In this document: positions 1 through 64,000 of the stretch, one piece after another
Layout: each line of letters starts with the position of its first letter
Position numbering within the stretch: position 1 is the stretch's first letter
Assembly (NCBI RefSeq): GCF_900129315.1
Contig: NZ_FQUS01000001.1
Location: 310,001 to 374,000, forward strand
Source: Fodinibius roseus
GTDB lineage: Bacteria; Bacteroidota; Rhodothermia; Balneolales; Balneolaceae
DNA length: 64,000 nt
Reading direction: 5' to 3'
Translations under genes and position numbers: made by a program
Notes under the pieces: generated by a model
What the model was told of the DNA's origin: nothing
The model's input: the letters and a program-made list of their open reading frames with translations, nothing else
The model's database searches: none

Positions 1-1543
1 TGTAATAGCCCCTTCCTGCGTGATAAATAGCAGACAGGGAACTGGCCAGGGCCTGGAACGTGCGGCTGCGGATATGTCCGATATCCGAGTCGGGGTCCTC
101 CTCAGCGGGAACCATGCGGTTGAAATCGTATCGAAGCCCGGCTTCCAGATGAAGCTCACCCCAATCGGCTTCTTCTACGACAAAAGCGGAAAAGCTATTT
201 GCATCCGAATCGGGGGTACGGGCCCCGCTTACGGCGTAGTCTTTGGTCTCGGCCCAGATACCCATGGTTCCTTTGGAGAACACGCCAAGCTCCCGGTGAT
301 GCGCTTTCACCGAAGCATTGGTCGTGAGCACACCGAATTCCGTACCGGTGATACCCCCGGATTCAATTTCTTTGTGAAAATAATGCTTGTAGGAAAGGTT
401 GGCGGTAACAGAGCGAAAAGCGCTGTTGGAGAGGTACAGTTCCGAGGCTCCTTCAAGCTGATATTTCTCCATCTCGATGTCCACGCCGCTGGCATGGCCC
501 CCCTCGGGATCAGGCGGGATGCCATAGTTGTTCAGGTACATGCTGGTAGCGCCCCCGAGGTATCCCCAGGGACGAATATAGCTGATACCGAGGGCGTTGT
601 TTGTGGATGTGAGATCTGAATTTTCCAGGGTTCCGGCAGGCGTCTCCGTATCGCCGGTCGTCCGGTAATTCAAATCGGCCTGCACGGCAAAGCTTCCGAC
701 GGGTATACCCGCTTCCACTGCGGCATTTCCCCCGGTATTGACGGTCTCTCCCTGAAGCGTAGCGGTGCCGTGGATATGATCTGGCATGCTTCGGGATATC
801 TGATTGCGCACTACATTGACCACCCCGCCGATAGCGTTAGAGCCGTAGATGAGGGCAGCGGGACCCCGGGCAATTTCGATCTCTTCGGCGGCCATGGGAT
901 CGATCGTCACGGCATGGTCGGCCGACTGGGAAGAGACGTCCCCGGTGCGTTCGCCGTCCTGCAAAATGAGCACACGCTCGCCTCCCAGTCCACGGATGAC
1001 CGGTCGCGCCGGAGCGGCTCCCATTGAGCGGGAGCTGATGCCGGCCGACTCATCGAGGGTGGCAGATAGGGTAGAGCCAAGGTTCTGGCGCAGCTGGGTC
1101 CCCGAAATCGTTTGGGAAGCGTGTTCGAGATTTGCCCCCCTGCCATTACCCTGTGTGCCGACCACTTCAACCGCCCCGGAACTGAATACGGTGGGATTCA
1201 GGCTAATCTTCACTTCCGTGGTATCATCCGCTGTTACCTCAACGGGCCGGGTGGACGTTCGATAGCCGATTCGTGTGGTACGCAGGGTATAGCTGCCGGC
1301 AGGAATATTGGAAAAAGCGAACGTCCCATCGCTGTGGGCCGTGATCGTGCGATTGGCTTCTTCAAGATACAGATAGGCAAAACTAATCGGTTCGGAGGTC
1401 TCGCGGTCCATAACCGTTCCGACAAGAGTGCCGGTCTGTAGTTCCGGTTCGGGGAGGGGAAGGGGAGCAGCAAAGGCAATACCTGCAGACAAGACCATTC
1501 CGAAACAGCATATTGACAGTAATAAATATTTTGTTAAGTGCAT
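1..1543 (-). CDS. TonB-dependent outer-membrane receptor, C-terminus cut by window edge
   Basis: The reading frame is open from an ATG at 1543 down to base 1, about 514 codons without a stop, so the gene continues outside the window. The protein starts with a signal peptide (about residues 1-26), followed by a carboxypeptidase-regulatory-like beta-sandwich (about 38-115, with GTVMDRETSEPI near its start) and a plug domain. The plug contains PVIRGLGGERVLILQDG and the typical plug end ARGPAALIYGSNAIGGVVNV. The remaining part is the first half of a beta-barrel. The family takes up metal chelates or other ligands across the outer membrane using TonB energy. A His-rich lipoprotein and a small His-rich exported protein lie directly upstream on the same strand. 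This suggests a metal substrate (zinc or similar), but that is inference from neighbours only. Confidence 0.93.
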   Translation of the reverse strand, partial: MHLTKYLLLSICCFGMVLSAGIAFAAPLPLPEPELQTGTLVGTVMDRETSEPISFAYLYLEEANRTITAHSDGTFAFSNIPAGSYTLRTTRIGYRTSTRPVEVTADDTTEVKISLNPTVFSSGAVEVVGTQGNGRGANLEHASQTISGTQLRQNLGSTLSATLDESAGISSRSMGAAPARPVIRGLGGERVLILQDGERTGDVSSQSADHAVTIDPMAAEEIEIARGPAALIYGSNAIGGVVNVVRNQISRSMPDHIHGTATLQGETVNTGGNAAVEAGIPVGSFAVQADLNYRTTGDTETPAGTLENSDLTSTNNALGISYIRPWGYLGGATSMYLNNYGIPPDPEGGHASGVDIEMEKYQLEGASELYLSNSAFRSVTANLSYKHYFHKEIESGGITGTEFGVLTTNASVKAHHRELGVFSKGTMGIWAETKDYAVSGARTPDSDANSFSAFVVEEADWGELHLEAGLRYDFNRMVPAEEDPDSDIGHIRSRTFQALASSLSAIYHAGRGYY

Positions 1544-1681
1544 GGATTCAGGGAAATATGTTATCGGTGATAAAATTGTTCGAATCAGAATAGCGATTCG
1601 GAAAGATGACCGGTTGGAATAAATTATATGATGCGGCTGGCGCTGGAATGCGCCAACCACATCATGGAAATCGGCCGGGGA

Positions 1682-2206
1682 TTAGTGCTCGTGCTCGCCA
1701 GTATCAACGGCATCGATATGGAATTCAATGGCGTTTTCATGCTCCACGGGAAATGTTTGGAAGTCTCCATGATCGTCACCATGCATGAGCTTGAATTGTA
1801 CTTTTGAGCCTCCTTCTTCTAACCCCTCCAAATAAAAACTCCATCGCCCGTCTTCTTCGTGTTGTTCAATGGCTAAGACGTTATTATTTTCGATGTCCCA
1901 TCCCAGGGAATACTCCTCGCCGAGATCTTCATCGTGGACATGGCCGCCCTTCTCATCGAGGAAATGTACCTCAAAAAGGTATTCCTCGCCGACAAGATAG
2001 TGCCGCTGGGTGTGCTCGGTTACCCCTTCCCCCTCTGTGTATTCTAAGATTACCTGTCCATTATGGACAAGTTCCAGTCCGTGTGGATCGGCATGTTCAT
2101 CATCATCGCCCCCGGCGGGATTGTCGCCGCAAGCGGTAATAAGGAGGGCGCTGAAAAGGGTTAACAGTAAAACAGTATGCATGGGTAGTAATTGAAAAGT
2201 CTTCAT
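1682..2206 (-). CDS. His/Asp/Glu-rich lipoprotein, probably metal binding
   Basis: This 174-aa protein has a signal peptide ending in a lipobox (LITAC, Cys26), so it should be a lipid-anchored envelope protein. The mature part is strongly acidic and histidine-rich: DDDEHADPHG right after the anchor, GGHVHDEDLGEE in the middle, HGDDHGD near residue 145, and a C-terminus ending GEHEH. Such clustered His with Asp/Glu is typical of proteins that bind Zn, Ni or Cu, but I do not recognise a named family. It lies 138 bases upstream of the TonB receptor on the same strand, so the two are likely co-transcribed. A periplasmic or surface metal-capturing partner for the receptor is the simplest reading. 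Confidence 0.75.
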   Translation of the reverse strand: MKTFQLLPMHTVLLLTLFSALLITACGDNPAGGDDDEHADPHGLELVHNGQVILEYTEGEGVTEHTQRHYLVGEEYLFEVHFLDEKGGHVHDEDLGEEYSLGWDIENNNVLAIEQHEEDGRWSFYLEGLEEGGSKVQFKLMHGDDHGDFQTFPVEHENAIEFHIDAVDTGEHEH

Positions 2207-2323
2207 AGCTCTGAAAATAGATTTAAATAATAGGTAATTGTGATACGGTATGACCGCTGCAAGGTCGGGTGGACCTTCTACGGACCCGTATAACGAGATT
2301 GTGAAATGAATAGAGAAAGGGAT

Positions 2324-2644
2324 CTATATCAGAGCAGGAGGGGATCGTCCACGGGATACGACGGTGGAGGCGTCGTCTATTGTGTTATTCTCTTCTGTGA
2401 TAATCTCTTTAACGCTAAAAAAGATATTACCTGACCGGGAGGCAGAAAGAACCTCCTTCTCAAAAATATAACCGACAATGGGGCAGACCGCCGTGTCTTT
2501 CGAAAGACAATGTCCCGTATCAGTAAAATCGGAGGAGTGGTTCCACTCAAGATGATGGTGCGAGTGAAGCGTAGAGATGGTCAGCCCGATGCTGGTAAGC
2601 ATCAGTAAAAACAGACCTATTTTGGATTGCAGGCTACGTTTCAT
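2324..2644 (-). CDS. Small exported His-containing protein of unknown function
   Basis: The protein is 106 aa with one N-terminal hydrophobic segment (about residues 10-26). A histidine cluster follows directly (HSHHH, residues 27-31, then NHSS), with two cysteines further on (C-L-S-K and V-C-P-I) and a conserved-looking end, GRSPPALI. I know of no firm family. The His cluster, the Cys pair and its place at the head of a set with a His-rich lipoprotein and a TonB receptor suggest metal sensing or chaperoning. The 117 bases to the next gene hold no clear terminator, so the three genes may form one unit. Confidence 0.6.
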   Translation of the reverse strand: MKRSLQSKIGLFLLMLTSIGLTISTLHSHHHLEWNHSSDFTDTGHCLSKDTAVCPIVGYIFEKEVLSASRSGNIFFSVKEIITEENNTIDDASTVVSRGRSPPALI

Positions 2645-2977
2645 CTCACATCATTATTTTCTTGTGCATAAAACTATGCTTTTAACGTATTTATGCCAAA
2701 CCGAAGTACGTAAAAAATTATCATATTTCCAGCATATGATTTCCTTGTTGCCGGGACGGTAAGGTACCCGGCGGTTTTATGCGGCTGCAGATTTGCACGG
2801 ATATAACCTGTTTTTTATTTAATATTATTACTGCTACTTTAAATTATCTCAACTACCGGTGATACAATGAACACATGTTAAGAGTTCACGAAAAGAGAAA
2901 GCTTAGACTACCTGTAGCATGTCTGAGCGAAATCCATATCTTGTGATATAACGATATAGTAGTTTCAGATCTTTTCC
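2645..2977. other. Divergent intergenic region, 333 bases
   Basis: This AT-rich spacer lies between the minus-strand metal locus and the plus-strand amidohydrolase and should carry both promoters. The only structure I see is an inverted repeat, GCATAAA (2668-2674) with TTTATGC (2692-2698), 24 bases upstream of the minus-strand ATG. It could be an operator, but this is weak. No small gene is visible. Confidence 0.5.
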
Positions 2978-4507
2978 ATGGTTGTATATAGAACGTTATT
3001 TGTACTTGCTTCGATATTCATTGGTTTGGTTATAAGTAAACCCGCTTTAGCCCAGGATACGTGGGACTGGCATATTTCCGGGGGGACGGTTGTCGATGGA
3101 TCGGGGCGGGAGTCGTACGAGGCTGATATCTTGATAAGCGGGGATCAGATCAGTTTTGTAGGGGAAGTGGATCCGGATACCATCCGGGTTCAAAACCGGG
3201 TGGATGCCTCCGACCACATCGTATCGCCGGGATTTATCGATCCGCATGCTCACGGTAATCCGCTTGAAACGCCGGAGTTCCGAAATTTCCTGGCGATGGG
3301 CGTAACGACGGTTGTACTGGGACAGGATGGCTCTTCTCCGTCTGTTGGTTCGCTGGACGCGTGGTGTGCAAAAGTAGCGGACATTCGTCCGGCCGTAAAT
3401 ATTGCTGTTTTATCGGGACACGGGAGCATCCGCAACAAGGCGGGGGTGGGGAAGAAATATCCAACGGAACGGGAGTTGCAGGAGATGGAACAGCTGTTGA
3501 AAGCTGATCTGGCCGCAGGCGCTTTTGGCATGAGTACGGGACTGGAATATGTACCGGGCTTGTATGCCGGTCAGGAGGAGCTGGAGCAGCTGGCTGAGGT
3601 GGTGGGAGCAGAGGACGGGATTATAATGAGTCACATGCGCAGCGAAGACGATGCTGAAATAGAGGCTTCGCTTGACGAGTTGGCGGGACCGGGAAAGTAT
3701 ACTGATGTCCATGTCTCGCATCTGAAAGTGGTGTACGGCAAGGGAGCAGATCGTGCGGGAGAGATTCTGGACTATATGGAAGGTTTTCGTAAAAGGGGGA
3801 TTCGTATCTCAGCGGATTTGTATCCCTATTCGGCAAGTTATACCGGTATAGGAATTGTATTTCCTGATTGGGCGAAGACCAATGAGGAGTGGAAGAATGC
3901 CCTGCTTGAACGACCTGAAGCACTGCGAAGCTATCTGACGGATAAAGTAGCCCGGCGTAACGGTCCCGCCGCCATACTGTTCGGATCGGGAAAGTATGCG
4001 GGGCGAACGCTAAAGGAAGCGGCCCGACAGCAGGGCCTGTCACCTGTTGACCTGCTGCTTGAAATGGGCCCCCGGTCGGCCTCGGCTGCTCATTTTGTGA
4101 TGGACCAGGAGCTGCAGGATCACCTGGTTACCGGTAACCGGGTCATGATCAGCTCTGACGGGAGTCCCACGATGCGGCACCCGCGCGGCTACGGCAGCTT
4201 TGCCAAAGTAATCCGTTATTATGTTAAGGAGAAAGAGATGTTAAGCCTGGAAGAGGCTATCCACAAGATGAGCGGGTTGCCGGCACGGACGGTAGGCCTA
4301 ACGGGCAGGGGGACGATAGCAAGTGGTCATAAGGCCGATTTGCTTATTTTTAATCCTGAAAAGGTGGGAGACCGGGCCACCTTCGAAAATCCTCATCGGG
4401 AGGCTGAAGGTTTTGACTGGATTATGATAAATGGTCAGGTGGTCAGGGAAGGAGGGACGTTTCGGGATAAAAGGCGGGGGCGGGTCCTATCAAAAAGCTT
4501 ACGCTAA
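2978..4507 (+). CDS. N-acyl-D-amino-acid deacylase (D-aminoacylase) family amidohydrolase, exported
   Basis: The 509-aa protein has a signal peptide ending ALAQ (about residue 26), then an amidohydrolase fold. Metal-site motifs in the family order are DPHAHG (His90, His92), MSHMRSED (His219), VSHLKV (His248) and ISSDGSPTMRHPRGYG (Asp394). The end, IASGHKADLLIFNPEKV, is the composite beta-sandwich shared by dihydroorotase-like and D-aminoacylase enzymes. The family hydrolyses N-acyl-D-amino acids or related N-acyl compounds. The signal peptide puts this copy in the periplasm or outside, where it could act on D-amino-acid-containing peptides. It appears to be transcribed alone. The exact substrate cannot be read from the sequence. 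Confidence 0.88.
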   Translation: MVVYRTLFVLASIFIGLVISKPALAQDTWDWHISGGTVVDGSGRESYEADILISGDQISFVGEVDPDTIRVQNRVDASDHIVSPGFIDPHAHGNPLETPEFRNFLAMGVTTVVLGQDGSSPSVGSLDAWCAKVADIRPAVNIAVLSGHGSIRNKAGVGKKYPTERELQEMEQLLKADLAAGAFGMSTGLEYVPGLYAGQEELEQLAEVVGAEDGIIMSHMRSEDDAEIEASLDELAGPGKYTDVHVSHLKVVYGKGADRAGEILDYMEGFRKRGIRISADLYPYSASYTGIGIVFPDWAKTNEEWKNALLERPEALRSYLTDKVARRNGPAAILFGSGKYAGRTLKEAARQQGLSPVDLLLEMGPRSASAAHFVMDQELQDHLVTGNRVMISSDGSPTMRHPRGYGSFAKVIRYYVKEKEMLSLEEAIHKMSGLPARTVGLTGRGTIASGHKADLLIFNPEKVGDRATFENPHREAEGFDWIMINGQVVREGGTFRDKRRGRVLSKSLR

Positions 4508-4680
4508 TATCATTTCGGGTATTTTAAGCTTCCGCAGAACCTGATCTATCCTTGTTATAGGTTATAGATGCTAAAATCCAACGATTCAGGACGGGATATT
4601 GCAAAGGATTGCATGCCAACTTTTATCTGTACAGAAAGTTTTGTTTATTGAAATAGATACTCCAACAAATTCCCTGTCCT

Positions 4681-4983
4681 ATGAACCGGATAATTCTGCT
4701 GGCTTCCGCACTTTCTCTATTTTTTTTCGCAAATTCATGGGCCCAGGGTACTGATGAAGCTAACACCGAGGATGATAGTTTAATGGTGAATATCGCAGAT
4801 TATGGTTTGCTCTACCAGGATAAACCCAAAGAGAATCGATCTCCATCTCAAATGCCCATTTATAATCCCAAGCAGTATGAAGACAAAGGTTTCGTTTGGA
4901 CGCCTTCTGAGAAATGGCTTTACAACATGCCCGTCATAGGAGCTTCAAAACAGGATTCTTCGCGCAGGAAGTCAAATAAGTAG
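4681..4983 (+). CDS. Small exported protein, unknown function
   Basis: The protein is 100 aa with a clear signal peptide (hydrophobic residues 4-20, cleavage near SWA-QG). The mature part is short, polar and rich in Lys, Pro, Asn and Ser. It has no cysteine and no motif I recognise. It sits alone 173 bases after the amidohydrolase. The good start, signal peptide and normal composition favour a real gene, but nothing indicates its role. Confidence 0.6.
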   Translation: MNRIILLASALSLFFFANSWAQGTDEANTEDDSLMVNIADYGLLYQDKPKENRSPSQMPIYNPKQYEDKGFVWTPSEKWLYNMPVIGASKQDSSRRKSNK

Positions 4984-5013
4984 TAAGGTTTATGAGGGGC
5001 GGGAGAAGTTTAT

Positions 5014-5172
5014 TCATCCTCCCAGGTTCAGGAAAAGTGCGATTAAAAGGAATAACAGGCTGAGTCCGAACAGGTATTTTGAAGGGAGCCAGCTGGATTC
5101 CCGGGTATAAATTCTTGCAATGAGTCCCGCTACAAAAGTGCCCATCGCCAAGCCTAATAGTAAATAAAACAT
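5014..5172 (-). CDS. 52-aa two-helix membrane protein
   Basis: This short frame runs from ATG at 5172 to TGA at 5014. It begins MFYLLLGLAMGTFVAGLIAR and has a second hydrophobic stretch, LFGLSLLFLLIALFLNL, joined by a charged linker containing IYTRESSWLPSK. The two helices with a basic/polar loop look like a real small inner-membrane protein rather than chance. It is downstream of the minus-strand serine hydrolase (about 200 bases away) and convergent with the small exported protein before it. Its function is unknown. Confidence 0.5.
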   Translation of the reverse strand: MFYLLLGLAMGTFVAGLIARIYTRESSWLPSKYLFGLSLLFLLIALFLNLGG

Positions 5173-5377
5173 GCCCGTATTTTTTTATGAATGTTTTGAC
5201 GCTCTTAAAAAATGGTAGCAATGTTCACCAGGCAGCCGGTTTTGCCGTTGGACGGGTCCCTTCAGACTATGTAGATCTTTTTAGCTGACCACATGCCTGC
5301 AGCGCCCGGCAGCCTGTGGGTCGCCGTAGTGTATGTCACAATGCTCACAGGTCATAATAAAAGGAAAACCGGATGTG

Positions 5378-6670
5378 TTAATTATCGATAGCCTGACCGA
5401 CCAGCTGCTTGAACTTCCAGCTTGTCTCGTCGGAAGTGCCCTGGGTTTGTTTCATCAGAATACCGATAACCTGTTCCTCCGGATCGGCAAAATACTGTGT
5501 ATTAAAGTACCCTCCCCAATAGAATGTCCCTTTACTGCCCTGTCCCCCCATTATTTCTCCTTTTTGGTTGACCAGTCCGAATGCCAGCCCGTAATCCTGT
5601 CCACCTCCCCGGAGATCGCCTACTTGATTCTTCATCATGAATTCAACGGTGGTCCTGCTGAGTAGCCGCATCCCGTTCAATTCACCTTTGTTAAGATACA
5701 TCTGGAGAAAGGTAGCATAGTCTTCTGCAGTACTGGAGAGGCCCGCTCCCCCGGAATAGAACTGTTTTTCGCCCTCCACGGGATAGTCCGGATCATAAAA
5801 AGTGACCGGATAGTGTTTCCAGCTGTCCCCTTCTTTGGTCAGCACCGGGACCAGGCGACGATGTTTAGATTCGGGTAGATAAAACCAGGTATCCTCCATG
5901 CCCAAAGGGTTAAAGATACGGCTTCGAAAGAATTCATTAAGCGGCATGCCGGAAACTTTTTCTATGAAGTAGCCCAGAACATCAAGTCCCTCGCTATATG
6001 TAAATGCTTCTCCCGGATGATGATGAAGCGGAAGCTTAGCAAGTTTTTTAACACTTTCTCCTATGGTTATATCTTTGGTCGTGAAGAGATCCGTAACACC
6101 CGCTTTTTGGTATATTTTTCTGAAACGGTCATCACCGTCAATCATACCGTATCCGATGCCGGAAGTGTGGGTTAAAAGATGCCGGATAGTAACGGGCTTG
6201 TCAGCCGGTTGGGTTGTATAGGTCGTATCTTCGGCATTGAATGAATCGAGTATTTGGGCATCCTTAAATCCGGGAATATATTTGGCAATGGGATCATCCA
6301 GACGGAATTTTCCCTCTTCCCAGAGCATCATGACAGCCGTTGCGGTAACAGCCTTGGTTTGTGAGGCTATCCTGAAAATATCATCTTCCCTCAGGGTTCT
6401 TCCGGTTTCGCTGTCGGCCGTTCCAAAAGCCTTGTGATAGACAATGGTTCCATTGCGCGCCACCAGTGCGACGGCCCCCGGGATTTGCTTGTCTTCCACG
6501 GCTTCTTCCAACATCATGTCAATGCGTGATAACCGCTCTTCCGACATCCCTTCACTGGTTGCCTCGCCTTCGACGAGGGGAGGAGACGTCTGGACCGACG
6601 GGGTCTGCGAAAATGCCGTGAATGCAAACACGGTGAACAGGCAGGTAAACAGGTACTTCGGCTTTAACAT
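5378..6670 (-). CDS. Exported serine hydrolase of the class C beta-lactamase family
   Basis: The 430-aa protein has a signal peptide (residues 1-21) and a serine beta-lactamase-like fold. The nucleophile motif S-x-x-K is SQTK at 103-106, inside DIFRIASQTKAVTATAVMML. The second motif, YxN in true class C enzymes, reads Y225-S-E here. The region HLLTHTSGIGYG and the late GGYFNTQYFADPEEQ are usual in this family. The Tyr is kept but the Asn is not, so esterase or peptidase activity (EstB- or DD-peptidase-like) is more likely than drug resistance. It is a single gene. Confidence 0.9.
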   Translation of the reverse strand: MLKPKYLFTCLFTVFAFTAFSQTPSVQTSPPLVEGEATSEGMSEERLSRIDMMLEEAVEDKQIPGAVALVARNGTIVYHKAFGTADSETGRTLREDDIFRIASQTKAVTATAVMMLWEEGKFRLDDPIAKYIPGFKDAQILDSFNAEDTTYTTQPADKPVTIRHLLTHTSGIGYGMIDGDDRFRKIYQKAGVTDLFTTKDITIGESVKKLAKLPLHHHPGEAFTYSEGLDVLGYFIEKVSGMPLNEFFRSRIFNPLGMEDTWFYLPESKHRRLVPVLTKEGDSWKHYPVTFYDPDYPVEGEKQFYSGGAGLSSTAEDYATFLQMYLNKGELNGMRLLSRTTVEFMMKNQVGDLRGGGQDYGLAFGLVNQKGEIMGGQGSKGTFYWGGYFNTQYFADPEEQVIGILMKQTQGTSDETSWKFKQLVGQAIDN

Positions 6671-7028
6671 AAACTATGCTCGGTATTTGGGTTAAGTAGA
6701 AATAGTACTCCCGCACAAGGGGAAAATCTCCCTACTAATTTAACAGGATCAGCTTTAAGTGCAAATTGAGAATATATCAAAAGGATCATGTATATACCCG
6801 CGAATACTGGCTGCCCGTCCCGTGAATTTGCTCATCTTTTCAATCACTTCTTCAAACCACCCCAAATTTTCCTTATCTTTGCGAACTTGCATTACAAAAC
6901 GCCGAGAAACGATTAAAACGGATCAACACATCATCATACATATTTTTGATCGTCCTCATTCAGCCGCTATCCGGTATTACCGGCGTTCTATCGATGAATT
7001 TTATAATTAGGTTATAATACAACGATTA
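6671..7028. other. Divergent intergenic region upstream of leuS, 358 bases
   Basis: The region separates the minus-strand serine hydrolase from leuS. TATCTTTG at 6874-6881 matches the Bacteroidota -7 promoter consensus TAnnTTTG, but I find no good -33 TTG at the right distance. No T-box leader or other structured RNA is evident. Confidence 0.35.
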
Positions 7029-9623
7029 ATGAGCTCGTATAATCCCGAAAAAATTGAGTCTAAATGGCAGCAATATTGGCAGTCTGAGAAGACTTTTAAG
7101 ACCCCGGAAAGCCGGGATAAGCCCAAATATTATGTATTGGATATGTTTCCCTACCCCAGCGGATCCGGATTACACGTAGGTCACCCGGAAGGTTATACGG
7201 CTACCGATATTTTGGCGCGCTACAAGCGAATGAAGGGATTTAACGTGCTGCATCCCATTGGCTGGGATGCCTTCGGACTGCCTGCCGAGCAATATGCGGT
7301 CAAGACCGGAACACATCCCCGGGATACGACGAAAAGAAATATTAACCGATTTCGGGAGCAGCTGCAGTCGCTTGGATTCAGCTACGACTGGAACCGTGAG
7401 ATCAATACCACCGATCCCGACTATTATAAATGGACGCAATGGATTTTTTTAAAACTGTATGAGAAGGGGCTGGCCTATGAAGATGATGTCCCCGTCAACT
7501 GGTGCCCGGAATTGGGGACGGTGCTGGCCAATGAGGAAGTGATCGACGGCAGGAGCGAAGTGGGGGGATTTCCCGTCGTTAAGAAGCCGATGCGCCAGTG
7601 GGTGCTGAAGATTACGGAATATGCCGATCGCCTGCTGGAAGGGCTGGAGGATCTCGACTGGCCACAGTCCACGAAGGATATGCAGCGCAACTGGATCGGG
7701 AAATCCATCGGTGCAGAAATTGATTTTGAGCTTGCGGGTGAGACGGATTCTTCCGCTGCAATAAAGGTATTTACCACCCGTCCCGATACTATTTTCGGAG
7801 CCACGTACATGGTCCTGGCCCCGGAACATGATCTGGTGGATCACATTACGACCGTAGATCAGCGGGAAGCCGTTGAGCGGTATAGAGAAGAGGCCGCCCA
7901 AAAGTCGGATCTTGAACGCACTGAACTCAGTAAGGAAAAGACCGGGGTCTTTACGGGAGGGTACGCGGTAAATCCCGCAAATGGAGAGGAAATCCCGGTC
8001 TGGGTCGCTGACTATGTGTTGGCTACGTATGGGACCGGCGCTATTATGGCGGTACCGGGACAGGATGAACGGGACTGGGAGTTCGCCGAAAAGTTTGACC
8101 TGCCTATTGTACGCACCGTACAGCCTCCCGAAGATTTTGAGGGCAAAGCCTATACGAAGGAAGGCAAGACCATTAACAGCGGATTTTTGAATGGACTGAA
8201 TGTTGAAGAGGCCAAACAGAAGATTATAGCATGGCTGGAAGAACAGGAAGCTGGTAAGAAGGCAATCAATTATAAGCTGCGCGACTGGCTTTTCTCGCGC
8301 CAGCGCTACTGGGGCGAGCCTTTTCCGATTATCCATGTCGATGGTGAGCCGAAACCGCTGGATGAGGATCAGCTGCCGGTGACGCTGCCGGAGGTGGAAG
8401 ATTTCGAACCCACCGAGGAAGGTGATCCCCCGCTGGCCCGGGCCGAGGATTGGGTAAAAACGACCGATCCCGAAACCGGGAAGCCGGCCGTCCGGGAAAC
8501 GAATACAATGCCGCAGTGGGCGGGCTCCTGCTGGTACTATTTGCGGTTTATGAGCCCGGAGTTTGAAGAGGGACCCGTGGATCCCAAAGCGGAAAGCTAC
8601 TGGTCGCCGGTGGATATGTATGTGGGCGGGGCCGAGCACAGCGTGCTGCACTTGCTTTACGCCCGTTTCTGGCACAAGGTATTGTACGACTGTGGACTGG
8701 TTTCCACCAGCGAGCCGTTTCAGCGACTGGTGCATCAGGGCATGATTTTGGGAGAAATGGAATACACCGGCTATAAAAAGGAGGGAAAATGGGTTTCCGC
8801 CGGGGAGGCGGAAGAGATGGATGACGTCGAACGCCTGAACCTTGATGAGGATCAGGTGGAGAAAAAAGAAGATTATTTTGTTGTACGGGGCACGGATATA
8901 AAGATTGATGCCAAAGCCCATAAAATGTCCAAGTCGCGCGGGAATGTCGTAAATCCGGATGACGTCATTGACCGGTACGGCGCGGATTCCATGCGGCTCT
9001 ACGAAATGTTTATGGGTCCCCTGGAACAGGTGAAACCGTGGAGTACCAAAGATGTGGATGGGGTATATCGTTTTTTGAATCGCGTATGGCGCCTGATGAT
9101 TGACGAGGACAGCGGGGAGCTGAAAGATTCGGTGACCGACGGAGATCCCTCCCGGGAGCAACTCAAGGTGCTGCATGAGTGTATTCGAAAGGTGACAGGT
9201 GATATTGATGATCTCTCATTCAATACGGCTATATCGGCCATGATGATTTTTGTCAATGATGCGAATAAGTGGGAGTCGCACCCGAAGCCCGTTCTGGAAC
9301 GTTTTGTAAAGCTGCTCTCGCCGTTTGCCCCGCACATTGCCGAAGAGCTGTGGCAGAGGCTGGGACATGAAGAGAGTATTGCCTACACCGAGTGGCCGGA
9401 ATTCAAGGAAGAGTACCTGATTTCCGATACCCAGATGTATCCCATACAGGTAAATGGAAAAGTGCGGGGCGAGATTCACGTGCCGAGAGAAAAGGCCGGG
9501 GACAAAGAATACGTGCTTGCAGAAGCAAAGGCGGTTGAGAATGTTGCTAAATACCTCGACGATGGTAATTTAGTGAAAGAAATATTTGTACCCGAGCGTA
9601 TTGTGAACCTGGTAGTGAAGTAA
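7029..9623 (+). CDS. leuS: Leucyl-tRNA synthetase
   Basis: The 864-aa length is normal for bacterial LeuRS. The enzyme charges tRNA-Leu in the cytoplasm. The class I signatures are present: HVGH at 49-52 (within [18 protein letters not shown]) and KMSKS at about residue 632 ([17 protein letters not shown]). The CP1 editing domain sits between them, with [19 protein letters not shown] and the later [16 protein letters not shown]. The catalytic WCP-type segment is [18 protein letters not shown]. The anticodon-binding and C-terminal domains are complete. It is apparently monocistronic. Confidence 0.98.
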
Positions 9624-9893
9624 CCGGCAGAAGGCTTTGCATAACTATTTTTTTGTACAACTTCTTCGTTATCGGGATTGTAAAATCCTCATATATGCGG
9701 CGGGTTCAAAATCCCTCTGTCCTTGACAGTGACCAAATATCCTTGATTGGCAATGCCTTCTGATGATGATACCGTAACTTTATACCCGCAAGTAAAAAAT
9801 ACGTATTTCTCCTTGCTGCCGCTACTTCTATATGGCGAATCGGATGCGGGAAAATTGTTGCGTAGGATATGGCCCCGCGGAGCCGAAAGGCTG

Positions 9894-11327
9894 TCAGCTA
9901 TTCCTGAAAAAGTCGATATCGCTGTCATCGCGCAGCATGGAGGGTAATTTTCCCTGGGCTTTTTCCTTGTCTTTTTGGTGGAGCCAGGTATTAATCTGTT
10001 GCTGGCTGATCGTCAAAACTTTGGGTGCTCCCATCGTTTCACTTTCTCTCCGAATAGCATAGTGACGATTTTCCTGCTGAAGAGCGGCATCCAGTTTTTT
10101 GGCAAAACGACGCAGCGTATCGCTGTGAAGGGATTCGGAGGTCTGTATAAACCAGTAATGACGGGGCAGCTGGCGGGAGGAAGGCATCTGTGCACCCACC
10201 GTAAAATTACCGACCGTGATGGAGAGCTCTTCAGCGGTCTTATGCAGGGTCTCGGCCGCTTCATAGGCATAGAGGGCTTCCCCGAAATCATCGAGCATCT
10301 CGCTGACGCGCCCCCGTACTTTGATGCGGGGAGGCCTCGTATCCTGAAACTCCACAATATCATTCAGGGCGTAGCGCCAGAGCCCGGCATTAGTCGTTAC
10401 CAGGACAGCGTAAGGAATGCTCGTTTGAACTTCCCAGAGAGGGATGGCTTGCTGGGCGGACATAGTCTCCTGACCGGCATGGGGATGGGGAATAAATTCG
10501 TAAAAAATCCCGTTGTCGAAAATGAGCTTGAGATCTCTTTTTTGCAGATCATCGCTGAAAGCGATATAGCCTTCTGAGGCGCCATAGGTTTCTATGAAAT
10601 CGACCTCTCTGCTGCCAAGCAGGCTTTGGATGTGGGGACGATAATTATCGAGTTTGACGCCGCCGCATATAAGCAGTTTAAGGTTCGGCCAGATTTCCGC
10701 GATACTTTTCTTCCCGGTTTGTTCAAGCAGGCGCTGAAAAATGGTTAATACCCAGTTGGGAGCGGCTGTCATAACCCGCACGTCAGTATCTGTAGCCTGG
10801 CCCAGTATGCGTTCGATTTTTTTCCTGAAAGGAAGATTGACTAACTCATCGGTGTTGAAAAACTGCAGGGGGGTCAGCCAGAAAGGAGCGTGTTGAGCGG
10901 AGAAGGCACTGATCTCCCCAATGTCAAAATGCTCTTTTTTTTCCAAAAACCCCGGCAGGCTTATGTGTGTACCGATAATATCCAGAAAATTCGGGCGCTG
11001 CTGCAGGTAGCTGACCGCAATTTTACGCATAAAGCGGCGGTCGGATTTCAGCCGATGATCCGACAGGGGAAGGTGTTTGCCTTCTCCCGATGTCCCGGCA
11101 GAGACCGCAAATTGATCGATCCTGCCCGGCCAAAAGATATCGGATGCCCCCTTTTTCATTTGCCCGATCCCCCCGGCAATATCTTTATAAAAGGAAATGG
11201 GCACCTGCTTACGGAAGACCTCGTAGCAGCTGATCCGTCCAAAATGATGCTCTCGGCCAAAGGTTGTTTCCCTGGCTTTGTCAATGAGTTGGGTGAGTAA
11301 TTTTTGCTGTGTTTCTTCGGTATCCAA
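9894..11327 (-). CDS. GH3-family protein (GH3 auxin-responsive promoter family, acyl-adenylating fold)
   Basis: The 477-aa protein matches the GH3 family of ANL-type acyl-adenylating enzymes. The N-terminus has ARETTFGREHHF and the P-loop-like segment FAVSAGTSGEGKHLPLSDH. The middle has LKLLICGGVKLDNYRP and IETYGASEGYIAF, and the C-terminal part has ALNDIVEF and IKVRGRVSEMLDDFGEALY. Plant members join amino acids to jasmonate or auxin. Bacterial members are common, but the function of this group is not known to me. The only early start is TTG at 11327, because a stop lies seven codons before it. The protein lacks about 25 residues usually present at the start of the family, so the N-terminus may be short or mis-started. 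Confidence 0.85.
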   Translation of the reverse strand: MDTEETQQKLLTQLIDKARETTFGREHHFGRISCYEVFRKQVPISFYKDIAGGIGQMKKGASDIFWPGRIDQFAVSAGTSGEGKHLPLSDHRLKSDRRFMRKIAVSYLQQRPNFLDIIGTHISLPGFLEKKEHFDIGEISAFSAQHAPFWLTPLQFFNTDELVNLPFRKKIERILGQATDTDVRVMTAAPNWVLTIFQRLLEQTGKKSIAEIWPNLKLLICGGVKLDNYRPHIQSLLGSREVDFIETYGASEGYIAFSDDLQKRDLKLIFDNGIFYEFIPHPHAGQETMSAQQAIPLWEVQTSIPYAVLVTTNAGLWRYALNDIVEFQDTRPPRIKVRGRVSEMLDDFGEALYAYEAAETLHKTAEELSITVGNFTVGAQMPSSRQLPRHYWFIQTSESLHSDTLRRFAKKLDAALQQENRHYAIRRESETMGAPKVLTISQQQINTWLHQKDKEKAQGKLPSMLRDDSDIDFFRNS

Positions 11328-11420
11328 CGGAAAGAAGTTAAGCTTCTAATTGGCAGATGGCCGGGGTAAAGGAGAAATTATTAAAGACAATCTGTCCCTG
11401 CGACACGGATTAATAAAAAA

Positions 11421-11439
11421 GCCCCGAAACCGGGGCTCT
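11421..11439 (-). terminator. Rho-independent terminator of citrate synthase
   Basis: AGCCCCG and CGGGGCT flank a 5-base loop. On the minus strand the hairpin is followed directly by TTTTTTATTA. It lies 25 bases after the gltA stop codon. Confidence 0.9.
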
Positions 11440-11463
11440 GAACTTTAGCAGCATGACAATACG

Positions 11464-12627
11464 TTATCGCTCTTCAACAGGCACCCAGTCAAGATCCTTT
11501 TTGCCCGTATAAAGTGCACGGGGACGAACAAGGCGGTTGTTCTCTGCTTGTTCGATATAATGGCCGGTCCATCCGGAAACGCGACTCATAGCAAAAATAC
11601 AGGTATAAAGGTCAGGTTTGATTCCCATGGAGTAGTAAACCGTAGCGGAAAAGAAATCTACATTGGGATCGATTCCTTTTTCATCTTTCATCGTTTTCAA
11701 AATGGCTTCCGACCACTCAAAAAGTGTTTCGTGTCCCGTCTCTTTAGAAAGCTGCTTCGACATACCGCGCAAAATGCGGGCCCGCGGGTCCATTGTTTTA
11801 TAGACGCGGTGACCAAAGCCCATAACTTTTTCTTTGTCAGCCAGCCGCTCTTTGATGTACCCGACCGGATCTGCGTCCTTTTCCTCAATGTCGAGCAGCA
11901 TCTTCATTACGGCCTGGTTAGCCCCGCCGTGCAGGGGACCCTTTAGCGCGCCAATGGCACCGGTGATGGATGAATACATATCAGACTCCGTAGAGCAGAT
12001 CGTGCGATTTGTAAAGGTTGATGCGTTCATTCCGTGCTCTGCGTGGAGAATCAGGCAGAGATCCATGGTTTTTTCAGCCTGTTCCCCGGGCTCTTCCCCG
12101 TTTAGCATATACAAAAAGTTAAAAGCGGTGCTTTGCTCGGAGAGGGGGGATATGACCTCTTTCCCGTTACGGATGCGGTCGAAAGCCGCTATGATCGTTG
12201 GCATCTTCGAGGTAATCGAAATGGCTTTGTTTATGCGATATTCTTTACTGGTATCGGCTTCAACTTTATGGAAATCCGAGAGCATGGAAACAGCCGTACG
12301 AAGCACAGACATCGGTTCGGCATTGCTTGAGGTATTTTTCAAATAATCTAATACCGTATCCGGAAGTTTTCGTTTGTTTTGCAGTCTTGCATTCAATTCA
12401 TCGAGTTCCGGCTTCGTGGGTAACCGGTCATTCCACAACAGAAAACAAACTTCTTCAAATGTGGCATTTTCAGCCAGGGTGTCAATAGTATAGCCTGCGT
12501 AAATAAGTTTACCCTGTTGTCCATCTATAAAACTTTTTGTTGAAGAAAAGGCGACGATGCCTGCCAAACCTTTATTAATATGCGGATATTTACTTAAATC
12601 AAGATCTTTCGTTAAGCTCTCAGCCAT
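11464..12627 (-). CDS. gltA: Citrate synthase
   Basis: The 387-aa protein has the length and order of the short, type I-like bacterial citrate synthase, which condenses oxaloacetate with acetyl-CoA at the entry of the TCA cycle. The catalytic residues are in place: His233 in GPLHGGANQA, His273 in GFGHRVYKTMDPRA and Asp324 in NVDFFSATVYYSMGI. The signature LHAEHGMNASTF is at 194-205. Methylcitrate synthases have the same motifs, so 2-methylcitrate synthase is possible. No prp genes are nearby and an aconitase gene is in the same window, which favours citrate synthase. It is monocistronic, with its own strong terminator. Confidence 0.95.
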   Translation of the reverse strand: MAESLTKDLDLSKYPHINKGLAGIVAFSSTKSFIDGQQGKLIYAGYTIDTLAENATFEEVCFLLWNDRLPTKPELDELNARLQNKRKLPDTVLDYLKNTSSNAEPMSVLRTAVSMLSDFHKVEADTSKEYRINKAISITSKMPTIIAAFDRIRNGKEVISPLSEQSTAFNFLYMLNGEEPGEQAEKTMDLCLILHAEHGMNASTFTNRTICSTESDMYSSITGAIGALKGPLHGGANQAVMKMLLDIEEKDADPVGYIKERLADKEKVMGFGHRVYKTMDPRARILRGMSKQLSKETGHETLFEWSEAILKTMKDEKGIDPNVDFFSATVYYSMGIKPDLYTCIFAMSRVSGWTGHYIEQAENNRLVRPRALYTGKKDLDWVPVEER

Positions 12628-12832
12628 TCTGTACTCCGGAATTTTAAGATTGGATATAAACTTTAAATTTGGGTCAAATATAATGTTTGCTGATCAGAAA
12701 ATCAGGTTTTTGATTCACTTATATTCAGCAGGACAGAGATAATTTAATTTCGTAACGCAGAATAAATTATCAGCGTTTACCGGAATACAACGTTTAACAC
12801 TTCTGAAACAACAAGCTCTGGGGAAAAAGACG

Positions 12833-13594
12833 TTACTGCCGCTTTGCTTCCTCCCAATAGCGATCCATTTCCTCAAGGGGGGTGTCCGCTATATTCCTGT
12901 TATTTTTATCCAGCTGTTCTTCTATATATTGAAACCTTCGGATGAATTTTTTATTAGTCGTGCGAAGGCTGTCTTCAGCGGAGATATCATAGTTGCGGGC
13001 GACATTGACAAGCGAAAAGAGGAGATCTCCGAATTCATCCTGTTGTTTTTTCGTGTTCTGCTCGCTGAGCGTTTCCTTGAATTCCTGAAGCTCCTCTTCC
13101 AATTTTTCCCAAACCTGTGCTTTTTCCGGCCAGTCGAAGCCCACATTCGAAGCTTTTTCCTGCATTCGCTGAGCCCGAATCAACGCCGGAAGCTGTCTGG
13201 GAATACCTTCCAGAATGGACTTTTTCCCTTCCTGCAATTTAATGTTTTCCCAGTTTTCGGCAACCTGTTTGTCATCAGCAGCGTCAACATCGCTAAAGAC
13301 ATGCGGGTGACGGCGGATAAGCTTCTGTTGCAGGGTATATATCACATCTCCGATAGTAAAATGCTCTTTTTCATCCGCCATAATACAATGAAATACAACA
13401 TGTAATAGTACATCACCTAATTCTTTTTTTAACTCATTGAAGTCCCTTTTGTCAATGGCTTCAATCGTTTCATACGCCTCCTCAATGAGGTGATCCTTAA
13501 GACTTTCGTGCGTTTGTTTACGGTCCCATGGACATTCTTTGCGAAGGATGTTAACAAGTTCCACCAGGTCGTTGAATTTTTTTGTGGGCTTCAT
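12833..13594 (-). CDS. mazG: Nucleoside triphosphate pyrophosphohydrolase MazG
   Basis: The 253-aa, two-domain MazG hydrolyses NTPs and dNTPs to monophosphates and cleans the nucleotide pool. The first domain has the MazG metal motif EECPWDRKQTHESL, then EEAYE and ELGDVLLHVVFH. The second half repeats the pattern as WEKLEEELQEFKE and DEFGDLLFSLVNVARN. The C-terminus EEMDRYWEEAKRQ is typical. The maf gene lies 134 bases upstream on the same strand; both remove unwanted nucleotides and may be co-transcribed. Confidence 0.95.
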   Translation of the reverse strand: MKPTKKFNDLVELVNILRKECPWDRKQTHESLKDHLIEEAYETIEAIDKRDFNELKKELGDVLLHVVFHCIMADEKEHFTIGDVIYTLQQKLIRRHPHVFSDVDAADDKQVAENWENIKLQEGKKSILEGIPRQLPALIRAQRMQEKASNVGFDWPEKAQVWEKLEEELQEFKETLSEQNTKKQQDEFGDLLFSLVNVARNYDISAEDSLRTTNKKFIRRFQYIEEQLDKNNRNIADTPLEEMDRYWEEAKRQ

Positions 13595-13728
13595 TACGAG
13601 GTAAAAATTTCGATTATTAAAATGTTTGCTTGTGTCTTAACAGAAGGTACGTAAATGTGGTCACTTTTGACACGGAGATTGCCGGTCCCTGAAGGAAAAG
13701 AGCTATTTGTAAAGCGCTTTTTAATCCG

Positions 13729-14346
13729 TCAGGATGAATGATTTGTCCCGGAATAACCGGGTAAATACTCGGGGGCAAACTTTTGCATAACCTGATAAAA
13801 GCTATAAAGCGGAAAGCCCACTACGTTGTTGTAATCTCCCTGGATATGCTTGACGAATATCGCACCATAATCATCCTGAATGCCGTACCCGCCGGCCTTG
13901 TCCATCGGACTCCCGCTCTCAACATATTGTTTTATGTCACGGATGTTAAGGTTGCCAAAAGTGACTTTCGTTTCTTCAGAAAATGTATGAGCCTGGCTGT
14001 TATCATCGGTTGCTTTTTTATATAGTGATACACCGGTATAAACAGAATGCGTATTTCCACTTAACTGCATGAGCATTCTTTGGGCCTGCTCTTTGGTTGA
14101 CGGTTTTTCCAGGATCTTGTCCCGATATGCGACAATGGTATCAGCCCCTATGATCAGGGCCTCGGTATAGTGACGGGCTACGGCTATCGCTTTGCGCCGG
14201 GCTAAAACCTCAACGACCTCAGCAGCAGAGAGGGCTGAGGGGTAATGTTCGTCCACCGCACTTTTCTGTACCTGAAATGGTATATTGATTTGTTCAAGCA
14301 GTTTTTTGCGACGAGGGCTTCCGGAAGCAAGAATAACCGTTTCCAA
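13729..14346 (-). CDS. maf: Maf family nucleotide pyrophosphatase (YhdE-type dTTP/UTP pyrophosphatase)
   Basis: The 205-aa protein has ILASGSPRRKKLLEQ near the N-terminus, GADTIVAYRDKILEKP in the middle and SGSPMDKAGGYGIQDDYGA at about 140-155. This is the layout of Maf house-cleaning pyrophosphatases. The DKAGGYGIQ form fits the dTTP/UTP-specific branch. The start is TTG at 14346, because no ATG is in frame upstream and the family's conserved ILASxSPRR begins five residues later. It probably shares a transcript with mazG. Confidence 0.93.
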   Translation of the reverse strand: METVILASGSPRRKKLLEQINIPFQVQKSAVDEHYPSALSAAEVVEVLARRKAIAVARHYTEALIIGADTIVAYRDKILEKPSTKEQAQRMLMQLSGNTHSVYTGVSLYKKATDDNSQAHTFSEETKVTFGNLNIRDIKQYVESGSPMDKAGGYGIQDDYGAIFVKHIQGDYNNVVGFPLYSFYQVMQKFAPEYLPGYSGTNHSS

Positions 14347-14467
14347 AAATGGATAAATTTAGTTGTAAATTTTTTGTTAGTTTATATAACAGAAAGGATG
14401 GGAAAGAATAATCCATCTCTTTCGTTGTAAGGATAGCATAAATTTTTAAATTTATTATCTTAAATTC

Positions 14468-14719
14468 ATGGTATCAAGAAATCGCAGCAGAGGCCGTAAG
14501 AAGAAGCCGATGATCTTTAGTGCCTGGAACTATAAAATTCTTGCAGTGGGATTATTATTGGTGATTGTGGGTTTTTCTGCCATGTATATAGAAAATGAAG
14601 TAAAAGGATTCATCTCTTTGTACCTGTCGCCGGTTATTATTATGACCGGCTATGTTTCTGTGATTGTGGCCATATTGAAGCATGACCGGGACTCATCAGC
14701 TGTACCAGACGAATCTTGA
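14468..14719 (+). CDS. Small two-helix membrane protein, DUF3098-like
   Basis: This 83-aa protein has a basic head (SRNRSRGRKKKP) followed by two hydrophobic helices, AVGLLLVIVGFSAMYI and YLSPVIIMTGYVSVIVAIL. The arrangement of NYKIL, IGF-like turn and LSPxIIxxGY resembles DUF3098 proteins found in Bacteroidota. The family assignment is by memory of the pattern and is not certain. Its stop overlaps the next start by four bases (TTGA), so translation is coupled to the DUF92 gene. Confidence 0.7.
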   Translation: MVSRNRSRGRKKKPMIFSAWNYKILAVGLLLVIVGFSAMYIENEVKGFISLYLSPVIIMTGYVSVIVAILKHDRDSSAVPDES

Positions 14720-15552
14720 CAGCTGCGATACCCGTGGATCGTAAGTTCAATGTTGTTTTTACGTTTATAGCTGTTCTCCTGTTTATGGTCGATATGGGGA
14801 ATCCTGTCTATTACTGGGGGATAATCGGTGGATTGTTTTTATCTTTCCTGTTTTCGCTGGCTGCTTTTCTACTGCAGCGTCTGTCCCTGGATGGTATGTT
14901 TGCGGCTATGGTAGCCGGTACCCTCATATTCGGACTGGGCGGATGGCCCATGGCTGCGATCATTCTTTTATTTTTTATCAGCAGTGCTGTTATTTCAACA
15001 CCCCAGGATGAGGGCAGACCACCCCGTGAGGACTCGGGAGACGTCCGTCGCAGTGGTATACAGGTATGGGCGAATGGCTTTTGGATGGTTGTATCCTTAG
15101 TGATGACCGCTGTATTCGATAGCAGCGTCTTCCTTCTGGGAGGCGTGACGGCGGTGGCCGTGGCTACAGCCGATACCTGGGCCACGGAACTTCGAAGCAG
15201 AAAAGAGGGAGCTACCCGCCTTATTACAACGTTTGAGCAGGTTTCATCCGGAGCAGACGGGGGTATCAGTCTGAAAGGGACGGCGTGGGCTTCAGCAGGC
15301 AGCATGCTCATAGCAGCGGCTTCCACTTATTTTTTTTCACTTACTTTTGGGAGCTTCTTTATTATTTTTACAGCAGGATTTTTGGGATGTGTGCTCGATT
15401 CTTACCTTGGAGCGATATTTCAGCGCGATAACCGGCCGATAGTGATCCCGCTTATTCAAAAGGAGATTACATTCGATAACAACCTGGTCAATGCTGTTTC
15501 CACGGGTGCGGGTGCATTTCTGGCCATAATATTAAGGATTTCCACTATATGA
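14716..15552 (+). CDS. DUF92 family integral membrane protein
   Basis: The 278-aa protein is very hydrophobic with about six helices. It carries the DUF92 signatures LSLDGMFAAMVAGTLIFGLGGWPMA and, later, VATADTWATELRS, GADGGISLKGT and FLGCVLDSYLGA. Plant and cyanobacterial DUF92 proteins include VTE6, a phytyl-phosphate kinase, so an isoprenoid-phosphate or CTP-dependent kinase role is possible for the family. The bacterial function is not established. The start is TTG at 14716, overlapping the upstream stop by four bases, and its own stop overlaps the next ATG by four bases (ATGA). Confidence 0.88.
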   Translation: MTAAIPVDRKFNVVFTFIAVLLFMVDMGNPVYYWGIIGGLFLSFLFSLAAFLLQRLSLDGMFAAMVAGTLIFGLGGWPMAAIILLFFISSAVISTPQDEGRPPREDSGDVRRSGIQVWANGFWMVVSLVMTAVFDSSVFLLGGVTAVAVATADTWATELRSRKEGATRLITTFEQVSSGADGGISLKGTAWASAGSMLIAAASTYFFSLTFGSFFIIFTAGFLGCVLDSYLGAIFQRDNRPIVIPLIQKEITFDNNLVNAVSTGAGAFLAIILRISTI

Positions 15553-16856
15553 AAAAATGGTATAAGCGACTGCACTGGCAAATTATTTTCGGGTTGATAC
15601 TGGGACTTGTATGGGGACTTATTGCAAGTGTTGCCGGGTTTTCGGCCTTTACGGTTGATTATGTGAAGCCGTTCGGCACCATTTTTATTAATTTGCTTAA
15701 GCTTATTGCGGTACCGCTGGTATTAGCCTCTCTTATCGTCGGGGTCACGAGCCTAAATGATATGGCCAAACTCTCTCGTATGGGCGGCAAAACCGTTGGC
15801 ATTTATATTGTTACCACTGTATGTGCCATAATCATAGGACTCACAGTCGTTAATGTTATACAGCCCGGGGATTTCCTTCCCGCTGAAACACAGCAGGACC
15901 TGATGAGCAGTTACCAGGGAAATCTCGAAGGTTCCCAACAAACAGCACAGGAGGTCCTGGAGCGATCGCCGTTGAGCTTCTTTGTGGATATTGTGCCCGA
16001 AAATCTTTTTGCCGCTGCTTCCGATAACAGTAAAATGCTCCAGGTTGTTTTTGTAGCTATCCTGTTGGGTATCGGTATCATTCAGGTACCGGCGGAAAAG
16101 GGGCGGCCACTCATCGATTTTTTTGACGCCTTCAATGATGTGATTATCAAAATAGTGGATCTGATTATGCTGTTGGCTCCTTACGGGGTTTTTGCCCTGA
16201 TGGCGGGTGTTATCGTGGATCTGGCCGGGGATGATCTCGGTCAGGCACTCAATCTGCTGGGTGCCCTGGGCTGGTACAGCGCAGCTGTCTTGGCCGGGCT
16301 GCTACTGCATGTTTTGGTCGTTTATTCCAGCTTATTCAAAATGTTCAGCAACATGAAGCTGACAGACTTCTTCCGAGCTATCCGGCCGGCGATACTGCTG
16401 GGATTCAGTACCAGCTCAAGCGCTGCAACCCTGCCCGTAACCATGGAACGGGTGGAAAATAATCTGGGAGTGGATGAGGAGGTGGCAAGTTTTGTACTAC
16501 CCATCGGAGCAACGATTAACATGGATGGAACGAGCCTATACCAGGCGGTAGCTGCCGTTTTTATAGCCCAGGCATTGGGACTTGACCTGTCGATAGCACA
16601 GCAGCTGACCATCGTTCTTACGGCTACTCTTGCATCCATAGGTTCTGCGGGAGTACCGGGCGCTGGTATTATCATGCTGGTAATTGTTTTACAGGCTATT
16701 CAGGTTCCGGTTGAGGGTATTGCACTTATTTTGGGAGTCGATCGCATCCTGGATATGTGCCGTACCGCAGTCAATATTACCGGGGATGCTGCGGTATCGG
16801 TGGCTGTAGCTCACAGTGAGGAACTGCTGGGCGAGATGCATCTTGAGGATGATTAG
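15549..16856 (+). CDS. Dicarboxylate/amino acid:cation symporter (DAACS family)
   Basis: This 435-aa transporter has the GltPh/GltT fold. It shows the serine-rich hairpin HP1 (FSTSSSAATLPVTMERVE), TM7 with the NMDGT sodium-site motif (TINMDGTSLYQAVAAVF), HP2 (SIGSAGVPGAGIIMLV) and TM8 with DRILDMCRTAVNITGDA. The Asp and Arg in TM8 are the substrate-binding residues of glutamate/aspartate carriers. It takes up glutamate, aspartate or C4-dicarboxylates with Na+ or H+. It is the last gene of a three-gene overlapping unit. Confidence 0.95.
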   Translation: MKKWYKRLHWQIIFGLILGLVWGLIASVAGFSAFTVDYVKPFGTIFINLLKLIAVPLVLASLIVGVTSLNDMAKLSRMGGKTVGIYIVTTVCAIIIGLTVVNVIQPGDFLPAETQQDLMSSYQGNLEGSQQTAQEVLERSPLSFFVDIVPENLFAAASDNSKMLQVVFVAILLGIGIIQVPAEKGRPLIDFFDAFNDVIIKIVDLIMLLAPYGVFALMAGVIVDLAGDDLGQALNLLGALGWYSAAVLAGLLLHVLVVYSSLFKMFSNMKLTDFFRAIRPAILLGFSTSSSAATLPVTMERVENNLGVDEEVASFVLPIGATINMDGTSLYQAVAAVFIAQALGLDLSIAQQLTIVLTATLASIGSAGVPGAGIIMLVIVLQAIQVPVEGIALILGVDRILDMCRTAVNITGDAAVSVAVAHSEELLGEMHLEDD

Positions 16857-17209
16857 ATGAAACGCTGGCTGGATGGGATCTGACGAGGCGTGCCTGTTTT
16901 TTAAAAGCTATGATTTGATACTGCTTCGAAGAGGAATCCCCTGCAGCCCGTTCATTTGGAATAAGGGGCTTGCTGTAAGTCAAAACGTGTTAGAGGCCGA
17001 TCCTGACTACGCAACTGCTGACGCTATGCGACTTGTGAGGAGGGCTATCGGATATCTTTACTCAGCAGAAAAAATATTGATCGGTCAGGGAGACAGGACG
17101 GGCAAAAATGAACAAGAATTTTTTGATAATTTTTTGCTGTTTATTTTGATTAACATCAAAAAAAGTATTAAATATAAAAATACGTGTGGGGTGTAATGTA
17201 ATTTTATTT
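16857..17209. other. Intergenic region, 353 bases, no gene seen
   Basis: The space between the symporter and the exported T9SS protein holds only weak frames with poor composition. The AT-rich part at 17130-17200 probably carries the promoter of the next gene. No clear terminator or repeat is seen. Confidence 0.5.
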
Positions 17210-19363
17210 ATGGGCAAAACGCTACTGTGCTTTCTTACTAAAAATATATTCGTTTGGGGACTCCTTTTGGGGGTCGCAGGGAGTGCTGCAGCACAGTCGG
17301 CCGGAGATATTGCTTTTGTGGGCATTAACAGCAACAGCAGTGAATTTGCTATTGTTGCCTTTGCTGATCTGTCGCCCCATACGACTATTTTTTTTACAGA
17401 TTCTAAGTGGGACGGTAGTGTTTTTGAAACGGGGGACATTCGCTGGGAGACCGGCAATACTCTTATCAGTGCCGGGACGATTGTCACTTTTCATAATACC
17501 GACACCGAGGAAGCCTCTGTTAGTATAGGCAGATTGAGCGGGAACGGACTAAAGTGGTCCCCCTCGAATACCACTTTTTTTTCATACCGGGTCCCGGACC
17601 TGCAATCTGTGCCCACCTTACTTGCAGCAATCTCCAACCGGAAAAGTTCGTATAGTCAGATTAATCTCAAGGTGGGGGAAGAAGCAATTGTACTGAATAG
17701 TCCGACTATGCGGGCGGTTTACCAGGGCATGCGAGAGGGCAGGAGCAGAGGGGAATACCTGCAGCTGATTGGAGATACGGAACGAAACTGGGAACAGCCA
17801 GCGGATGAGCCGGCAGAATATTCCATGGATGTCACCCCGTTTACTCTCCGGAAACCAACTGAAAGTACTTCCTCGGAGTCTTCTTCTTTTGTGATTCCGA
17901 TAGAAGGAGAGGGGGGGTGGAAAGGCCTTTCATCTCCAACAAAAAACACCTCTTTTGAGCATCTGTTGGGTAACCTGCGGATCCGGGGCATCGCCGGGGC
18001 TGGTGATCCCGGTGGTGAAGCAACTATTTTCTCCTGGAAGGAGCAGAATGGAGGTTCTTTTATAAGTCCGGAGAGCGTTACCGATTATTTGGAGCCGGGC
18101 CGAGGCTATTTTGCATATCTGCCGGAAGATGATGAGCCGGGTGCGGAGGGAATACAGGGAGGGCTTCCCAAAACATTAACGGTGGATGAGTCCCTTCACG
18201 ATCAAATTGTAGGTATTCGGGTTACTGCCACAGATGCCGATCAAAGCGGTAGTATTGATGGGATGGAAGGATTTAATTTACTGGGAAATCCCTTCGACAT
18301 GAAGATTTCGGTCGGGGCGTTAAAAGAAGACCTTAGAGAAGTTCACACATCTATAAATAATTATATCTATGTTTGGAATCCTGAGATGGGCGGCGGTAAT
18401 GGAGGATTTGATCGTTTAAATAATAATGATGTTATCGATCCCATGCAGCCTTTTTGGGTTCGTTACATGGATGAAGGAGTAAGGGGAATGCTTCGTCTTG
18501 ACCGCAATAGCCTGGGTACAGAGGACGAAAGGGAATTCCATCGCTCGTTGCCTGATCCCCTGGGAAGTTTTGAGCTGAGGCTGGGTACCGATGCGTGGTA
18601 TGACAGCTATCGTATTGAGCTCAGGGAAGAGGGGAAAGTGGAAGAAGACAAGCTGGACGGCTATAAGCTTTTCTCATTGAAGTCGGGCTCTATAAATCTT
18701 TACAGCCCCGTGGGCAGCGGAAACAGGCTGGCCAAAAATGTACTGCCCCGCCGATTGGAACAGGAGATTCAGATTCCCCTCTTGTTTTCGGCAGCTGAGA
18801 AACGCCGTCTTTCGTTCAGCTGGGAGCGACCCGATGAGTTGCCCAGGGAATGGGAGTTAATGCTCAGGGACCGAAAACAAAACAGGGAAATAAACTTAAG
18901 GAGATCAGACAGCTATGATTTTGAATTGGAGCAACCGGAGACCGCAATTAAAGAGGCTTCGATTCCCTCGGAACAAGCCTTGCTGAACACCTCGGAAAAG
19001 GCTACAAGCAGCGAAAGATTCTACCTGACTATTCGTCCCCCCGACAGTAAGGAAGAAACTGCGGCCGAAGAGGAGGAGCTGCCGAAGTCGATCAGGCTAA
19101 AACCGAACTACCCGAACCCATTTTCCAATACGACCACTATTCCGTATGAACTGGATGAGCCCACGGAAGTAACGCTCACGGTTTGGAATATGATTGGCCA
19201 AAAGGTAGCTGTATTAATAGATGGTGAACTCAAAAGTGCCGGTTCTCATGATGGAGATCCGGATATAAACTGGAATGCAACCAGCATGCCCAGCGGGATG
19301 TATATCGCCCGTCTGGAAGCCGGAGGAGAGGTCTTTACTCGAAAAATGACCTTGATTAAATAA
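17210..19363 (+). CDS. Exported protein with type IX secretion (Por) C-terminal sorting domain
   Basis: The 717-aa protein starts at ATG 17210 (a GTG 24 bases upstream is less likely) and has a signal peptide ending AAAQS. The N-terminal half (about 25-150) begins GDIAFVGINSNSSEFAIVAF and TIFFTDSKW, a beta-sandwich module I have seen in secreted Bacteroidota proteins without a known role. The last 80 residues are a classic T9SS type A sorting domain: LKPNYPNPFSNTT, then TLTVWNMIGQKVAVL and SGMYIARLEAGG, ending with a Lys. The protein should be exported to the surface or medium by the type IX system. No enzyme motif is recognised in the middle. Confidence 0.85.
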   Translation: MGKTLLCFLTKNIFVWGLLLGVAGSAAAQSAGDIAFVGINSNSSEFAIVAFADLSPHTTIFFTDSKWDGSVFETGDIRWETGNTLISAGTIVTFHNTDTEEASVSIGRLSGNGLKWSPSNTTFFSYRVPDLQSVPTLLAAISNRKSSYSQINLKVGEEAIVLNSPTMRAVYQGMREGRSRGEYLQLIGDTERNWEQPADEPAEYSMDVTPFTLRKPTESTSSESSSFVIPIEGEGGWKGLSSPTKNTSFEHLLGNLRIRGIAGAGDPGGEATIFSWKEQNGGSFISPESVTDYLEPGRGYFAYLPEDDEPGAEGIQGGLPKTLTVDESLHDQIVGIRVTATDADQSGSIDGMEGFNLLGNPFDMKISVGALKEDLREVHTSINNYIYVWNPEMGGGNGGFDRLNNNDVIDPMQPFWVRYMDEGVRGMLRLDRNSLGTEDEREFHRSLPDPLGSFELRLGTDAWYDSYRIELREEGKVEEDKLDGYKLFSLKSGSINLYSPVGSGNRLAKNVLPRRLEQEIQIPLLFSAAEKRRLSFSWERPDELPREWELMLRDRKQNREINLRRSDSYDFELEQPETAIKEASIPSEQALLNTSEKATSSERFYLTIRPPDSKEETAAEEEELPKSIRLKPNYPNPFSNTTTIPYELDEPTEVTLTVWNMIGQKVAVLIDGELKSAGSHDGDPDINWNATSMPSGMYIARLEAGGEVFTRKMTLIK

Positions 19364-19540
19364 GGAGAAGTCTGCCATATTGATTTTTTTAAAATTGATA
19401 GTTTATATAACCTTCAGCAGAAATTTTAAATGATTTTTAGATTCGGTTAGTTTCCTATATTTTATCGAATCATTTCACGGCTAAAGCTGTTATAAGGTTT
19501 AGTTTAACCCAAAATAAACGGAGTATTTCTTTTAATACAA

Positions 19541-20359
19541 ATGCAATATAAAAATATACAGGGATTAGACGTTCCCGAAATAGGTCTCGGTACCTATAAA
19601 CTCCATGATAGAGAATGCGAAAGAGTTTTACGGACAGCACTTGACATCGGATATCGCCATATTGATACTGCTCAGATGTATAAGAACGAGCGGGAAATAG
19701 GGAAGGCGCTCAGTGTTTCCAATATTCCTCGCGAAGACATTTTCCTTACAACTAAAATATGGCATACCAATCTCGACGCTGACGATGTTCTGCAATCGAC
19801 AGAGCAGAGTCTTCGAAATATGGATACTCCGTATGTTGACCTGCTGCTCATACACTGGCCGAATGATCAGTATGATTTACGCGCTACCATAGAATCGATG
19901 TTGGTATTACGCGATCAGGGCAAGGCCATGAATATCGGGGTAAGCAATTTTCCGTTGCCTCTGCTGCGGAAGGTCAATGACGAGATTCGTGCCCCTATTT
20001 TTTGTGATCAGGTGGAATTTCACCCTTTTATCGACCAGTTAGACTTGCTCGATTATGCTATTGAGAACGACATCATGCTCACAGCTTATGCTCCGTTGGC
20101 CAAAGGGAAAGTCAATGAAAATGAGGCGTTATGGGAAATCGCCCGGAACTATGATAAGACAGCGGCCCAGGTGGCCCTTCGCTGGCTGATTGAACAAGAG
20201 AATGTAGTGGCTATTCCCAAAGCGTCCAGTGAAGAACATCTCAGAAATAATTTCGATATTTTTGATTTCTATCTTGAAGATGAGGACTTTGAACGCATCG
20301 ACCAGCTCGACAAAAATCTGCGGCTGGTAAATCCCAGCTTTGCCCCGGATTGGGAATAA
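19541..20359 (+). CDS. Aldo/keto reductase (2,5-diketo-D-gluconate reductase-like)
   Basis: This 272-aa NADPH-dependent reductase has a TIM-barrel fold. It shows GLGTYKL at the start, the catalytic Asp/Tyr segment GYRHIDTAQMYKNEREIG, the Lys segment FLTTKIWHTN and the His segment LLIHWPN. The cofactor region VAIPKASSEEHLRNN is near the C-terminus. The short length and motifs fit the DkgA/DkgB branch (AKR5-like), which reduces small aldehydes and keto acids such as methylglyoxal. It is a single gene, convergent with the sugar transferase. A repeat element overlaps the junction. Confidence 0.93.
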   Translation: MQYKNIQGLDVPEIGLGTYKLHDRECERVLRTALDIGYRHIDTAQMYKNEREIGKALSVSNIPREDIFLTTKIWHTNLDADDVLQSTEQSLRNMDTPYVDLLLIHWPNDQYDLRATIESMLVLRDQGKAMNIGVSNFPLPLLRKVNDEIRAPIFCDQVEFHPFIDQLDLLDYAIENDIMLTAYAPLAKGKVNENEALWEIARNYDKTAAQVALRWLIEQENVVAIPKASSEEHLRNNFDIFDFYLEDEDFERIDQLDKNLRLVNPSFAPDWE

Positions 20360-20370
20360 AGTGAAGCTTA

Positions 20371-20413
20371 CAATTGGCCGAAAAATACGGTTTTGCAAGA
20401 CTCTCTGTTAATG
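20371..20413. repeat. Dispersed intergenic repeat, copy 1
   Basis: CAATTGG, then ACGGTTTTGCAA, TCTCTG and AATGA in fixed order. It is nearly matched at 62577-62619 and, inverted and less well, at 27608-27640. This copy spans the junction of two convergent genes and includes the sugar transferase stop codon. Confidence 0.55.
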
Positions 20414-21145
20414 AGCATGCGTGTTCAACGTCAGCATACTTTTAATGGTCAAAAAAATGAGTTTCACATCCATAACAAAGGATCGCTTGTTAATATATTT
20501 GAGGTCACACTTAAGACGTTCACGCATATCTTCAATATTAAGGGTGCCTCCGCGCAGACCTGAGGCCTGTGCCAAGCCGGTCAGCCCGGGCTTAACTGAA
20601 AAACGTTTATAAAAGTCAGGAAACATCGTATTCCAATAGGAATTTTCGCGAATAGGGTAGGGACGCGGACCAACAAGACTCATGTCTCCTTTGAGAACGT
20701 TAATAAATTGAGGTATTTCATCCAGATTGGTCTTCCTGAGGAATCGTCCAAAAGCAAAAATCCGGCTGTCATTCTTTTGGGTGATATCAGGATTTTTTAC
20801 AGACTTCTCATCCTTGTTGCAATGCATGGTTCGGAATTTATAGCAATTGAAGACCCTTCCGTCGTAGCCGGAGCGTTCCTGTTTGAAAATAACCGGGCCA
20901 TTGGATGAGAGTTTGATACCCAGAGCAATGAACGGGTACAGCACCATAAGAATAAAGGTACCAACCATTCCAGACAACAGGTCAAGCGCTTGTTTCCATA
21001 TCAGCTTTTCGTGGTAAATCCGCGCATAATCTATTGAGATGGAATTAATCTCTAAGTTCAATGCACTTTCTGAGGTCGGAAGTGATACGCTCCTCATTCT
21101 CACTTTTCTATTTCCGGAAATATGTTTTTGGGCGGTAGTACTCAT
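20408..21145 (-). CDS. Sugar transferase (polyprenyl-phosphate phosphoglycosyl transferase, WcaJ/WbaP C-terminal type)
   Basis: The protein is 245 aa when started at the ATG at 21145. A longer TTG start at 21277 is open in frame but gives an unusual tail. One hydrophobic segment (GTFILMVLYPFIALGIKL) is followed by the catalytic core: GPVIFKQERSGYDG, FNCYKFRTMHCNKDE, RFLRKTNLDEIPQFINVLKGDMSLVGPRPYP and KPGLTGLAQASG. These enzymes move a sugar-1-phosphate from its UDP carrier to undecaprenyl phosphate, the first step of exopolysaccharide or O-antigen assembly. It lacks the extra N-terminal membrane domain of WcaJ. It heads the functional list of the polysaccharide genes that follow upstream. 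Confidence 0.92.
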   Translation of the reverse strand: MSTTAQKHISGNRKVRMRSVSLPTSESALNLEINSISIDYARIYHEKLIWKQALDLLSGMVGTFILMVLYPFIALGIKLSSNGPVIFKQERSGYDGRVFNCYKFRTMHCNKDEKSVKNPDITQKNDSRIFAFGRFLRKTNLDEIPQFINVLKGDMSLVGPRPYPIRENSYWNTMFPDFYKRFSVKPGLTGLAQASGLRGGTLNIEDMRERLKCDLKYINKRSFVMDVKLIFLTIKSMLTLNTHAH

Positions 21146-21446
21146 AAATGAATGATTAATTTTTACGTTAATCTTGATAACATCGGATTGCAGTGTTTCC
21201 CTGAGTAGGAAAAAGCAACCTGTTTTATTACTAATAAATGCAATATCTGTACCGTCTTCGGCGAGATGGTTAGCCAAAAAAATGAACGAATGAGATGGGG
21301 ATTTAAAAGGGATACAGGCCTATTTTTCGGGTTTGTTTCGAACAATAGTGAACAGAAGAAGGGGAAGACGTGTCCTATATTATACACACTGTATAAGAAA
21401 TAGGACAAGGAAAAGAGGGGAAATAAAAAGAATATTGCTGGCTGTC
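21146..21446. other. Spacer inside the polysaccharide locus, 301 bases
   Basis: It separates the sugar transferase start from the end of the O-antigen polymerase gene. It contains a 37-base imperfect palindrome (21371-21407) and an in-frame upstream extension of the sugar transferase. The spacer probably carries a separate promoter for the sugar transferase. Confidence 0.45.
21371..21407. promoter_or_regulatory. Palindrome, candidate operator
   Basis: The outer arms are TGTCCTAT and ATAGGACA. The inner perfect palindrome is TTATACA-CAC-TGTATAA (21380-21396). No T-tract follows on the minus strand, so it is not a normal terminator. An operator for a dimeric regulator is the likely reading. 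No regulator gene is adjacent. Confidence 0.45.
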
Positions 21447-22736
21447 TTATTTGATTAATCGGAAAAGTCGTCGTGAAATAGCATCTTCTTCTGTCAGGTA
21501 GTGATATGATATTCCCAAAAAGAGCCAGGTCGGGAGATAGGTATATTCTGTAACGGCTATCATCATGGTGACGATAATAATAGATAGGGCCGCTTTTAAT
21601 GCAAACTCTTTGGATGTTTTACCCAGTGCAAGGATAGGAAAGGTAAATACAAGTAAAAATATAGCCAATCCTATGATACCGTTGTTTACCAGTATGGTCG
21701 AGAAGAAATCCGTCGAACGGATGTAGCCGAAGCCGAGGCCAAATATTTTGAGGGGAAAAGGGGCCTCCCACCAGAAGGCTAAGGAATCCAGCATATTTGA
21801 GAGCCGAACACTGCCTGAAATGGAAGCTCCTGTAAGTTTTTTTAAAACCAGCTCATTAAAAACAGAATAAACGGTTTCAAATTTGATGATGACAACAGCC
21901 AGCAGGACCGCCGCCGAAGTTGCAAGGTATTTCCAATCGATTTTCCGGCCGAGAATAAGAATGACGATATAGGTGACAATACCCAGAATGGCCGTGGTGG
22001 AGGTGGAAAAAAAGAGGGCCAATGTTAGGATGCCTGCGATTATATATCGTTGTTTATGGATAGCATAAACCCAGTAAGGCAAGACGGTAAATGCAAACAT
22101 CGAAGCTTCGCCCGTAAGACTTTTCATCCGTAAAAGTGAGATGCCTCCCATTTTGAAAACCTGGGTGGAGCTGCCAAAATATCTTTCATTAAAAAAACGG
22201 TTAGACAGGAAATCACCTGATGTGCCGGTCGCCCAATAGTAGAAAACTTCATAAAACCCATAGGCTACCAGCATCAGAATACCTGCAAAGATATAGGGAT
22301 CCCATGACGGGCGATACCATTTATACACGAATAAGAAAGTTAACAGGCAGGCCGTTAAATAGAGCGTTTGAGTGAAAAGAGTGGGACGCAGGACAAATTT
22401 TTGTGTGAACGACAGAGGGTCTACCAGGGGCAGGGAAGACAAATCCATATCTCCATAAAGAGAAAGGAAAAATTGACTGCAAACATTAAGGGTGATATAC
22501 CCAACGGCAATAAGAAAGGCTATCGTAAGGTATTGCTTTATTTCCTTAGTGCGGGCGGCGTATAGCATCAACGGAACTGTCAGAAAGGCCATTATATAAG
22601 CGGGAGTCGTTCCCTGTATCGAAGGAAAAACAAGGACGGAGGTAACCGGCAAAACGAGCGCCCAGCACTTGAAGAAGCGGTCTATGAACGTACGGCCTGC
22701 CAGGGCATGGCGATATTTGGCGACAAAATCGTTCAT
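21447..22736 (-). CDS. O-antigen polymerase/ligase-like integral membrane protein
   Basis: This 429-aa protein has about ten to twelve hydrophobic helices and a long polar loop near residues 290-330 (SVRLSNMLDSLAFWWEAPFP, then GLGFGYIRSTDFFSTI). That loop, with Arg/Asn and an IFGLGFG-like stretch, is the usual mark of Wzy polymerases and WaaL-type ligases. The sequence is too divergent to say which. Its ATG overlaps the upstream glycosyltransferase stop by four bases (ATGA), so the two are translated together. It would polymerise or transfer lipid-linked repeat units at the periplasmic face. Confidence 0.8.
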   Translation of the reverse strand: MNDFVAKYRHALAGRTFIDRFFKCWALVLPVTSVLVFPSIQGTTPAYIMAFLTVPLMLYAARTKEIKQYLTIAFLIAVGYITLNVCSQFFLSLYGDMDLSSLPLVDPLSFTQKFVLRPTLFTQTLYLTACLLTFLFVYKWYRPSWDPYIFAGILMLVAYGFYEVFYYWATGTSGDFLSNRFFNERYFGSSTQVFKMGGISLLRMKSLTGEASMFAFTVLPYWVYAIHKQRYIIAGILTLALFFSTSTTAILGIVTYIVILILGRKIDWKYLATSAAVLLAVVIIKFETVYSVFNELVLKKLTGASISGSVRLSNMLDSLAFWWEAPFPLKIFGLGFGYIRSTDFFSTILVNNGIIGLAIFLLVFTFPILALGKTSKEFALKAALSIIIVTMMIAVTEYTYLPTWLFLGISYHYLTEEDAISRRLFRLIK

Positions 22737-23905
22737 GCGACGCCGGAAGAATTGGAAGTTGTCAGATCCAGAAGCTGCTGGGTAATGGACCGCCAGGAAT
22801 GCTTGTCAGCGCTATCTCTTGCCAGGGCAGCAAGCTTATCTTTATGATCCAGGCAATACATGATTTGTTCGTGGAAATGTTGGGAGTCTTTTGCAAAGGT
22901 AATAAAATGTTCATTTCTGTTTTTAAGTTCCCGCAATGGAGTGCTTACCACAGGCAAGCCGGATATGCCGTACTCATATATTTTCATAGGCGACCGGGCG
23001 TGATTGGCCTCGGTCAACGTAAGGGGGAGAATGCCTACCTCCGCATGTTGCATATATGCTGGTATCTGCGCATAAGGTTTGGGGCCCAATATCGTGATGT
23101 TTTCAATGTCGTCCGGGATATTCTTTTTGCCCTGTGGGCCTACGATCATATAATGAAAATCGGGGCTTTGCCGGGCTGTTTCAATCAACAAATGATGATC
23201 AAAGCGCTGATCGAGACTACCTACATACAAAATAATGGGAGCTGAAACCCCGGTATATTCCTCCGGCTTTTGATGGCGGCCGGTGAAATGGGATGCTTCC
23301 ACACCGTTGCGCAGTATGGAAGCCTCCACCCCATACCGTTCCCGGAAGAGCTGTTGCAGGGGGCCGGATGTTACGAGTACACGGTCGGCGAAATCACATA
23401 TTTTCTGTTCAAGCATTTGGATCGACTGTTTTCCTGGTCCCCCCGACATGCCGCTGTAATCGTCGGTTGCCCGGTAGATCCAGCTTTGAGCATTGATGAA
23501 CTTACGCATGAAAAATAAACCGGCTTTGTCCTGTATGACCAGATCGGCCTTGTCAAATCCAAGCGCTTTAATTTTTTTATCGATTCGGTTGAAGGTAAAC
23601 CACTGGTTCATCGGTATCTCCGGGCGGTCAAATACTCCCTTGTTAAAGGGGGTAAGTACAAAAGGAGTTATATTCGTGACTTTATCTGAATCCCGGAGGG
23701 GCGTAAGAGTATGCATGCGGCTTTGGATGACGTTGCGATAATCACTGTCGCCGAGCATCGGAATATTGATAAAATGGAAGAGGGACAGTGGAGACGGGAT
23801 ATACAGTACGTCGTGCCCCAGATCGGCCAGGTGGTTTGACAAGTGATAGCTGCCAACCTTGAATAGATAATTACGCGGGGTATGACTTAAAAAAACAATC
23901 TTCAT
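22733..23905 (-). CDS. Glycosyltransferase, GT-B fold (GT4-like)
   Basis: The 390-aa protein opens with the Rossmann-like MKIVFLSHTPRNYL and the typical LSNHLADLGHDVLYI. The C-terminal domain has PIILYVGSLDQRFDHHLLIE, AEVGILPLT and the donor-binding segment KIYEYGISGLPVVSTPLREL, which carries the first Glu of the E-x7-E motif. It would transfer an activated sugar to a lipid-linked intermediate in the cytoplasm. It is coupled to the polymerase-like gene by a four-base overlap. The sugar and acceptor cannot be inferred. Confidence 0.9.
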   Translation of the reverse strand: MKIVFLSHTPRNYLFKVGSYHLSNHLADLGHDVLYIPSPLSLFHFINIPMLGDSDYRNVIQSRMHTLTPLRDSDKVTNITPFVLTPFNKGVFDRPEIPMNQWFTFNRIDKKIKALGFDKADLVIQDKAGLFFMRKFINAQSWIYRATDDYSGMSGGPGKQSIQMLEQKICDFADRVLVTSGPLQQLFRERYGVEASILRNGVEASHFTGRHQKPEEYTGVSAPIILYVGSLDQRFDHHLLIETARQSPDFHYMIVGPQGKKNIPDDIENITILGPKPYAQIPAYMQHAEVGILPLTLTEANHARSPMKIYEYGISGLPVVSTPLRELKNRNEHFITFAKDSQHFHEQIMYCLDHKDKLAALARDSADKHSWRSITQQLLDLTTSNSSGVA

Positions 23906-23969
23906 AATAGGAATAATGGATAACCGGAAAAGGGCTGATAAAAGTTATCAGGTATCAAAGGTAACCAAA

Positions 23970-24863
23970 TTATAACTTCGAGGTATAGTACCTGAAAAAT
24001 CCTTTGGCCCAACCTAAAGAAAGAACCATTTTTTGCAGGTAATGGATGCCCCACAGAGGCAGGAGGTAATCATACATTTGCTCTTTACCCCTTCTCCGTA
24101 TTTTCTCTTTAAGTTTCCCGGTTCCGGGGGGAACAAATTGATACAGCATGAGCAAAATTAATTTCAGGGGATGCATGTCATTATCGAGCCATACCTTCGG
24201 CTGGCCCGTTCCCACCCGGAACACTTTTTTTAGAAGAGGCTTGAACTTGCGTGCGGGATAACGCACCTCGGCCTCAGGCTCATAGACAAGATTAAATCCT
24301 GCTTTGGTTGCTTTTTTGGTCCAATACAGGTCCATACCCGAACGATGGTTCTCCGGGAAGGCACCTATCGTATTTAATACCTTTCTTTTGAAAAAAAGAT
24401 TGCCACCAGCACAGGACTGTCCCCGTTTTATCAGATCTTCCATATCTACAAACAGCAAAGAGTCGTACCATTCGCCCAGTGTTTCATCTTCAGAAAAGGT
24501 AAATGAAACCTGTCCCCCTGCCAGGTCTACCCCGGGATGCTGCAGTTGTTTGACACCGCTTTCGAGCCAGTGAGGAAGGGGCACACAGTTCACATCCAGG
24601 AGTACCAGGAGTTCTCCATTGGCATACTGTATTCCTTTGTTTCGGGCGGCATACGGATTTTGGACGTCTGTCCGCTCCAGGAGTATGACCTCCTTAAAAG
24701 ATCGGACCTTCTGCAGGGTTTCATCCGTTGATCCGTTGTCAACTATGATCACCTCATATTTCTCCCGGGGATAACGTTGCCGCAGAACGGCTTTGAGGAA
24801 GGTAAAAATCTGTTTTTCTGCATTAAGCACCGGGGTTATAATCGAAATGATAGGCCGCTCCAT
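23970..24863 (-). CDS. Family 2 glycosyltransferase
   Basis: This 297-aa GT-A enzyme is started at ATG 24863. A TTG at 24962 adds 33 residues before the conserved beta strand and is less likely. The N-terminus is SIITPVLNAEKQIFTFLKAVL with YEVIIVDNGSTDET. The acceptor side has NPYAARNKGIQYANGELLVLLDVNCV, where the usual D-x-D reads DVN. Later come GGNLFFKRKVLNTIGAFPE and GMDLYWTKKATKAGF. No long membrane region follows. It lies 64 bases upstream of the GT4-like gene and is probably in the same transcript. Confidence 0.9.
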   Translation of the reverse strand: MERPIISIITPVLNAEKQIFTFLKAVLRQRYPREKYEVIIVDNGSTDETLQKVRSFKEVILLERTDVQNPYAARNKGIQYANGELLVLLDVNCVPLPHWLESGVKQLQHPGVDLAGGQVSFTFSEDETLGEWYDSLLFVDMEDLIKRGQSCAGGNLFFKRKVLNTIGAFPENHRSGMDLYWTKKATKAGFNLVYEPEAEVRYPARKFKPLLKKVFRVGTGQPKVWLDNDMHPLKLILLMLYQFVPPGTGKLKEKIRRRGKEQMYDYLLPLWGIHYLQKMVLSLGWAKGFFRYYTSKL

Positions 24864-25151
24864 ACGAATTAGTGAATCGGAAAGCTGGTGAATATTTGAA
24901 TGTGAGTACGAAAGCACATAAATAAGATAATTTATGAGAACAGGAGCGATAGCGATTGTCAAATTCTGCGGATAAAAGACTTCTCAACTGGCTAAGAGCC
25001 TCTCGGACGTAACCAAATCTGCTGCGAGTCCGTCGAATGGGGCCGGATTCAGAGGTTTTTTTCGTCGACAGGCCCACTATTCGCCTCAAAAGATCCCAAA
25101 ATGTGACTCGGATCGTCTGATTTTCCCGCCTCCCCTAAGTCTGAAAGACTG

Positions 25152-26369
25152 CTATGCCGACGACTTTCCCCTGGCCAGGATGAACGAAGCTGTTATCCAG
25201 CTGACAGCAACAAAAAAACCAAGTATTACGCTGAGAAATACGATTAGTGTTCGCTTGGGCTCCACTTGTTTGCCGGGCACGGTAATATCATCTAATAGGC
25301 GAAAGGAGGGTGATTGTTCCTGAATATTTAACTCCATCCGCTTTAATTGCCGGGTCAGCGTATTGTAATGATCCAGGCTGACTTCATAGTTGCTTTGCAG
25401 TTCCATACTCTTATCTAACGGCTGGCTGTCGGTGCTGTTGAATGCCATGAGCTCCCGGCGGGCCTCTTCAAGCTCTTTTCCTGATTGACGTTGCTGCTCC
25501 TGAAGAAAATCCCTGTACCGGCGGGCTTTGGCCGTTTTATAGCTGCCGGCTTCCTCATGGAGTGTTTCCAAAGTAAGCTTTACCACTTTGGCCGCAAGCT
25601 CGGATTCAGGCATGGTAGCTGAAACGTCCACGATGCCTGTCTGCCGCTGATATCCTGCCGTTATACGTTCGGAAAGCTCATTTATAACTTTTCTCTCATC
25701 GGCACTTAACTCAAGGATGGGGACATCCACGCGCGATTGCTTTTCGCTTCGGACTGATCCGGTCGAACTGAGCGCATCTCCATTATCATCACCACTATCA
25801 ATACCAATACCGCGACCTGCCGTTGTCGTATCCGGGACTGCGGGTTCCGTGAAGGAGTGATATATAGTGTGTAGAAAGGTAGGCTGGTGCATTTCCGTGA
25901 AATACTGATATAGGGTGACAGAAGTATCCTGTCTGGAATACTCAAACGACTTGTGCATAAGCTTTTGCTTAAAATCAATGCTGTTGATCATATGGGGATA
26001 TAATTGCAGCAGATAGGCGGGCGTCCTGTTTTCACGTACGCTTCCGGTCATGCCAAATAATAGTCCAAAACTTTCAATAACCTCATTGACCCTGTCCTGG
26101 AGCTCATACTCCGGAATAATGGAGGCGCTCGAGGTGTACTCCTCGGTGCTGGTAAAGGCAAAAAACAGTCCCACAGCTAAAAAAGCACACACACACCAGT
26201 AAACTACCGTTCTTCTGTTCCAGTAATAGCGGAATAATTCACGAACGTCAAGCCTTTTATATTCCTCCTCGTCCTGGGATTTGGAAACAGGTATAAGACG
26301 ATAGTATTGCTCACTTTCCGGGGAGTCGGGGCTGTTATGGCCGGTTGATGAATCCAGTGCGAAATTCAG
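25152..26369 (-). CDS. Wzz-like polysaccharide chain-length determinant, with non-standard start
   Basis: The C-terminal part (ending ARGKSSA) has a long coiled-coil region (KARRYRDFLQEQQRQSGKEL and beyond), the Pro/Gly segment VPGKQVEPKRT and a final transmembrane helix, as in Wzz/Etk periplasmic proteins. A GTG at 26192 starts in the middle of the first membrane helix. The same frame stays open to a stop near 26376 and encodes a typical Wzz N-terminus with DVRELFRYYWNRRT before the helix. No ATG, GTG or TTG occurs in that extension. CTG at 26369 gives 405 aa, and a second CTG is at 26357. So the start is either a rare CTG or a sequence error. The protein sets polysaccharide chain length. 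Confidence 0.8.
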   Translation of the reverse strand: MNFALDSSTGHNSPDSPESEQYYRLIPVSKSQDEEEYKRLDVRELFRYYWNRRTVVYWCVCAFLAVGLFFAFTSTEEYTSSASIIPEYELQDRVNEVIESFGLLFGMTGSVRENRTPAYLLQLYPHMINSIDFKQKLMHKSFEYSRQDTSVTLYQYFTEMHQPTFLHTIYHSFTEPAVPDTTTAGRGIGIDSGDDNGDALSSTGSVRSEKQSRVDVPILELSADERKVINELSERITAGYQRQTGIVDVSATMPESELAAKVVKLTLETLHEEAGSYKTAKARRYRDFLQEQQRQSGKELEEARRELMAFNSTDSQPLDKSMELQSNYEVSLDHYNTLTRQLKRMELNIQEQSPSFRLLDDITVPGKQVEPKRTLIVFLSVILGFFVAVSWITASFILARGKSSA

Positions 26370-26372
26370 TTT

Positions 26373-26785
26373 TAGTGGTTAAAGATTCAATACGTATGCA
26401 ATTTAACTTACTATGGACCTTTTTACAAAACGATCTGAGTGTCCAACGAACTACAAAATCCGGAACTTAAGTTGCAAAAACTTGATATACCTGTGGTAAC
26501 TGTTTTTTAACGCATATGTGATATGTTAGTTTCATAATATTTGTATGTTCCCGTTTAACCATAAAGATGCCGGGTCATTTTTTTGAAAGCGTTTTCCATC
26601 TCCCTGAATCCCTATTCTCCGGGATATATGTACTGGATTGTATTCGAAATGCTGTGTGTAATCACATATAAAAATAAAAAATTCCTCCATGGAGAAAGAG
26701 GGTGGGGGACTAACCGAATTTTATCCTGATTTATGTCATAGCTGTTCAACGGTCAAAGCCGTTGAGAAACACCAATTGAATTCTT
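26373..26785. other. Divergent intergenic region, 413 bases
   Basis: It lies between the Wzz-like gene and the sulfotransferase and should carry both promoters. A frame at 26689-26886 overlaps the sulfotransferase start and has poor composition, so I do not call it. No repeat or terminator is visible. Confidence 0.45.
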
Positions 26786-27610
26786 ATGCTTCCCAATTTT
26801 ATTATCATAGGAGCCATGAAGTGCGGAACCTCGAGTTTATACCATTATTTGCAGTTGCATCCGGAGGTCGGGATGTCGGAGATTAAGGAAGTTGATTATT
26901 TTGTGGCGGAAAACAATTATGAACGGGGAGTTTCATGGTATGAATCCCAGTTTCAAGGAGAGTTTAAAAAATATGGAGAAGCATCTCCCAATTATTCCAA
27001 AGCGCATTATTTCAAGGGGGTTCCGCACCGTATGCATGAGCTGCTTCCCGATGTCAAATTAATATATCTTGTACGCGATCCCATCGAGCGTATCATTTCT
27101 CATTATACCCATAATTACAGCGAGGGACGCGAGCATCGCAGCATTAAGGAAGTATTACAAAATTTACAGAACAACCACTACCTGATGTGCAGCAAATACT
27201 ATTGGCAGCTGGACCAGTACCTAAGCTGTTATCCGGCCGACCAAATTCTTGTTATGCCTTCCTATATTTTGAAGGATGAACGGCGCCGTGCACTGGAGCG
27301 TATTTTTGGATTCATTGGGGTAGATAAGGCGTTTTATAGCCCGTCATACGGAGAACAGAAACATGAAACCAGCCAAAAAAGGCGAAAAGGACGCTTAAGC
27401 CGCTTTATGTTAGAAAGTCCGGTCATTAAAACACTCAAGCAGTATATACCCGATAGTATCAAAGATCCGGTCAAACAGCTGACTCGTCCCCCGGTGACCA
27501 AGCCTACCCTGCCGGCTGCGTTGCGCAATGAGCTGGCGGAATATCTTCGCCCGGATATTGATCAATTACGAACATTCAGCGGATACTCGTTTGAAAGATG
27601 GGATATTTAA
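26786..27610 (+). CDS. PAPS-dependent sulfotransferase
   Basis: The 274-aa protein has the two phosphosulfate-binding motifs. The 5'-loop is FIIIGAMKCGTSSLYHYL (residues 5-22) and the 3'-loop is LIYLVRDPIERIISHYTH at about 98. It lies at the edge of the polysaccharide locus and could sulfate the exopolysaccharide or a lipid, with PAPS as donor. The 3' end meets a copy of the dispersed repeat (27608-27640), and the convergent Dabb gene follows. Confidence 0.92.
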   Translation: MLPNFIIIGAMKCGTSSLYHYLQLHPEVGMSEIKEVDYFVAENNYERGVSWYESQFQGEFKKYGEASPNYSKAHYFKGVPHRMHELLPDVKLIYLVRDPIERIISHYTHNYSEGREHRSIKEVLQNLQNNHYLMCSKYYWQLDQYLSCYPADQILVMPSYILKDERRRALERIFGFIGVDKAFYSPSYGEQKHETSQKRRKGRLSRFMLESPVIKTLKQYIPDSIKDPVKQLTRPPVTKPTLPAALRNELAEYLRPDIDQLRTFSGYSFERWDI

Positions 27611-27640
27611 TGAGAGCGTTGCAAAACTTCTCTTTTGGCC
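27608..27640. repeat. Dispersed intergenic repeat, copy 3 (inverted, diverged)
   Basis: On the minus strand it reads GGCCAAAA, then GTTTTGCAA, CTCTC and TTAA. This matches the order of copies 1 and 2 with several changes. It starts at the sulfotransferase stop codon and lies between two convergent genes. Confidence 0.4.
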
Positions 27641-27795
27641 TATACCGGCGTTATCAACCGCTTGAAATTCTCACAGATACGTTATACTGCGACTGCAACC
27701 CGCTCTGGCCCTGACCTTGAACAACCCCCTGGTTTTTCAAAGCCCTCTTGATATGTTTTCATGTCTTGTTGGCTGATAAAATCTTATAGCAGGAT

Positions 27796-28116
27796 TTAAA
27801 TATCTACTTTGTAGTCAACAAAATTACGATCTTCAATAACTGAATTGATGAATTTGACCGCTTTCTTATGATGTTCGTTGCGCGTATACATGGTATAATC
27901 GAGCTCTGTTTCGAAGTCAGAAATGAGGACCACGTCATAGGGCTTCCCTGCTTCATTGTCGTCCTCGGATATATTAATACCCACCTCTACATTTTTAATT
28001 TCTTCGATATTAATCTTTAATCCCTCCAGAATCAGTTTCATTTTTTCAGCGTTTTTCTCCTTGGAGGCTCCTTCGGCTTCATCTTTTAACTTCCACATTA
28101 CTACGTGTCGAATCAT
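27796..28116 (-). CDS. Dabb-family (stress-responsive A/B barrel) protein
   Basis: The 106-aa protein is a single dimeric alpha/beta barrel domain. It starts MIRHVVMWKLKDEAEG and has the conserved middle VEVGINISEDDNEAGKPYDVVLISDFET, ending with HHKKAVKFINSVIEDRNFVDY. The family is widespread and is linked with stress or with small polyketide-cyclase-like activity. No function is fixed for bacterial copies. It is a single gene. Confidence 0.9.
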   Translation of the reverse strand: MIRHVVMWKLKDEAEGASKEKNAEKMKLILEGLKINIEEIKNVEVGINISEDDNEAGKPYDVVLISDFETELDYTMYTRNEHHKKAVKFINSVIEDRNFVDYKVDI

Positions 28117-28546
28117 AATATTCTTTCTCCTACTATGTGTGCTTTATTAATGGAATACTGTTTGTTATTGAAAAAGTGGCTGAATTCGGTTCTCGGTTGT
28201 GTGCCGGGCAGGCTAAGGCTGAATCGAGATTACAGGACGATCAATTGATAAATGTAGTTTTCTTTTCATAGGACAGATCATCTATTCAGAACGAATGCAC
28301 ATATAAAGCTAATACAACCAAAACGTCGTGTCTCCTGTCTATAACATCTTTCCTGTTTATAATTAATAAAAAATTATGAAAAAAACTAAGCCGCTTTCGT
28401 CATGACAGATTAGAACACTTTTAAATTAGCAGTTTTCGGTTGAATTGCAAGAAAAAAAGTCTCACGAACCATATTTTGGAAACGATTGGCGTCGAGTTAG
28501 CCTTTACATAATTAGGAAATCAAAAGATAGCTAAAAAATATTATTT
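28117..28546. other. Divergent intergenic region upstream of aconitase, 430 bases
   Basis: This AT-rich region lies between the Dabb and aconitase genes. I see no small gene, riboswitch fold or strong repeat in it. It presumably contains both promoters. Confidence 0.45.
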
Positions 28547-30517
28547 ATGAGTAAGCCACTGAACGTAACGCAAAAGTTAATTAAAAGTCATCTCGTCGAT
28601 GGCGAGATGAAGCCGGGTGAAGAGATCGGCCTCAGGATTGACCAGACGCTTACCCAGGATGCCACAGGGACCATGGTCATGCTGGAGTTGGAAGCCATGG
28701 AGCTGGAAGAAGCTCAAACTGAATTATCCTGCCAGTATGTGGACCATAATCTGATACAGACGGATTACAAGAATCCGGATGACCACGTGTTTTTGAAGTC
28801 AGCTGCCGAACATTTTGGAATGTGGTTCAGCCGGCCGGGCAACGGGGTAAGTCACCCAATTGAAACCGAGCGGTTTGCCATCCCGGGTAAAACGCTGGCC
28901 GGATCCGACAGTCATACTCCTGCATCCGGATGTATGGGGATGCTGGCCATTGGTGCCGGCGGTCTTGATGTAGCTTTTGCGATTGCCGGAGAACCGATGT
29001 ATATGAAGATGCCGAAAGTTCTGGGGGTCGAACTGAAAGGAGAACTTTCCGACTGGGTAAGTGCCAAAGATGTCGTGCTTGAAATGCTTCGCCGCTATGA
29101 TGTGGACGGAGCGACCGGCTATGTTATTGAATATTTCGGCGAAGGGTTAAAAAATCTCTCGACGATGGATCGCCACGTTTTAGCCAACATGGGAACGGAG
29201 ATGGGAGCAACAAGTACGGTATTTCCGGCTGACGGTGAAGTGCGCCGTTTCATGGAATCCCAGCACCGGGGGGACGAATTTGTGGAATTGGTTGCTGACG
29301 AAGGGGCGGAGTATGACAAGTATGAAGAGCTCATCCTCGATGATGTGGAGCCGTTGATTGCACTTCCCAGCAGTCCGGGCAATGTGGTGCCGGTCCGCGA
29401 GGTAGAAGGAGAGGATATATACCAGTCGTATGTAGGATCTTCGGCCAACCCGGGCTACCGTGATTTTTGGATTGCCGCTGAGATTGTGAGGGATAAAATG
29501 GTTGATGATAATGTTTCCTTCGATATCAACCCGACATCACGGCAGATTATCGAAAATATGGTCAAAAATAACGTAATGTTTAACCTGGTTCAGTCCGGCG
29601 CCCGTATACATCAGGCCGGCTGTAACGGCTGTATCGGAATGGGGCAGGCCCCTGCATCGGGACAAAACAGCCTGCGCACGGTGCCGCGTAATTTCCCCGA
29701 CCGGTCGGGAACGCCCGAGGACTCGGTATTTCTTGTCAGTCCGGAAACAGCGGCCGCTTCTGCGTTGACGGGCAAAATTACAGATCCGCGTGATCTTGAA
29801 GATCTCTACAACATGAGGTATCCGGTTTTTGAGCATCCCGATGAGCTGTTCATAAACACCGAAATGCTCACCGAGCCCAAACCCAAAGGGAAACGGGGCG
29901 AAATCAAGAAAGGGCCGAATATTTCAACCATGCCAGACTTTGATCCGCTTGAAGATTTTGAAGTGCCCGTCCTGCTTAAGATGGGCGATGATATCTCCAC
30001 CGATGAAATTCTTCGCGCCGGAGCTGAAGTACTGCCATTTCGAAGTAATATCCCGGAAATCAGCAAATTTACGCTCGATGTCGTAGATAAGAATTTTCAC
30101 GACCGGGCTATGCAAGCCAAAGGCGAGCACGGGGGACACGTGGTCGTTGCCGGTGAAAACTACGCACAGGGTTCCAGCCGTGAGCATGCTGCCATAGCAC
30201 CGCGTTATCTGGGACAGCGTGCGGTAATTGCCAAGAGCTATGCCCGTATCGGCTGGCAAAATCTAATCAACTTCGGTATTCCGCCGCTCGAATTTGAACA
30301 TGATGCGGACTATGAAGATATCGATCAGGGGGATGTCCTGACGGTGAATGATATCCGTGGTGCTATTAAAAATGGCAATGAGGTGGTTATTCACAATAAG
30401 ACGAAGGGGAATAAATACACGGTAAAACACACCTTTAGCGACCGGCAGAAAGAAGCGGTTCTCCATGGCGGCGTTATCAATCGCTTTAAGGCCCGGAAAA
30501 AGAACGGCAGCGGTTAG
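28547..30517 (+). CDS. Aconitate hydratase, Aquifex-type, with one usual cluster cysteine replaced
   Basis: The 656-aa enzyme isomerises citrate to isocitrate in the TCA cycle. It is shorter than AcnA or AcnB and resembles the Aquifex-type aconitases. It keeps AGSDSHTPASGCMGMLAIGAGG, the paired cluster ligands in HQAGCNGCIGMGQAP (Cys359, Cys362), and the C-terminal swivel domain DDISTDEILRAGAEVLPFRSN and GENYAQGSSREHAA. The usual third cysteine in G-S-C-T-N is Ser299 here (YVGSSANPGYRD). I believe this is normal for this branch but cannot confirm it. A terminator follows. Confidence 0.92.
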   Translation: MSKPLNVTQKLIKSHLVDGEMKPGEEIGLRIDQTLTQDATGTMVMLELEAMELEEAQTELSCQYVDHNLIQTDYKNPDDHVFLKSAAEHFGMWFSRPGNGVSHPIETERFAIPGKTLAGSDSHTPASGCMGMLAIGAGGLDVAFAIAGEPMYMKMPKVLGVELKGELSDWVSAKDVVLEMLRRYDVDGATGYVIEYFGEGLKNLSTMDRHVLANMGTEMGATSTVFPADGEVRRFMESQHRGDEFVELVADEGAEYDKYEELILDDVEPLIALPSSPGNVVPVREVEGEDIYQSYVGSSANPGYRDFWIAAEIVRDKMVDDNVSFDINPTSRQIIENMVKNNVMFNLVQSGARIHQAGCNGCIGMGQAPASGQNSLRTVPRNFPDRSGTPEDSVFLVSPETAAASALTGKITDPRDLEDLYNMRYPVFEHPDELFINTEMLTEPKPKGKRGEIKKGPNISTMPDFDPLEDFEVPVLLKMGDDISTDEILRAGAEVLPFRSNIPEISKFTLDVVDKNFHDRAMQAKGEHGGHVVVAGENYAQGSSREHAAIAPRYLGQRAVIAKSYARIGWQNLINFGIPPLEFEHDADYEDIDQGDVLTVNDIRGAIKNGNEVVIHNKTKGNKYTVKHTFSDRQKEAVLHGGVINRFKARKKNGSG

Positions 30518-30935
30518 TTCCGGGAACAGCAGCAGATATGAAACGCCGGAATTCCCGTTGATGGATCAGATCAGCGGGATTCCGGTTTTTTTTATTTTTT
30601 AACCGGATACAAAAGTTGTTTTTCCGACTTTTCTGTTAGCCCGGATGTATCCTCACTCTTAAGGAGCTTGGAGTTATTCCATATTCTTAGTGATGAGAAA
30701 AAGGGATACCCCGTATTTTTCACAAAGGGTATGATATATTGTAGTATCCTCATGATACAGATAAATGTAGTTCGATTTTTGAGACCGAAATTATAACAGC
30801 GCGTAACACACTGCGAACGTTGCCCGTCAGCGGCGTTGAAGATAACCATATCGTATCGGGCGCAGGGAGATATGTCGGCCTGCCATTTTTCCTTTGCCCT
30901 GCTTCAAGCACAAGTTTCCTGGTGAAAAATCCGGG
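30518..30935. other. Convergent intergenic region, 418 bases
   Basis: It holds the aconitase terminator (30546-30594). After that I see no gene with good composition. A minus-strand frame at 30592-30849 runs through the terminator stem and is not credible. Confidence 0.55.
30546..30594 (+). terminator. Rho-independent terminator after aconitase
   Basis: The stem is CCGGAATTCCCGTTGAT with ATCAGCGGGATTCCGG (one G-U pair and one mismatch), followed by TTTTTTTTATTTTTT. It lies 29 bases after the stop codon. Confidence 0.88.
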
Positions 30936-32483
30936 TCAGCCGCCATAGGTATCCCACAATTCTCCCAGAAAGAAGGTCCCGAAATTAGCAAGCAAATTTA
31001 TTTCTTCAGCCGCCCCCGAAGCATCGATGGCATGCATGCTTTTAATAAGTTTTATCAGTTCTTTTACCTCGAGTCTGAGTATACCGGCCCCAACGATATC
31101 GCCTGTGTCATCAGATCCTTCGAATAACCTTACCTTTAAGGTGGTGGTATCATTCCAGAGATCAAAACCGGGATCATTTTTCACCTCCTTTTTTCCGGCT
31201 AAATAGTACTCCCGGTCACTATAGCTGAACGATAATTCATAGATCATCCATTTGACTTCGGTATCTTTATCATCTTCCACAAACAGGTTAAATACTCCTG
31301 TTTTAGCCGGCAGGTAGTTGTCGAAGTCCTCAAAAACAAGGTGCCCGTTCATCGTTCCGCCATGGTCCGGGTTCTCCATAAATCCTTCCAGATCGCGAAT
31401 ATAAATAGAAGCATGCAGGGACATACGGCTGCCTTTCTCCCTGCCTGCAACGGCTCCCTGCTTCGGATCCGTTTCACCCAAGGCAAACCAGCCTTCCATC
31501 TTTTCCCGGAAAGCTATACCGGGCGCCGGGTCTTTCATTTGAGTAGCAGTAGTTGTAAAAGAAACGCCTTCTTCGTCGCGCTTGTCCAGATATTGTATCG
31601 CATCAGCATATCCCATACTCACAAGGGTGGAAGCATCTATACGATTAAAAAAGAAATCAGGATCCAGGGGAAGGGGATACTCCGGTTTTATAACATGAAG
31701 AGTTACCGGCCGATCTTGACCATAGGGCGAGTCGCCCCGGCGGATTCGTTCGTTCAGTTCTCTGAGACGATCGAACTCTTCAAACAGGGCCCCGTTGGCG
31801 CTCATTTCAATCATGTGTACATACTGGTTGAACAGGCCGTCCCTGTATTGCCCGTGATTCCCTATGCACCACACCAGCCAAATTTCTTCGGCTCCCCGCT
31901 TCACAGCTTCGGTCAGATTCGCGTCCTTAATCCAGACCGCATCGATGTACTTCTTATTCTGATAATGAACAGCAGGCATGAATATCGGAAGTGAAATGCC
32001 TGCTACCAGCAGATCCAGCGCTATGTTCTGGTGAGGTATGGATTCGTTGATCTTGCCCGTATAGTTACAGATGTTAAAGGTCCCCTGCATACCCCTGGCT
32101 TGCCTGATCTTCTCAATATCAATACCAAGGTGCGGAAACACTTCATTGACAATCCCTTCGGCGCTGCCAAGTGCCTTAGTTTTATGCAAGCGCAGGTATT
32201 CGTCAAATGGCAGCATGGAAACAAATTTTTTGACATCGAGGGTACGCCACCGGTCACACATTTCCGCAGGAGAGCGTCCCGACAGCAGCATCGCCAGGTT
32301 CATCGTGCCACCCGAAGTGCCGTCGGCGTGGTGGAAGCAAAGATTGTGTTCAACCAGGGCCCGTATGACCCCGGCCTGGTAGGCCACGCGCATGCCCCCG
32401 CCCGCGAGCACAAGCGATCGCCTGGGACCCGTAGAGTCAGTCGTTGGCGCTCCGTAAACAAGTTCTTTTGGTTTGTTCATCAT
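30936..32483 (-). CDS. Patatin-like phospholipase
   Basis: The 515-aa protein (ATG 32483; a TTG four codons upstream is possible) has a patatin domain. The oxyanion loop is LVLAGGGMRVAYQAGVIRAL, the nucleophile motif G-x-S-x-G is GTSGG (Ser57) and the catalytic Asp is in KKYIDAVWIKD (Asp181), with Ala instead of the usual Gly after it. The last 180 residues form a second region, with SMSLHASIYIRDLEGFMENP-like beta strands, that I do not recognise. Patatins release fatty acids from phospholipids and other acyl esters. It is the last gene of the eight-gene minus-strand unit, 25 bases after the preceding membrane protein. Confidence 0.9.
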   Translation of the reverse strand: MMNKPKELVYGAPTTDSTGPRRSLVLAGGGMRVAYQAGVIRALVEHNLCFHHADGTSGGTMNLAMLLSGRSPAEMCDRWRTLDVKKFVSMLPFDEYLRLHKTKALGSAEGIVNEVFPHLGIDIEKIRQARGMQGTFNICNYTGKINESIPHQNIALDLLVAGISLPIFMPAVHYQNKKYIDAVWIKDANLTEAVKRGAEEIWLVWCIGNHGQYRDGLFNQYVHMIEMSANGALFEEFDRLRELNERIRRGDSPYGQDRPVTLHVIKPEYPLPLDPDFFFNRIDASTLVSMGYADAIQYLDKRDEEGVSFTTTATQMKDPAPGIAFREKMEGWFALGETDPKQGAVAGREKGSRMSLHASIYIRDLEGFMENPDHGGTMNGHLVFEDFDNYLPAKTGVFNLFVEDDKDTEVKWMIYELSFSYSDREYYLAGKKEVKNDPGFDLWNDTTTLKVRLFEGSDDTGDIVGAGILRLEVKELIKLIKSMHAIDASGAAEEINLLANFGTFFLGELWDTYGG

Positions 32484-32507
32484 TAATTTTGTCAAAAAGC
32501 AGTATTA

Positions 32508-32891
32508 TTATCGTTCCTTTATAGAATACCAGTAAATCATAATCAGGAATCCCGAGACAAGATCAAAGCCGGCAACCCCCAGGGCCAGCCACGAAAAAAT
32601 GTCCCGGGAGACTCCGAGCCCAACGGCTGCGGCCGCCCCGAATTTTTGAAACCCGCACCAGAACACGGCCACAGGCTGGTGCCGTGTTGCCCCGAGGGCG
32701 TGGTACAGGAGTCCCCCAAACAAGACCATAAACAGGCCGACAATGCCAAAGAAATGCGTAGATGCCGGCGTTGCGGCCCCATCAATAATATACAGGACCA
32801 ATGCCGGGTTAACGGCTTGAACCAACCCGCTGATTATGGTAATGGCCGCTATAATTTTCAGGACCGTTTTTACATGATTTTTATAGGTCAT
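32508..32891 (-). CDS. Small four-helix membrane protein
   Basis: The 127-aa protein has about four hydrophobic helices: VLKIIAAITIISGLVQAV, FFGIVGLFMVLFGGLLYHA, AVFWCGFQKFGAAAAVGLG and WLALGVAGFDLVSGFLIMIYWY. A TRHQP turn follows helix 2. I do not recognise a family. Its spacing of 9 bases from the preceding gene and 24 from the patatin places it firmly in the operon, so it may anchor or assist the lipid-active enzymes. Confidence 0.72.
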   Translation of the reverse strand: MTYKNHVKTVLKIIAAITIISGLVQAVNPALVLYIIDGAATPASTHFFGIVGLFMVLFGGLLYHALGATRHQPVAVFWCGFQKFGAAAAVGLGVSRDIFSWLALGVAGFDLVSGFLIMIYWYSIKER

Positions 32892-32900
32892 ATTTTTTTC

Positions 32901-33317
32901 TTATTGCAGTGATCGTTCCAGCCGGTTTCGCGAATACAGGAAAATAATGATAACGCCGACTCCTTCATAAATCATAAAAAAGTAAAAAATCCAGCTTGGT
33001 GAACCGTCAGCAAATAATGAAACAGTTCGTGCCAGGACTCCTGCAAGCATAATCGTCAGAAAGAGAGTATTAAATTTTTTAACCGTAAAAATTTCGGTTC
33101 GAAAAACAATGGCAAACAGACCAAATCCCAGTTCCATGGCCCGGAGAAACCGGTACTGGCTAAGAACATTGGCCCGCGTTTCATCAGCAAGCGTACTGGT
33201 ATCGAGACTAAGCAAAAGCTGATGGTCTACATCAGCCCCGAGAAAAGCTCCCCAGAATCCAGCCAGAACCACCAGTCCGATATAGGTATAAAAGAAGAAA
33301 TAATTAAGGGTTTTCAT
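32901..33317 (-). CDS. Four-helix membrane protein, DUF4345-like
   Basis: The 138-aa protein has four predicted helices. The motif YRFLRAMELGFGLFAIVF in the second helix and GVLARTVSLFADGSPSWIF in the third resemble DUF4345-type proteins. This is pattern memory, not proof. It lies between two other small membrane proteins with 9 and 10 base gaps, as part of the eight-gene unit. Function is unknown. Confidence 0.7.
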   Translation of the reverse strand: MKTLNYFFFYTYIGLVVLAGFWGAFLGADVDHQLLLSLDTSTLADETRANVLSQYRFLRAMELGFGLFAIVFRTEIFTVKKFNTLFLTIMLAGVLARTVSLFADGSPSWIFYFFMIYEGVGVIIIFLYSRNRLERSLQ

Positions 33318-33327
33318 CCCGGTGTAA

Positions 33328-33816
33328 CTATTTATAGGTTAGACTTCTGTGGGTTGGGAAATAGCTTAAGAAATAGAGCAGCATCAACACCCATTCTCCC
33401 GTCCAAAAAAACATGCGGACAAGATGCAGGTTTTGCCAGGTACTGAGGATCTGTTGTAGCTCCGCCCGGTTGGTGATTCCCGCAGCCAGCTGTTCGTTGT
33501 AGGGAAAGATAAAAACCGACGTCAGAATGGTAGCCGCAACGACAGCTGATAGAATACCTATCGGATACCATTTTCGATACGATTTCCATTCTTCGATAAT
33601 GATGATTATGGCCGACAGAAACATCAGTATCGTCATGACGGTAAAAAAGTCAGTCGCCCGGTTTATCGGCGGTACAAACTGTTCGTAATAATTTTCCGGA
33701 GTCAGGGAATCCGCCGAGGGAAGAGAGAAAAAGACCAGTGACCATCCGGTGCCGAAGTACATGGAGACGCAGGCAAACAAAAAGGATTTGTTGATTTTCA
33801 GCAGTATGTTTTTCAT
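33328..33816 (-). CDS. Four-helix membrane protein, DUF1772-like
   Basis: The 162-aa protein starts at ATG 33816 (a TTG four codons upstream is possible). It has four helices with GTGWSLVFFSLPS after the first, EEWKSYRKWYPI after the second, TSVFIFPYNEQL after the third and WQNLHLVRMFFWTGEWVLM in the last. The conserved pattern of Phe/Pro/Asn and a C-terminal His-Arg-Trp resembles DUF1772 and anthrone-oxygenase-like proteins. The resemblance is loose. It follows the ADC-like gene closely in the operon. Confidence 0.7.
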   Translation of the reverse strand: MKNILLKINKSFLFACVSMYFGTGWSLVFFSLPSADSLTPENYYEQFVPPINRATDFFTVMTILMFLSAIIIIIEEWKSYRKWYPIGILSAVVAATILTSVFIFPYNEQLAAGITNRAELQQILSTWQNLHLVRMFFWTGEWVLMLLYFLSYFPTHRSLTYK

Positions 33817-33837
33817 TGGTGTAGTCAATCGTTTTAA

Positions 33838-34725
33838 TTAAATTTTGAAATGCTCATACTCCGTAATCGAGGGTGGAGCCAGCCATTCTTTATCTAATCC
33901 CAGGTCAACTACGCTTTCCATCCCTTCCGGCATGCGGGACGGGGGGGCGTCATATGTCAGAAACCAGCTTTCCAAGTGGTCGTCGAGGATACCGTTCGCC
34001 CTGGGGATATACATTGTGAGAAAGGGGGCGCTGTCGATTTCGAGGTCCCGTAGCGGGGCCGTTTTAGGATGGTCGCCGATGTAAAGCCGGGCATTGGCAC
34101 TCCCAAATAAATTTAATCCCGCTTTCCCGTTGAAGTAGATGTAGGAAGCCATCAGCATATTGCGGAATTTGCAATAGTTCGTGGCGGCTATGTTAAACGG
34201 GATCCAGGCTTTAGAGGGACGGTCGATCTCAATCCGCATGGCGAACTGACCGTCTTTTTCATACTGGCTGCTGACGATCTTGTCACTGATTTTATAATCC
34301 AAGCGGGCCTGGTGCTTGGGCATTCCCCATATACCTTTTCCGCCTTTGACTGAAATTTCAGAGCTCACAGGCAGATCGATGACATACTGCCCGGTTCCGT
34401 ACCAGCTCATAAACAGTCCAGGCAGCAGGGGCGGTGCGGGTTTGGGTCCGCGGGTACAGGCAATGGCAATGCTGAATTCGATATATTTACCAATGCTTGT
34501 TTCCAGGTAATTGATCACCGTAATTAGCAGAATTCCTTTGCCATTCCATAGCCGGAAGGGATGCAGTTCATTGCCCGGCAAAAAGCCTTTTGCTTTATCT
34601 GCATTTATTTGGAAGCCGGCAAACAGGGCAGGGGAGTCCACACAGTTTATAGGCATGACGTAAGGGATGCCGTCAACTGATGCATGACGATCCCGGTATC
34701 GTTTAATTCGTTTTGGTACTCCCAT
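33838..34725 (-). CDS. Acetoacetate decarboxylase-like protein
   Basis: The 295-aa protein matches the ADC fold. The conserved Schiff-base lysine segment is KGIWGMPKHQAR (Lys137), and the usual NYxE-type stretch is ITVINYLETSIGKYIEF. ADC-like proteins decarboxylate beta-keto acids or do aldol/retro-aldol and cyclase-like chemistry. No acetone-forming pathway genes (CoA transferase, thiolase) are near. Instead it sits among GMC oxidase, hydrolase and patatin genes, so a beta-keto product of the flavoprotein is a possible substrate. That link is inference. Confidence 0.85.
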   Translation of the reverse strand: MGVPKRIKRYRDRHASVDGIPYVMPINCVDSPALFAGFQINADKAKGFLPGNELHPFRLWNGKGILLITVINYLETSIGKYIEFSIAIACTRGPKPAPPLLPGLFMSWYGTGQYVIDLPVSSEISVKGGKGIWGMPKHQARLDYKISDKIVSSQYEKDGQFAMRIEIDRPSKAWIPFNIAATNYCKFRNMLMASYIYFNGKAGLNLFGSANARLYIGDHPKTAPLRDLEIDSAPFLTMYIPRANGILDDHLESWFLTYDAPPSRMPEGMESVVDLGLDKEWLAPPSITEYEHFKI

Positions 34726-34755
34726 GGTAATAATTATCAGCTGATTAATAATTTG

Positions 34756-35793
34756 TTAGGTCGTTTCCAGTTCTTCTGCGATTAGCGGAAATACATCAGA
34801 AGCGGCATTTTTTCCCATAAAGATATCGAGATGGCTGTAGCCTGGAATACAGTGCAGGGCATGACGTCCCGGTTCCCGGCGATTAAAATAATTATAGGTT
34901 CTGAGCTGACTTTCGGGCAGAAAGCAAAGGTTTTCTTCGCCGGTAAAAAATGCGAACCTTGCTTTTGTTTGAGGCTCAGTAGCTATATAATCCCCCGGCA
35001 GTTCGTTTTCCCCTTTCAGGGAGACCAGGTTCCCTTTCTCAATACACTTTTTAATATGATTGAAAAAAAGCACCGGGACTTCGGCAAACTCCTCCCTTAA
35101 CCACTCATGCGTAGCCTCATTCAGGTTTTCATGCCTCCAGAGGGCCGGAAACCCACTTCCATAGGTAAAACTGACTTCTTTGCATACCCCGTTGTCGCAT
35201 TCATTGTGGGTAAATTCAACGAGACTGTGGATAATTCTGGGAAAAAACCAGGGCGCTTCTTTGCCCCACTGGGGATTAAGATAATCAGTGAAGAGCGCTA
35301 CCACCGGAAGGGCAAACCTTGACTTGTAGACGGACCAATCGGGTACGACCGGGTGCAGAGAGACAGCATTGCTTATGATGGTTGTCACCTGGGGTACCAG
35401 TCCGGCCACAGCCGACATCATAAAGCTCGTGGATCCCTGGCAGTGAATAATCGCTTTTATCTCCTCGTATCCCGTCTTCTCAACAACTTTGGATACGGCT
35501 TCGGGGTGATCATATTTGGCCGCCAGGTCCAGGTTCCATTCGTTGGGTGGAAATTCGATGCTTGCCCGCCAGTTTTCCAACCAAACGTCGTAGCCTTCAT
35601 GTACGAGGTAATCCACGATGTCGGTTTCAACGGGAGCCCTGAAAATATTGGCTCTCACCCCCGCTCCGTGAACGAGTAACACCGGACCTTTAGGCGGGTG
35701 CTCTTCCGCTTTCACATTGATAAGGTTACAGGACATGCCGTCGCCTGCCTTAAAAGGGATGATCTGCTCACTATATGTTTTTTTAGTGCTCAC
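34756..35793 (-). CDS. Alpha/beta hydrolase with probable Cys nucleophile
   Basis: The 345-aa protein has the oxyanion turn VLLVHGAGVRANIF (residues 38-51) and a nucleophile elbow in KAIIHCQGSTSF, where the residue aligned with the usual Ser is Cys118 (x-H-C-Q-G). The C-terminal catalytic His is probably in IPGYSHLDIFMG. Cys nucleophiles occur in dienelactone hydrolases and PHA synthases. Related hydrolases are often fused to cholesterol-oxidase-like GMC proteins, as far as I recall. The GTG start at 35793 overlaps the GMC stop by 11 bases, so the two are translationally coupled and probably act together. Confidence 0.88.
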   Translation of the reverse strand: MSTKKTYSEQIIPFKAGDGMSCNLINVKAEEHPPKGPVLLVHGAGVRANIFRAPVETDIVDYLVHEGYDVWLENWRASIEFPPNEWNLDLAAKYDHPEAVSKVVEKTGYEEIKAIIHCQGSTSFMMSAVAGLVPQVTTIISNAVSLHPVVPDWSVYKSRFALPVVALFTDYLNPQWGKEAPWFFPRIIHSLVEFTHNECDNGVCKEVSFTYGSGFPALWRHENLNEATHEWLREEFAEVPVLFFNHIKKCIEKGNLVSLKGENELPGDYIATEPQTKARFAFFTGEENLCFLPESQLRTYNYFNRREPGRHALHCIPGYSHLDIFMGKNAASDVFPLIAEELETT

Positions 35794-37525
35794 GATGATC
35801 AGAGATATTGTTCGTACTGTAGTCGATGGTCCACCCGTAATCGTCAGCCATATACTTGCAGTTTCGCTCAGCCAGGGCAGAGATAGTCAGCAACGGATTT
35901 ACGCCCAGGGTCCGGGGAATAACAGAGCCATCGCTTACATATAATCCTTTATAAGCCTGCGTCCCATTTGTATTATCGAAGACCTGCCCCTTATGGTTAA
36001 CCACCCCCTCTGTGGCATCTTCTCCCATAATCACTCCCCCAAGAGGATGCACCGTAGTAAGTCGATGTTTGAACAGTTTATTCCAGGTCGGATTTTTTAT
36101 ATAGGTGCCCCCAAGCCGCTGCGTAACCTTTTCAAGGTTCCGGCTCACTTTTTGGAAGATAGACTGCTTGCCCACATCATCCCAGGTTATTCGTATGCGG
36201 TCGTTTTTTAAAAAACACTCGCCCTTTCCATCGTCGTGGGTCATGACCAGGTAGGTCATGGTGTTCCTGGTAGCGCCCCGGTATGCGCCACCCAGAAGAG
36301 ATCTCAATTTACGCCATAGTTCCCGAAAGAAATCAGTAAATCCCCGATCGGTATCCCTTCCGATAAATTTGGAGGAAAAGGCGAGCATCCAGGGTACAAA
36401 AGCGGACAGGGCCCCCGGGATCACGCCTTCTTCTATCACCATCCCTTCACTTTTTTTACTATGGGTGTATTTGTCTTCTCGCAGGTCGATGATACCCGTA
36501 ATGCAGGGACCGACGGGACGATCTTTATCCGGTTCTTTGTGTCCCATTCCAATAGCATTGGCGTCAACGTCATTATTGTAGCCGAACCCGAGAAAGTCGC
36601 CATTACCGGTAAAACGCTGTCCCAGCATATCCGACATCTCCAGTCCGTTTTCTTTCGATCGCAGCAGTATCTCAGTGGTTCCGAGGGTGCCGGCTGCGAG
36701 GATGACGATATCAGCCGTGACAAAGTTTGTGGATTCCCCGAATTTTTTACCTCCCGCATTCATGATCTTATACCGTACCACCCACTGCTCCCGGTGGCGT
36801 TCGATCCGGTCTACGGCCGCTTCCGTAAATATTTCCGCCCCGTGGTTCCTGGCATCCGGAAGGTAGTTCATGAGCGTGGTATTCTTGGCCGCGTAGTTGC
36901 AGCCGGTTACACAATCACCGCATCCGTTGCAGGCGTTTTGAAACACGCCGGCATGATTTTCTCCCTGCTCAAAGTTTACGTTTATGGGGGGACGGTAAAA
37001 AGCGCCTTTTTCCCAGTTTCCAGAGGCCGATTCCATTGCTTTTAATTTTGCAGGGGTCCGCCAGTCCCCCGGATAGGGTGTTGGCTTTAGCATATTTTTT
37101 GCCAGCCGAAAGCACTCATCCAGGGTCTTCCTGTCCGCCTGTAAAGCGGAGGGCCACTCCTCAGAGGCCATCACCCAGTCTTTCGGAGGCAAAGAGACGT
37201 TCGCATTGACCAGCGAAGTCCCTCCCAGTCCGCATCCCTGGAATACATTGATATCTTCATTAAAACGAAAGTCGTACAGTCCGGTTTCGGGGCCAACGTG
37301 TTTTCCCTCCAGGTCCATCTGCATCTCTTTTGTAGCTTCCGCCTCCCTGTCCGGATATTCCCCCGGATGCAGCTCTTTCCCCTTCTCCAGCAGACAAACC
37401 GACTGTCCCGCTCGGGCCATCCGGGAGGCACTGATGCTTCCTCCGTAACCGGACCCCACAACCACCACGCGGTAATGTTCCTTCATTTGTTCAACAGGGA
37501 GTGATAATCGTTCCATAACAGTCAT
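35783..37525 (-). CDS. GMC oxidoreductase, cholesterol-oxidase-like, with Cys cluster motif
   Basis: The 580-aa flavoprotein has the FAD dinucleotide loop VVVGSGYGGS (residues 22-30), the GMC segment NVFQGCGLGGTSLVNANVSL and the C-terminal pair His493 (VHPLGGVIMGED) and Asn543 (LGVNPLLTISALAE). Between them is an insert, NACNGCGDCVTGCNYAAK, with four cysteines (199, 202, 205, 209) spaced C-x2-C-x2-C-x3-C. This spacing resembles an iron-sulfur site and is seen in some cholesterol-oxidase-like GMC proteins. It likely oxidises an alcohol on a hydrophobic substrate. The true substrate and electron acceptor are unknown. Confidence 0.92.
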   Translation of the reverse strand: MTVMERLSLPVEQMKEHYRVVVVGSGYGGSISASRMARAGQSVCLLEKGKELHPGEYPDREAEATKEMQMDLEGKHVGPETGLYDFRFNEDINVFQGCGLGGTSLVNANVSLPPKDWVMASEEWPSALQADRKTLDECFRLAKNMLKPTPYPGDWRTPAKLKAMESASGNWEKGAFYRPPINVNFEQGENHAGVFQNACNGCGDCVTGCNYAAKNTTLMNYLPDARNHGAEIFTEAAVDRIERHREQWVVRYKIMNAGGKKFGESTNFVTADIVILAAGTLGTTEILLRSKENGLEMSDMLGQRFTGNGDFLGFGYNNDVDANAIGMGHKEPDKDRPVGPCITGIIDLREDKYTHSKKSEGMVIEEGVIPGALSAFVPWMLAFSSKFIGRDTDRGFTDFFRELWRKLRSLLGGAYRGATRNTMTYLVMTHDDGKGECFLKNDRIRITWDDVGKQSIFQKVSRNLEKVTQRLGGTYIKNPTWNKLFKHRLTTVHPLGGVIMGEDATEGVVNHKGQVFDNTNGTQAYKGLYVSDGSVIPRTLGVNPLLTISALAERNCKYMADDYGWTIDYSTNNISDHREH

Positions 37526-37530
37526 ATTAA

Positions 37531-39306
37531 TTATTTGCGTCGAAGCACGATCGGATCTTCTATCAGATCATATTGCAGGTCACCGTCCGGGGAATACCAG
37601 GGATGTTCACCCTCGACCCCGGCATTATATTGCCAGTGGCGGCATACAGTGGGAATTTTAATGGGAAATATGGTCAATTCTTTCGGGGAGATCTTGATGC
37701 GTATGAAGTTTTTATAATCTTCTCCGCGAAAAGACGAGAAAGCCTCCGTATCATGTGTTTTCAGAAGTAAAATAGCGACCAACAAGTATATGCCCATGGC
37801 GTATCCGCTAAAAAGCCATCCCAGGGCTGCAGCTATTATACCGCCGGCTGCAATACCTGTCATGCTGACCGGGATGGTCCCGAACAGGGCAATCAGCAAT
37901 GCAGCGGTAATCCAAATAGAGCAAAGGATCAAAAGAATTTGGAACAACCCATGCAGGAAACCTAAAATCCAACAGGTTATATTATTCTTTCTGTTTTTAT
38001 CAGCAAAGACCACAATGCCGGCAAAAACAATCAGTAGCAGAAAAGTTATTTCAGGATTATAGAACAATAAATTTTTATAGAGCCGGAGTGCTTCGTCTGC
38101 CTGGCTGATTGATAATGCTGAAAGAGCATGGAAAAACGATGCAGGATCGCCCCCCGCCGTATTGCTGACCGCCGTTAACCAGGCAAAAAGAAGATATATT
38201 ACGGAAAAGAAACCCCCGAATGTTCTATTAATGAACGGGAACTTGAGGTTGTTCCATGCGAGTTTCCGTGAGGTAGACTCATCAGGAAAAGACGTATTCC
38301 TTGTAAAAGTACCCGTTTCCAAATGAAGCCGGTCTGGAACCTGATGAGTCGGATGCAAGAAAGCACCGCCGCCGCCGGCTGTTATCTTCCAATCGGGATC
38401 AGGGTCATTCTCTTTTTTAAAACTGGCGTAATGGTGCAGGTCGCCTGCCAGTAACAGCCGAAAATTCAGCTGCTTCTTGTCTTCTTTTTTGGAATATCGC
38501 TCCTGGAAGAACTTGAGATTCCTGTAGGCTTTGTCGTCCTGCTGGTATTCCTGATACGTCCAGGCTGGCTCGGCTGTGCACAGAATAATATCATCTCCGG
38601 GTGAGGCCTGTTCATAGATTTTATCAAAATAATCGATTTGTGTTTTATCGATATCCGCACATAGCTGAATATCGATACCCCAGAGCCACCAGTCATGAGG
38701 GAGCCTGGTGGCAAAATAGCTCCGTGTCTGTTTGGTGTGCCATCCGCCAATCCATCGCTGTTGACAGAACATTTTGATAAAACTGGAGAGCCCGTCATAC
38801 CAGTCGTGATTCCCGGGAATGGCATACAGGGAGGGAGGCGATTCCTCTACATAGGGCAGTGAACAGCGATATGGAGCAATGAGCCTGTTTTGATATTCCT
38901 TCCAGGTGGCAGTGGGATACACTTCGTCTCCTCCCATCACCAGCATATTCGCCCGGGGCAAAAGGTGGTTTTCACCCGCGCTGTCACTGACCATTAATTT
39001 CTTCCGACCGATCAGGTAGGCAACAGAATAGGAGGAATTCCAGCCGGAGCCTATATCTGATACGTAATCAATCCATATTGATGATCGATCTGAGAAATCT
39101 TCGACCGGTTGTATCTCATTGGTAAGCTGCAGAGCCGCCTGCATCTCCCTCTTGTCGGCATAGTCGCCAAATACTGCTGAAATAACGGTACGTAAACCGG
39201 TTTGAGCTAATTGGGAGGGGCTATACCAGTCAACCATCCGTTTTTTTTCGAATCCCAATAATTTATTACTATCCCGGTCGGGACTCCTGGGTTTGTCAGT
39301 CGCCAT
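37531..39306 (-). CDS. Metallophosphoesterase with C-terminal membrane domain
   Basis: The 591-aa protein has a calcineurin-like phosphoesterase domain (about 75-320): MLVMGGDEVYPTA (GD at 126-127), AIPGNHDWYDGLSSF (GNHD 165-168) and LLAGDLHHYAS near the domain end. The C-terminal third has five or six hydrophobic helices, beginning FFSVIYLLFAWLTAV and ending YAMGIYLLVAILLL, so it is anchored in the membrane. No signal peptide is seen, which suggests a cytoplasmic catalytic domain. It is the first gene of the eight-gene unit and is 5 bases from the GMC oxidase. A lipid-phosphate or nucleotide-lipid substrate is possible. Confidence 0.88.
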   Translation of the reverse strand: MATDKPRSPDRDSNKLLGFEKKRMVDWYSPSQLAQTGLRTVISAVFGDYADKREMQAALQLTNEIQPVEDFSDRSSIWIDYVSDIGSGWNSSYSVAYLIGRKKLMVSDSAGENHLLPRANMLVMGGDEVYPTATWKEYQNRLIAPYRCSLPYVEESPPSLYAIPGNHDWYDGLSSFIKMFCQQRWIGGWHTKQTRSYFATRLPHDWWLWGIDIQLCADIDKTQIDYFDKIYEQASPGDDIILCTAEPAWTYQEYQQDDKAYRNLKFFQERYSKKEDKKQLNFRLLLAGDLHHYASFKKENDPDPDWKITAGGGGAFLHPTHQVPDRLHLETGTFTRNTSFPDESTSRKLAWNNLKFPFINRTFGGFFSVIYLLFAWLTAVSNTAGGDPASFFHALSALSISQADEALRLYKNLLFYNPEITFLLLIVFAGIVVFADKNRKNNITCWILGFLHGLFQILLILCSIWITAALLIALFGTIPVSMTGIAAGGIIAAALGWLFSGYAMGIYLLVAILLLKTHDTEAFSSFRGEDYKNFIRIKISPKELTIFPIKIPTVCRHWQYNAGVEGEHPWYSPDGDLQYDLIEDPIVLRRK

Positions 39307-39698
39307 ATTCTGGAATATAAGGTGAAATATTCTTTATCATCCCCTTTTGGTATCGCATCCGGTTCAAACAGGCTAATTTTTTTAGATCACGAACAGAAGT
39401 TGAAAGAGGTACCCAAAAAGCAACCTATTCCTGTATTACCCTGTAAATTATAGGTTAAGTTTTTTTCCCTTAGACACGGGTGCTGCTTTTTTAAAACAAT
39501 AAACGAAAAAAATGTATTTAACAAGGTACAGTTTTAAAATTATATCCTTGTAGGACAGACGGCACCGGGATCCCTTGATTTTCTTTTAGTAATAGGGGAA
39601 TTATGCTCAGACAGCGGAGGGACATTGATATAATAAGTACGGAGCAGTGGACTGTAGAGTGGAAATCTGTTCCGGGGAGATGCTTTAAACTTGATCTA
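39307..39698. other. Intergenic region upstream of the eight-gene unit, 392 bases
   Basis: It should contain the promoter for the metallophosphoesterase-to-patatin operon. No promoter match is convincing, and no gene or terminator is clear. A run of pyrimidine-rich sequence (39460-39500) is the only composition change. Confidence 0.45.
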
Positions 39699-40076
39699 TC
39701 AAAGTTCCGGGCGCTTTTTATGGGGATTCAAATAGACGGGTAAATTTTCATTATAATTGAATCTCAACTCTTTTTTCCATCCTTTTTCCAGTATAGGTTC
39801 TCCGATACCCTCGATGGTAATGACTGCACGGTTTTTTTGCTTTGACGGGGAAATATGCAACACTTTGGCTGTACCCTTTCCATTTATACATTCTTCTCCA
39901 CAATTGAAGGGGCCATCATATTCTATGGTGACTGCTTTGTCTTTTTTTGCGTGCCGGGGTACCAGATGACTACTTACTACGCATACGCCAATCCAGTTGT
40001 TAACTCCAGGCTGAATATGGGCTTGTCCCCGGCCGGTTTCACCGTTCACTTTTACTATCGGTAGTGTGATATCCAT
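39699..40076 (-). CDS. Hypothetical cytoplasmic protein
   Basis: The 125-aa protein has no signal peptide or membrane helix. It contains GRGQAHIQPGVNNWIGVCVVSS, a Cys pair in YDGPFNCGEECINGKG and a basic end PHKKRPEL. I do not recognise it. The normal composition, clean ATG and a terminator-like hairpin between it and csbD support a real gene. The cysteines could bind a metal, but no known motif is matched. Confidence 0.55.
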   Translation of the reverse strand: MDITLPIVKVNGETGRGQAHIQPGVNNWIGVCVVSSHLVPRHAKKDKAVTIEYDGPFNCGEECINGKGTAKVLHISPSKQKNRAVITIEGIGEPILEKGWKKELRFNYNENLPVYLNPHKKRPEL

Positions 40077-40105
40077 AACATCTATATGTTAAGTATAAAA
40101 AATAT

Positions 40106-40142
40106 AAAGCCCCAGCCTGTTAAAGGTAGCGGCTGGGGCTTT
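40106..40142. terminator. Hairpin between csbD and the hypothetical gene
   Basis: AAAGCCCCAGCC and GGCTGGGGCTTT form a perfect 12-base stem around a 13-base loop. The minus-strand side reads into AAAGCCCC-type stem ends with T's, so it likely terminates csbD. Confidence 0.75.
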
Positions 40143-40214
40143 ATGCGCTTTAGCTTACTCGGGAATGACAGCAAGTTAGGCCCTCTTCGCAGGTATAAAT
40201 TATATGCTTTTATT

Positions 40215-40400
40215 TCAGGCATTACGAACGATTTCCCGTGCTTTTTCTTTGGACGTCCCCAGCCGCTGCTGAATACGGCCGACAAGCTCTTCTTCCTTAC
40301 CCTCTGCATAGATTAGGTCGTCATCAGTCAGTTCTGCATATTTTTGTTTTAATTTCCCTTTTTTTTCGTTCCAGTTGCCTTTGATGTTTAATTTATTCAT
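40215..40400 (-). CDS. CsbD family small stress protein
   Basis: The 61-aa protein matches CsbD: MNKLNIKGNWNEKKGKLKQK, DDLIYAEGKEEELVGRIQQR and GTSKEKAREIV. CsbD-like proteins are small, hydrophilic and highly expressed under general stress. They are thought to be partly disordered. It sits with a PRC-barrel-like protein and a 56-aa protein, all likely stress related. A strong hairpin follows downstream. Confidence 0.95.
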   Translation of the reverse strand: MNKLNIKGNWNEKKGKLKQKYAELTDDDLIYAEGKEEELVGRIQQRLGTSKEKAREIVRNA

Positions 40401-40435
40401 GTGACTGTATGTTAATGATTGGGTGGTTGGATTGT

Positions 40436-40606
40436 TTATGTGCGGCGAGTGCCAGATTGTTTCGATTGTTGGATACGCCTTATTTTACGTCGAATACTTT
40501 CCATTAATTCTTCTATGGTCAGATCCTCGGGATTGTCGATAGAGTAGGGTTGGTCTTTTTTGTTCTTATTTCCGGGGATTTCTCCCTCGAATTTTATTGA
40601 GCTCAT
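40436..40606 (-). CDS. 56-aa small basic protein
   Basis: This short frame from ATG 40606 to TAA 40436 begins MSSIKFEGEIPGNKNKKDQP and continues with NPEDLTIEELMESIRRKIRRI, a charged helix. The start lies only four bases after the stop of the PRC-barrel-like gene, so the two are probably co-translated. It has no motif I know. The amphipathic, Arg-rich C-terminal helix could bind nucleic acid or a partner protein. Confidence 0.5.
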   Translation of the reverse strand: MSSIKFEGEIPGNKNKKDQPYSIDNPEDLTIEELMESIRRKIRRIQQSKQSGTRRT

Positions 40607-40610
40607 AAAA

Positions 40611-41177
40611 TCAGTTGTTTTTTCTGCTTATTGGTTTTTGAATTCTGTGCTTCTGACCTGTAGAATCACAGTAATTGTAAAGTTCATAGATGGAGGGTCC
40701 GAATGGGAAGCTCGGCGGGGGACATTTATCAGCGGAAACGCCTTTGGCCAGCTTCAAATCATTTTTGTCAACCTTCAGTACCACTTTTCCCTCTTCGGAA
40801 AGTTCCAAAAGGTCGGACGATGCCGGTACAGCGAAATATCGATTTCCTCCTCCGAAGAAATTTGTACAGTGCAAGATGATATATTGGAGGTTATTTTTAT
40901 CATCATACCTTATTTCTTTTATGCGACCCAGGAACTCCCCTTTATGGTTACGTATCTCTGCACTCATAGCATGGGACGTCAGCGAGTTCCGTAATTTCAT
41001 TATTATTTCTTCATCAATCACATCTATTACCATTCGTTGACCGCTGTTTTGTTTCTTCTGCAGTGGTCTTTGCAGGTTTGTGGCCGGGCTGGTAGGGTCT
41101 GGCATATCTACATCCAATTGCTGGTGAAATAGGATACCACCTCGTTTCAGGTGGTCTTGTTTTTTTCTCATACCCAT
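40611..41177 (-). CDS. PRC-barrel-like domain protein
   Basis: Several in-frame starts exist; ATG at 41177 (188 aa) is chosen, with the frame open to 41315. Residues from about 78 on form a PRC-barrel-like strand set: SAEIRNHKGEFLGRIKEIRYD, LQYIILHCTNFFGGGNRYFAVP and GKVVLKVDKNDLKLAKGV. PRC-barrel proteins occur in RNA metabolism (RimM) and in stress and photosynthesis contexts. The N-terminal 70 residues are low in complexity. It is the first gene of a probable unit with the 56-aa protein and csbD. Confidence 0.65.
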   Translation of the reverse strand: MGMRKKQDHLKRGGILFHQQLDVDMPDPTSPATNLQRPLQKKQNSGQRMVIDVIDEEIIMKLRNSLTSHAMSAEIRNHKGEFLGRIKEIRYDDKNNLQYIILHCTNFFGGGNRYFAVPASSDLLELSEEGKVVLKVDKNDLKLAKGVSADKCPPPSFPFGPSIYELYNYCDSTGQKHRIQKPISRKNN

Positions 41178-41406
41178 TTTATTAAAGATCATCGGACTAA
41201 AACATAGAACGAACTGTGATATTTGCGTAGACAATTTTGCTACATCACTCTGTAAAAAATGTACTTTGAACTCGGCGTAAAGGAGAAAGGATATGTCAGG
41301 ATATATTTTTAACAACGATAGCCTTTTATGCCATCGGCGATTTAGCCATATTCTTTTTAAAATTGGAGAAATGCGAGATAGAGCGGAAGGCCGGCAGCAG
41401 AATCAC

Positions 41407-42051
41407 CTACTGAATCAAATCGTTTGCGATGGCGTACCGGGTCATTTCCACATTTGTAGCCAGATTCATTTTCTCTTTTATCCGCGAGCGATAAGTATGG
41501 ACCGTATGCGGACTCAGGGAAAGTTCATTTGCTATTTCAGCCACACCTTTTCCTGCAGCAATCATACACAGAACCTCAAATTCGCGATCAGAAAGTGATT
41601 CGTGTAGCGGTTGACCATTGGGGCGACTTTGATCTACCTGAAGCGCCAGTTGTTCGGCTACATCTTCGGTAATATACTTTCTTTTTTCGATTACGATTTT
41701 TTTAATTGCTTTAACCAGCTTCTTTGATATGCTGGATTTGCAAAGGTAGCCTTCGGCCCCGGCTTTGAGGGCACGTATGGCAAATCGTTCCTCCGGATGG
41801 ATACTGAGAATAAGAATGGGTAACGAAGGGTATAAATTCTTAATATCTTTTATAAGATCCATGCCACTTTTTCCAGGCATAGTAATATCCAGGATAACAA
41901 TATCAGGCAGAGGCGAGGCCTCGAGTTTGCTAAGCAGCTCTCTGCCATCTGAGGATTCCCCGACCACCTGAATTCCCATTTCATTGTCAATAACTTTTTT
42001 GACTCCTTCCCGCATTAAAGGATGGTCGTCAGCAATGACGGTATTAATCAT
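41407..42051 (-). CDS. NarL/FixJ-type response regulator
   Basis: The 214-aa regulator has a receiver domain with the acidic pocket ADDHPLMREGV and phosphoacceptor Asp55 (DIVILDITMPGKSG), a Lys in YLCKSSISKK and a LuxR-type helix-turn-helix, LSDREFEVLCMIAAGKGVAEIANELSLSPHTVHTYRSRI. It is phosphorylated by a histidine kinase and binds DNA as a dimer. The divergent gene at 42780 is a GAF histidine kinase with a HisKA_3-type domain, the usual partner of NarL-type regulators, so the two are probably a pair. Confidence 0.95.
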   Translation of the reverse strand: MINTVIADDHPLMREGVKKVIDNEMGIQVVGESSDGRELLSKLEASPLPDIVILDITMPGKSGMDLIKDIKNLYPSLPILILSIHPEERFAIRALKAGAEGYLCKSSISKKLVKAIKKIVIEKRKYITEDVAEQLALQVDQSRPNGQPLHESLSDREFEVLCMIAAGKGVAEIANELSLSPHTVHTYRSRIKEKMNLATNVEMTRYAIANDLIQ

Positions 42052-42779
42052 AACTTGTACCCCGTTAATTTAAAATGGTGGTCTGTGAATATCAGCATTC
42101 AAAAAACTGATAACATTTTAGTTGTAATAATCGGTGTCATGTATCGGTGGGAGAGGGGGCCCGTTAAACGCGAAAGCAACTCGTAGCCCGGTACCGTAAT
42201 ATTTTCGTGTTTAATTATGTATGACACTGATAACATTGTTAATCCCTCCGTATGTTAAAGTAAATATACTATAAAATGTTCCCTCTAAAAATGAATGTCA
42301 ACCAAAAATGAATGGAAAAATGAATAGTATGTATTGCTCGTAGTAGTTGTGTAATAGAAGGTTCAGTTGTATGGTTAACCGCTTATTATCCCTGATGCCA
42401 TTGCCTTCTCCTGTGTTTAATGAAGGAACATTTTATGAATTCCCCGTTATATATTAACTGCTGTGGAATAAAATTTCTATAGAAATAAACAGGTGAGGGC
42501 ATCATGCACGCCGAACTATAGCTTATCACGATAATGTTATGATTGTTCTTGTAAAATATTGAAATAGAAAAAATGGCCCCGATGTTATACTTTTCCTGAT
42601 GGTTTACTTTCAAATTCAAATAAATGAGATGAGGTCGATCAGGGCATTAATTTTCATCTGCTGTGTCTTCCTAATCCTGATGGGGTCATTCCTGAGATAC
42701 TTCACTCAGCTACATGGGAAGAAAACGTGCAGGTAAATAAGTTTTTTGTCGCAAAATCCGGGATCAAGGCCCAAATTTT
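42052..42779. promoter_or_regulatory. Long divergent intergenic region of the two-component pair, 728 bases
   Basis: This AT-rich spacer between the response regulator and the kinase has an exact 12-base direct repeat, ACTGATAACATT, at 42106-42117 and 42226-42237. The second copy is preceded by ATGACACT, and a GTGTCAT lies between the copies. These could be regulator-binding sites. A 77-codon minus frame at 42386-42619 has poor composition and is not called. Confidence 0.4.
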
Positions 42780-44039
42780 ATGAAAAATGATAAAGGAAAG
42801 ACTCGAACAGAAATAGAGCCAATTAAACAGCAGCGTTATCATGAGTCGCTGGCTACGCTGGGGGTATATGCTTTAGAGCAGGATGATCTTGAGGCAATTA
42901 TGCACCGGGCTGTACAACAAACTTGTATGAACCTGGAAGTGGAAAGTACGTTTATCGCTCAATATAATCCCGAACAGGATACGCTTAAGGTTGTAGCCGA
43001 GACCGGTTGTGAATGTAAAGAGTTGAAAATTATTAACGATGCAAAATGGGATCTTGGTTATGCATTACAATCCGGAAAGCCGGTTTGTGTAAATGATTAT
43101 ACCAAAGAAAATCGATTTATAATCTCTCCCATTTTAAAACACCACGATTTTAAGAGTAGTGTTCTTGTTGCTGTCAGGGGGACGGAAGAGACCTACGGCG
43201 TGTTTGGATTTTATACACTTGAAAAGCGATCGTTTTCAGAAAGCGAGCTCAACTTTATCCAGATGGCTGCCAATATTGTTGCAGTGGCTATAGAACGAAA
43301 AAAGACCCAAAAAAGGTTAAAAAAGACCAATGCCCAGCTTAGAGAGGAGATGAAGCGAAGCCGGCAATACCAAAAAGATATCTTAAAAAATAATATTATA
43401 GAACGGTGGGAGCTGGGCGGATATCTTCATGATAATCTCGGACAGATGTTGGCTTCAGCTAAAATTATTATCCATGATATCGAGAATAAACTGAAACAAA
43501 ATGAGACCGGTATAGCTGAACAAATTGTTACATTAAATTCCATTATAGACAAGGGAATTGAAGGGATACGTAACTTAACGCATGATATCATTCCTGTTGA
43601 TATTGAAAAGGAGGGCGTGGAATATGCATTTCATTTTCTTATGCGGCAGACTCAAAAATTATACGACATTAACTGCATGCTGAAGATGAATAAAATTGTG
43701 ACTGAAATTAAAAACAGGAAGATGGCTACTCATTTGTACCATGTGGTACAGGAGGCTATCAAAAACGCGGTGATGCATGGAGCGGCGAAGAATATTACGG
43801 TTACCGTACGGGAATCGGATGACAATCTGATACTGAAGATAGCAGATGATGGTATTGGGATATCAAATAAAAAACAAAGTAATGGAAAAGGATTGCGAAT
43901 TATAAAACATCGCATGGATTTGCTGGGCGGCACTTTCGATATTGAGGATATTTCCGATGACCATGCAACAGGAGCCCGGGTAACGATTACGCTTCCGTTG
44001 GAAAAATTAAAGGAAGAACAGGAAACGGAAGATGGATAG
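42780..44039 (+). CDS. GAF-domain sensor histidine kinase (HisKA_3 type)
   Basis: The 419-aa soluble kinase has a GAF domain (about 20-175; LEVESTFIAQYNPEQDTLKV and ESELNFIQMAANIVAVAIE), a coiled coil (about 176-205), the phosphoacceptor helix GGYLHDNLGQMLASAKIII (His217) and an ATPase domain with VVQEAIKNAVMHGAAKNITV, ADDGIGISNKK and NGKGLRIIKHRMDLLGG. No membrane helix is present, so it senses a cytoplasmic small molecule through GAF. The GAF domain carries several cysteines (TCMNLE, GCECKE), so a redox or metal cue is possible. It is likely the partner of the divergent response regulator. Confidence 0.95.
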   Translation: MKNDKGKTRTEIEPIKQQRYHESLATLGVYALEQDDLEAIMHRAVQQTCMNLEVESTFIAQYNPEQDTLKVVAETGCECKELKIINDAKWDLGYALQSGKPVCVNDYTKENRFIISPILKHHDFKSSVLVAVRGTEETYGVFGFYTLEKRSFSESELNFIQMAANIVAVAIERKKTQKRLKKTNAQLREEMKRSRQYQKDILKNNIIERWELGGYLHDNLGQMLASAKIIIHDIENKLKQNETGIAEQIVTLNSIIDKGIEGIRNLTHDIIPVDIEKEGVEYAFHFLMRQTQKLYDINCMLKMNKIVTEIKNRKMATHLYHVVQEAIKNAVMHGAAKNITVTVRESDDNLILKIADDGIGISNKKQSNGKGLRIIKHRMDLLGGTFDIEDISDDHATGARVTITLPLEKLKEEQETEDG

Positions 44040-44448
44040 CCCTTTCCCTTTCATTAAGTTTCCCGGGAATTAATGTGTCTACTGTTCAGATAGCTGATCC
44101 GTATACCTCACTAACAAATAAAGCTGACAGGGAGATCCGGTTAGGGGTAAAAAAGAAGGCGGCGTCCGATATTCCAGGTACGCCGCCTTTAGGGATTATG
44201 ATAAGGGAAATCCTTAATTAATAATGTTTGCCAAATTGAATGTAGTAACGAAGGTTATTTGATTTTATTTGAAAATAATTTCTTTTTTCTTATTTATTTC
44301 TTTCGTTACTTAAATTTCTTCTTTACGCTTCCTTTCTATCCAATCTCAATCGGCGTTATAAAGGTACCCTTATATTTCCGTATTTGTTAATTGATAATAC
44401 CTCATCATCTGATAGAAATCTTCTATTAGATCATGACCAATAGAAATA
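44040..44448. other. Convergent intergenic region, 409 bases
   Basis: It contains the 44156-44190 hairpin. The AT-rich remainder (44220-44440) holds no gene or repeat that I can support. Confidence 0.5.
44156..44190. terminator. Hairpin terminator downstream of the kinase
   Basis: AAGGCGGCGT and ACGCCGCCTT form a 10-base stem around a 15-base loop. The minus-strand side is followed by CTTTTTT, while the plus side has only a short T run. It may end transcripts from both directions. Confidence 0.75.
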
Positions 44449-44994
44449 CTAAAGGTTAAAGTAGGTTTCCTGTTCAGAGGGGATCTGAACATCGGGCACA
44501 CGGTTACGGATAAAGCGCATTATTTTGGCGATATCATCCACTTTAAGGGTGAAACGGGAGGATTCAATGGATAGCATCCTTTGAAAACGGGTACCATTTT
44601 TCTTCTTCCACATCAGGTGATAAGTTCTTGAAAAGTCGAACAGCGCTTCGTTTTGGGAACGGGGGCTGTCCGGTGCGAATTTAAGCGCCTCGATATTGTT
44701 GGCAGCTATTTTGTGCGAATCGAAATGTATTGAACCTTTATATATGTCAATAACAAGGATATCATCATCAAAACGAAAGATAAAGTGATAAAGAGGTTCA
44801 GAAAGTCTGAATATTCCCCAAAAACTAATAAAAAATAAAATCAAGGCCGTAAACTGACGGAAATTCAATATGTTCCATTTCATTGACATAAAAGTGCCGG
44901 CCAGTAAGAATGTCCCGCCGGCGGTACATACCAAAATGATGATGCCCCAAAAGAGATTGGTCTCTTCTTCCAGAATATGTAGTTCTTGCTGCAT
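44449..44994 (-). CDS. Two-helix membrane protein with cytoplasmic C-terminal domain
   Basis: Started at ATG 44994 the protein is 181 aa (a TTG at 45021 adds nine residues). Two helices (FWGIIILVCTAGGTFLLAGTF and FTALILFFISFWGIFRL) are followed by a soluble domain of about 110 residues: FDDDILVIDIYKGSIHF, FSRTYHLMWKKKNGT and LSIESSRFTLKVDDIAKIMRFI. The beta strands suggest a PH-like fold, as in many small bacterial membrane proteins of unknown function. No partner is evident nearby. Confidence 0.65.
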   Translation of the reverse strand: MQQELHILEEETNLFWGIIILVCTAGGTFLLAGTFMSMKWNILNFRQFTALILFFISFWGIFRLSEPLYHFIFRFDDDILVIDIYKGSIHFDSHKIAANNIEALKFAPDSPRSQNEALFDFSRTYHLMWKKKNGTRFQRMLSIESSRFTLKVDDIAKIMRFIRNRVPDVQIPSEQETYFNL

Positions 44995-45532
44995 TGCCTT
45001 ATGTCTATGGGTCTTTGCCAAACCGTTCTTTTGGTCGATCCCTGCCTGTTCGCGTATTCAAGAATCTTCACATGGGTTATACATGCTTCAGTTTTGAATT
45101 TGCTCAGGATTTGATATGGACCAAAATTACTGGTTTTTCAAACGCTCCGTCTATTGTCCGGTTGAGTAGCTGTCCAATATAATACGGTTAATAAAAACTC
45201 TTTTCTAATCTGACCGGGTCCTGCGCCCTTTAATTACTGTTGATGCGGGATATATTCCTGACAAATAGATAAATTTTATTTCGCTATGTGGTTTTAACAT
45301 TTAAAACTGGCCTGACAGCGTACCAACGTATGTCGGCTTCAATCGATCTCTTTACCAAAACTATGTTTCAGGACTTGAAGACCCAAAAAGATTCTTTGGA
45401 AAACAATCGCAAAACGCGTGTATCAGATAATGAGAACAGGGAATTTCATATTCCTTAGAAAATAGACTAATAAATGTCCCATAGGTTTAATATCTTTTGC
45501 CATCTAAATAAATCAGTAATTAATTGTTATCC
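44995..45532. other. Divergent intergenic region upstream of gatB, 538 bases
   Basis: It is unusually long for this window. TATCTTTTG at 45488-45496 is close to the Bacteroidota -7 promoter box, about 40 bases upstream of gatB. I find no small gene or repeat in the rest. Confidence 0.4.
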
Positions 45533-46975
45533 ATGAGCAGTTCGAATACAGATTTTGAAGCAGTTATAGGGTTAGAGGTGCATGCCCAGTTGTTAACAGA
45601 AAGCAAGGCATTTGCACCTGTATCCACAGAATTTGGAGGTTCTCCAAACACACAGGTTACTCCCCTGTGCCTGGGACATCCGGGTACCCTGCCGGTGTTG
45701 AATGAAAATCTGGTACGCTATATCATAAGAATGGGGTTGGCTACCCATTGTGAAATTGCAAGAAAATCAATTTTTGCCCGTAAAAATTATTTTTATCCTG
45801 ACTTACCCAAGGGATACCAGATTTCACAGTACGAAACGCCCATCTGTCACAATGGAAATATTACCATAAAGCTGGACGGCTATACCAAGGATATCGGGAT
45901 AACGCGGATCCATATGGAAGAGGATGCAGGCAAGTCTATCCATGACCAGGATCCGTTTAATACGCTTATCGACCTTAACCGATCGGGGGTACCGCTTATT
46001 GAGATTGTATCTGAGCCGGATCTGCGTACCCCTCAGGAAGCCTATGAATATTTAAAACGTATCAAACAAATTGTGCAGTATCTTGAAATTTGTGATGGCA
46101 ATATGGAAGAGGGAAGTCTCCGCTGTGATGCGAATGTTTCCGTACGTCCCCGGGGACGTGAACAATTCGGGACCCGAACAGAGCTTAAGAATATGAATTC
46201 CTTTCGCAATGTAGAGCGGGCGATCGCCTTTGAGATTGACCGGCAGATTGACTTGATAGAGTCTGGGGGAGAAGTCATTCAACAAACACTTTTATGGGAT
46301 GCCAACAAAATGGAAACGCGCACGATGCGCTCTAAAGAAGAAGCGCACGATTACCGCTATTTCCCAGAGCCCGATATCCCCCCGGTGGTCGTGACCGATG
46401 AGATGCTCTCGGAGATCAGGGAGAGTTTACCTGAAATGCCGGATGTTCGCCAGAAACGTTTTAAGAAAGAGTTTGATATGAGCGAGGAAGACGCTCAAAC
46501 GCTGACAGAAGATCGTTATTTGGCTGATTACTATGAAAAGGTATTAGCTCACGCAGGTAGCCCCAAGGCGGTGTCGAATATTATCTTGTCGGAGGTATTG
46601 CGAGTGCTGAATGAGCGCAGTATTACTATCGAAGAGTTTTCTATTTCGGCCAAACGCCTGGCGGGACTCGTAGAGCTGCGTGAAGGTGATAAAATCAATT
46701 CTTCAGCCATGACGGAAGTTTTTGATGCCATGCTCGAAGAGGATAAGTCAGCCGAAGAACTGGCCAAAGAAATGAACCTTATGCAGGTATCCGACACCGG
46801 TTTCATAGAGCCTATCGTGGATGAGGTTATCGACAGCCATCCGGACGAAGTGGCCCGGTACCGGGAGGGGAAAAAAGGATTAATCGGCTTTTTTATCGGG
46901 CAGGTGATGCAGCGGTCAAAGGGTAAGGCCAATCCACAGCTGGTTCGGGAACTCATTAGTGAACGCCTGGAATAG
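45533..46975 (+). CDS. gatB: Aspartyl/glutamyl-tRNA amidotransferase subunit B
   Basis: The 480-aa protein (ATG 45533; a TTG three codons upstream is less likely) is the kinase and tRNA-binding subunit of GatCAB, which turns Glu-tRNA-Gln or Asp-tRNA-Asn into the amidated forms. Motifs: IGLEVHAQLLTESKAF, LCLGHPGTLPVLN, RKNYFYPDLPKGYQISQYE, HMEEDAGKSIHD, DLNRSGVPLIEIVSEPD and MEEGSLRCDANVSVRP. The C-terminal YqeY-like domain ends IGFFIGQVMQRSKGKANPQLV. gatA and gatC are not in this window. Confidence 0.97.
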   Translation: MSSSNTDFEAVIGLEVHAQLLTESKAFAPVSTEFGGSPNTQVTPLCLGHPGTLPVLNENLVRYIIRMGLATHCEIARKSIFARKNYFYPDLPKGYQISQYETPICHNGNITIKLDGYTKDIGITRIHMEEDAGKSIHDQDPFNTLIDLNRSGVPLIEIVSEPDLRTPQEAYEYLKRIKQIVQYLEICDGNMEEGSLRCDANVSVRPRGREQFGTRTELKNMNSFRNVERAIAFEIDRQIDLIESGGEVIQQTLLWDANKMETRTMRSKEEAHDYRYFPEPDIPPVVVTDEMLSEIRESLPEMPDVRQKRFKKEFDMSEEDAQTLTEDRYLADYYEKVLAHAGSPKAVSNIILSEVLRVLNERSITIEEFSISAKRLAGLVELREGDKINSSAMTEVFDAMLEEDKSAEELAKEMNLMQVSDTGFIEPIVDEVIDSHPDEVARYREGKKGLIGFFIGQVMQRSKGKANPQLVRELISERLE

Positions 46976-47036
46976 GTGCCGGTATTTCTATTATTTACTT
47001 GTATAAGAGCAAACACCAATACTTAAGCATTCATGT

Positions 47037-48392
47037 ATGCGTAAAAATTGTTTGCCTGTTTTCATTCTTATAGCGCTTATCGGCTGGGGATGTTCTTCCA
47101 ATGATCGAAAAAAACAGGCGGTTGTCAGTGGTCATTTTTCAATCGTGGATTCTGCCGGTCAGTCCGGGAACTTATTGCCGGTCCAGGTCACCATTACCCG
47201 GGAAGATTCGGTTGAAACAGCGCCCGATACGCTCTTCCATGCAGTCACTGATTCCGGTGGAGTCTTTTCCGGAGTGGCTTTTTTTCCGGAAAGAAAACAA
47301 TATTCGGCGTTTATCAGCCGTAATGGACAAACTATAGTGCGCTTCGCCATATTGTTGGCTGAGGATGATTCGGTTGAAATCAGCGGTCGGTTTCCTGATA
47401 TCGAACAGTCACTGGACATCTCATCGCAGGAACACGATGCTATGCGGCAACTTAGAAATCTGAATCGTGGATTTCAGCGTATTGCCCGGTTTGCAAATGC
47501 CGGCAAGCTCCGCGGTGACACCCTTCAGCAGGAACTGTCGAAATGGAGCAACTTGTATATGGATCTCTATAATGAAAACAAGGAAACAAGGGCCGGGGAG
47601 TTAGCGGTTGCAGAGTCCGTCCGACTGCTGGAGGGATGGAATAACCCCGAGATGATGAACCGTCTCAGAAAGGTGCAGGAGAGGGATGCCCTGGCTCCCC
47701 TGGCGGCAAATTATGGAAAAGACTATTTGGCAGAGGATCAGGGACTTGAGGCTGCATTGGCTTACCTGGATACACTATCCAATATTACGGATGGACGCGA
47801 CCAAAAGATGAGGATCCGTATGGAACGGATAGGGTTACTGTACGACAGCGCGCGTGTAGAGACAGCTCAGAAGGATTTGGAGGCGTTCCGGGAGCAGTAT
47901 GCTGCTGACAGTACTGCCCAACAGTGGGCAGAATCCATCGGCTACGACCTGAATTATCTTTCGCCCGGCGACGAAGTGCCGGAATTCGAATTCAGCCAGC
48001 AGGGAAAAAAGGTAAGTCGTGACTCGTTGCTGGGCAACCCTTATATTCTTGAGGTCACCCGACTGGCTAACCCCCTTTACCAGGAGCAGTTTGATCGGAC
48101 GGTGGTTATCCACAGCATTTATAAAAACTATGGATTGAATGTGGTTACCTTGCCTCTGGATGAAAGTCAGATTACGGTGGATGCTTTTTTTGAAGAACGC
48201 ATAAAGCCGTGGCCGGTTGCGGACGCCCGGGCTTTTGACCGCGAAAAACTGCTGGAAATGTTTAATGTCCGACTGATACCAACGCGATTTCTGGTTGACG
48301 GGAATGGGAGGATCGTACGTAAATATGTGGGAAGGGAATTTCAGGACATCATAAAAGATCTTCAAATGATTACCAATCAAGACCAACAATAA
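47037..48392 (+). CDS. Lipoprotein with thioredoxin-like domain lacking the CxxC motif
   Basis: The 451-aa protein has a lipobox (IGWGC, Cys19). The N-terminal part (about 30-130) is a beta-sandwich with SGHFSIVDSAGQSGNLLPVQ, and a helical region follows. The last 140 residues are a TlpA/AhpC-type thioredoxin fold: SPGDEVPEFEFSQQGKKVSRD, NPYILEVTRLANPLYQEQF where W-C-x-x-C is normally found, and FNVRLIPTRFLVDGNGRIVRK with the cis-Pro. The redox cysteines are replaced, so disulfide chemistry is unlikely. tpiA follows after 8 bases, so they share a transcript. Confidence 0.82.
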   Translation: MRKNCLPVFILIALIGWGCSSNDRKKQAVVSGHFSIVDSAGQSGNLLPVQVTITREDSVETAPDTLFHAVTDSGGVFSGVAFFPERKQYSAFISRNGQTIVRFAILLAEDDSVEISGRFPDIEQSLDISSQEHDAMRQLRNLNRGFQRIARFANAGKLRGDTLQQELSKWSNLYMDLYNENKETRAGELAVAESVRLLEGWNNPEMMNRLRKVQERDALAPLAANYGKDYLAEDQGLEAALAYLDTLSNITDGRDQKMRIRMERIGLLYDSARVETAQKDLEAFREQYAADSTAQQWAESIGYDLNYLSPGDEVPEFEFSQQGKKVSRDSLLGNPYILEVTRLANPLYQEQFDRTVVIHSIYKNYGLNVVTLPLDESQITVDAFFEERIKPWPVADARAFDREKLLEMFNVRLIPTRFLVDGNGRIVRKYVGREFQDIIKDLQMITNQDQQ

Positions 48393-48400
48393 ATAGTATT

Positions 48401-49174
48401 ATGAGAAACTACTTAATTGCCGGAAATTGGAAAATGAATTGCGGTCCCGCAGAAACACAAAAACTACTGCGAGGGATCAAAAATAGTGATATATCCATTC
48501 CAGAGCGGGTGGATGCGCTTGTTTGTCCCCCCATGATCTCATTGACCGTTGCCGCAAATGAACTGCAAGAGGAAGCCGGTGTTGCGCTGGGAGCACAGAA
48601 TGTACATTTCGAAGACAATGGCGCCTATACGGGCGAAGTAAGTACTCAAATGCTGAACGAAGTGTATTGTGAATATGTGATACTGGGACACTCTGAACGG
48701 CGTGAATACTTCGGAGAAACCGACCAGACCGTCAATGCAAAAGTAAAAAAATCATTGTCGGATGACCTGCTTCCGGTTATTTGTGTGGGAGAATCACTGA
48801 AGCAGCGCAAAGCGGGCGAACATCAGCTGATTGTGCGAAAACAGGTGGAAGCGGCCCTGACTGGTGTGTCGGAAGACCAAGCCGCCGGTTTGGTCATTGC
48901 TTATGAACCCATCTGGGCCATCGGTACCGGCGAAACAGCCACTCCGGACCAGGCCCAGGAGATGCATAAGATGATTCGGGATGTAATAGCAAATTTATAC
49001 GGCAATGACAGGGCCGGCGGAATCCGGATTTTATACGGCGGAAGCATGAAACCGCACAACGCTGAAGAGCTGCTCAGCCAGCCGGACGTGGATGGGGGAC
49101 TTATTGGGGGGGCGTCTTTACAAGCGGATAGCTTTATGGAAATTATTCAAATCGCCGGTGACCTTTCCTCGTAG
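48401..49174 (+). CDS. tpiA: Triosephosphate isomerase
   Basis: The 257-aa TIM-barrel enzyme interconverts dihydroxyacetone phosphate and glyceraldehyde 3-phosphate. It shows LIAGNWKMNCG (Lys12), ILGHSERREYFGE with the catalytic His, and VIAYEPIWAIGTGETATPDQ with the catalytic Glu at about residue 168. The phosphate-binding IRILYGGSMKPHN and GGLIGGASLQADSF segments complete the site. It lies 8 bases after the lipoprotein gene. Confidence 0.97.
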   Translation: MRNYLIAGNWKMNCGPAETQKLLRGIKNSDISIPERVDALVCPPMISLTVAANELQEEAGVALGAQNVHFEDNGAYTGEVSTQMLNEVYCEYVILGHSERREYFGETDQTVNAKVKKSLSDDLLPVICVGESLKQRKAGEHQLIVRKQVEAALTGVSEDQAAGLVIAYEPIWAIGTGETATPDQAQEMHKMIRDVIANLYGNDRAGGIRILYGGSMKPHNAEELLSQPDVDGGLIGGASLQADSFMEIIQIAGDLSS

Positions 49175-49391
49175 GATAGCATCATTGATTTCACAGGCTG
49201 AAGCAGGAGCAAAAGTTCTTTTGAACTAAGGTGTAATATTTACTTATTTATACAATCGATAGTCGTGTGGCAGGAGTCACTGTGGCCTTCAGTTTCACTT
49301 GCTCAGCAGACATAACCTGTAACGTACTATTGAATTACTATATTGACACATGCTAATTATCAATAGTCTACAATTCAATTGACGGAGTGAC

Positions 49392-50678
49392 ATGAGTTTA
49401 AATGTATTATTATTAGGCAGCGGCGGTCGGGAACATGCCATGGCCTGGAGTATAGCAAGATCGGACAAACTGGATACGCTTTATATCGCCCCGGGGAATC
49501 CCGGAACGGCACAACTGGGGGAGAATGTAGACTTGTCACTTTCGGACTTCCAGGCTATTCTCCGTTTTGTGGAGGAGCAAGGTATTGATTTGACGGTAGT
49601 GGGACCTGAACAACCGTTGGTCAATGGCATTACGGATTTCCTGGAAGATAACGGCCACAAGGTATTTGGTCCCTCCAAAAAGGCTGCTCAGCTGGAAGGA
49701 AGCAAGAAATTTGCCAATGAGTTTATGAAAGAGAACCATATTCCTACGGCCGACTTCGATACCTACCGACAGGATGAATTTGACAAGGCCTTATCCGTCA
49801 TCAAAAAGCGGGATATCTACCCGGTCGTGCTTAAAGCGGATGGATTGGCAGGCGGGAAGGGTGTCTTTATTTGTGAAACGGAGGAGGAGGTTGAGAAGAG
49901 ACTTCGTGAGCTAAAGGAAAACGCCCGTTTCGGAGAAGCGGCCGAGACTCTGGTTGTTGAAGAATTTATGAAAGGCGACGAGGCTTCCGTATTTGTTATC
50001 TCGGATGGCAAAACGGCTAAGATCATCCATTATGCGCAGGACCATAAACGGATAGGAGAAGGAGATACGGGCTTGAATACCGGGGGAATGGGAGCTTATG
50101 CACCAACCCCGGTGCTGGGTAGCCGTATGCTCCAGCGTATCGAGAAAGAGATTATTCTGCCTACCATCTCGGCGATGCTGCTGGATGACAATCCCTATAA
50201 AGGCATCCTGTACTGTGGACTTATGATTACCACCGAAGGCCCCAAAGTGGTCGAATACAACTGTCGTTTCGGCGATCCGGAGTGTCAGGCTATTCTTCCG
50301 TCTCTTGAGTCGGATCTTCTCGATTTGATGGAAGCCGCTGCCAGCGAAGAGCTTGATCAGAAAAATGTTAAGGTCGATAACCGGTACCGCTGTTGTGTGG
50401 TGCTGGCTTCGGAGGGGTATCCGCTGGACTATGTTAAAGGAAAGGAAATTACCGGTATAGAGGACGTATCGGATGATGCACTCGTTTTCCATGCCGGGAC
50501 CCGGAGGGAGAACGGAAAAATACTGACGGATGGGGGACGCGTAATGAATGTGGTCGGGGGAGGAGAAACGCTCCCGGAAGCCATTAAAAATACCTATCGG
50601 GAGGTCAAAAAAATCAATTTCGGCAACAAGTACTTTCGTTCCGATATCGGGGCAAAGGGACTTGCTTATATTGAGTAG
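49392..50678 (+). CDS. purD: Phosphoribosylamine--glycine ligase
   Basis: The 428-aa ATP-grasp enzyme carries out step two of purine synthesis. Motifs: NVLLLGSGGREHAMAWSI, PGNPGTAQLGENVDL, VVGPEQPLVNGI, VVLKADGLAGGKGVFI, GDTGLNTGGMGAYAPTPVL and VVEYNCRFGDPECQAILP. A 217-base gap separates it from tpiA. I see no purine riboswitch in the gap. It is convergent with menE. Confidence 0.97.
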   Translation: MSLNVLLLGSGGREHAMAWSIARSDKLDTLYIAPGNPGTAQLGENVDLSLSDFQAILRFVEEQGIDLTVVGPEQPLVNGITDFLEDNGHKVFGPSKKAAQLEGSKKFANEFMKENHIPTADFDTYRQDEFDKALSVIKKRDIYPVVLKADGLAGGKGVFICETEEEVEKRLRELKENARFGEAAETLVVEEFMKGDEASVFVISDGKTAKIIHYAQDHKRIGEGDTGLNTGGMGAYAPTPVLGSRMLQRIEKEIILPTISAMLLDDNPYKGILYCGLMITTEGPKVVEYNCRFGDPECQAILPSLESDLLDLMEAAASEELDQKNVKVDNRYRCCVVLASEGYPLDYVKGKEITGIEDVSDDALVFHAGTRRENGKILTDGGRVMNVVGGGETLPEAIKNTYREVKKINFGNKYFRSDIGAKGLAYIE

Positions 50679-50863
50679 TCTCAGGTCACAGGCCATAGGT
50701 ACTTGAAAATGTGTGACCCGTAACCACCACTCGAATAATTATGAAGCAGGAGCCGGTGGACAGGAGGCCCAGGTGCGTATTTCAGGGAGATAAACATCGG
50801 ATATCCGGCAACGAAATTAATTTGTGACGGGGAATGAAGAAATGCAGCCGCTTCTTTACGGTA

Positions 50864-52354
50864 TTATTTTGAAAAAATATCCTTCACTTTGTCACGCTTG
50901 ATCTTACCGGTTTTTGTACGGGGAATGAAATCCGTTTTTATGATCTCTTTCGGAATTTTAAAAGATTGCAGTACTTCTTTCAGCTTTGCCTGAATATGAT
51001 TGCGGTCGATTGGCCTGTCGTCTTCGGTCGTTACGATGGCCACAACCCTCTGTCCCCATTCCTTGTCGGGTATACCCACGACGGCGGCATCCCGTATATC
51101 GAAATTATTTTTTAGCGCCTGTTCTATTTCCGCGGGGGATATATTCTCGCCCCCGCTGATGATCAAATCCGTGCGTCGCGATTCGATAAAAAGTTCGTTT
51201 TGCTCATTCAGATGGCCAAAATCTCCGGTATTAAACCAGTTGTCGTCATCAAAGTTATTTTCCCTGTTCAGGTATCCGTCAAAAAGCTGGGGTCCCCTGA
51301 GCCAAATTAATCCCGATTCACCGTCCGTCACGGATTCGCCTTCCTGATTTCGAATTTCAATGCTGTTGGGATCAAAAACCCTGCCCACGCTTTTCCGGGG
51401 ACGACTCAGATCACCAACTCTCATAAGAGGATTGGCCGCAATTTGTGCGCAGCTTTCGGTCATGCCATAACTCGATATAATGGGAATGCCCCGGTTGAAA
51501 CACTGATCAACAAGAGATGGAGCAATGGGACCACCCCCCAATAGAATCGCCTGAAAATCATCATGGACAGAAAAGTCAGTTCTGTCCATCAAACGGTTAA
51601 GCATGGTGGGAACCAGGGAGGCTGCAGCCAAGCGGGAATCCCGTTGCAGCAGCTCGACAGTTCGGGCGATATCAAAGCCGTCAGTACGGTAGATGCCCGA
51701 CCCGTAGAGCAGGGACCGGAGGATTACCGAAACACCGCCAATATGGTGCAGGGGCAGGGAGAGCAGCCATAAGTGATTCCTCCCGGGTTGCAGGTTTTTG
51801 GCTGATCCCCTGGCAGAGAACAACATTTGACGTCGTTTCAGGGGGACTATTTTAGGGACCCCGGTCGTGCCGGAGGTAAGGAAATAACCGAAGAATTGCT
51901 CGGGATGAATATGTTTCTTGTGTTCCTCTACCCATTCTTCGGGAGTAAAATCAGGGTGTAATATCCGGGAGAGAGCAAAACGGTCGATGTCTACAGTGGC
52001 AAAGGATGTGCCGGAGGAATTCTCATATTCACCCTCATTTATAAAGAGTCCGATCTCCAGCTCTTGAAACAGAAGATCACGCTCCCTGCCGGGGAGCTCA
52101 GGGTCGAGGGGGACAAAAGGAATACCAAGTCTCCAGCACGAAGCGATAAGAAAGACGAGCTCGTCGGAACTGGAGGTCCCCAGGGCCAGCGGCTTGTTGA
52201 AATCATAGTGTATTCCCGTGAGATAGCGCAAAAAAACATGTTCGAACTGCCTCAGATCATCATAGATATAGCTGCGCGAAGATTTCAGAAACAGATCGAT
52301 GGGCAATGCATCGTTGAATGTCGGTATTTTGATATCAGGATTCATTGGTTGCAT
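50864..52354 (-). CDS. menE: o-Succinylbenzoate--CoA ligase
   Basis: This 496-aa ANL-family ligase makes OSB-CoA in menaquinone synthesis. The ATP loop is FLTSGTTGVPKIVPLKRRQM, followed by SYGMTESCAQIA, WFNTGDFGHLNE, RRTDLIISGGENISPAEIEQ and a late FIPRTKTGKIKRDKVK with the catalytic Lys. The motifs alone would fit any acyl-CoA ligase, but location next to menC and menA makes menE very likely. It is the last gene of the operon, 63 bases from menC. Confidence 0.93.
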   Translation of the reverse strand: MQPMNPDIKIPTFNDALPIDLFLKSSRSYIYDDLRQFEHVFLRYLTGIHYDFNKPLALGTSSSDELVFLIASCWRLGIPFVPLDPELPGRERDLLFQELEIGLFINEGEYENSSGTSFATVDIDRFALSRILHPDFTPEEWVEEHKKHIHPEQFFGYFLTSGTTGVPKIVPLKRRQMLFSARGSAKNLQPGRNHLWLLSLPLHHIGGVSVILRSLLYGSGIYRTDGFDIARTVELLQRDSRLAAASLVPTMLNRLMDRTDFSVHDDFQAILLGGGPIAPSLVDQCFNRGIPIISSYGMTESCAQIAANPLMRVGDLSRPRKSVGRVFDPNSIEIRNQEGESVTDGESGLIWLRGPQLFDGYLNRENNFDDDNWFNTGDFGHLNEQNELFIESRRTDLIISGGENISPAEIEQALKNNFDIRDAAVVGIPDKEWGQRVVAIVTTEDDRPIDRNHIQAKLKEVLQSFKIPKEIIKTDFIPRTKTGKIKRDKVKDIFSK

Positions 52355-52417
52355 GTCATGGTTGTTGTTGATGGCCTCAACTCGTATTTCTCACTCATCT
52401 TTTTGTAGTAGCCTTGC

Positions 52418-53503
52418 TCATGAGCCAATTCTCCGGGTGCCTATTTGGTTCAGGTGTTGCTTATCGACAGCAGCTGGATCCAGCTTATTGGAATAGATAA
52501 CACCGGAGATAACCTCAGGCTGATGAGCTGTGAAATCCTGTGCCAGCAGAGAGCCGGTATTCAGGCCGTGAGCGTGATCTTCGGAACCCAGTCCCGATGC
52601 CAGAACAGCCGTAATGGTCCGCCCGATGCTGCTCTCCAGGCTGGAGGTGAAAACCAGGCTGCAATTAAATTGCCGGGCGCGTTGACGGATAGCAAAGAGT
52701 CTGGAAAAACTTCCGATCACCATCGGCTTGATAATAAGAAATGAGCAATAGGATAACAGGTGTTTCCACTGCTCATTTTTATTAATCGATTCGTCCAATG
52801 CGAGGGGGACGTTAGTTAGCCGGTCAAGTTCGCCCCATTTTTCAGGGGTGGGATGGCTGAGCGGCTCCTCGCAGTATTCAATACCAACAGGTTCAATGCT
52901 GTTTAAATTAGTGATCGCCTCTTCCGTTGTCCATGCCCGGTTTGCATCCAGTCGAATGTGAAGGCCGGGAAGCCGGTCCCGGATTCGCCTCAGCAATTTT
53001 TGTTCGCAAGGCCAGTCGGTTCCCACTTTACACTTGATGGTCCTGAATCCACGGGCATGTAGTTTTTGAGCGGTTAATACCGGGTCATCGGAACCGGCCA
53101 GGGACAGGAGTCCGTTGACGGCCACGGCGGGAGCGGGCTCTTCAAATAAAAAGGAGATCAGTGATTGTTGTGCTTGTTGAGCCGCTACCTGGTAGGCCAG
53201 GCCGTCCAGCGCAAACTGAAGGGCCGGGAGAGTCGTTTCCGCCAGGTAATGATCCTGGAGCTCCTGAACAGGATGATCGGAATTCAGTAATCCTGACCAG
53301 TTTTCGATATGCGTTTCAATTTGCGTCTCTATGTCCTCCAGGGTTTCAGAAGAGAAGCCGGGCAGAGGGGCGGCTTCTCCGTAGCATGGGCCGCCGGGAC
53401 CGGATACAGCGAATACAATCCCTTCTCGCCTGGCGTAAACGTTGTTACTGCTCTCAAACGGATTTTTGAACGGAAGTTGATAGGTATAGCAATCTATCTT
53501 CAT
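52418..53503 (-). CDS. menC: o-Succinylbenzoate synthase
   Basis: The 361-aa enolase-superfamily enzyme dehydrates SHCHC to o-succinylbenzoate. Motifs: FRTIKCKVGTDW with the catalytic Lys-x-Lys, HIRLDANRAWTTEEA with the first metal Asp, GIEYCEEPLSHP with Glu, PLALDESINKN with Asp and LIIKPMVIGSF with the second Lys. The ATG overlaps the menA stop by four bases, which couples translation of the two. Confidence 0.94.
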   Translation of the reverse strand: MKIDCYTYQLPFKNPFESSNNVYARREGIVFAVSGPGGPCYGEAAPLPGFSSETLEDIETQIETHIENWSGLLNSDHPVQELQDHYLAETTLPALQFALDGLAYQVAAQQAQQSLISFLFEEPAPAVAVNGLLSLAGSDDPVLTAQKLHARGFRTIKCKVGTDWPCEQKLLRRIRDRLPGLHIRLDANRAWTTEEAITNLNSIEPVGIEYCEEPLSHPTPEKWGELDRLTNVPLALDESINKNEQWKHLLSYCSFLIIKPMVIGSFSRLFAIRQRARQFNCSLVFTSSLESSIGRTITAVLASGLGSEDHAHGLNTGSLLAQDFTAHQPEVISGVIYSNKLDPAAVDKQHLNQIGTRRIGS

Positions 53504-54393
53504 AACAAGTCAAGTAATATCCCGGCGCTGAAAAGAATGCCGTAAAAGGTCATGAATTGGGCCGTCTGTTCCAGCGTTTTATTTAATTTGCGCTTGTCTT
53601 CTTCCGTCCAAATGGTAAAAACCAGCAGACCGGCCATGGGAAGAGTTATATATGGAAGAAATACAGGCATGCCATATTCCAGCTGGACGTAAAAATGGGG
53701 CGGAATAGCCAGCGCCAGCATCATCATTAACAGGTATTCCCATTTGAGTACCTTCTCGCCGAAGAGGACCCCCAGGGTGTTTTTTCCGGCGGGACCGTCC
53801 TGTTCGATGTCTCGCAAATTATTGACCACTAAAATATTGGTCGATAATGCCCCGACAGCAAGAGAAGCCCAGAAAGAATCAGTACTCCACTGCAGGGCAT
53901 TAACATAATAGGATCCCATGACGGCTACAATACCGAAGAAGATAAATACAAAGAGATCACCGAGACCATTATACCCCAGTGGAAAGGGACCGCCCGTATA
54001 CAGGATGCCGCACACCAGGGAAGCCACACCTATCCAAAAGATTATCCAGCCCGCGTGCCACACCAGGTAGAGTCCCAGTATAAACGCCAGTCCCATCGTT
54101 ATGATCGTAGCATTGCGCATGGCGCGCACCGAGACCAGTCCCTTAGCTGTTGCCCGCTCGAAGCCGATACGCTCTTCGGTATCAGCCCCTTTTTGAAAAT
54201 CGAAATAGTCGTTTGCAAAATTTGTTCCTATCTGTATGAGAAAAGCACAAAGCAGTGCAACGAAAGAGGCCACCCAGTCGAACGTGTGATGATAAACAGC
54301 AAGCGTTGCTCCAACACAGACCGGTACGAAAGCCGCGGCCAGTGTTTGGGGACGTGCAGCATCAATCCATATTTTTAGGGTATGTTGATTCAA
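53500..54393 (-). CDS. menA: 1,4-Dihydroxy-2-naphthoate polyprenyltransferase
   Basis: The 297-aa UbiA-family membrane enzyme attaches the isoprenoid tail to DHNA, forming demethylmenaquinone. It starts at TTG 54393 (NQHTLKIWIDAARPQTLAAA), which matches the MenA N-terminus. The first prenyl-diphosphate motif is QIGTNFANDYFDFQKGADTEER and the second is VNNLRDIEQDGPAGKNTLGV. About eight or nine helices follow. It heads the menA-menC-menE operon. The early men genes are elsewhere. Confidence 0.95.
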   Translation of the reverse strand: MNQHTLKIWIDAARPQTLAAAFVPVCVGATLAVYHHTFDWVASFVALLCAFLIQIGTNFANDYFDFQKGADTEERIGFERATAKGLVSVRAMRNATIITMGLAFILGLYLVWHAGWIIFWIGVASLVCGILYTGGPFPLGYNGLGDLFVFIFFGIVAVMGSYYVNALQWSTDSFWASLAVGALSTNILVVNNLRDIEQDGPAGKNTLGVLFGEKVLKWEYLLMMMLALAIPPHFYVQLEYGMPVFLPYITLPMAGLLVFTIWTEEDKRKLNKTLEQTAQFMTFYGILFSAGILLDLL

Positions 54394-54772
54394 AAACGGT
54401 AAATAATTTAGTTTTTTTTGAAAAAAATGGGAATGTTTTTCGCCGGAATGAAACTCTTTGGTATAAATTAACTTAGTTCATTTATTAGTATAGGGTTATA
54501 TAGTTAGGCATTTTTATTTTTTATTTAAATTTTTGTTGACAATTTTCAAAAAAAGCTTTTTATTGGAATTTGAATTGAGCCAACGCAATGGGTTTTAATA
54601 CGCTGTGACAGTAGCTTATAAGAACATGCGGGTTAATCACTCAGTTGTTAACGGCCCCAAGTTACACAGAAAGTTTGTGGATCGTTAGTACAGCTTTCAC
54701 AGAACTGGATTCTAAGTCGGTTCAATTCTTAACTGTTAACAAATAACTTAACAATCAATAACTGAAACTTAC
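54394..54772. other. Divergent intergenic region upstream of glutamine synthetase, 379 bases
   Basis: It should hold the promoters of the men operon and of the glutamine synthetase. The AT-rich portion at 54480-54560 has TTGACA (54535-54540) with a distant AT stretch, a weak promoter candidate only. No gene is visible. Confidence 0.4.
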
Positions 54773-55789
54773 ATGGCTTTTTCTAAACTTGAATATATCT
54801 GGCTTGATGGCTATAAACCAACGCAAACGCTCAGAGGTAAAACCAAAGTCCTTCATGATTTCAGCGGTAATCTTGAAGATGTGCCCATGTGGAATTTCGA
54901 CGGGAGTTCAACAGAACAGGCAAAGGGCAGCTCTTCTGATTGCTTGTTGAAGCCAGTAGCTATTTATCCTGATCCTTCCCGCAAATCGGCTTATGTCGTC
55001 ATGAATGAAGTGCTGAATGCAGATGGCACACCTCATGAAACGAATGCCCGGGCTACCATTGACGATGAGGATGGTGATTTTTGGTTTGGTTTTGAGCAGG
55101 AATATTTCCTTTCGGACCCAGAGACCGGCCGTCCCCTGGGTTTTCCAGCCAGCGGATACCCTGCACCCCAGGGACCCTATTACTGTGGAGTAGGAGGAGA
55201 TTCTGCGTTTGGCAGAGAAATTATCGAGGAACATTTGGATATCTGCCTTGAAGCCGGTCTTAACGTGGAAGGCATAAATGGAGAAGTTGCTGCCGGACAG
55301 TGGGAATTCCAGATTTTTGGTAAAGATGCGAAGTCGACGGGAGATGAAATATGGATTGCCCGGTATCTTATAGAACGCATCGCTGAAAAATATGGGTTGG
55401 TTGTTGATTGGCACCCGAAGCCATTGGGCGATACCGACTGGAACGGCTCCGGTATGCATGCGAATTTCTCGAATGAATTCATGCGCGAAACCGGAGGCGA
55501 AGAAAATATGAAGACCATCTGTGAGGCTTTTGGGGATCATATTGATGAGCATATTGCGGTGTACGGGGCCGATAATGACAAACGCCTGACCGGTAAACAC
55601 GAAACGCAATCCATAGACAAGTTCAGTTATGGTGTTTCGGATCGGGGTGCCTCCATTCGTATTCCCGTTACGACAAAGGAAGACGGTTGGATTGGTCGCC
55701 TCGAAGACCGGCGCCCGGCTTCCAATGCTGATCCTTATAAAGTTGCGGCTCGTATTATTGAGACGGTTAATGGCGCTGATATTCAATAG
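54773..55789 (+). CDS. Glutamine synthetase, type II (eukaryote-like)
   Basis: The 338-aa enzyme makes glutamine from glutamate and ammonia with ATP. It has the short GSII layout: EYIWLDGYKPTQTLRGKTKV at the start, PMWNFDGSSTEQAKGSSSDC, then the metal Glu in WFGFEQEYFL, GINGEVAAGQWEFQIF, HPKPLGDTDWNGSGMHANFS and GVSDRGASIRIPVTT. This is the glnII type rather than the 12-mer GlnA. It is followed at once by a strong terminator. Confidence 0.96.
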   Translation: MAFSKLEYIWLDGYKPTQTLRGKTKVLHDFSGNLEDVPMWNFDGSSTEQAKGSSSDCLLKPVAIYPDPSRKSAYVVMNEVLNADGTPHETNARATIDDEDGDFWFGFEQEYFLSDPETGRPLGFPASGYPAPQGPYYCGVGGDSAFGREIIEEHLDICLEAGLNVEGINGEVAAGQWEFQIFGKDAKSTGDEIWIARYLIERIAEKYGLVVDWHPKPLGDTDWNGSGMHANFSNEFMRETGGEENMKTICEAFGDHIDEHIAVYGADNDKRLTGKHETQSIDKFSYGVSDRGASIRIPVTTKEDGWIGRLEDRRPASNADPYKVAARIIETVNGADIQ

Positions 55790-55822
55790 TAGAGTAGATA
55801 TCGGTAAAGTCGCACTTGTTTA

Positions 55823-55856
55823 AAAAACCCCGTTTCCGTGAGGAAACGGGGTTTTT
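55823..55856 (+). terminator. Rho-independent terminator after glutamine synthetase
   Basis: AAAAACCCCGTTTCC and GGAAACGGGGTTTTT form a perfect 15-base stem with a four-base GTGA loop. It lies 33 bases after the stop codon. Confidence 0.92.
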
Positions 55857-56058
55857 CATTACCTTTACGTAAGAGGGCATTGCAGCATTGTCCAGTCAAC
55901 CGGGATGCGTTAATCAATTTTTATATCCTGACTGAATTTGTATTTTCCGTACTTCTCCTCCAAAATGTTAGCAAGAATTGCGTTATGTTCCATATTCAAT
56001 ATCGCCTAATGCTAAAGATATACCGGTACTCCTTAGCTAATTGAAAACAGACCGCACT

Positions 56059-57414
56059 ATGACAAAACAAGAAGTTGTTCAGACGATAGAACAGTATGAG
56101 GGACATAAGGTTAAGCTTGCCCTTGTAGATATTGATGGGGTATTGCGGGGGAAAGTTGTTTCCAAGTCCAAGTTCCTGAAGATTCTGGATGAGGGGTTCG
56201 GATTTTGCAACGTGGTGTTTGGCTGGGATGTGAATGATGCTGTTTATGACAATTCAAACGTTACGGGCTGGCATACCGGTTATCCCGATTCAAAGGCGTC
56301 TGTTGATATCGCTACCTTTAGAACAATTCCGTGGGAGGGTGATATGCCTTTCTTTTTAGCCGACTTTAGCAGCTCGGAGGACCTCTCGGAAGTATGTCCC
56401 CGTACGCTGCTTAAAAAGGTCAGCCGTCAGTCTGCAGAACTCGGTTATAGCCCTTTGTTTTCCAATGAGTTTGAATGGTTTAACTTTAATGAAACGCCCC
56501 GGACGCTTAAAGATAAAAACTATGAGAATCCGACACCGCTGTCTCCGGGTATGTTCGGTTACTCGATTCTGCGATCCTCTCAAAATGCTCCTTTTTTTAA
56601 CGACTTATTTGATCAGCTTAATGCTTTTGGGGTGCCTGTAGAGGGACAGCATACCGAAACGGGGGACGGCGTTTTCGAAGCCAGTATTACCTACAGTGAT
56701 GTCCTGGAAGCGGCGGACCGCGGCACGCTTTTCAAGAGCGGGGTCAGGGAAATCGCCCACCGGCACGGCATAATGGCCAGCTTTATGGCCAAATGGAATC
56801 AAAGTTTGCCCGGATGCAGCGGGCATATCCACCAAAGCCTCTGGGACGAAAACAGGGATCAGAATTTATTTTACGATAACTCGCAGCCTGATCACATGAG
56901 TGATTTGCTCGAGCACTATATCGCCGGGCAGCTTTACTGTCTCCCGCATATCCTGCCCATGTATGCACCTACGGTCAACAGTTACAAGCGTTTTGTGGAA
57001 GGTTCGTGGGCAGCCACGACGGTCAGCTGGGGCGTGGGCAACCGGACAACGGCTCTTCGCGTCATCACCCACGATGAATCCTCCGCTCGGTTGGAAACAC
57101 GCGTACCGGGTTCCGATGCAAATCCCTACTTGTCGATGGCAGCCAGCCTGGCCTCCGGTTTATATGGTATTAGGGAAAAACTAACTCTTGACGTCCCAAA
57201 GACCGAGGGTAATGAATATGATAACAGCAGTAATAAATTGCTACCTTCCACGCTCAAAGAAGCTACCGACGCGATGAAATCTTCAAAACTGCCTGAAGAG
57301 TTATTCGGAAAAGTCTTTACCGATCACTTTATCCGGACAAGAGAGTGGGAATGGAGACAATTTTCCGAACAGGTAACCAACTGGGAACTGAAACGTTATT
57401 TTGAAATTATCTAA
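56059..57414 (+). CDS. Glutamine-synthetase-like ligase (GSI family, probably not GlnA)
   Basis: The 451-aa protein is started at ATG 56059; a TTG six codons upstream is in frame. It has the GS family beta-grasp start VKLALVDIDGVLRGKVVSKSK, the metal/ATP segment NEFEWFNFNE, HTETGDGVFEASITYSD, and the catalytic domain with NQSLPGCSGHIHQSL, WAATTVSWGVGNRTTALRVI and SARLETRVPGSDANPYL. It is shorter than GlnA and aligns best in motif style with gamma-glutamyl-amine or lengsin-like ligases. It leads a three-gene unit with a kinase and a HAD protein, so its acceptor is probably not ammonia. Confidence 0.88.
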   Translation: MTKQEVVQTIEQYEGHKVKLALVDIDGVLRGKVVSKSKFLKILDEGFGFCNVVFGWDVNDAVYDNSNVTGWHTGYPDSKASVDIATFRTIPWEGDMPFFLADFSSSEDLSEVCPRTLLKKVSRQSAELGYSPLFSNEFEWFNFNETPRTLKDKNYENPTPLSPGMFGYSILRSSQNAPFFNDLFDQLNAFGVPVEGQHTETGDGVFEASITYSDVLEAADRGTLFKSGVREIAHRHGIMASFMAKWNQSLPGCSGHIHQSLWDENRDQNLFYDNSQPDHMSDLLEHYIAGQLYCLPHILPMYAPTVNSYKRFVEGSWAATTVSWGVGNRTTALRVITHDESSARLETRVPGSDANPYLSMAASLASGLYGIREKLTLDVPKTEGNEYDNSSNKLLPSTLKEATDAMKSSKLPEELFGKVFTDHFIRTREWEWRQFSEQVTNWELKRYFEII

Positions 57415-57426
57415 AACTATTTATAT

Positions 57427-58470
57427 ATGCTCCAGATTAACTTTAATCAGATTGTCAGAGAGGCTGTTGAGGCTTATGACAGTAGCAAGGAAATTGTAAC
57501 TATTACGGATATAAGCGCCAAAGTTTCGACCAACCACGTCTATCGCATTACGTTTTCAGACGACAATATTATTATTGCCAAGCTCTCCTATTTCGGGAAA
57601 TACGAGCATTTTGTAGAGGACCACAGCATTATCAACTCGTTGGCGAATAACCTGCCTTCGCCTTTTGAAAATGTTCTGGCACGATCGCTCATCAAGGGGG
57701 ATTCCCTTTTCGTACACCGGCATCAGGATGACCTTATCGATGTATGGGTGGTGTTTTATCGTCCGATGGAAGTAAAAAAACGATTGCCGAAACGGTTGAA
57801 TGAGGATCAGATCAAAAAACTGGCCGTATCTTTCGCTCAATTTCACAAGGCATGTTACAGCATCAAGAATACGCTTCCGCCCTCTTCCAAGACACTTGAA
57901 GTAGATATCAATCACCTGTTGGAAGTGCTCCAAACCAAAGACGGCCGGCACGAACACCGCATGCATTTGGATCTTATTAGAAAACAGTGTCATACGTTTT
58001 TAGCCAATATAGAAGACCTCGGAACGGAGGAGCTGGATGTCATCCCGGTTTTTGTGGACTGGAATATCGGTAACTTTTCTGTCACGCCCGAACTGCAGCT
58101 TTTTTCGCGCTGGGATTATGACTGGTTCAGAGTAAGCTCGCGCATGATGGATTTCTACTTCTTCAGCAGGATCGTGTCCAGTGTCGGAGACAAGACCATC
58201 TTCAGCTATGATGTTGATCCGCTGATGGAGGATCGCTTTATCCTGTTTTTGAAAGCCTATCATGAGGAATATCCCTTAAAGGAGATAGAAATTCGTTTTC
58301 TAAAAGAGGCCTATCGTTTTTTCCTCCTTAATTATGTAATAAAGTATGGCCGGTATTTCTTTCACGAAATATTTGCGAACAGACTGCAGCAGGAAGCCTA
58401 TAATGAACATCTGCCCGTCATTGATGAAAAATTCGACCCTGAACCGCTATTAGAAGCATTAAACCTGTAA
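57427..58470 (+). CDS. APH-like phosphotransferase (aminoglycoside/choline-kinase fold)
   Basis: The 347-aa protein has a kinase-like fold. An N-lobe Lys lies in NIIIAKLSYFGKYE. The catalytic loop VDWNIGNFSV has Asp211 and Asn216 in the D-x4-N spacing, although the usual preceding His-Gly is replaced by Val. The metal Asp is in RWDYDWFRVSS. The family phosphorylates small alcohols and amines or antibiotics. It is 12 bases after the GS-like gene and 6 before the HAD gene. A housekeeping small-molecule kinase is more likely than a resistance enzyme. Confidence 0.82.
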   Translation: MLQINFNQIVREAVEAYDSSKEIVTITDISAKVSTNHVYRITFSDDNIIIAKLSYFGKYEHFVEDHSIINSLANNLPSPFENVLARSLIKGDSLFVHRHQDDLIDVWVVFYRPMEVKKRLPKRLNEDQIKKLAVSFAQFHKACYSIKNTLPPSSKTLEVDINHLLEVLQTKDGRHEHRMHLDLIRKQCHTFLANIEDLGTEELDVIPVFVDWNIGNFSVTPELQLFSRWDYDWFRVSSRMMDFYFFSRIVSSVGDKTIFSYDVDPLMEDRFILFLKAYHEEYPLKEIEIRFLKEAYRFFLLNYVIKYGRYFFHEIFANRLQQEAYNEHLPVIDEKFDPEPLLEALNL

Positions 58471-58476
58471 AATATA

Positions 58477-59322
58477 ATGGAAAAAGTATCTTTTTATTCG
58501 CTTGTAAAGAATTACAAAGCCGTCTTTATTGACTCCTACGGTGTGCTGAAAAACCATGAGGGACTCATTGACGGCGTACAGGATTCTATTGAGTATATAC
58601 GAAGCCTGGGCATCCCCCTTAGAGTACTGACCAACGATGCCTCACGAAGCCAGGAGCAACAAGTAAAGGTTTTTGAATCAATTGGTCTCGAAGGCCTCAA
58701 AAAGGAGGAGATTATTACCTCCGGCATGCTTGCCCGACAGTTTTTGGAACTTAAAATTACCTCGGGTAAAATAGCCTATCTGGGGACCGAACGTTCAGCA
58801 GAATACATACTGCAGTCCGGCCTTGAACATATTCCCATATCGGATATAGATCTCGAGGATATCGATGACATATCCGCTCTTCTTTTCCTGGATGACGAGG
58901 GATTTGACTGGAACTGTGACATCAATAAGACCGTCAATTTTTTGCGACGTAAAAACTTGCCGGTTGTGGTAGCCAATTCGGATAAATACTACCCGGTATC
59001 CAACAACGATGTGGCCATAGCAATAGGGGGCATCTCAAGGCTGGTGGAATATACGGTCGATCAGAAATTTATTCGTTTTGGTAAACCCGACACCCAGATG
59101 TTTATGTATGCCTATGATGAGTTAAATAAAACCGGCAATTTTGAGAAAAAGGATATCCTGATGGTTGGGGATACACTTCGTACGGATATCCTCGGGGGGA
59201 ATAAATTCAGCCTTAAAACACTGCTGGTACTCTCCGGGAACACCCGTGCAGACAATGTAGACCTAAAAATAAACTCGACAGGAATCATACCTGATTATAT
59301 CGCTGATTCAATTTTAAACTAA
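58477..59322 (+). CDS. HAD-IIA family hydrolase
   Basis: The 281-aa protein has motif I KAVFIDSYGVLKNHEGLIDG (nucleophile Asp19, and Tyr21 at the place of the second Asp), motif II RVLTNDASRS, a large cap domain and late motifs FGKPDTQMFMYAYDEL and LMVGDTLRTDILGGN (Asp at about 232). This is the layout of HAD-IIA sugar/nucleotide phosphatases of the NagD kind. The D-x-Y version resembles the D-V-W-G branch, which also lacks the second Asp. Together with the kinase-like gene it may dephosphorylate a product of the same pathway. Confidence 0.88.
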   Translation: MEKVSFYSLVKNYKAVFIDSYGVLKNHEGLIDGVQDSIEYIRSLGIPLRVLTNDASRSQEQQVKVFESIGLEGLKKEEIITSGMLARQFLELKITSGKIAYLGTERSAEYILQSGLEHIPISDIDLEDIDDISALLFLDDEGFDWNCDINKTVNFLRRKNLPVVVANSDKYYPVSNNDVAIAIGGISRLVEYTVDQKFIRFGKPDTQMFMYAYDELNKTGNFEKKDILMVGDTLRTDILGGNKFSLKTLLVLSGNTRADNVDLKINSTGIIPDYIADSILN

Positions 59323-59593
59323 TGATTTGCATTTTGTTTGCCCGCAGGTATCAAACGGACTATATGCTTCGTGGAACCGCACCGGATGAATACGGCAGAA
59401 GGTGTTGATTGTCGGCTTTATTATATATGTGAAGGTACACGTTACGATATGACGTGCCGCCGAGCTATCCACTTCACGAAACCTGAGAACGAATAACAAC
59501 AATAGGGAACGATTCCAATATTGATACAGTTCGATTTGATCATTAGGAACCGTATATTCCGGTGAAAGAAAATGGCAACAAATACGATTATTT

Positions 59594-60208
59594 TTGAATT
59601 ACCAACCGAATACGCAATTATCTATTTTTCCGCCTGCCGTCAAGCATCTATTAATTGTCAACGGACTGTGCTTTGTGGCGTTGAATACACCTGTGATTGG
59701 GCAGGCCCTTTTCCAATATGGCGCGCTTTGGCCCCTTGAATCGGGGCGTTTTGAGATATGGCAGTTTATAAGCTATATGTTTCTGCACGCAGGCTTCGGA
59801 CATATCTTTTTTAACCTTTTTGCGCTATGGATGTTCGGCCAGGCAATTGAAAATTTTTGGGGTACCCGGCGCTTTACGATTTACTATTTTTTAACGGGTA
59901 TTGGTGCTGCCCTCTTGCATATGGTAATAGGGCCCGGGGGCGTGCCGACCCTGGGTGCGTCCGGGGCGGTTTACGGTATTCTCCTGGCTTTTGGGATGAT
60001 GTTTCCCGACCGTCCTATTATGTTGTTGTTTCCGCCGATACCGATAAAAGCAAAATATTTTGTGGCCGGCTTCGGGGTTATTGAACTTATAAGCGGCCTG
60101 ACAAGATCCAATTCAGGGGTAGCTCACTTTGCTCACCTGGGGGGGATGCTTGTGGGTTTTATTCTGATAAAATACTGGGGATTGAGAGGGGAAAATTCCC
60201 AATATTAA
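59594..60208 (+). CDS. Rhomboid family intramembrane serine protease
   Basis: The 204-aa protein has six helices. The catalytic Ser is in TLGASGAVYGILLAFG (about residue 122), the His is in AHFAHLGGMLVGFI (about 180) and the early motif HAGFGHIFFNLFALWMFG is typical. The start is TTG at 59594, just before NYQPNTQLSIFPPAVKHLLI. Rhomboids cut membrane-anchored proteins inside the bilayer. The second rhomboid gene follows after 42 bases. Confidence 0.92.
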   Translation: MNYQPNTQLSIFPPAVKHLLIVNGLCFVALNTPVIGQALFQYGALWPLESGRFEIWQFISYMFLHAGFGHIFFNLFALWMFGQAIENFWGTRRFTIYYFLTGIGAALLHMVIGPGGVPTLGASGAVYGILLAFGMMFPDRPIMLLFPPIPIKAKYFVAGFGVIELISGLTRSNSGVAHFAHLGGMLVGFILIKYWGLRGENSQY

Positions 60209-60250
60209 CACCAGATTTTTGTTAATTTAAGCGTTCTACTTTTTCTGACC

Positions 60251-61132
60251 ATGCAGAGCATGCACAGCAACGAATCTTTCAGCAGTTCATTTAAGCGCGG
60301 TTACCGGGGTCTGCCGGTGGCGATACGTACGCTTATTACGCTTAATGTGGCGGTATTTATTTTCCAGGTCGTACTAGGCATTGTCAGCAGTACGTATGGC
60401 AACGCGCTGGTTCAGGCCTTTGCCTTTTACCCGGAATGGCAGACGGCTCTGTTTCAGCCGTGGCGAATGGTCACCTATATGTTTCTGCACGGGGGAGCGT
60501 TTCATCTTATTTTTAATATGTTGTGGCTATGGTGGATGGGACGCGCGGTAGAAGAACATCTGGGTCCCCGCACCTTTACCGTCATCTATATGGGGGCAGG
60601 TATCGGAGGGGCGCTGCTGGATATTCTCTTCGCTCAAATTATGGGCTTTAACTTTGTTATCGGGGCATCAGGGGCCGTTTACGGTATTATGGTGGCCTTT
60701 GCGATGCTCTTCCCGACTATGCCGATCATGCTCCTGCTATTGCCGCCTATACAAGCGCGCTATGTGGTAGCGGGACTTATTGCGCTGGATGTGTTGTTGC
60801 TGGGCTCCCAGGACGGTACGGCCCGTATCGTGCATCTTGGCGGGGCCGGAATCGGTTATTTGCTGATGCGGGCGCAAACGAGAGGGTCGAATTTAAGTAA
60901 ATGGATTTTACCGCTTGAGCAGTTCTGGTATCGCTTAAAAGGATCCTACCAGCAGCCGAAATCCAAAACCAAAAATAAGAATATGTACTCGGTGTCGGAC
61001 GTTGAAGTAGTAGACGAAACGGAAGAGCAGGCCGAACTCGATCAGATCCTGGAGAAAATTTCTGAAAAAGGATATGACGGGCTGACTCAAGAGGAGAAGC
61101 AAAAGTTGTTTGAGCTCAGTAAAAAGAACTGA
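60251..61132 (+). CDS. Rhomboid family protease with C-terminal cytosolic domain
   Basis: The 293-aa protein has a rhomboid core with HGGAFHLIFNMLWLWWMG, catalytic Ser at about 139 (GASGAVYGIMVAFAML) and His at about 194 (VHLGGAGIGYLLM). Then a soluble tail of about 80 residues ends GYDGLTQEEKQKLFELSKKN, a helical module often found at the C-terminus of Bacteroidota rhomboids. It is the second of two tandem rhomboids, likely co-transcribed. The pair could have different substrates. Confidence 0.92.
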   Translation: MQSMHSNESFSSSFKRGYRGLPVAIRTLITLNVAVFIFQVVLGIVSSTYGNALVQAFAFYPEWQTALFQPWRMVTYMFLHGGAFHLIFNMLWLWWMGRAVEEHLGPRTFTVIYMGAGIGGALLDILFAQIMGFNFVIGASGAVYGIMVAFAMLFPTMPIMLLLLPPIQARYVVAGLIALDVLLLGSQDGTARIVHLGGAGIGYLLMRAQTRGSNLSKWILPLEQFWYRLKGSYQQPKSKTKNKNMYSVSDVEVVDETEEQAELDQILEKISEKGYDGLTQEEKQKLFELSKKN

Positions 61133-61147
61133 TAATTTTGAATGTTA

Positions 61148-61172
61148 AATGTTGAATTTGAAGTTCAACATT
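61148..61172. repeat. Inverted repeat upstream of ispG
   Basis: AATGTTGAA (61148-61156) and TTCAACATT (61164-61172) flank a seven-base loop. Further TTCAAC-type repeats follow at 61172-61186. The hairpin lies 30 bases upstream of the ispG ATG. It may be a weak regulatory hairpin. Confidence 0.4.
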
Positions 61173-61201
61173 CAACCTTCAAAAGGTATAACTTGTAAGA
61201 T

Positions 61202-62440
61202 ATGTCTCAAATAAAACGTCGCAAATCGATACAGGTCATGGTGGGCGATGTGCCCGTAGGCGGTGGTGCACCGGTGGTGGTACAGTCTATGACCAACACT
61301 GATACGGCTGATGTTGATGCCACCGTGGAGCAGATCAGGCACCTGCACCGGGCCGGTTCCGAAATCGTACGTATCACCGTCAATAATAAAAAGGCGGCCC
61401 AGGCGGTTCCCCATATCAAGGAGCAGCTGCTGGCGGATGATGTTACCGTTCCGATCGTGGGCGATTTTCATTATAACGGACACAAACTGCTTGTAGAGTA
61501 TCCGGAGGCAGCGAAAGCGCTGTCCAAATTCCGGATCAATCCCGGCAACACCGGGACCAAGACGAGGGACGAAAACTTCTGCACGATTGTAGAACAGGCC
61601 ATCAAATACGATAAGCCGGTTCGTATCGGGGTCAACTGGGGGTCGCTCGATCAGAAGTTGTTGGCCAAAAAAATGGATGCCAACAACCAGCTCGCAAAGC
61701 CGAAATCATCCAAACAGGTGATGCTCGACACGATGGTCGAAAGTGCGTCCCGATCGGCCGATTTGGCAGAAAGTGTGGGATTAGCTTCCAATAAAATTAT
61801 TATCAGCTGCAAGATGTCGCATGTACAGGATGTGGTACATGTTTATGAGCGTATTGCCGATCTGCTGGACTACCCGCTGCATGTGGGACTCACCGAGGCC
61901 GGTATGGGCATGAAAGGAATGGTGGCCAGCTCAGCTGCTCTGTCCGTTCTGCTGCAGCAGGGGATAGGTGATACCATCCGGGTTTCCTTAACACCTAAAC
62001 CCGGCGGTGACCGGGCTGAAGAAGTTCGGGTATGTCAACAGGTGTTACAATCCCTGGGCATCCGCAGTTTTGTCCCCCAGGTGACCGCCTGTCCGGGCTG
62101 CGGGCGGACGAACAGCACCTATTTCCAGGAATTGGCGGATGAGATTCAACAGTACCTTCGTGAAATGATGCCGGTCTGGCGCGAAGTGTACCCCGGAGTC
62201 GAAGAGATGAATGTAGCCGTCATGGGCTGTGTGGTCAACGGTCCCGGTGAATCGAGAAATGCCAATATCGGTATCTCGCTGCCCGGTACATTCGAGGAAC
62301 CCAAGGCTCCTGTCTATATGGATGGAGAACATCACAGTACGCTCAGGGGCGACAACATCGCCCAGGAGTTTCGTGAAATCCTGGATGACTACATTATGCG
62401 CAACTATGGAAAAGAGGGGACCGTTGAGGAAACTCTGTAG
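61202..62440 (+). CDS. ispG: 4-Hydroxy-3-methylbut-2-enyl diphosphate synthase (flavodoxin/ferredoxin)
   Basis: The 412-aa iron-sulfur enzyme makes HMBDP in the MEP isoprenoid pathway. It starts with the barrel: [40 protein letters not shown] and [15 protein letters not shown], then [11 protein letters not shown]. The C-terminal [4Fe-4S] ligands are in [16 protein letters not shown] and [20 protein letters not shown]. The MEP pathway would supply isoprenoid for menaquinone and undecaprenol used by other genes in the window. Confidence 0.97.
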
Positions 62441-62471
62441 TATATTCCCGGCCTCATTTAAGGAGGATTCC

Positions 62472-62498
62472 AGGGTTTTGAGAAACCGGTTTTTTTTG
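62472..62498 (+). terminator. Weak terminator-like hairpin after ispG
   Basis: GGTTT and AAACC pair around TGAG, followed by GGTTTTTTTTG. The stem is short (5 pairs), so this is only a likely terminator. It lies 31 bases after the stop codon. Confidence 0.5.
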
Positions 62499-62576
62499 TT
62501 CAACATCAATTCCGAGCGATTTCAAAACCGCAGGCTATAGACTATGCATAAAGATGTTGAATTCGCGAACATGTAG

Positions 62577-62619
62577 CAATTGGGCAAAACCACGGTTTTG
62601 CAAAGGTCTCTGAATAATG
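62577..62619. repeat. Dispersed intergenic repeat, copy 2
   Basis: CAATTGG, then GCAAAACC with the pairing GGTTTTGC, TCTCTG and ATGA, in the same order as copy 1. The first part can fold as a hairpin. The ATG at 62617 of the following gene lies inside the repeat, so that start is uncertain. Confidence 0.55.
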
Positions 62620-63291
62620 AAGGAACAGACCGTTATGGCAAGCCATCTTATGGGTTATCTTCTTGTTTTTATAGTCTTTACCGGCCTTGCGGGATGCGAA
62701 CATTCCGGGGACCAGTCAAACCGGCAACTGGTTGACCAACAGTATATGGATTCCGAGATCTATCGTTCATTCTCCAGCCAGGCCCGGCAGGAGCAACATG
62801 ATGCGCGCAATCAAAAGAGGGGACTGACTGCCCGGTTAAAAAATCTTTCAGACTGCCCGGTTTCCCAATCGCTTACTCCACCATTTGCTATCGACTCGCT
62901 GAAAATGGCCGAATGGAGTGAGTCCGACGCAAGCAACTGCTTTAGCGGGCAATCTTTTGAAAGCAGTCCGTATACCCTCAGGGTAGTAGCACAGACCTCT
63001 TTTCGCGATGTTAAGATGTTATGGATCCTGCGTTCCCGAGTCTCGATATACCGGAACGAGGAACTTATTTTAGCCACATTTAAAAATAAAAAATTACGGC
63101 ATGCTGAAAGTTTGGGTGCGTATCGAAAAAATTTAAAAGAACATATTTCAACAGGAATAGATGTGCGTTCGGGAAGTGAAGAATTGGTAATAACAGCCGT
63201 GGAGAATCGTAAAATCATATATCCGATTGAACAGAATAATGCTGTTGAACATGTTTATTATATCGATAGTGATGGAGATATAAAAGAATGA
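62617..63291 (+). CDS. Lipoprotein of unknown function
   Basis: The 224-aa protein has a lipobox (GLAGC, Cys27) after a hydrophobic segment. The first ATG (62617) lies in a repeat, so ATG 62635 is also possible. The mature part has SRQARQEQH-like polar sequence and a beta-rich C-terminus (VVAQTSFRDVKMLWILRSRV, then ELVITAVENRKIIYPI) plus two Cys (DCPV, NCFSG). I recognise no family. It may be co-transcribed with the next exported gene. Confidence 0.6.
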   Translation: MKEQTVMASHLMGYLLVFIVFTGLAGCEHSGDQSNRQLVDQQYMDSEIYRSFSSQARQEQHDARNQKRGLTARLKNLSDCPVSQSLTPPFAIDSLKMAEWSESDASNCFSGQSFESSPYTLRVVAQTSFRDVKMLWILRSRVSIYRNEELILATFKNKKLRHAESLGAYRKNLKEHISTGIDVRSGSEELVITAVENRKIIYPIEQNNAVEHVYYIDSDGDIKE

Positions 63292-63357
63292 CCACCTATC
63301 ATTTTTTCAAATGACGGGATAAAAGCAGGTTTTCTAACTCAATAATTGGTGATTGTG

Positions 63358-64000
63358 ATGAGATTTATAAAATCGGTTTTTTTAGTGCTATTCAGCCTGT
63401 TTTTTTTACCTGCGACTTTCATTGCGCAAGAGCTCGAGTCGCTGGTTCACAAGGCGGATTCTCTCTACGCAGAATACCAGGAAAAGCAGAGTCTGCAACT
63501 GTACAAGCAGGTACTGGAGCGAGAGCCGGATCACTATCGAGCGCTGTGGAGAAGCAGTTTCCTACATTCGCGGATCGGAAACCGATTGGATGAGGAGGGG
63601 GAACAGGAAGACTATTTTAACCGGGCTATTGCATTGGCTGAAAAAGCACTGGCTGTAGATTCCACCGGTTCTCAGTCTAATTTTGTTATGTCCGTGGCCA
63701 TGGGACGTAAGGCCCTGATTTCAGGAGCGAGGGATCGTGTTGCAGCATCCCGGGCTATCAAAAAATATGCGGACCGGGCCATCAGATATGACAGTACCAA
63801 TGCAGGGGCCTGGCACGTACTGGGACGCTGGCATTTTAAGGTTGCCAATTTGAGCTGGGTTGAGCGGCTTGCTGCCAATACTCTTTTTGGAGGGGTCCCC
63901 GGCGATGCAAGTAATGAAAAAGCAGCGGAATATATTAAGAGGGCAATCTCCCTGGAGGGGCAATATGCTCGTTACTATTACGATCTGGCCCGGGTGTATG
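63358..64000 (+). CDS. Exported TPR-type protein, C-terminus cut by window edge
   Basis: The frame is open from ATG 63358 to the window end (214 codons seen). A signal peptide (FLVLFSLFFLPATFIAQ) is followed by TPR-like helices: DSLYAEYQEKQSLQLYKQVL, DHYRALWRSSFLHSRIGNRL and AIRYDSTNAGAWHVLGRWHF. The sequence resembles RMD-like (regulator of microtubule dynamics) TPR proteins, common in Bacteroidota as exported proteins of unknown role. It follows the lipoprotein gene after 66 bases. Confidence 0.7.
   Translation, partial: MRFIKSVFLVLFSLFFLPATFIAQELESLVHKADSLYAEYQEKQSLQLYKQVLEREPDHYRALWRSSFLHSRIGNRLDEEGEQEDYFNRAIALAEKALAVDSTGSQSNFVMSVAMGRKALISGARDRVAASRAIKKYADRAIRYDSTNAGAWHVLGRWHFKVANLSWVERLAANTLFGGVPGDASNEKAAEYIKRAISLEGQYARYYYDLARVY

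What the first reader, a model, noticed from the sequence alone, without database searches (positions are those of the whole stretch)
30936..39306. Eight-gene lipid-type oxidation and cleavage operon (metallophosphoesterase, GMC oxidase, Cys-hydrolase, ADC-like, three membrane proteins, patatin)
Eight same-strand genes with gaps of 5-30 bases, or overlaps, combine a cholesterol-oxidase-like flavoprotein, an alpha/beta hydrolase, a beta-keto acid decarboxylase-like protein, a patatin and a membrane metallophosphoesterase, with three different four-helix membrane proteins. In many bacteria GMC and hydrolase parts are fused into one protein, as I recall; here they are split and coupled (11-base overlap). 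The enzyme set would fit oxidation of a hydroxyl to a ketone, hydrolysis, decarboxylation and acyl release on a hydrophobic substrate. The substrate is unknown, and I know of no described pathway with exactly this set.
Basis: partly seen in the sequence, partly recalled or inferred. Interest (0 to 1): 0.68.

Follow-up and report, generated by a model that had tools for sequence, protein, structure and literature searches.

The report
Conserved eight-gene lipid-type enzyme module
Eight neighbouring bacterial genes, five for enzymes and three for small membrane proteins, form a unit that turns up together in very distantly related bacteria and probably oxidises and cuts a fatty molecule nobody has yet identified.

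Summary
In detail: eight minus-strand genes at 30936-39306, gaps of 5 to 30 bases and one 11-base overlap. They are a real unit. Of 57 fetched loci from eight phylum labels with at least 8 kb on each side of the ADC-like gene (the search bait), 57 have the Cys-hydrolase, 56 a GMC flavoprotein, 54 the patatin, 47/41/22 the three membrane proteins, 39 a window-type phosphoesterase. No ninth partner recurs across phyla. Catalytic residues are nearly invariant. The unit is patchy: none of 11 other genomes of the genus has its ADC-like gene, and a sister genome shows the empty site. New parts: a beta-barrel domain without Pfam family, shared by GMC and patatin proteins but missing from the window's GMC; a cysteine trio spaced like the 3Fe-4S ligands of a GMC glucose dehydrogenase; and fused or smaller relatives. 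Best reading: a horizontally spread, membrane-associated module that oxidises, cleaves and decarboxylates a hydrophobic, lipid-like substrate. Substrate, order and product are inferred. Ten searches of an open-licence library found no description.

The parts
37531..39306 (-). Membrane-anchored calcineurin-like metallophosphoesterase (MPE), 591 aa; soluble catalytic part first, hydrophobic segments near residues 362-515
   Evidence: Pfam Metallophos 23.1 bits, cut-off 21.5; hydropathy; D80, D84, D127, N166, H167, D168, D289, H291 each 50 of 50
38803..38814 (-). GNHD motif of the MPE (residues 165-168), a metal-site motif of the family (recalled)
   Evidence: G165, N166, H167, D168 each 50 of 50
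35783..37525 (-). GMC flavoprotein, 580 aa; lacks the C-terminal barrel domain that 49 of 69 aligned GMC ORFs carry
   Evidence: GMC_oxred_N 60.6 and GMC_oxred_C 53.6 bits; barrel count
36899..36931 (-). Cys cluster C199-x2-C202-x2-C205-x3-C209 of the GMC protein, putative Fe-S site
   Evidence: C199 69 of 69, C202 65 of 68, C205 and C209 68 of 68; spacing of C199/C205/C209 equals Cys212/218/222 of the 3Fe-4S GMC glucose dehydrogenase (PMC6719666, passages)
34756..35793 (-). Alpha/beta hydrolase with Cys nucleophile (ABH), 345 aa; start overlaps the GMC stop by 11 bases
   Evidence: Abhydrolase_1 27.6 bits, cut-off 25.8; a four-sequence profile matches gastric and lysosomal acid lipases at E 8.6e-10 to 9.8e-8
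35431..35445 (-). Nucleophile elbow H117-C118-Q119-G120-S121 of ABH
   Evidence: each 72 of 72
33838..34725 (-). Acetoacetate-decarboxylase-like protein (ADC), 295 aa
   Evidence: Pfam ADC 45.2 bits, cut-off 29.8
34315..34317 (-). Lys137 of ADC, taken as the Schiff-base lysine of the family (family role recalled); Glu83 is its invariant partner
   Evidence: K137 and E83 78 of 78; both invariant against three annotated ADC-family proteins of 17-24% identity
33328..33828 (-). Membrane protein TM1, 166 aa, anthrone-oxygenase (PF08592) family
   Evidence: 29.8 bits, cut-off 27.3
32901..33317 (-). Membrane protein TM2, 138 aa, DUF4345
   Evidence: 48.6 bits, cut-off 26.5; R56 and R59 30 of 31, E62, R97, E118 31 of 31
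32508..32891 (-). Membrane protein TM3, 127 aa, no Pfam family over cut-off; predicted four-helix bundle
   Evidence: AlphaFold mean pLDDT 92.3; W78, Q82, K83, D110 53 of 53
30936..32495 (-). Patatin-like hydrolase (PAT), 519 aa, with C-terminal barrel domain
   Evidence: Patatin 73.2 bits, cut-off 27.7; S61 and D185 70 of 70
30936..31538 (-). C-terminal barrel domain of PAT (200 aa), homologous to the C-terminus of most other loci's GMC proteins and to the middle of fused GMC-hydrolases
   Evidence: 26-61% identity; AlphaFold pLDDT 93.0; no Pfam family shared among 61 members, only stray matches with best E 0.017
30518..41406 (.). Stretch absent from sister genome G001, where the aconitase gene and the response-regulator gene are about 360 bp apart

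Best explanation
The eight genes form one horizontally spread, membrane-associated enzyme module acting on a hydrophobic, lipid-like substrate. Proposed working: the patatin frees an acyl (probably hydroxy-acyl) chain or ester from a membrane lipid. The GMC flavoprotein dehydrogenates a secondary hydroxyl to a ketone, and its Cys cluster passes the electrons on, perhaps to a quinone through the small membrane proteins. The beta-barrel domain on the GMC or the patatin holds the greasy substrate. The Cys hydrolase takes the acyl group as a thioester and hydrolyses or transfers it. The ADC-like enzyme forms a Schiff base through Lys137 on the new beta-keto acid and removes CO2, which would give a methyl ketone or similar. 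The phosphoesterase removes a phosphate from the lipid head group or precursor. Shown: the unit, its conservation, the conserved active-site residues, the domain architecture, the empty site. Inferred: substrate class, order of steps, product, electron path, direction of the transfer (gain here or loss in the sister).
For: Co-location in 57 full-flank loci: ABH 57, GMC 56, barrel domain 57, PAT 54, TM3 47, TM1 41, MPE 39, TM2 22; 20 have all eight; 55 have all hits on one strand. All 26 of the 81 loci with all eight genes have one and the same order, ABH-ADC-TM1-TM3-TM2-PAT-MPE-GMC (25 Bacteroidota, 1 of another phylum). The eight families are the eight largest ORF clusters. Strong ADC and ABH matches fall in the same 4 of 296 genomes. 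Pairwise distances correlate between all 28 gene pairs, r 0.43 to 0.86, 0 of 300 permutations as high. Near-invariant catalytic residues in ADC, ABH, GMC, PAT and MPE. GMC, barrel and ABH occur together without the rest: fused in Bernardetia, Leptospira and Rhizobium, as three neighbours in Pseudonocardia, and fused beside an MPE gene with a 4-base overlap in one same-family genome. Lipase-like ABH, patatin and a lipocalin/avidin-like barrel point to a hydrophobic substrate. Fe-S-type Cys spacing. In Roseithermus the two end genes of what I infer to be its six-gene version, AWN76_007025 (GMC, fold change 1.88) and AWN76_007050 (patatin, 2.70), rise together on xylan (PMC7409140 Table 6, passages).
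Against: No substrate or product is known. All four GMC proteins found in this genome have the C-x5-C-x3-C spacing, so it is a common trait, not special to the module. The distance correlations partly reflect shared species history. The window's MPE has Ser where 48 of 50 have Asp (position 87) and its GMC lacks the barrel, so this copy may be altered. TM2 and the window-type MPE are missing in many loci (MPE in 0 of 6 cyanobacteria). A strong promoter-like match lies inside the MPE gene. The barrel's fold matches are weak (Foldseek best E 0.012).
Confidence: 0.45

Rival explanations
1. A secondary-metabolite tailoring or degradation cluster for a polycyclic or isoprenoid compound (steroid-, hopanoid-, anthrone- or polyketide-like), with the GMC protein acting on a ring hydroxyl and the anthrone-oxygenase-like TM1 and ADC-like enzyme acting on the ring product or side chain.
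For: GMC best solved-structure matches are cholesterol oxidases, E 6.7e-22 to 1.4e-20; TM1 is over the Anthrone_oxy cut-off; a distant ABH relative sits beside a type I polyketide synthase and thioester reductase on a Rhodococcus plasmid; the barrel resembles calycin-type proteins, among them pericyclases, at low Z.
Against: No further gene family recurs across phyla in the clusters as a conserved partner, so no common scaffold-building gene, although only 20 of 171 listed flanking ORFs were scanned with Pfam; cholesterol oxidase model score 173 against a cut-off of 850; the Rhodococcus hydrolase is only 26% identical and no other module protein matches that stretch.
Confidence: 0.25
2. A conflict or defence module: patatin, phosphoesterase and small membrane proteins as effectors that damage or remodel membranes on infection or attack.
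For: Patchy distribution; a CHAT-domain ORF (PF12770, 78.5 and 73.2 bits) overlaps the end of the phosphoesterase-position ORF in Shewanella and Rheinheimera, and the Shewanella one also matches PADLOC's SAVED_CHAT model (41.6 bits); TM1 has a sub-threshold SLATT_1 match (15.3 bits, cut-off 26.3).
Against: None of the eight window proteins has a meaningful match in PADLOC (only the flavin motif of GMC, E 0.0038); several metabolic enzymes with conserved active sites is not a usual defence layout (general knowledge); no sensor or NTPase recurs as a partner across phyla (one loose histidine-kinase cluster of 8 loci, which I took for chance); CHAT was seen in 2 loci, though other flanks were scanned only in part.
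Confidence: 0.1
3. Lipid storage or polyester turnover: the Cys hydrolase as a PHA-synthase-like acyltransferase and the rest handling 3-hydroxyacyl units.
For: Cys nucleophile with CQG context; PHA synthase models are the best NCBIfam matches of ABH.
Against: Scores are trivial (15.3 bits against a cut-off of 365.3); no further partner gene recurs across phyla in the clusters.
Confidence: 0.08
4. Unrelated neighbours that happen to lie in one direction.
For: Some loci lack one or more members; gene order differs between groups.
Against: Recurrence of the same eight families within 10 kb across phyla, one order in all 26 complete loci and correlated divergence.
Confidence: 0.01

Closest known systems
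Fused GMC oxidoreductase - alpha/beta hydrolase proteins (annotated 'GMC oxidoreductase' or 'alpha/beta fold hydrolase')
   Same: In three plasmid-borne examples: GMC part 47-53% identical, same barrel domain in the middle, Cys nucleophile (HCxGA), His region aligned; a fourth, in a same-family genome, lies next to the same phosphoesterase
   Different: One chain instead of two; no match to ADC, PAT's catalytic half, TM1, TM2 or TM3 in the four stretches (9-13 kb, tblastn at E 1e-4); hydrolase part only 29-35% identical
Burkholderia cepacia FAD glucose dehydrogenase catalytic subunit (3Fe-4S GMC dehydrogenase, PMC6719666, passages read)
   Same: GMC fold, His/Asn catalytic pair, Cys spacing x5 and x3 of the cluster ligands
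   Different: Hands electrons to a multihaem c subunit and has a hitchhiker subunit; no ninth partner gene recurs in the module; substrate differs
Class I cholesterol oxidases (PDB 1b4v and others)
   Same: Closest solved structures by sequence, E about 1e-21
   Different: Far below the NCBIfam cholesterol oxidase cut-off; that they lack the Cys cluster is from memory
Acetoacetate decarboxylase family (PF06314)
   Same: Over the Pfam cut-off; Lys and Glu invariant
   Different: Own clade with an extended C-terminus against the three compared; no solved relative found by sequence; decarboxylation untested, and relatives of this superfamily are known to do other Schiff-base chemistry (recalled)

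Membership tests
GMC oxidoreductase superfamily | GMC_oxred_N and GMC_oxred_C domains, dinucleotide-binding glycines, catalytic His and Asn | tested here: met
   60.6 and 53.6 bits over cut-offs; G24, G26, G28 69 of 69 and H493/N543 67 of 67
Cholesterol oxidase (NF058674) | Score above curated cut-off of 850 bits | tested here: not met
   173.4 bits
Fe-S-bearing GMC dehydrogenase (as BcGDH) | Three Cys ligands with spacing C-x5-C-x3-C | tested here: met
   C199, C205, C209 against Cys212, 218, 222; compared by spacing, not by structure
Fe-S-bearing GMC dehydrogenase (as BcGDH) | Bound cluster and electron transfer to a partner instead of O2 | not testable with these tools
   needs purified protein, EPR and acceptor assays
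Acetoacetate decarboxylase family | PF06314 match plus Schiff-base Lys and partner Glu | tested here: met
   45.2 bits, cut-off 29.8; K137 and E83 78 of 78. Which residue is catalytic in the reference enzyme is recalled
Acetoacetate decarboxylase family | Decarboxylation of a beta-keto acid | not testable with these tools
   no assay
Patatin-like phospholipase | PF01734, glycine-rich oxyanion motif, GxSxG Ser, catalytic Asp | tested here: met
   73.2 bits; G32-34, R36, S61, D185 70 of 70
PHA synthase | Score above TIGR01836 cut-off 365.3 | tested here: not met
   15.3 bits
Anthrone oxygenase family (PF08592) | Score above 27.3 bits | tested here: met
   TM1 29.8 bits; activity untested
Known anti-phage defence systems (PADLOC 2.0.0) | Match of a component model | tested here: inconclusive
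   no meaningful match for the eight proteins; the library holds only described systems

The most novel reading that the evidence does not exclude
An undescribed, phylum-crossing pathway that converts membrane-lipid hydroxy-acyl chains into ketone lipids or methyl ketones (or a comparable decarboxylated hydrophobic signal), built on a new three-part enzyme core: an Fe-S GMC dehydrogenase, a beta-barrel substrate carrier and a Cys-nucleophile acyl hydrolase, found both split (here) and fused.
Probability: 0.25. Interest if true: 0.82.

Novelty: new variant of a known kind. Interest (0 to 1): 0.58.

Why it matters
A set of eight genes that stays together across several bacterial phyla with conserved active sites almost certainly does something specific, yet my searches found no description of it. 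It gives several uncharacterised families (DUF4345, the bacterial anthrone-oxygenase-like proteins, TM3, the barrel domain and the Cys hydrolases fused to GMC proteins) one common functional context. It makes a direct test possible: under ten kilobases, one gene cluster, one metabolite comparison.

Tried and rejected
Solved-structure sequence searches for ADC, PAT, TM1, TM3 and the barrel gave nothing useful: ADC matched pneumovirus nucleoproteins and one peptidase weakly, by chance, PAT matched ExoU and PlpD weakly (best E 0.017), TM1 and TM3 nothing, the barrel one antibody fragment at E 0.52. Two ADC-family proteins used as bridges found no solved relative either. TM1, TM2 and TM3 are not alike by profile comparison, though 4 of 36 TM3 members weakly match DUF4345 (best E 0.0018). 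Foldseek gave no match at E 0.001 or below for the barrel or TM3. The second look gave barrel Z 9.9 (3.3 A over 116) to a chain of Lumbricus erythrocruorin, with designed barrels, OmpA and avidin at Z 7 to 8.4 and GID4 up to 7.4. For TM3 it gave Z 13.0 (2.8 A over 116) to a designed bundle with EBP 9.4 and a VKOR-like protein 9.2 among many unrelated four-helix proteins, so no function is read from it.

This found unrelated genes, a divergent calcineurin-like phosphoesterase where the window type is missing, DUF6765 in two cyanobacteria, a PhoD-like phosphatase in one acidobacterial bin, and CHAT in two gammaproteobacteria. Four of the 20 had no Pfam family at E 0.001 or 0.01 (L071:14242-15834, L051:7257-8726, L065:5414-6544, L093:5034-5780). 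Clusters 20 and 33 are antisense ORFs, and clusters 10 and 12 (short-chain dehydrogenase and histidine kinase, by eye, 13 and 8 loci) were taken for common families met by chance; all four were set aside.

Papers: ten searches of the open-licence PubMed Central library found no account of this gene set. I saw listings of these, and read passages of three papers only: PMC7409140, PMC6719666 and PMC12419801 (the last looked at for overlap; its main text has no 'GMC', 'DUF4345' or 'anthrone'). Subscription journals are largely not covered.

Limits of counts: of 219 places that encode an ADC relative only the best 80, ranked by similarity to the query, were returned, and one plasmid locus was added. 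Of these 81, 57 have 8 kb or more on each side of ADC; the 24 shorter loci are tallied apart. tblastn hits under 45 bits were not counted. Residue counts use ORFs that my simple ORF caller kept (ADC 78, ABH 72, PAT 72, GMC 69, MPE 50, gaps left out), so some loci are missing. For the fold predictions the window row plus 60 of 81 barrel rows and 35 of 51 TM3 rows were used. The scan used two short conserved patterns of ADC, so more distant versions are undercounted.

Full report
What is there. Eight ORFs on the minus strand between 30936 and 39306 code, in transcription order, for a membrane metallophosphoesterase (MPE), a GMC flavoprotein, an alpha/beta hydrolase with Cys nucleophile (ABH), an acetoacetate-decarboxylase-like protein (ADC), three small membrane proteins (TM1, TM2, TM3) and a patatin (PAT). 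The gaps are 5, -11, 30, 9, 10, 9 and 12 bases. No second copy of ADC or ABH was found in this genome at E 0.001; PAT has two weak relatives at 22 and 34% identity.

It is a unit, and a travelling one. In a sample of 296 genomes of the wider phylum, strong ADC matches occur in four including the window's own, and strong ABH matches in the same four; one further genome (G028) has a 34% ABH match inside a fused protein, and one (G302) a marginal ADC match at E 3.6e-4. None of the 11 other genomes of the genus has ADC. In sister genome G001 the genes that flank the window's unit, aconitase (93% identical) and a response regulator (76%), lie about 360 bp apart with nothing of the unit between them. 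This reads as an insertion here or a clean loss there. Five other genus members fetched keep the aconitase but show no close copy of that regulator beside it, so the site is variable. GC content of the module is 0.486 against 0.465 for the rest of the window, which does not single it out.

Conservation across phyla. A scan with an ADC alignment gave 219 places in one-genome-per-species data; the best 80 were fetched, and one Arthrobacter plasmid locus was added. By my labels these are 50 Bacteroidota, 10 Pseudomonadota, 6 Cyanobacteriota, 5 Acidobacteriota, 4 Actinomycetota, 3 Nitrospirota, 2 Myxococcota and 1 Rhodothermota. Among the 57 with at least 8 kb on each side of the ADC gene: ABH 57, barrel domain 57, GMC 56, PAT 54, TM3 47, TM1 41, window-type MPE 39, TM2 22; all eight in 20; all hits on one strand in 55. 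In the 24 shorter loci: ABH 23, PAT 19, TM1 17, TM3 17, GMC 14, barrel 14, MPE 11, TM2 10; all eight in 6. All 26 loci with all eight genes have the same order, ABH-ADC-TM1-TM3-TM2-PAT-MPE-GMC, 25 of them Bacteroidota and one from another phylum (by it is L091, Paracidovorax). The window and G303, of the same family, instead have MPE-GMC-ABH-ADC-TM1-TM2-TM3-PAT. Loci with fewer genes differ more. All-against-all clustering of ORFs in 83 loci returns exactly these eight families as the eight largest clusters, and the next cluster is limited to one bacterial family. Pairwise protein distances correlate for all 28 pairs (r 0.43-0.86, 0 of 300 permutations as high; part of this is shared species history). 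In the ADC tree (quick search, SH-aLRT) the window row lies in a branch with Bacteroidota (support 99), while other phyla mix in the rest of the tree with mostly weak support.

Active sites. Across the aligned ORFs: ADC E83, K137 and H138 78 of 78; ABH H117, C118, Q119, G120, N288, H321 and D323 72 of 72; GMC H493 and N543 67 of 67, Cys cluster C199 69 of 69, C202 65 of 68, C205 and C209 68 of 68; PAT G32-G34, R36, S61, D185 70 of 70; MPE D84, D127, N166, H167, D168, H291 50 of 50. E83 and K137 are also invariant against three annotated ADC-family proteins of 17-24% identity. That this Lys and Glu are the catalytic pair of acetoacetate decarboxylase is recalled, since no solved relative could be aligned. 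The window's own MPE has Ser at position 87 where 48 of 50 have Asp.

First, a roughly 200-residue domain at the end of PAT is homologous to the end of most other loci's GMC proteins (49 of 69 GMC ORFs carry it) and to the middle of fused GMC-hydrolases. It has no Pfam family and is predicted with high confidence (pLDDT 93.0) as a beta-barrel-like sheet with a long C-terminal helix. Its structural neighbours are weak and are barrels of the lipocalin, avidin and GID4 kind. The window's GMC lacks this domain (580 aa against about 780) and ends inside the start of the hydrolase gene, but the patatin keeps its copy. All 57 full-flank loci hold at least one copy. Second, the GMC protein carries C-x2-C-x2-C-x3-C. 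The spacing of three of these equals that of the 3Fe-4S ligands Cys212, Cys218 and Cys222 of the B. cepacia GMC glucose dehydrogenase, where the cluster takes electrons from FAD (PMC6719666, passages read). The other three GMC proteins found in this genome have the same C-x5-C-x3-C spacing, so this is a class trait; it argues for a dehydrogenase that passes electrons on. Third, GMC, barrel and ABH exist as a set of their own: fused in Bernardetia, Leptospira and Rhizobium, and as three neighbouring genes in Pseudonocardia, with no match to ADC, PAT's catalytic half, TM1-3 or MPE in the 13-19 kb fetched. In one same-family genome (G028) a fused GMC-barrel-ABH protein of 1138 aa starts 4 bases before the end of an MPE gene, with no ADC or PAT found on that 9.4-kb contig. 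The GMC-barrel-ABH trio thus looks like the core to which phosphoesterase, ADC, PAT and the membrane proteins are added; that order of events is inference.

Phosphoesterase is more general than the tblastn count says. Where the window-type MPE was not found, Pfam shows a divergent calcineurin-like protein beside the module in L087 (38.5 bits), L069 (23.5) and, just under the cut-off, L070 (21.0 against 21.5), and a PhoD-like phosphatase upstream in L044. These were picked by position, not sampled. Conversely, genome G308 has a window-type MPE without any other module gene within the 20 kb fetched.

Outside data. In Roseithermus sacchariphilus RA, Table 6 of PMC7409140 (passages read) lists AWN76_007025 (GMC, fold change 1.88) and AWN76_007050 (patatin, 2.70) on xylan, while three other GMC genes have 0.43 to 0.60. 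With locus tags in steps of five, these two tags span six genes, which is the number, with these two at the ends, seen in another strain of the species (GMC-ABH-ADC-TM1-TM3-PAT, L011/L045). That the tags are this locus is my inference.

How it probably works. The enzyme set and the lipase-like ABH point to a hydrophobic substrate handled at the inner membrane; by hydropathy and eye PAT, GMC, ABH and ADC show no signal-peptide-like start, and the MPE's catalytic part precedes its membrane segments. My reading is acyl release by PAT, dehydrogenation by GMC with electrons leaving through its cluster, acyl transfer or hydrolysis by ABH, decarboxylation by ADC, and phosphate removal by MPE, with the barrel domain carrying the substrate. 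The order and the product are inference. The main rival keeps the module but changes the substrate to a ring system; a weaker rival is a conflict system, prompted by a CHAT gene in Shewanella and Rheinheimera.

Verdict. The chemical reading is plausible, partly corrected and untested. As far as my searches reach it is an undescribed conserved metabolic module built from known enzyme kinds, hence 'new variant of a known kind'.

Noticed in passing
window 30518-41406; L114 (sister genome G001): Empty site: aconitase and response-regulator genes are about 360 bp apart in the sister genome; the window stretch also holds two further ORFs (39699-40076, no Pfam family; 40611-41315, not scanned).
   Followed up: partly
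window 35783-35793: The window's GMC gene lacks its C-terminal barrel domain and ends inside the hydrolase start; the same-family locus L010 keeps the domain.
   Followed up: yes
window MPE residue 87 (gene 37531-39306): Ser in place of a near-invariant Asp (48 of 50) close to the invariant D84; this copy may be altered.
   Followed up: no
window 37835-37863, minus strand: Best promoter-like match of the region (11 of 12) lies inside the phosphoesterase gene, some 310 bases before the GMC start.
   Followed up: no
L085:15810-17828 and L087:15795-17813: A CHAT-domain ORF overlaps the end of the phosphoesterase-position ORF next to the module in Shewanella and Rheinheimera.
   Followed up: partly
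L054:7757-8857 and L077:7816-8880: A DUF6765 gene sits between GMC and hydrolase in two cyanobacteria.
   Followed up: no
L134:3656-8760: Two-gene relative: phosphoesterase plus fused GMC-barrel-hydrolase with a 4-base overlap, in a same-family genome, without ADC on that contig.
   Followed up: partly
L094:6381-10014 (Pseudonocardia plasmid): GMC, a stand-alone barrel protein and the Cys hydrolase as three neighbouring genes, the hydrolase on the other strand.
   Followed up: partly
L097 (Rhodococcus plasmid pSID) 3659-8485: A distant Cys hydrolase relative lies between a thioester reductase and a crotonyl-CoA carboxylase/reductase next to a type I polyketide synthase.
   Followed up: no
L001, L002, L003 (own genome): The three other GMC proteins found in this genome also carry the C-x5-C-x3-C spacing; Fe-S GMC dehydrogenases may be common in this group.
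   Followed up: partly
L135:9940-13031 (G308): A window-type phosphoesterase gene lies 2 bases after an erythromycin-esterase-family gene, without the rest of the module.
   Followed up: no
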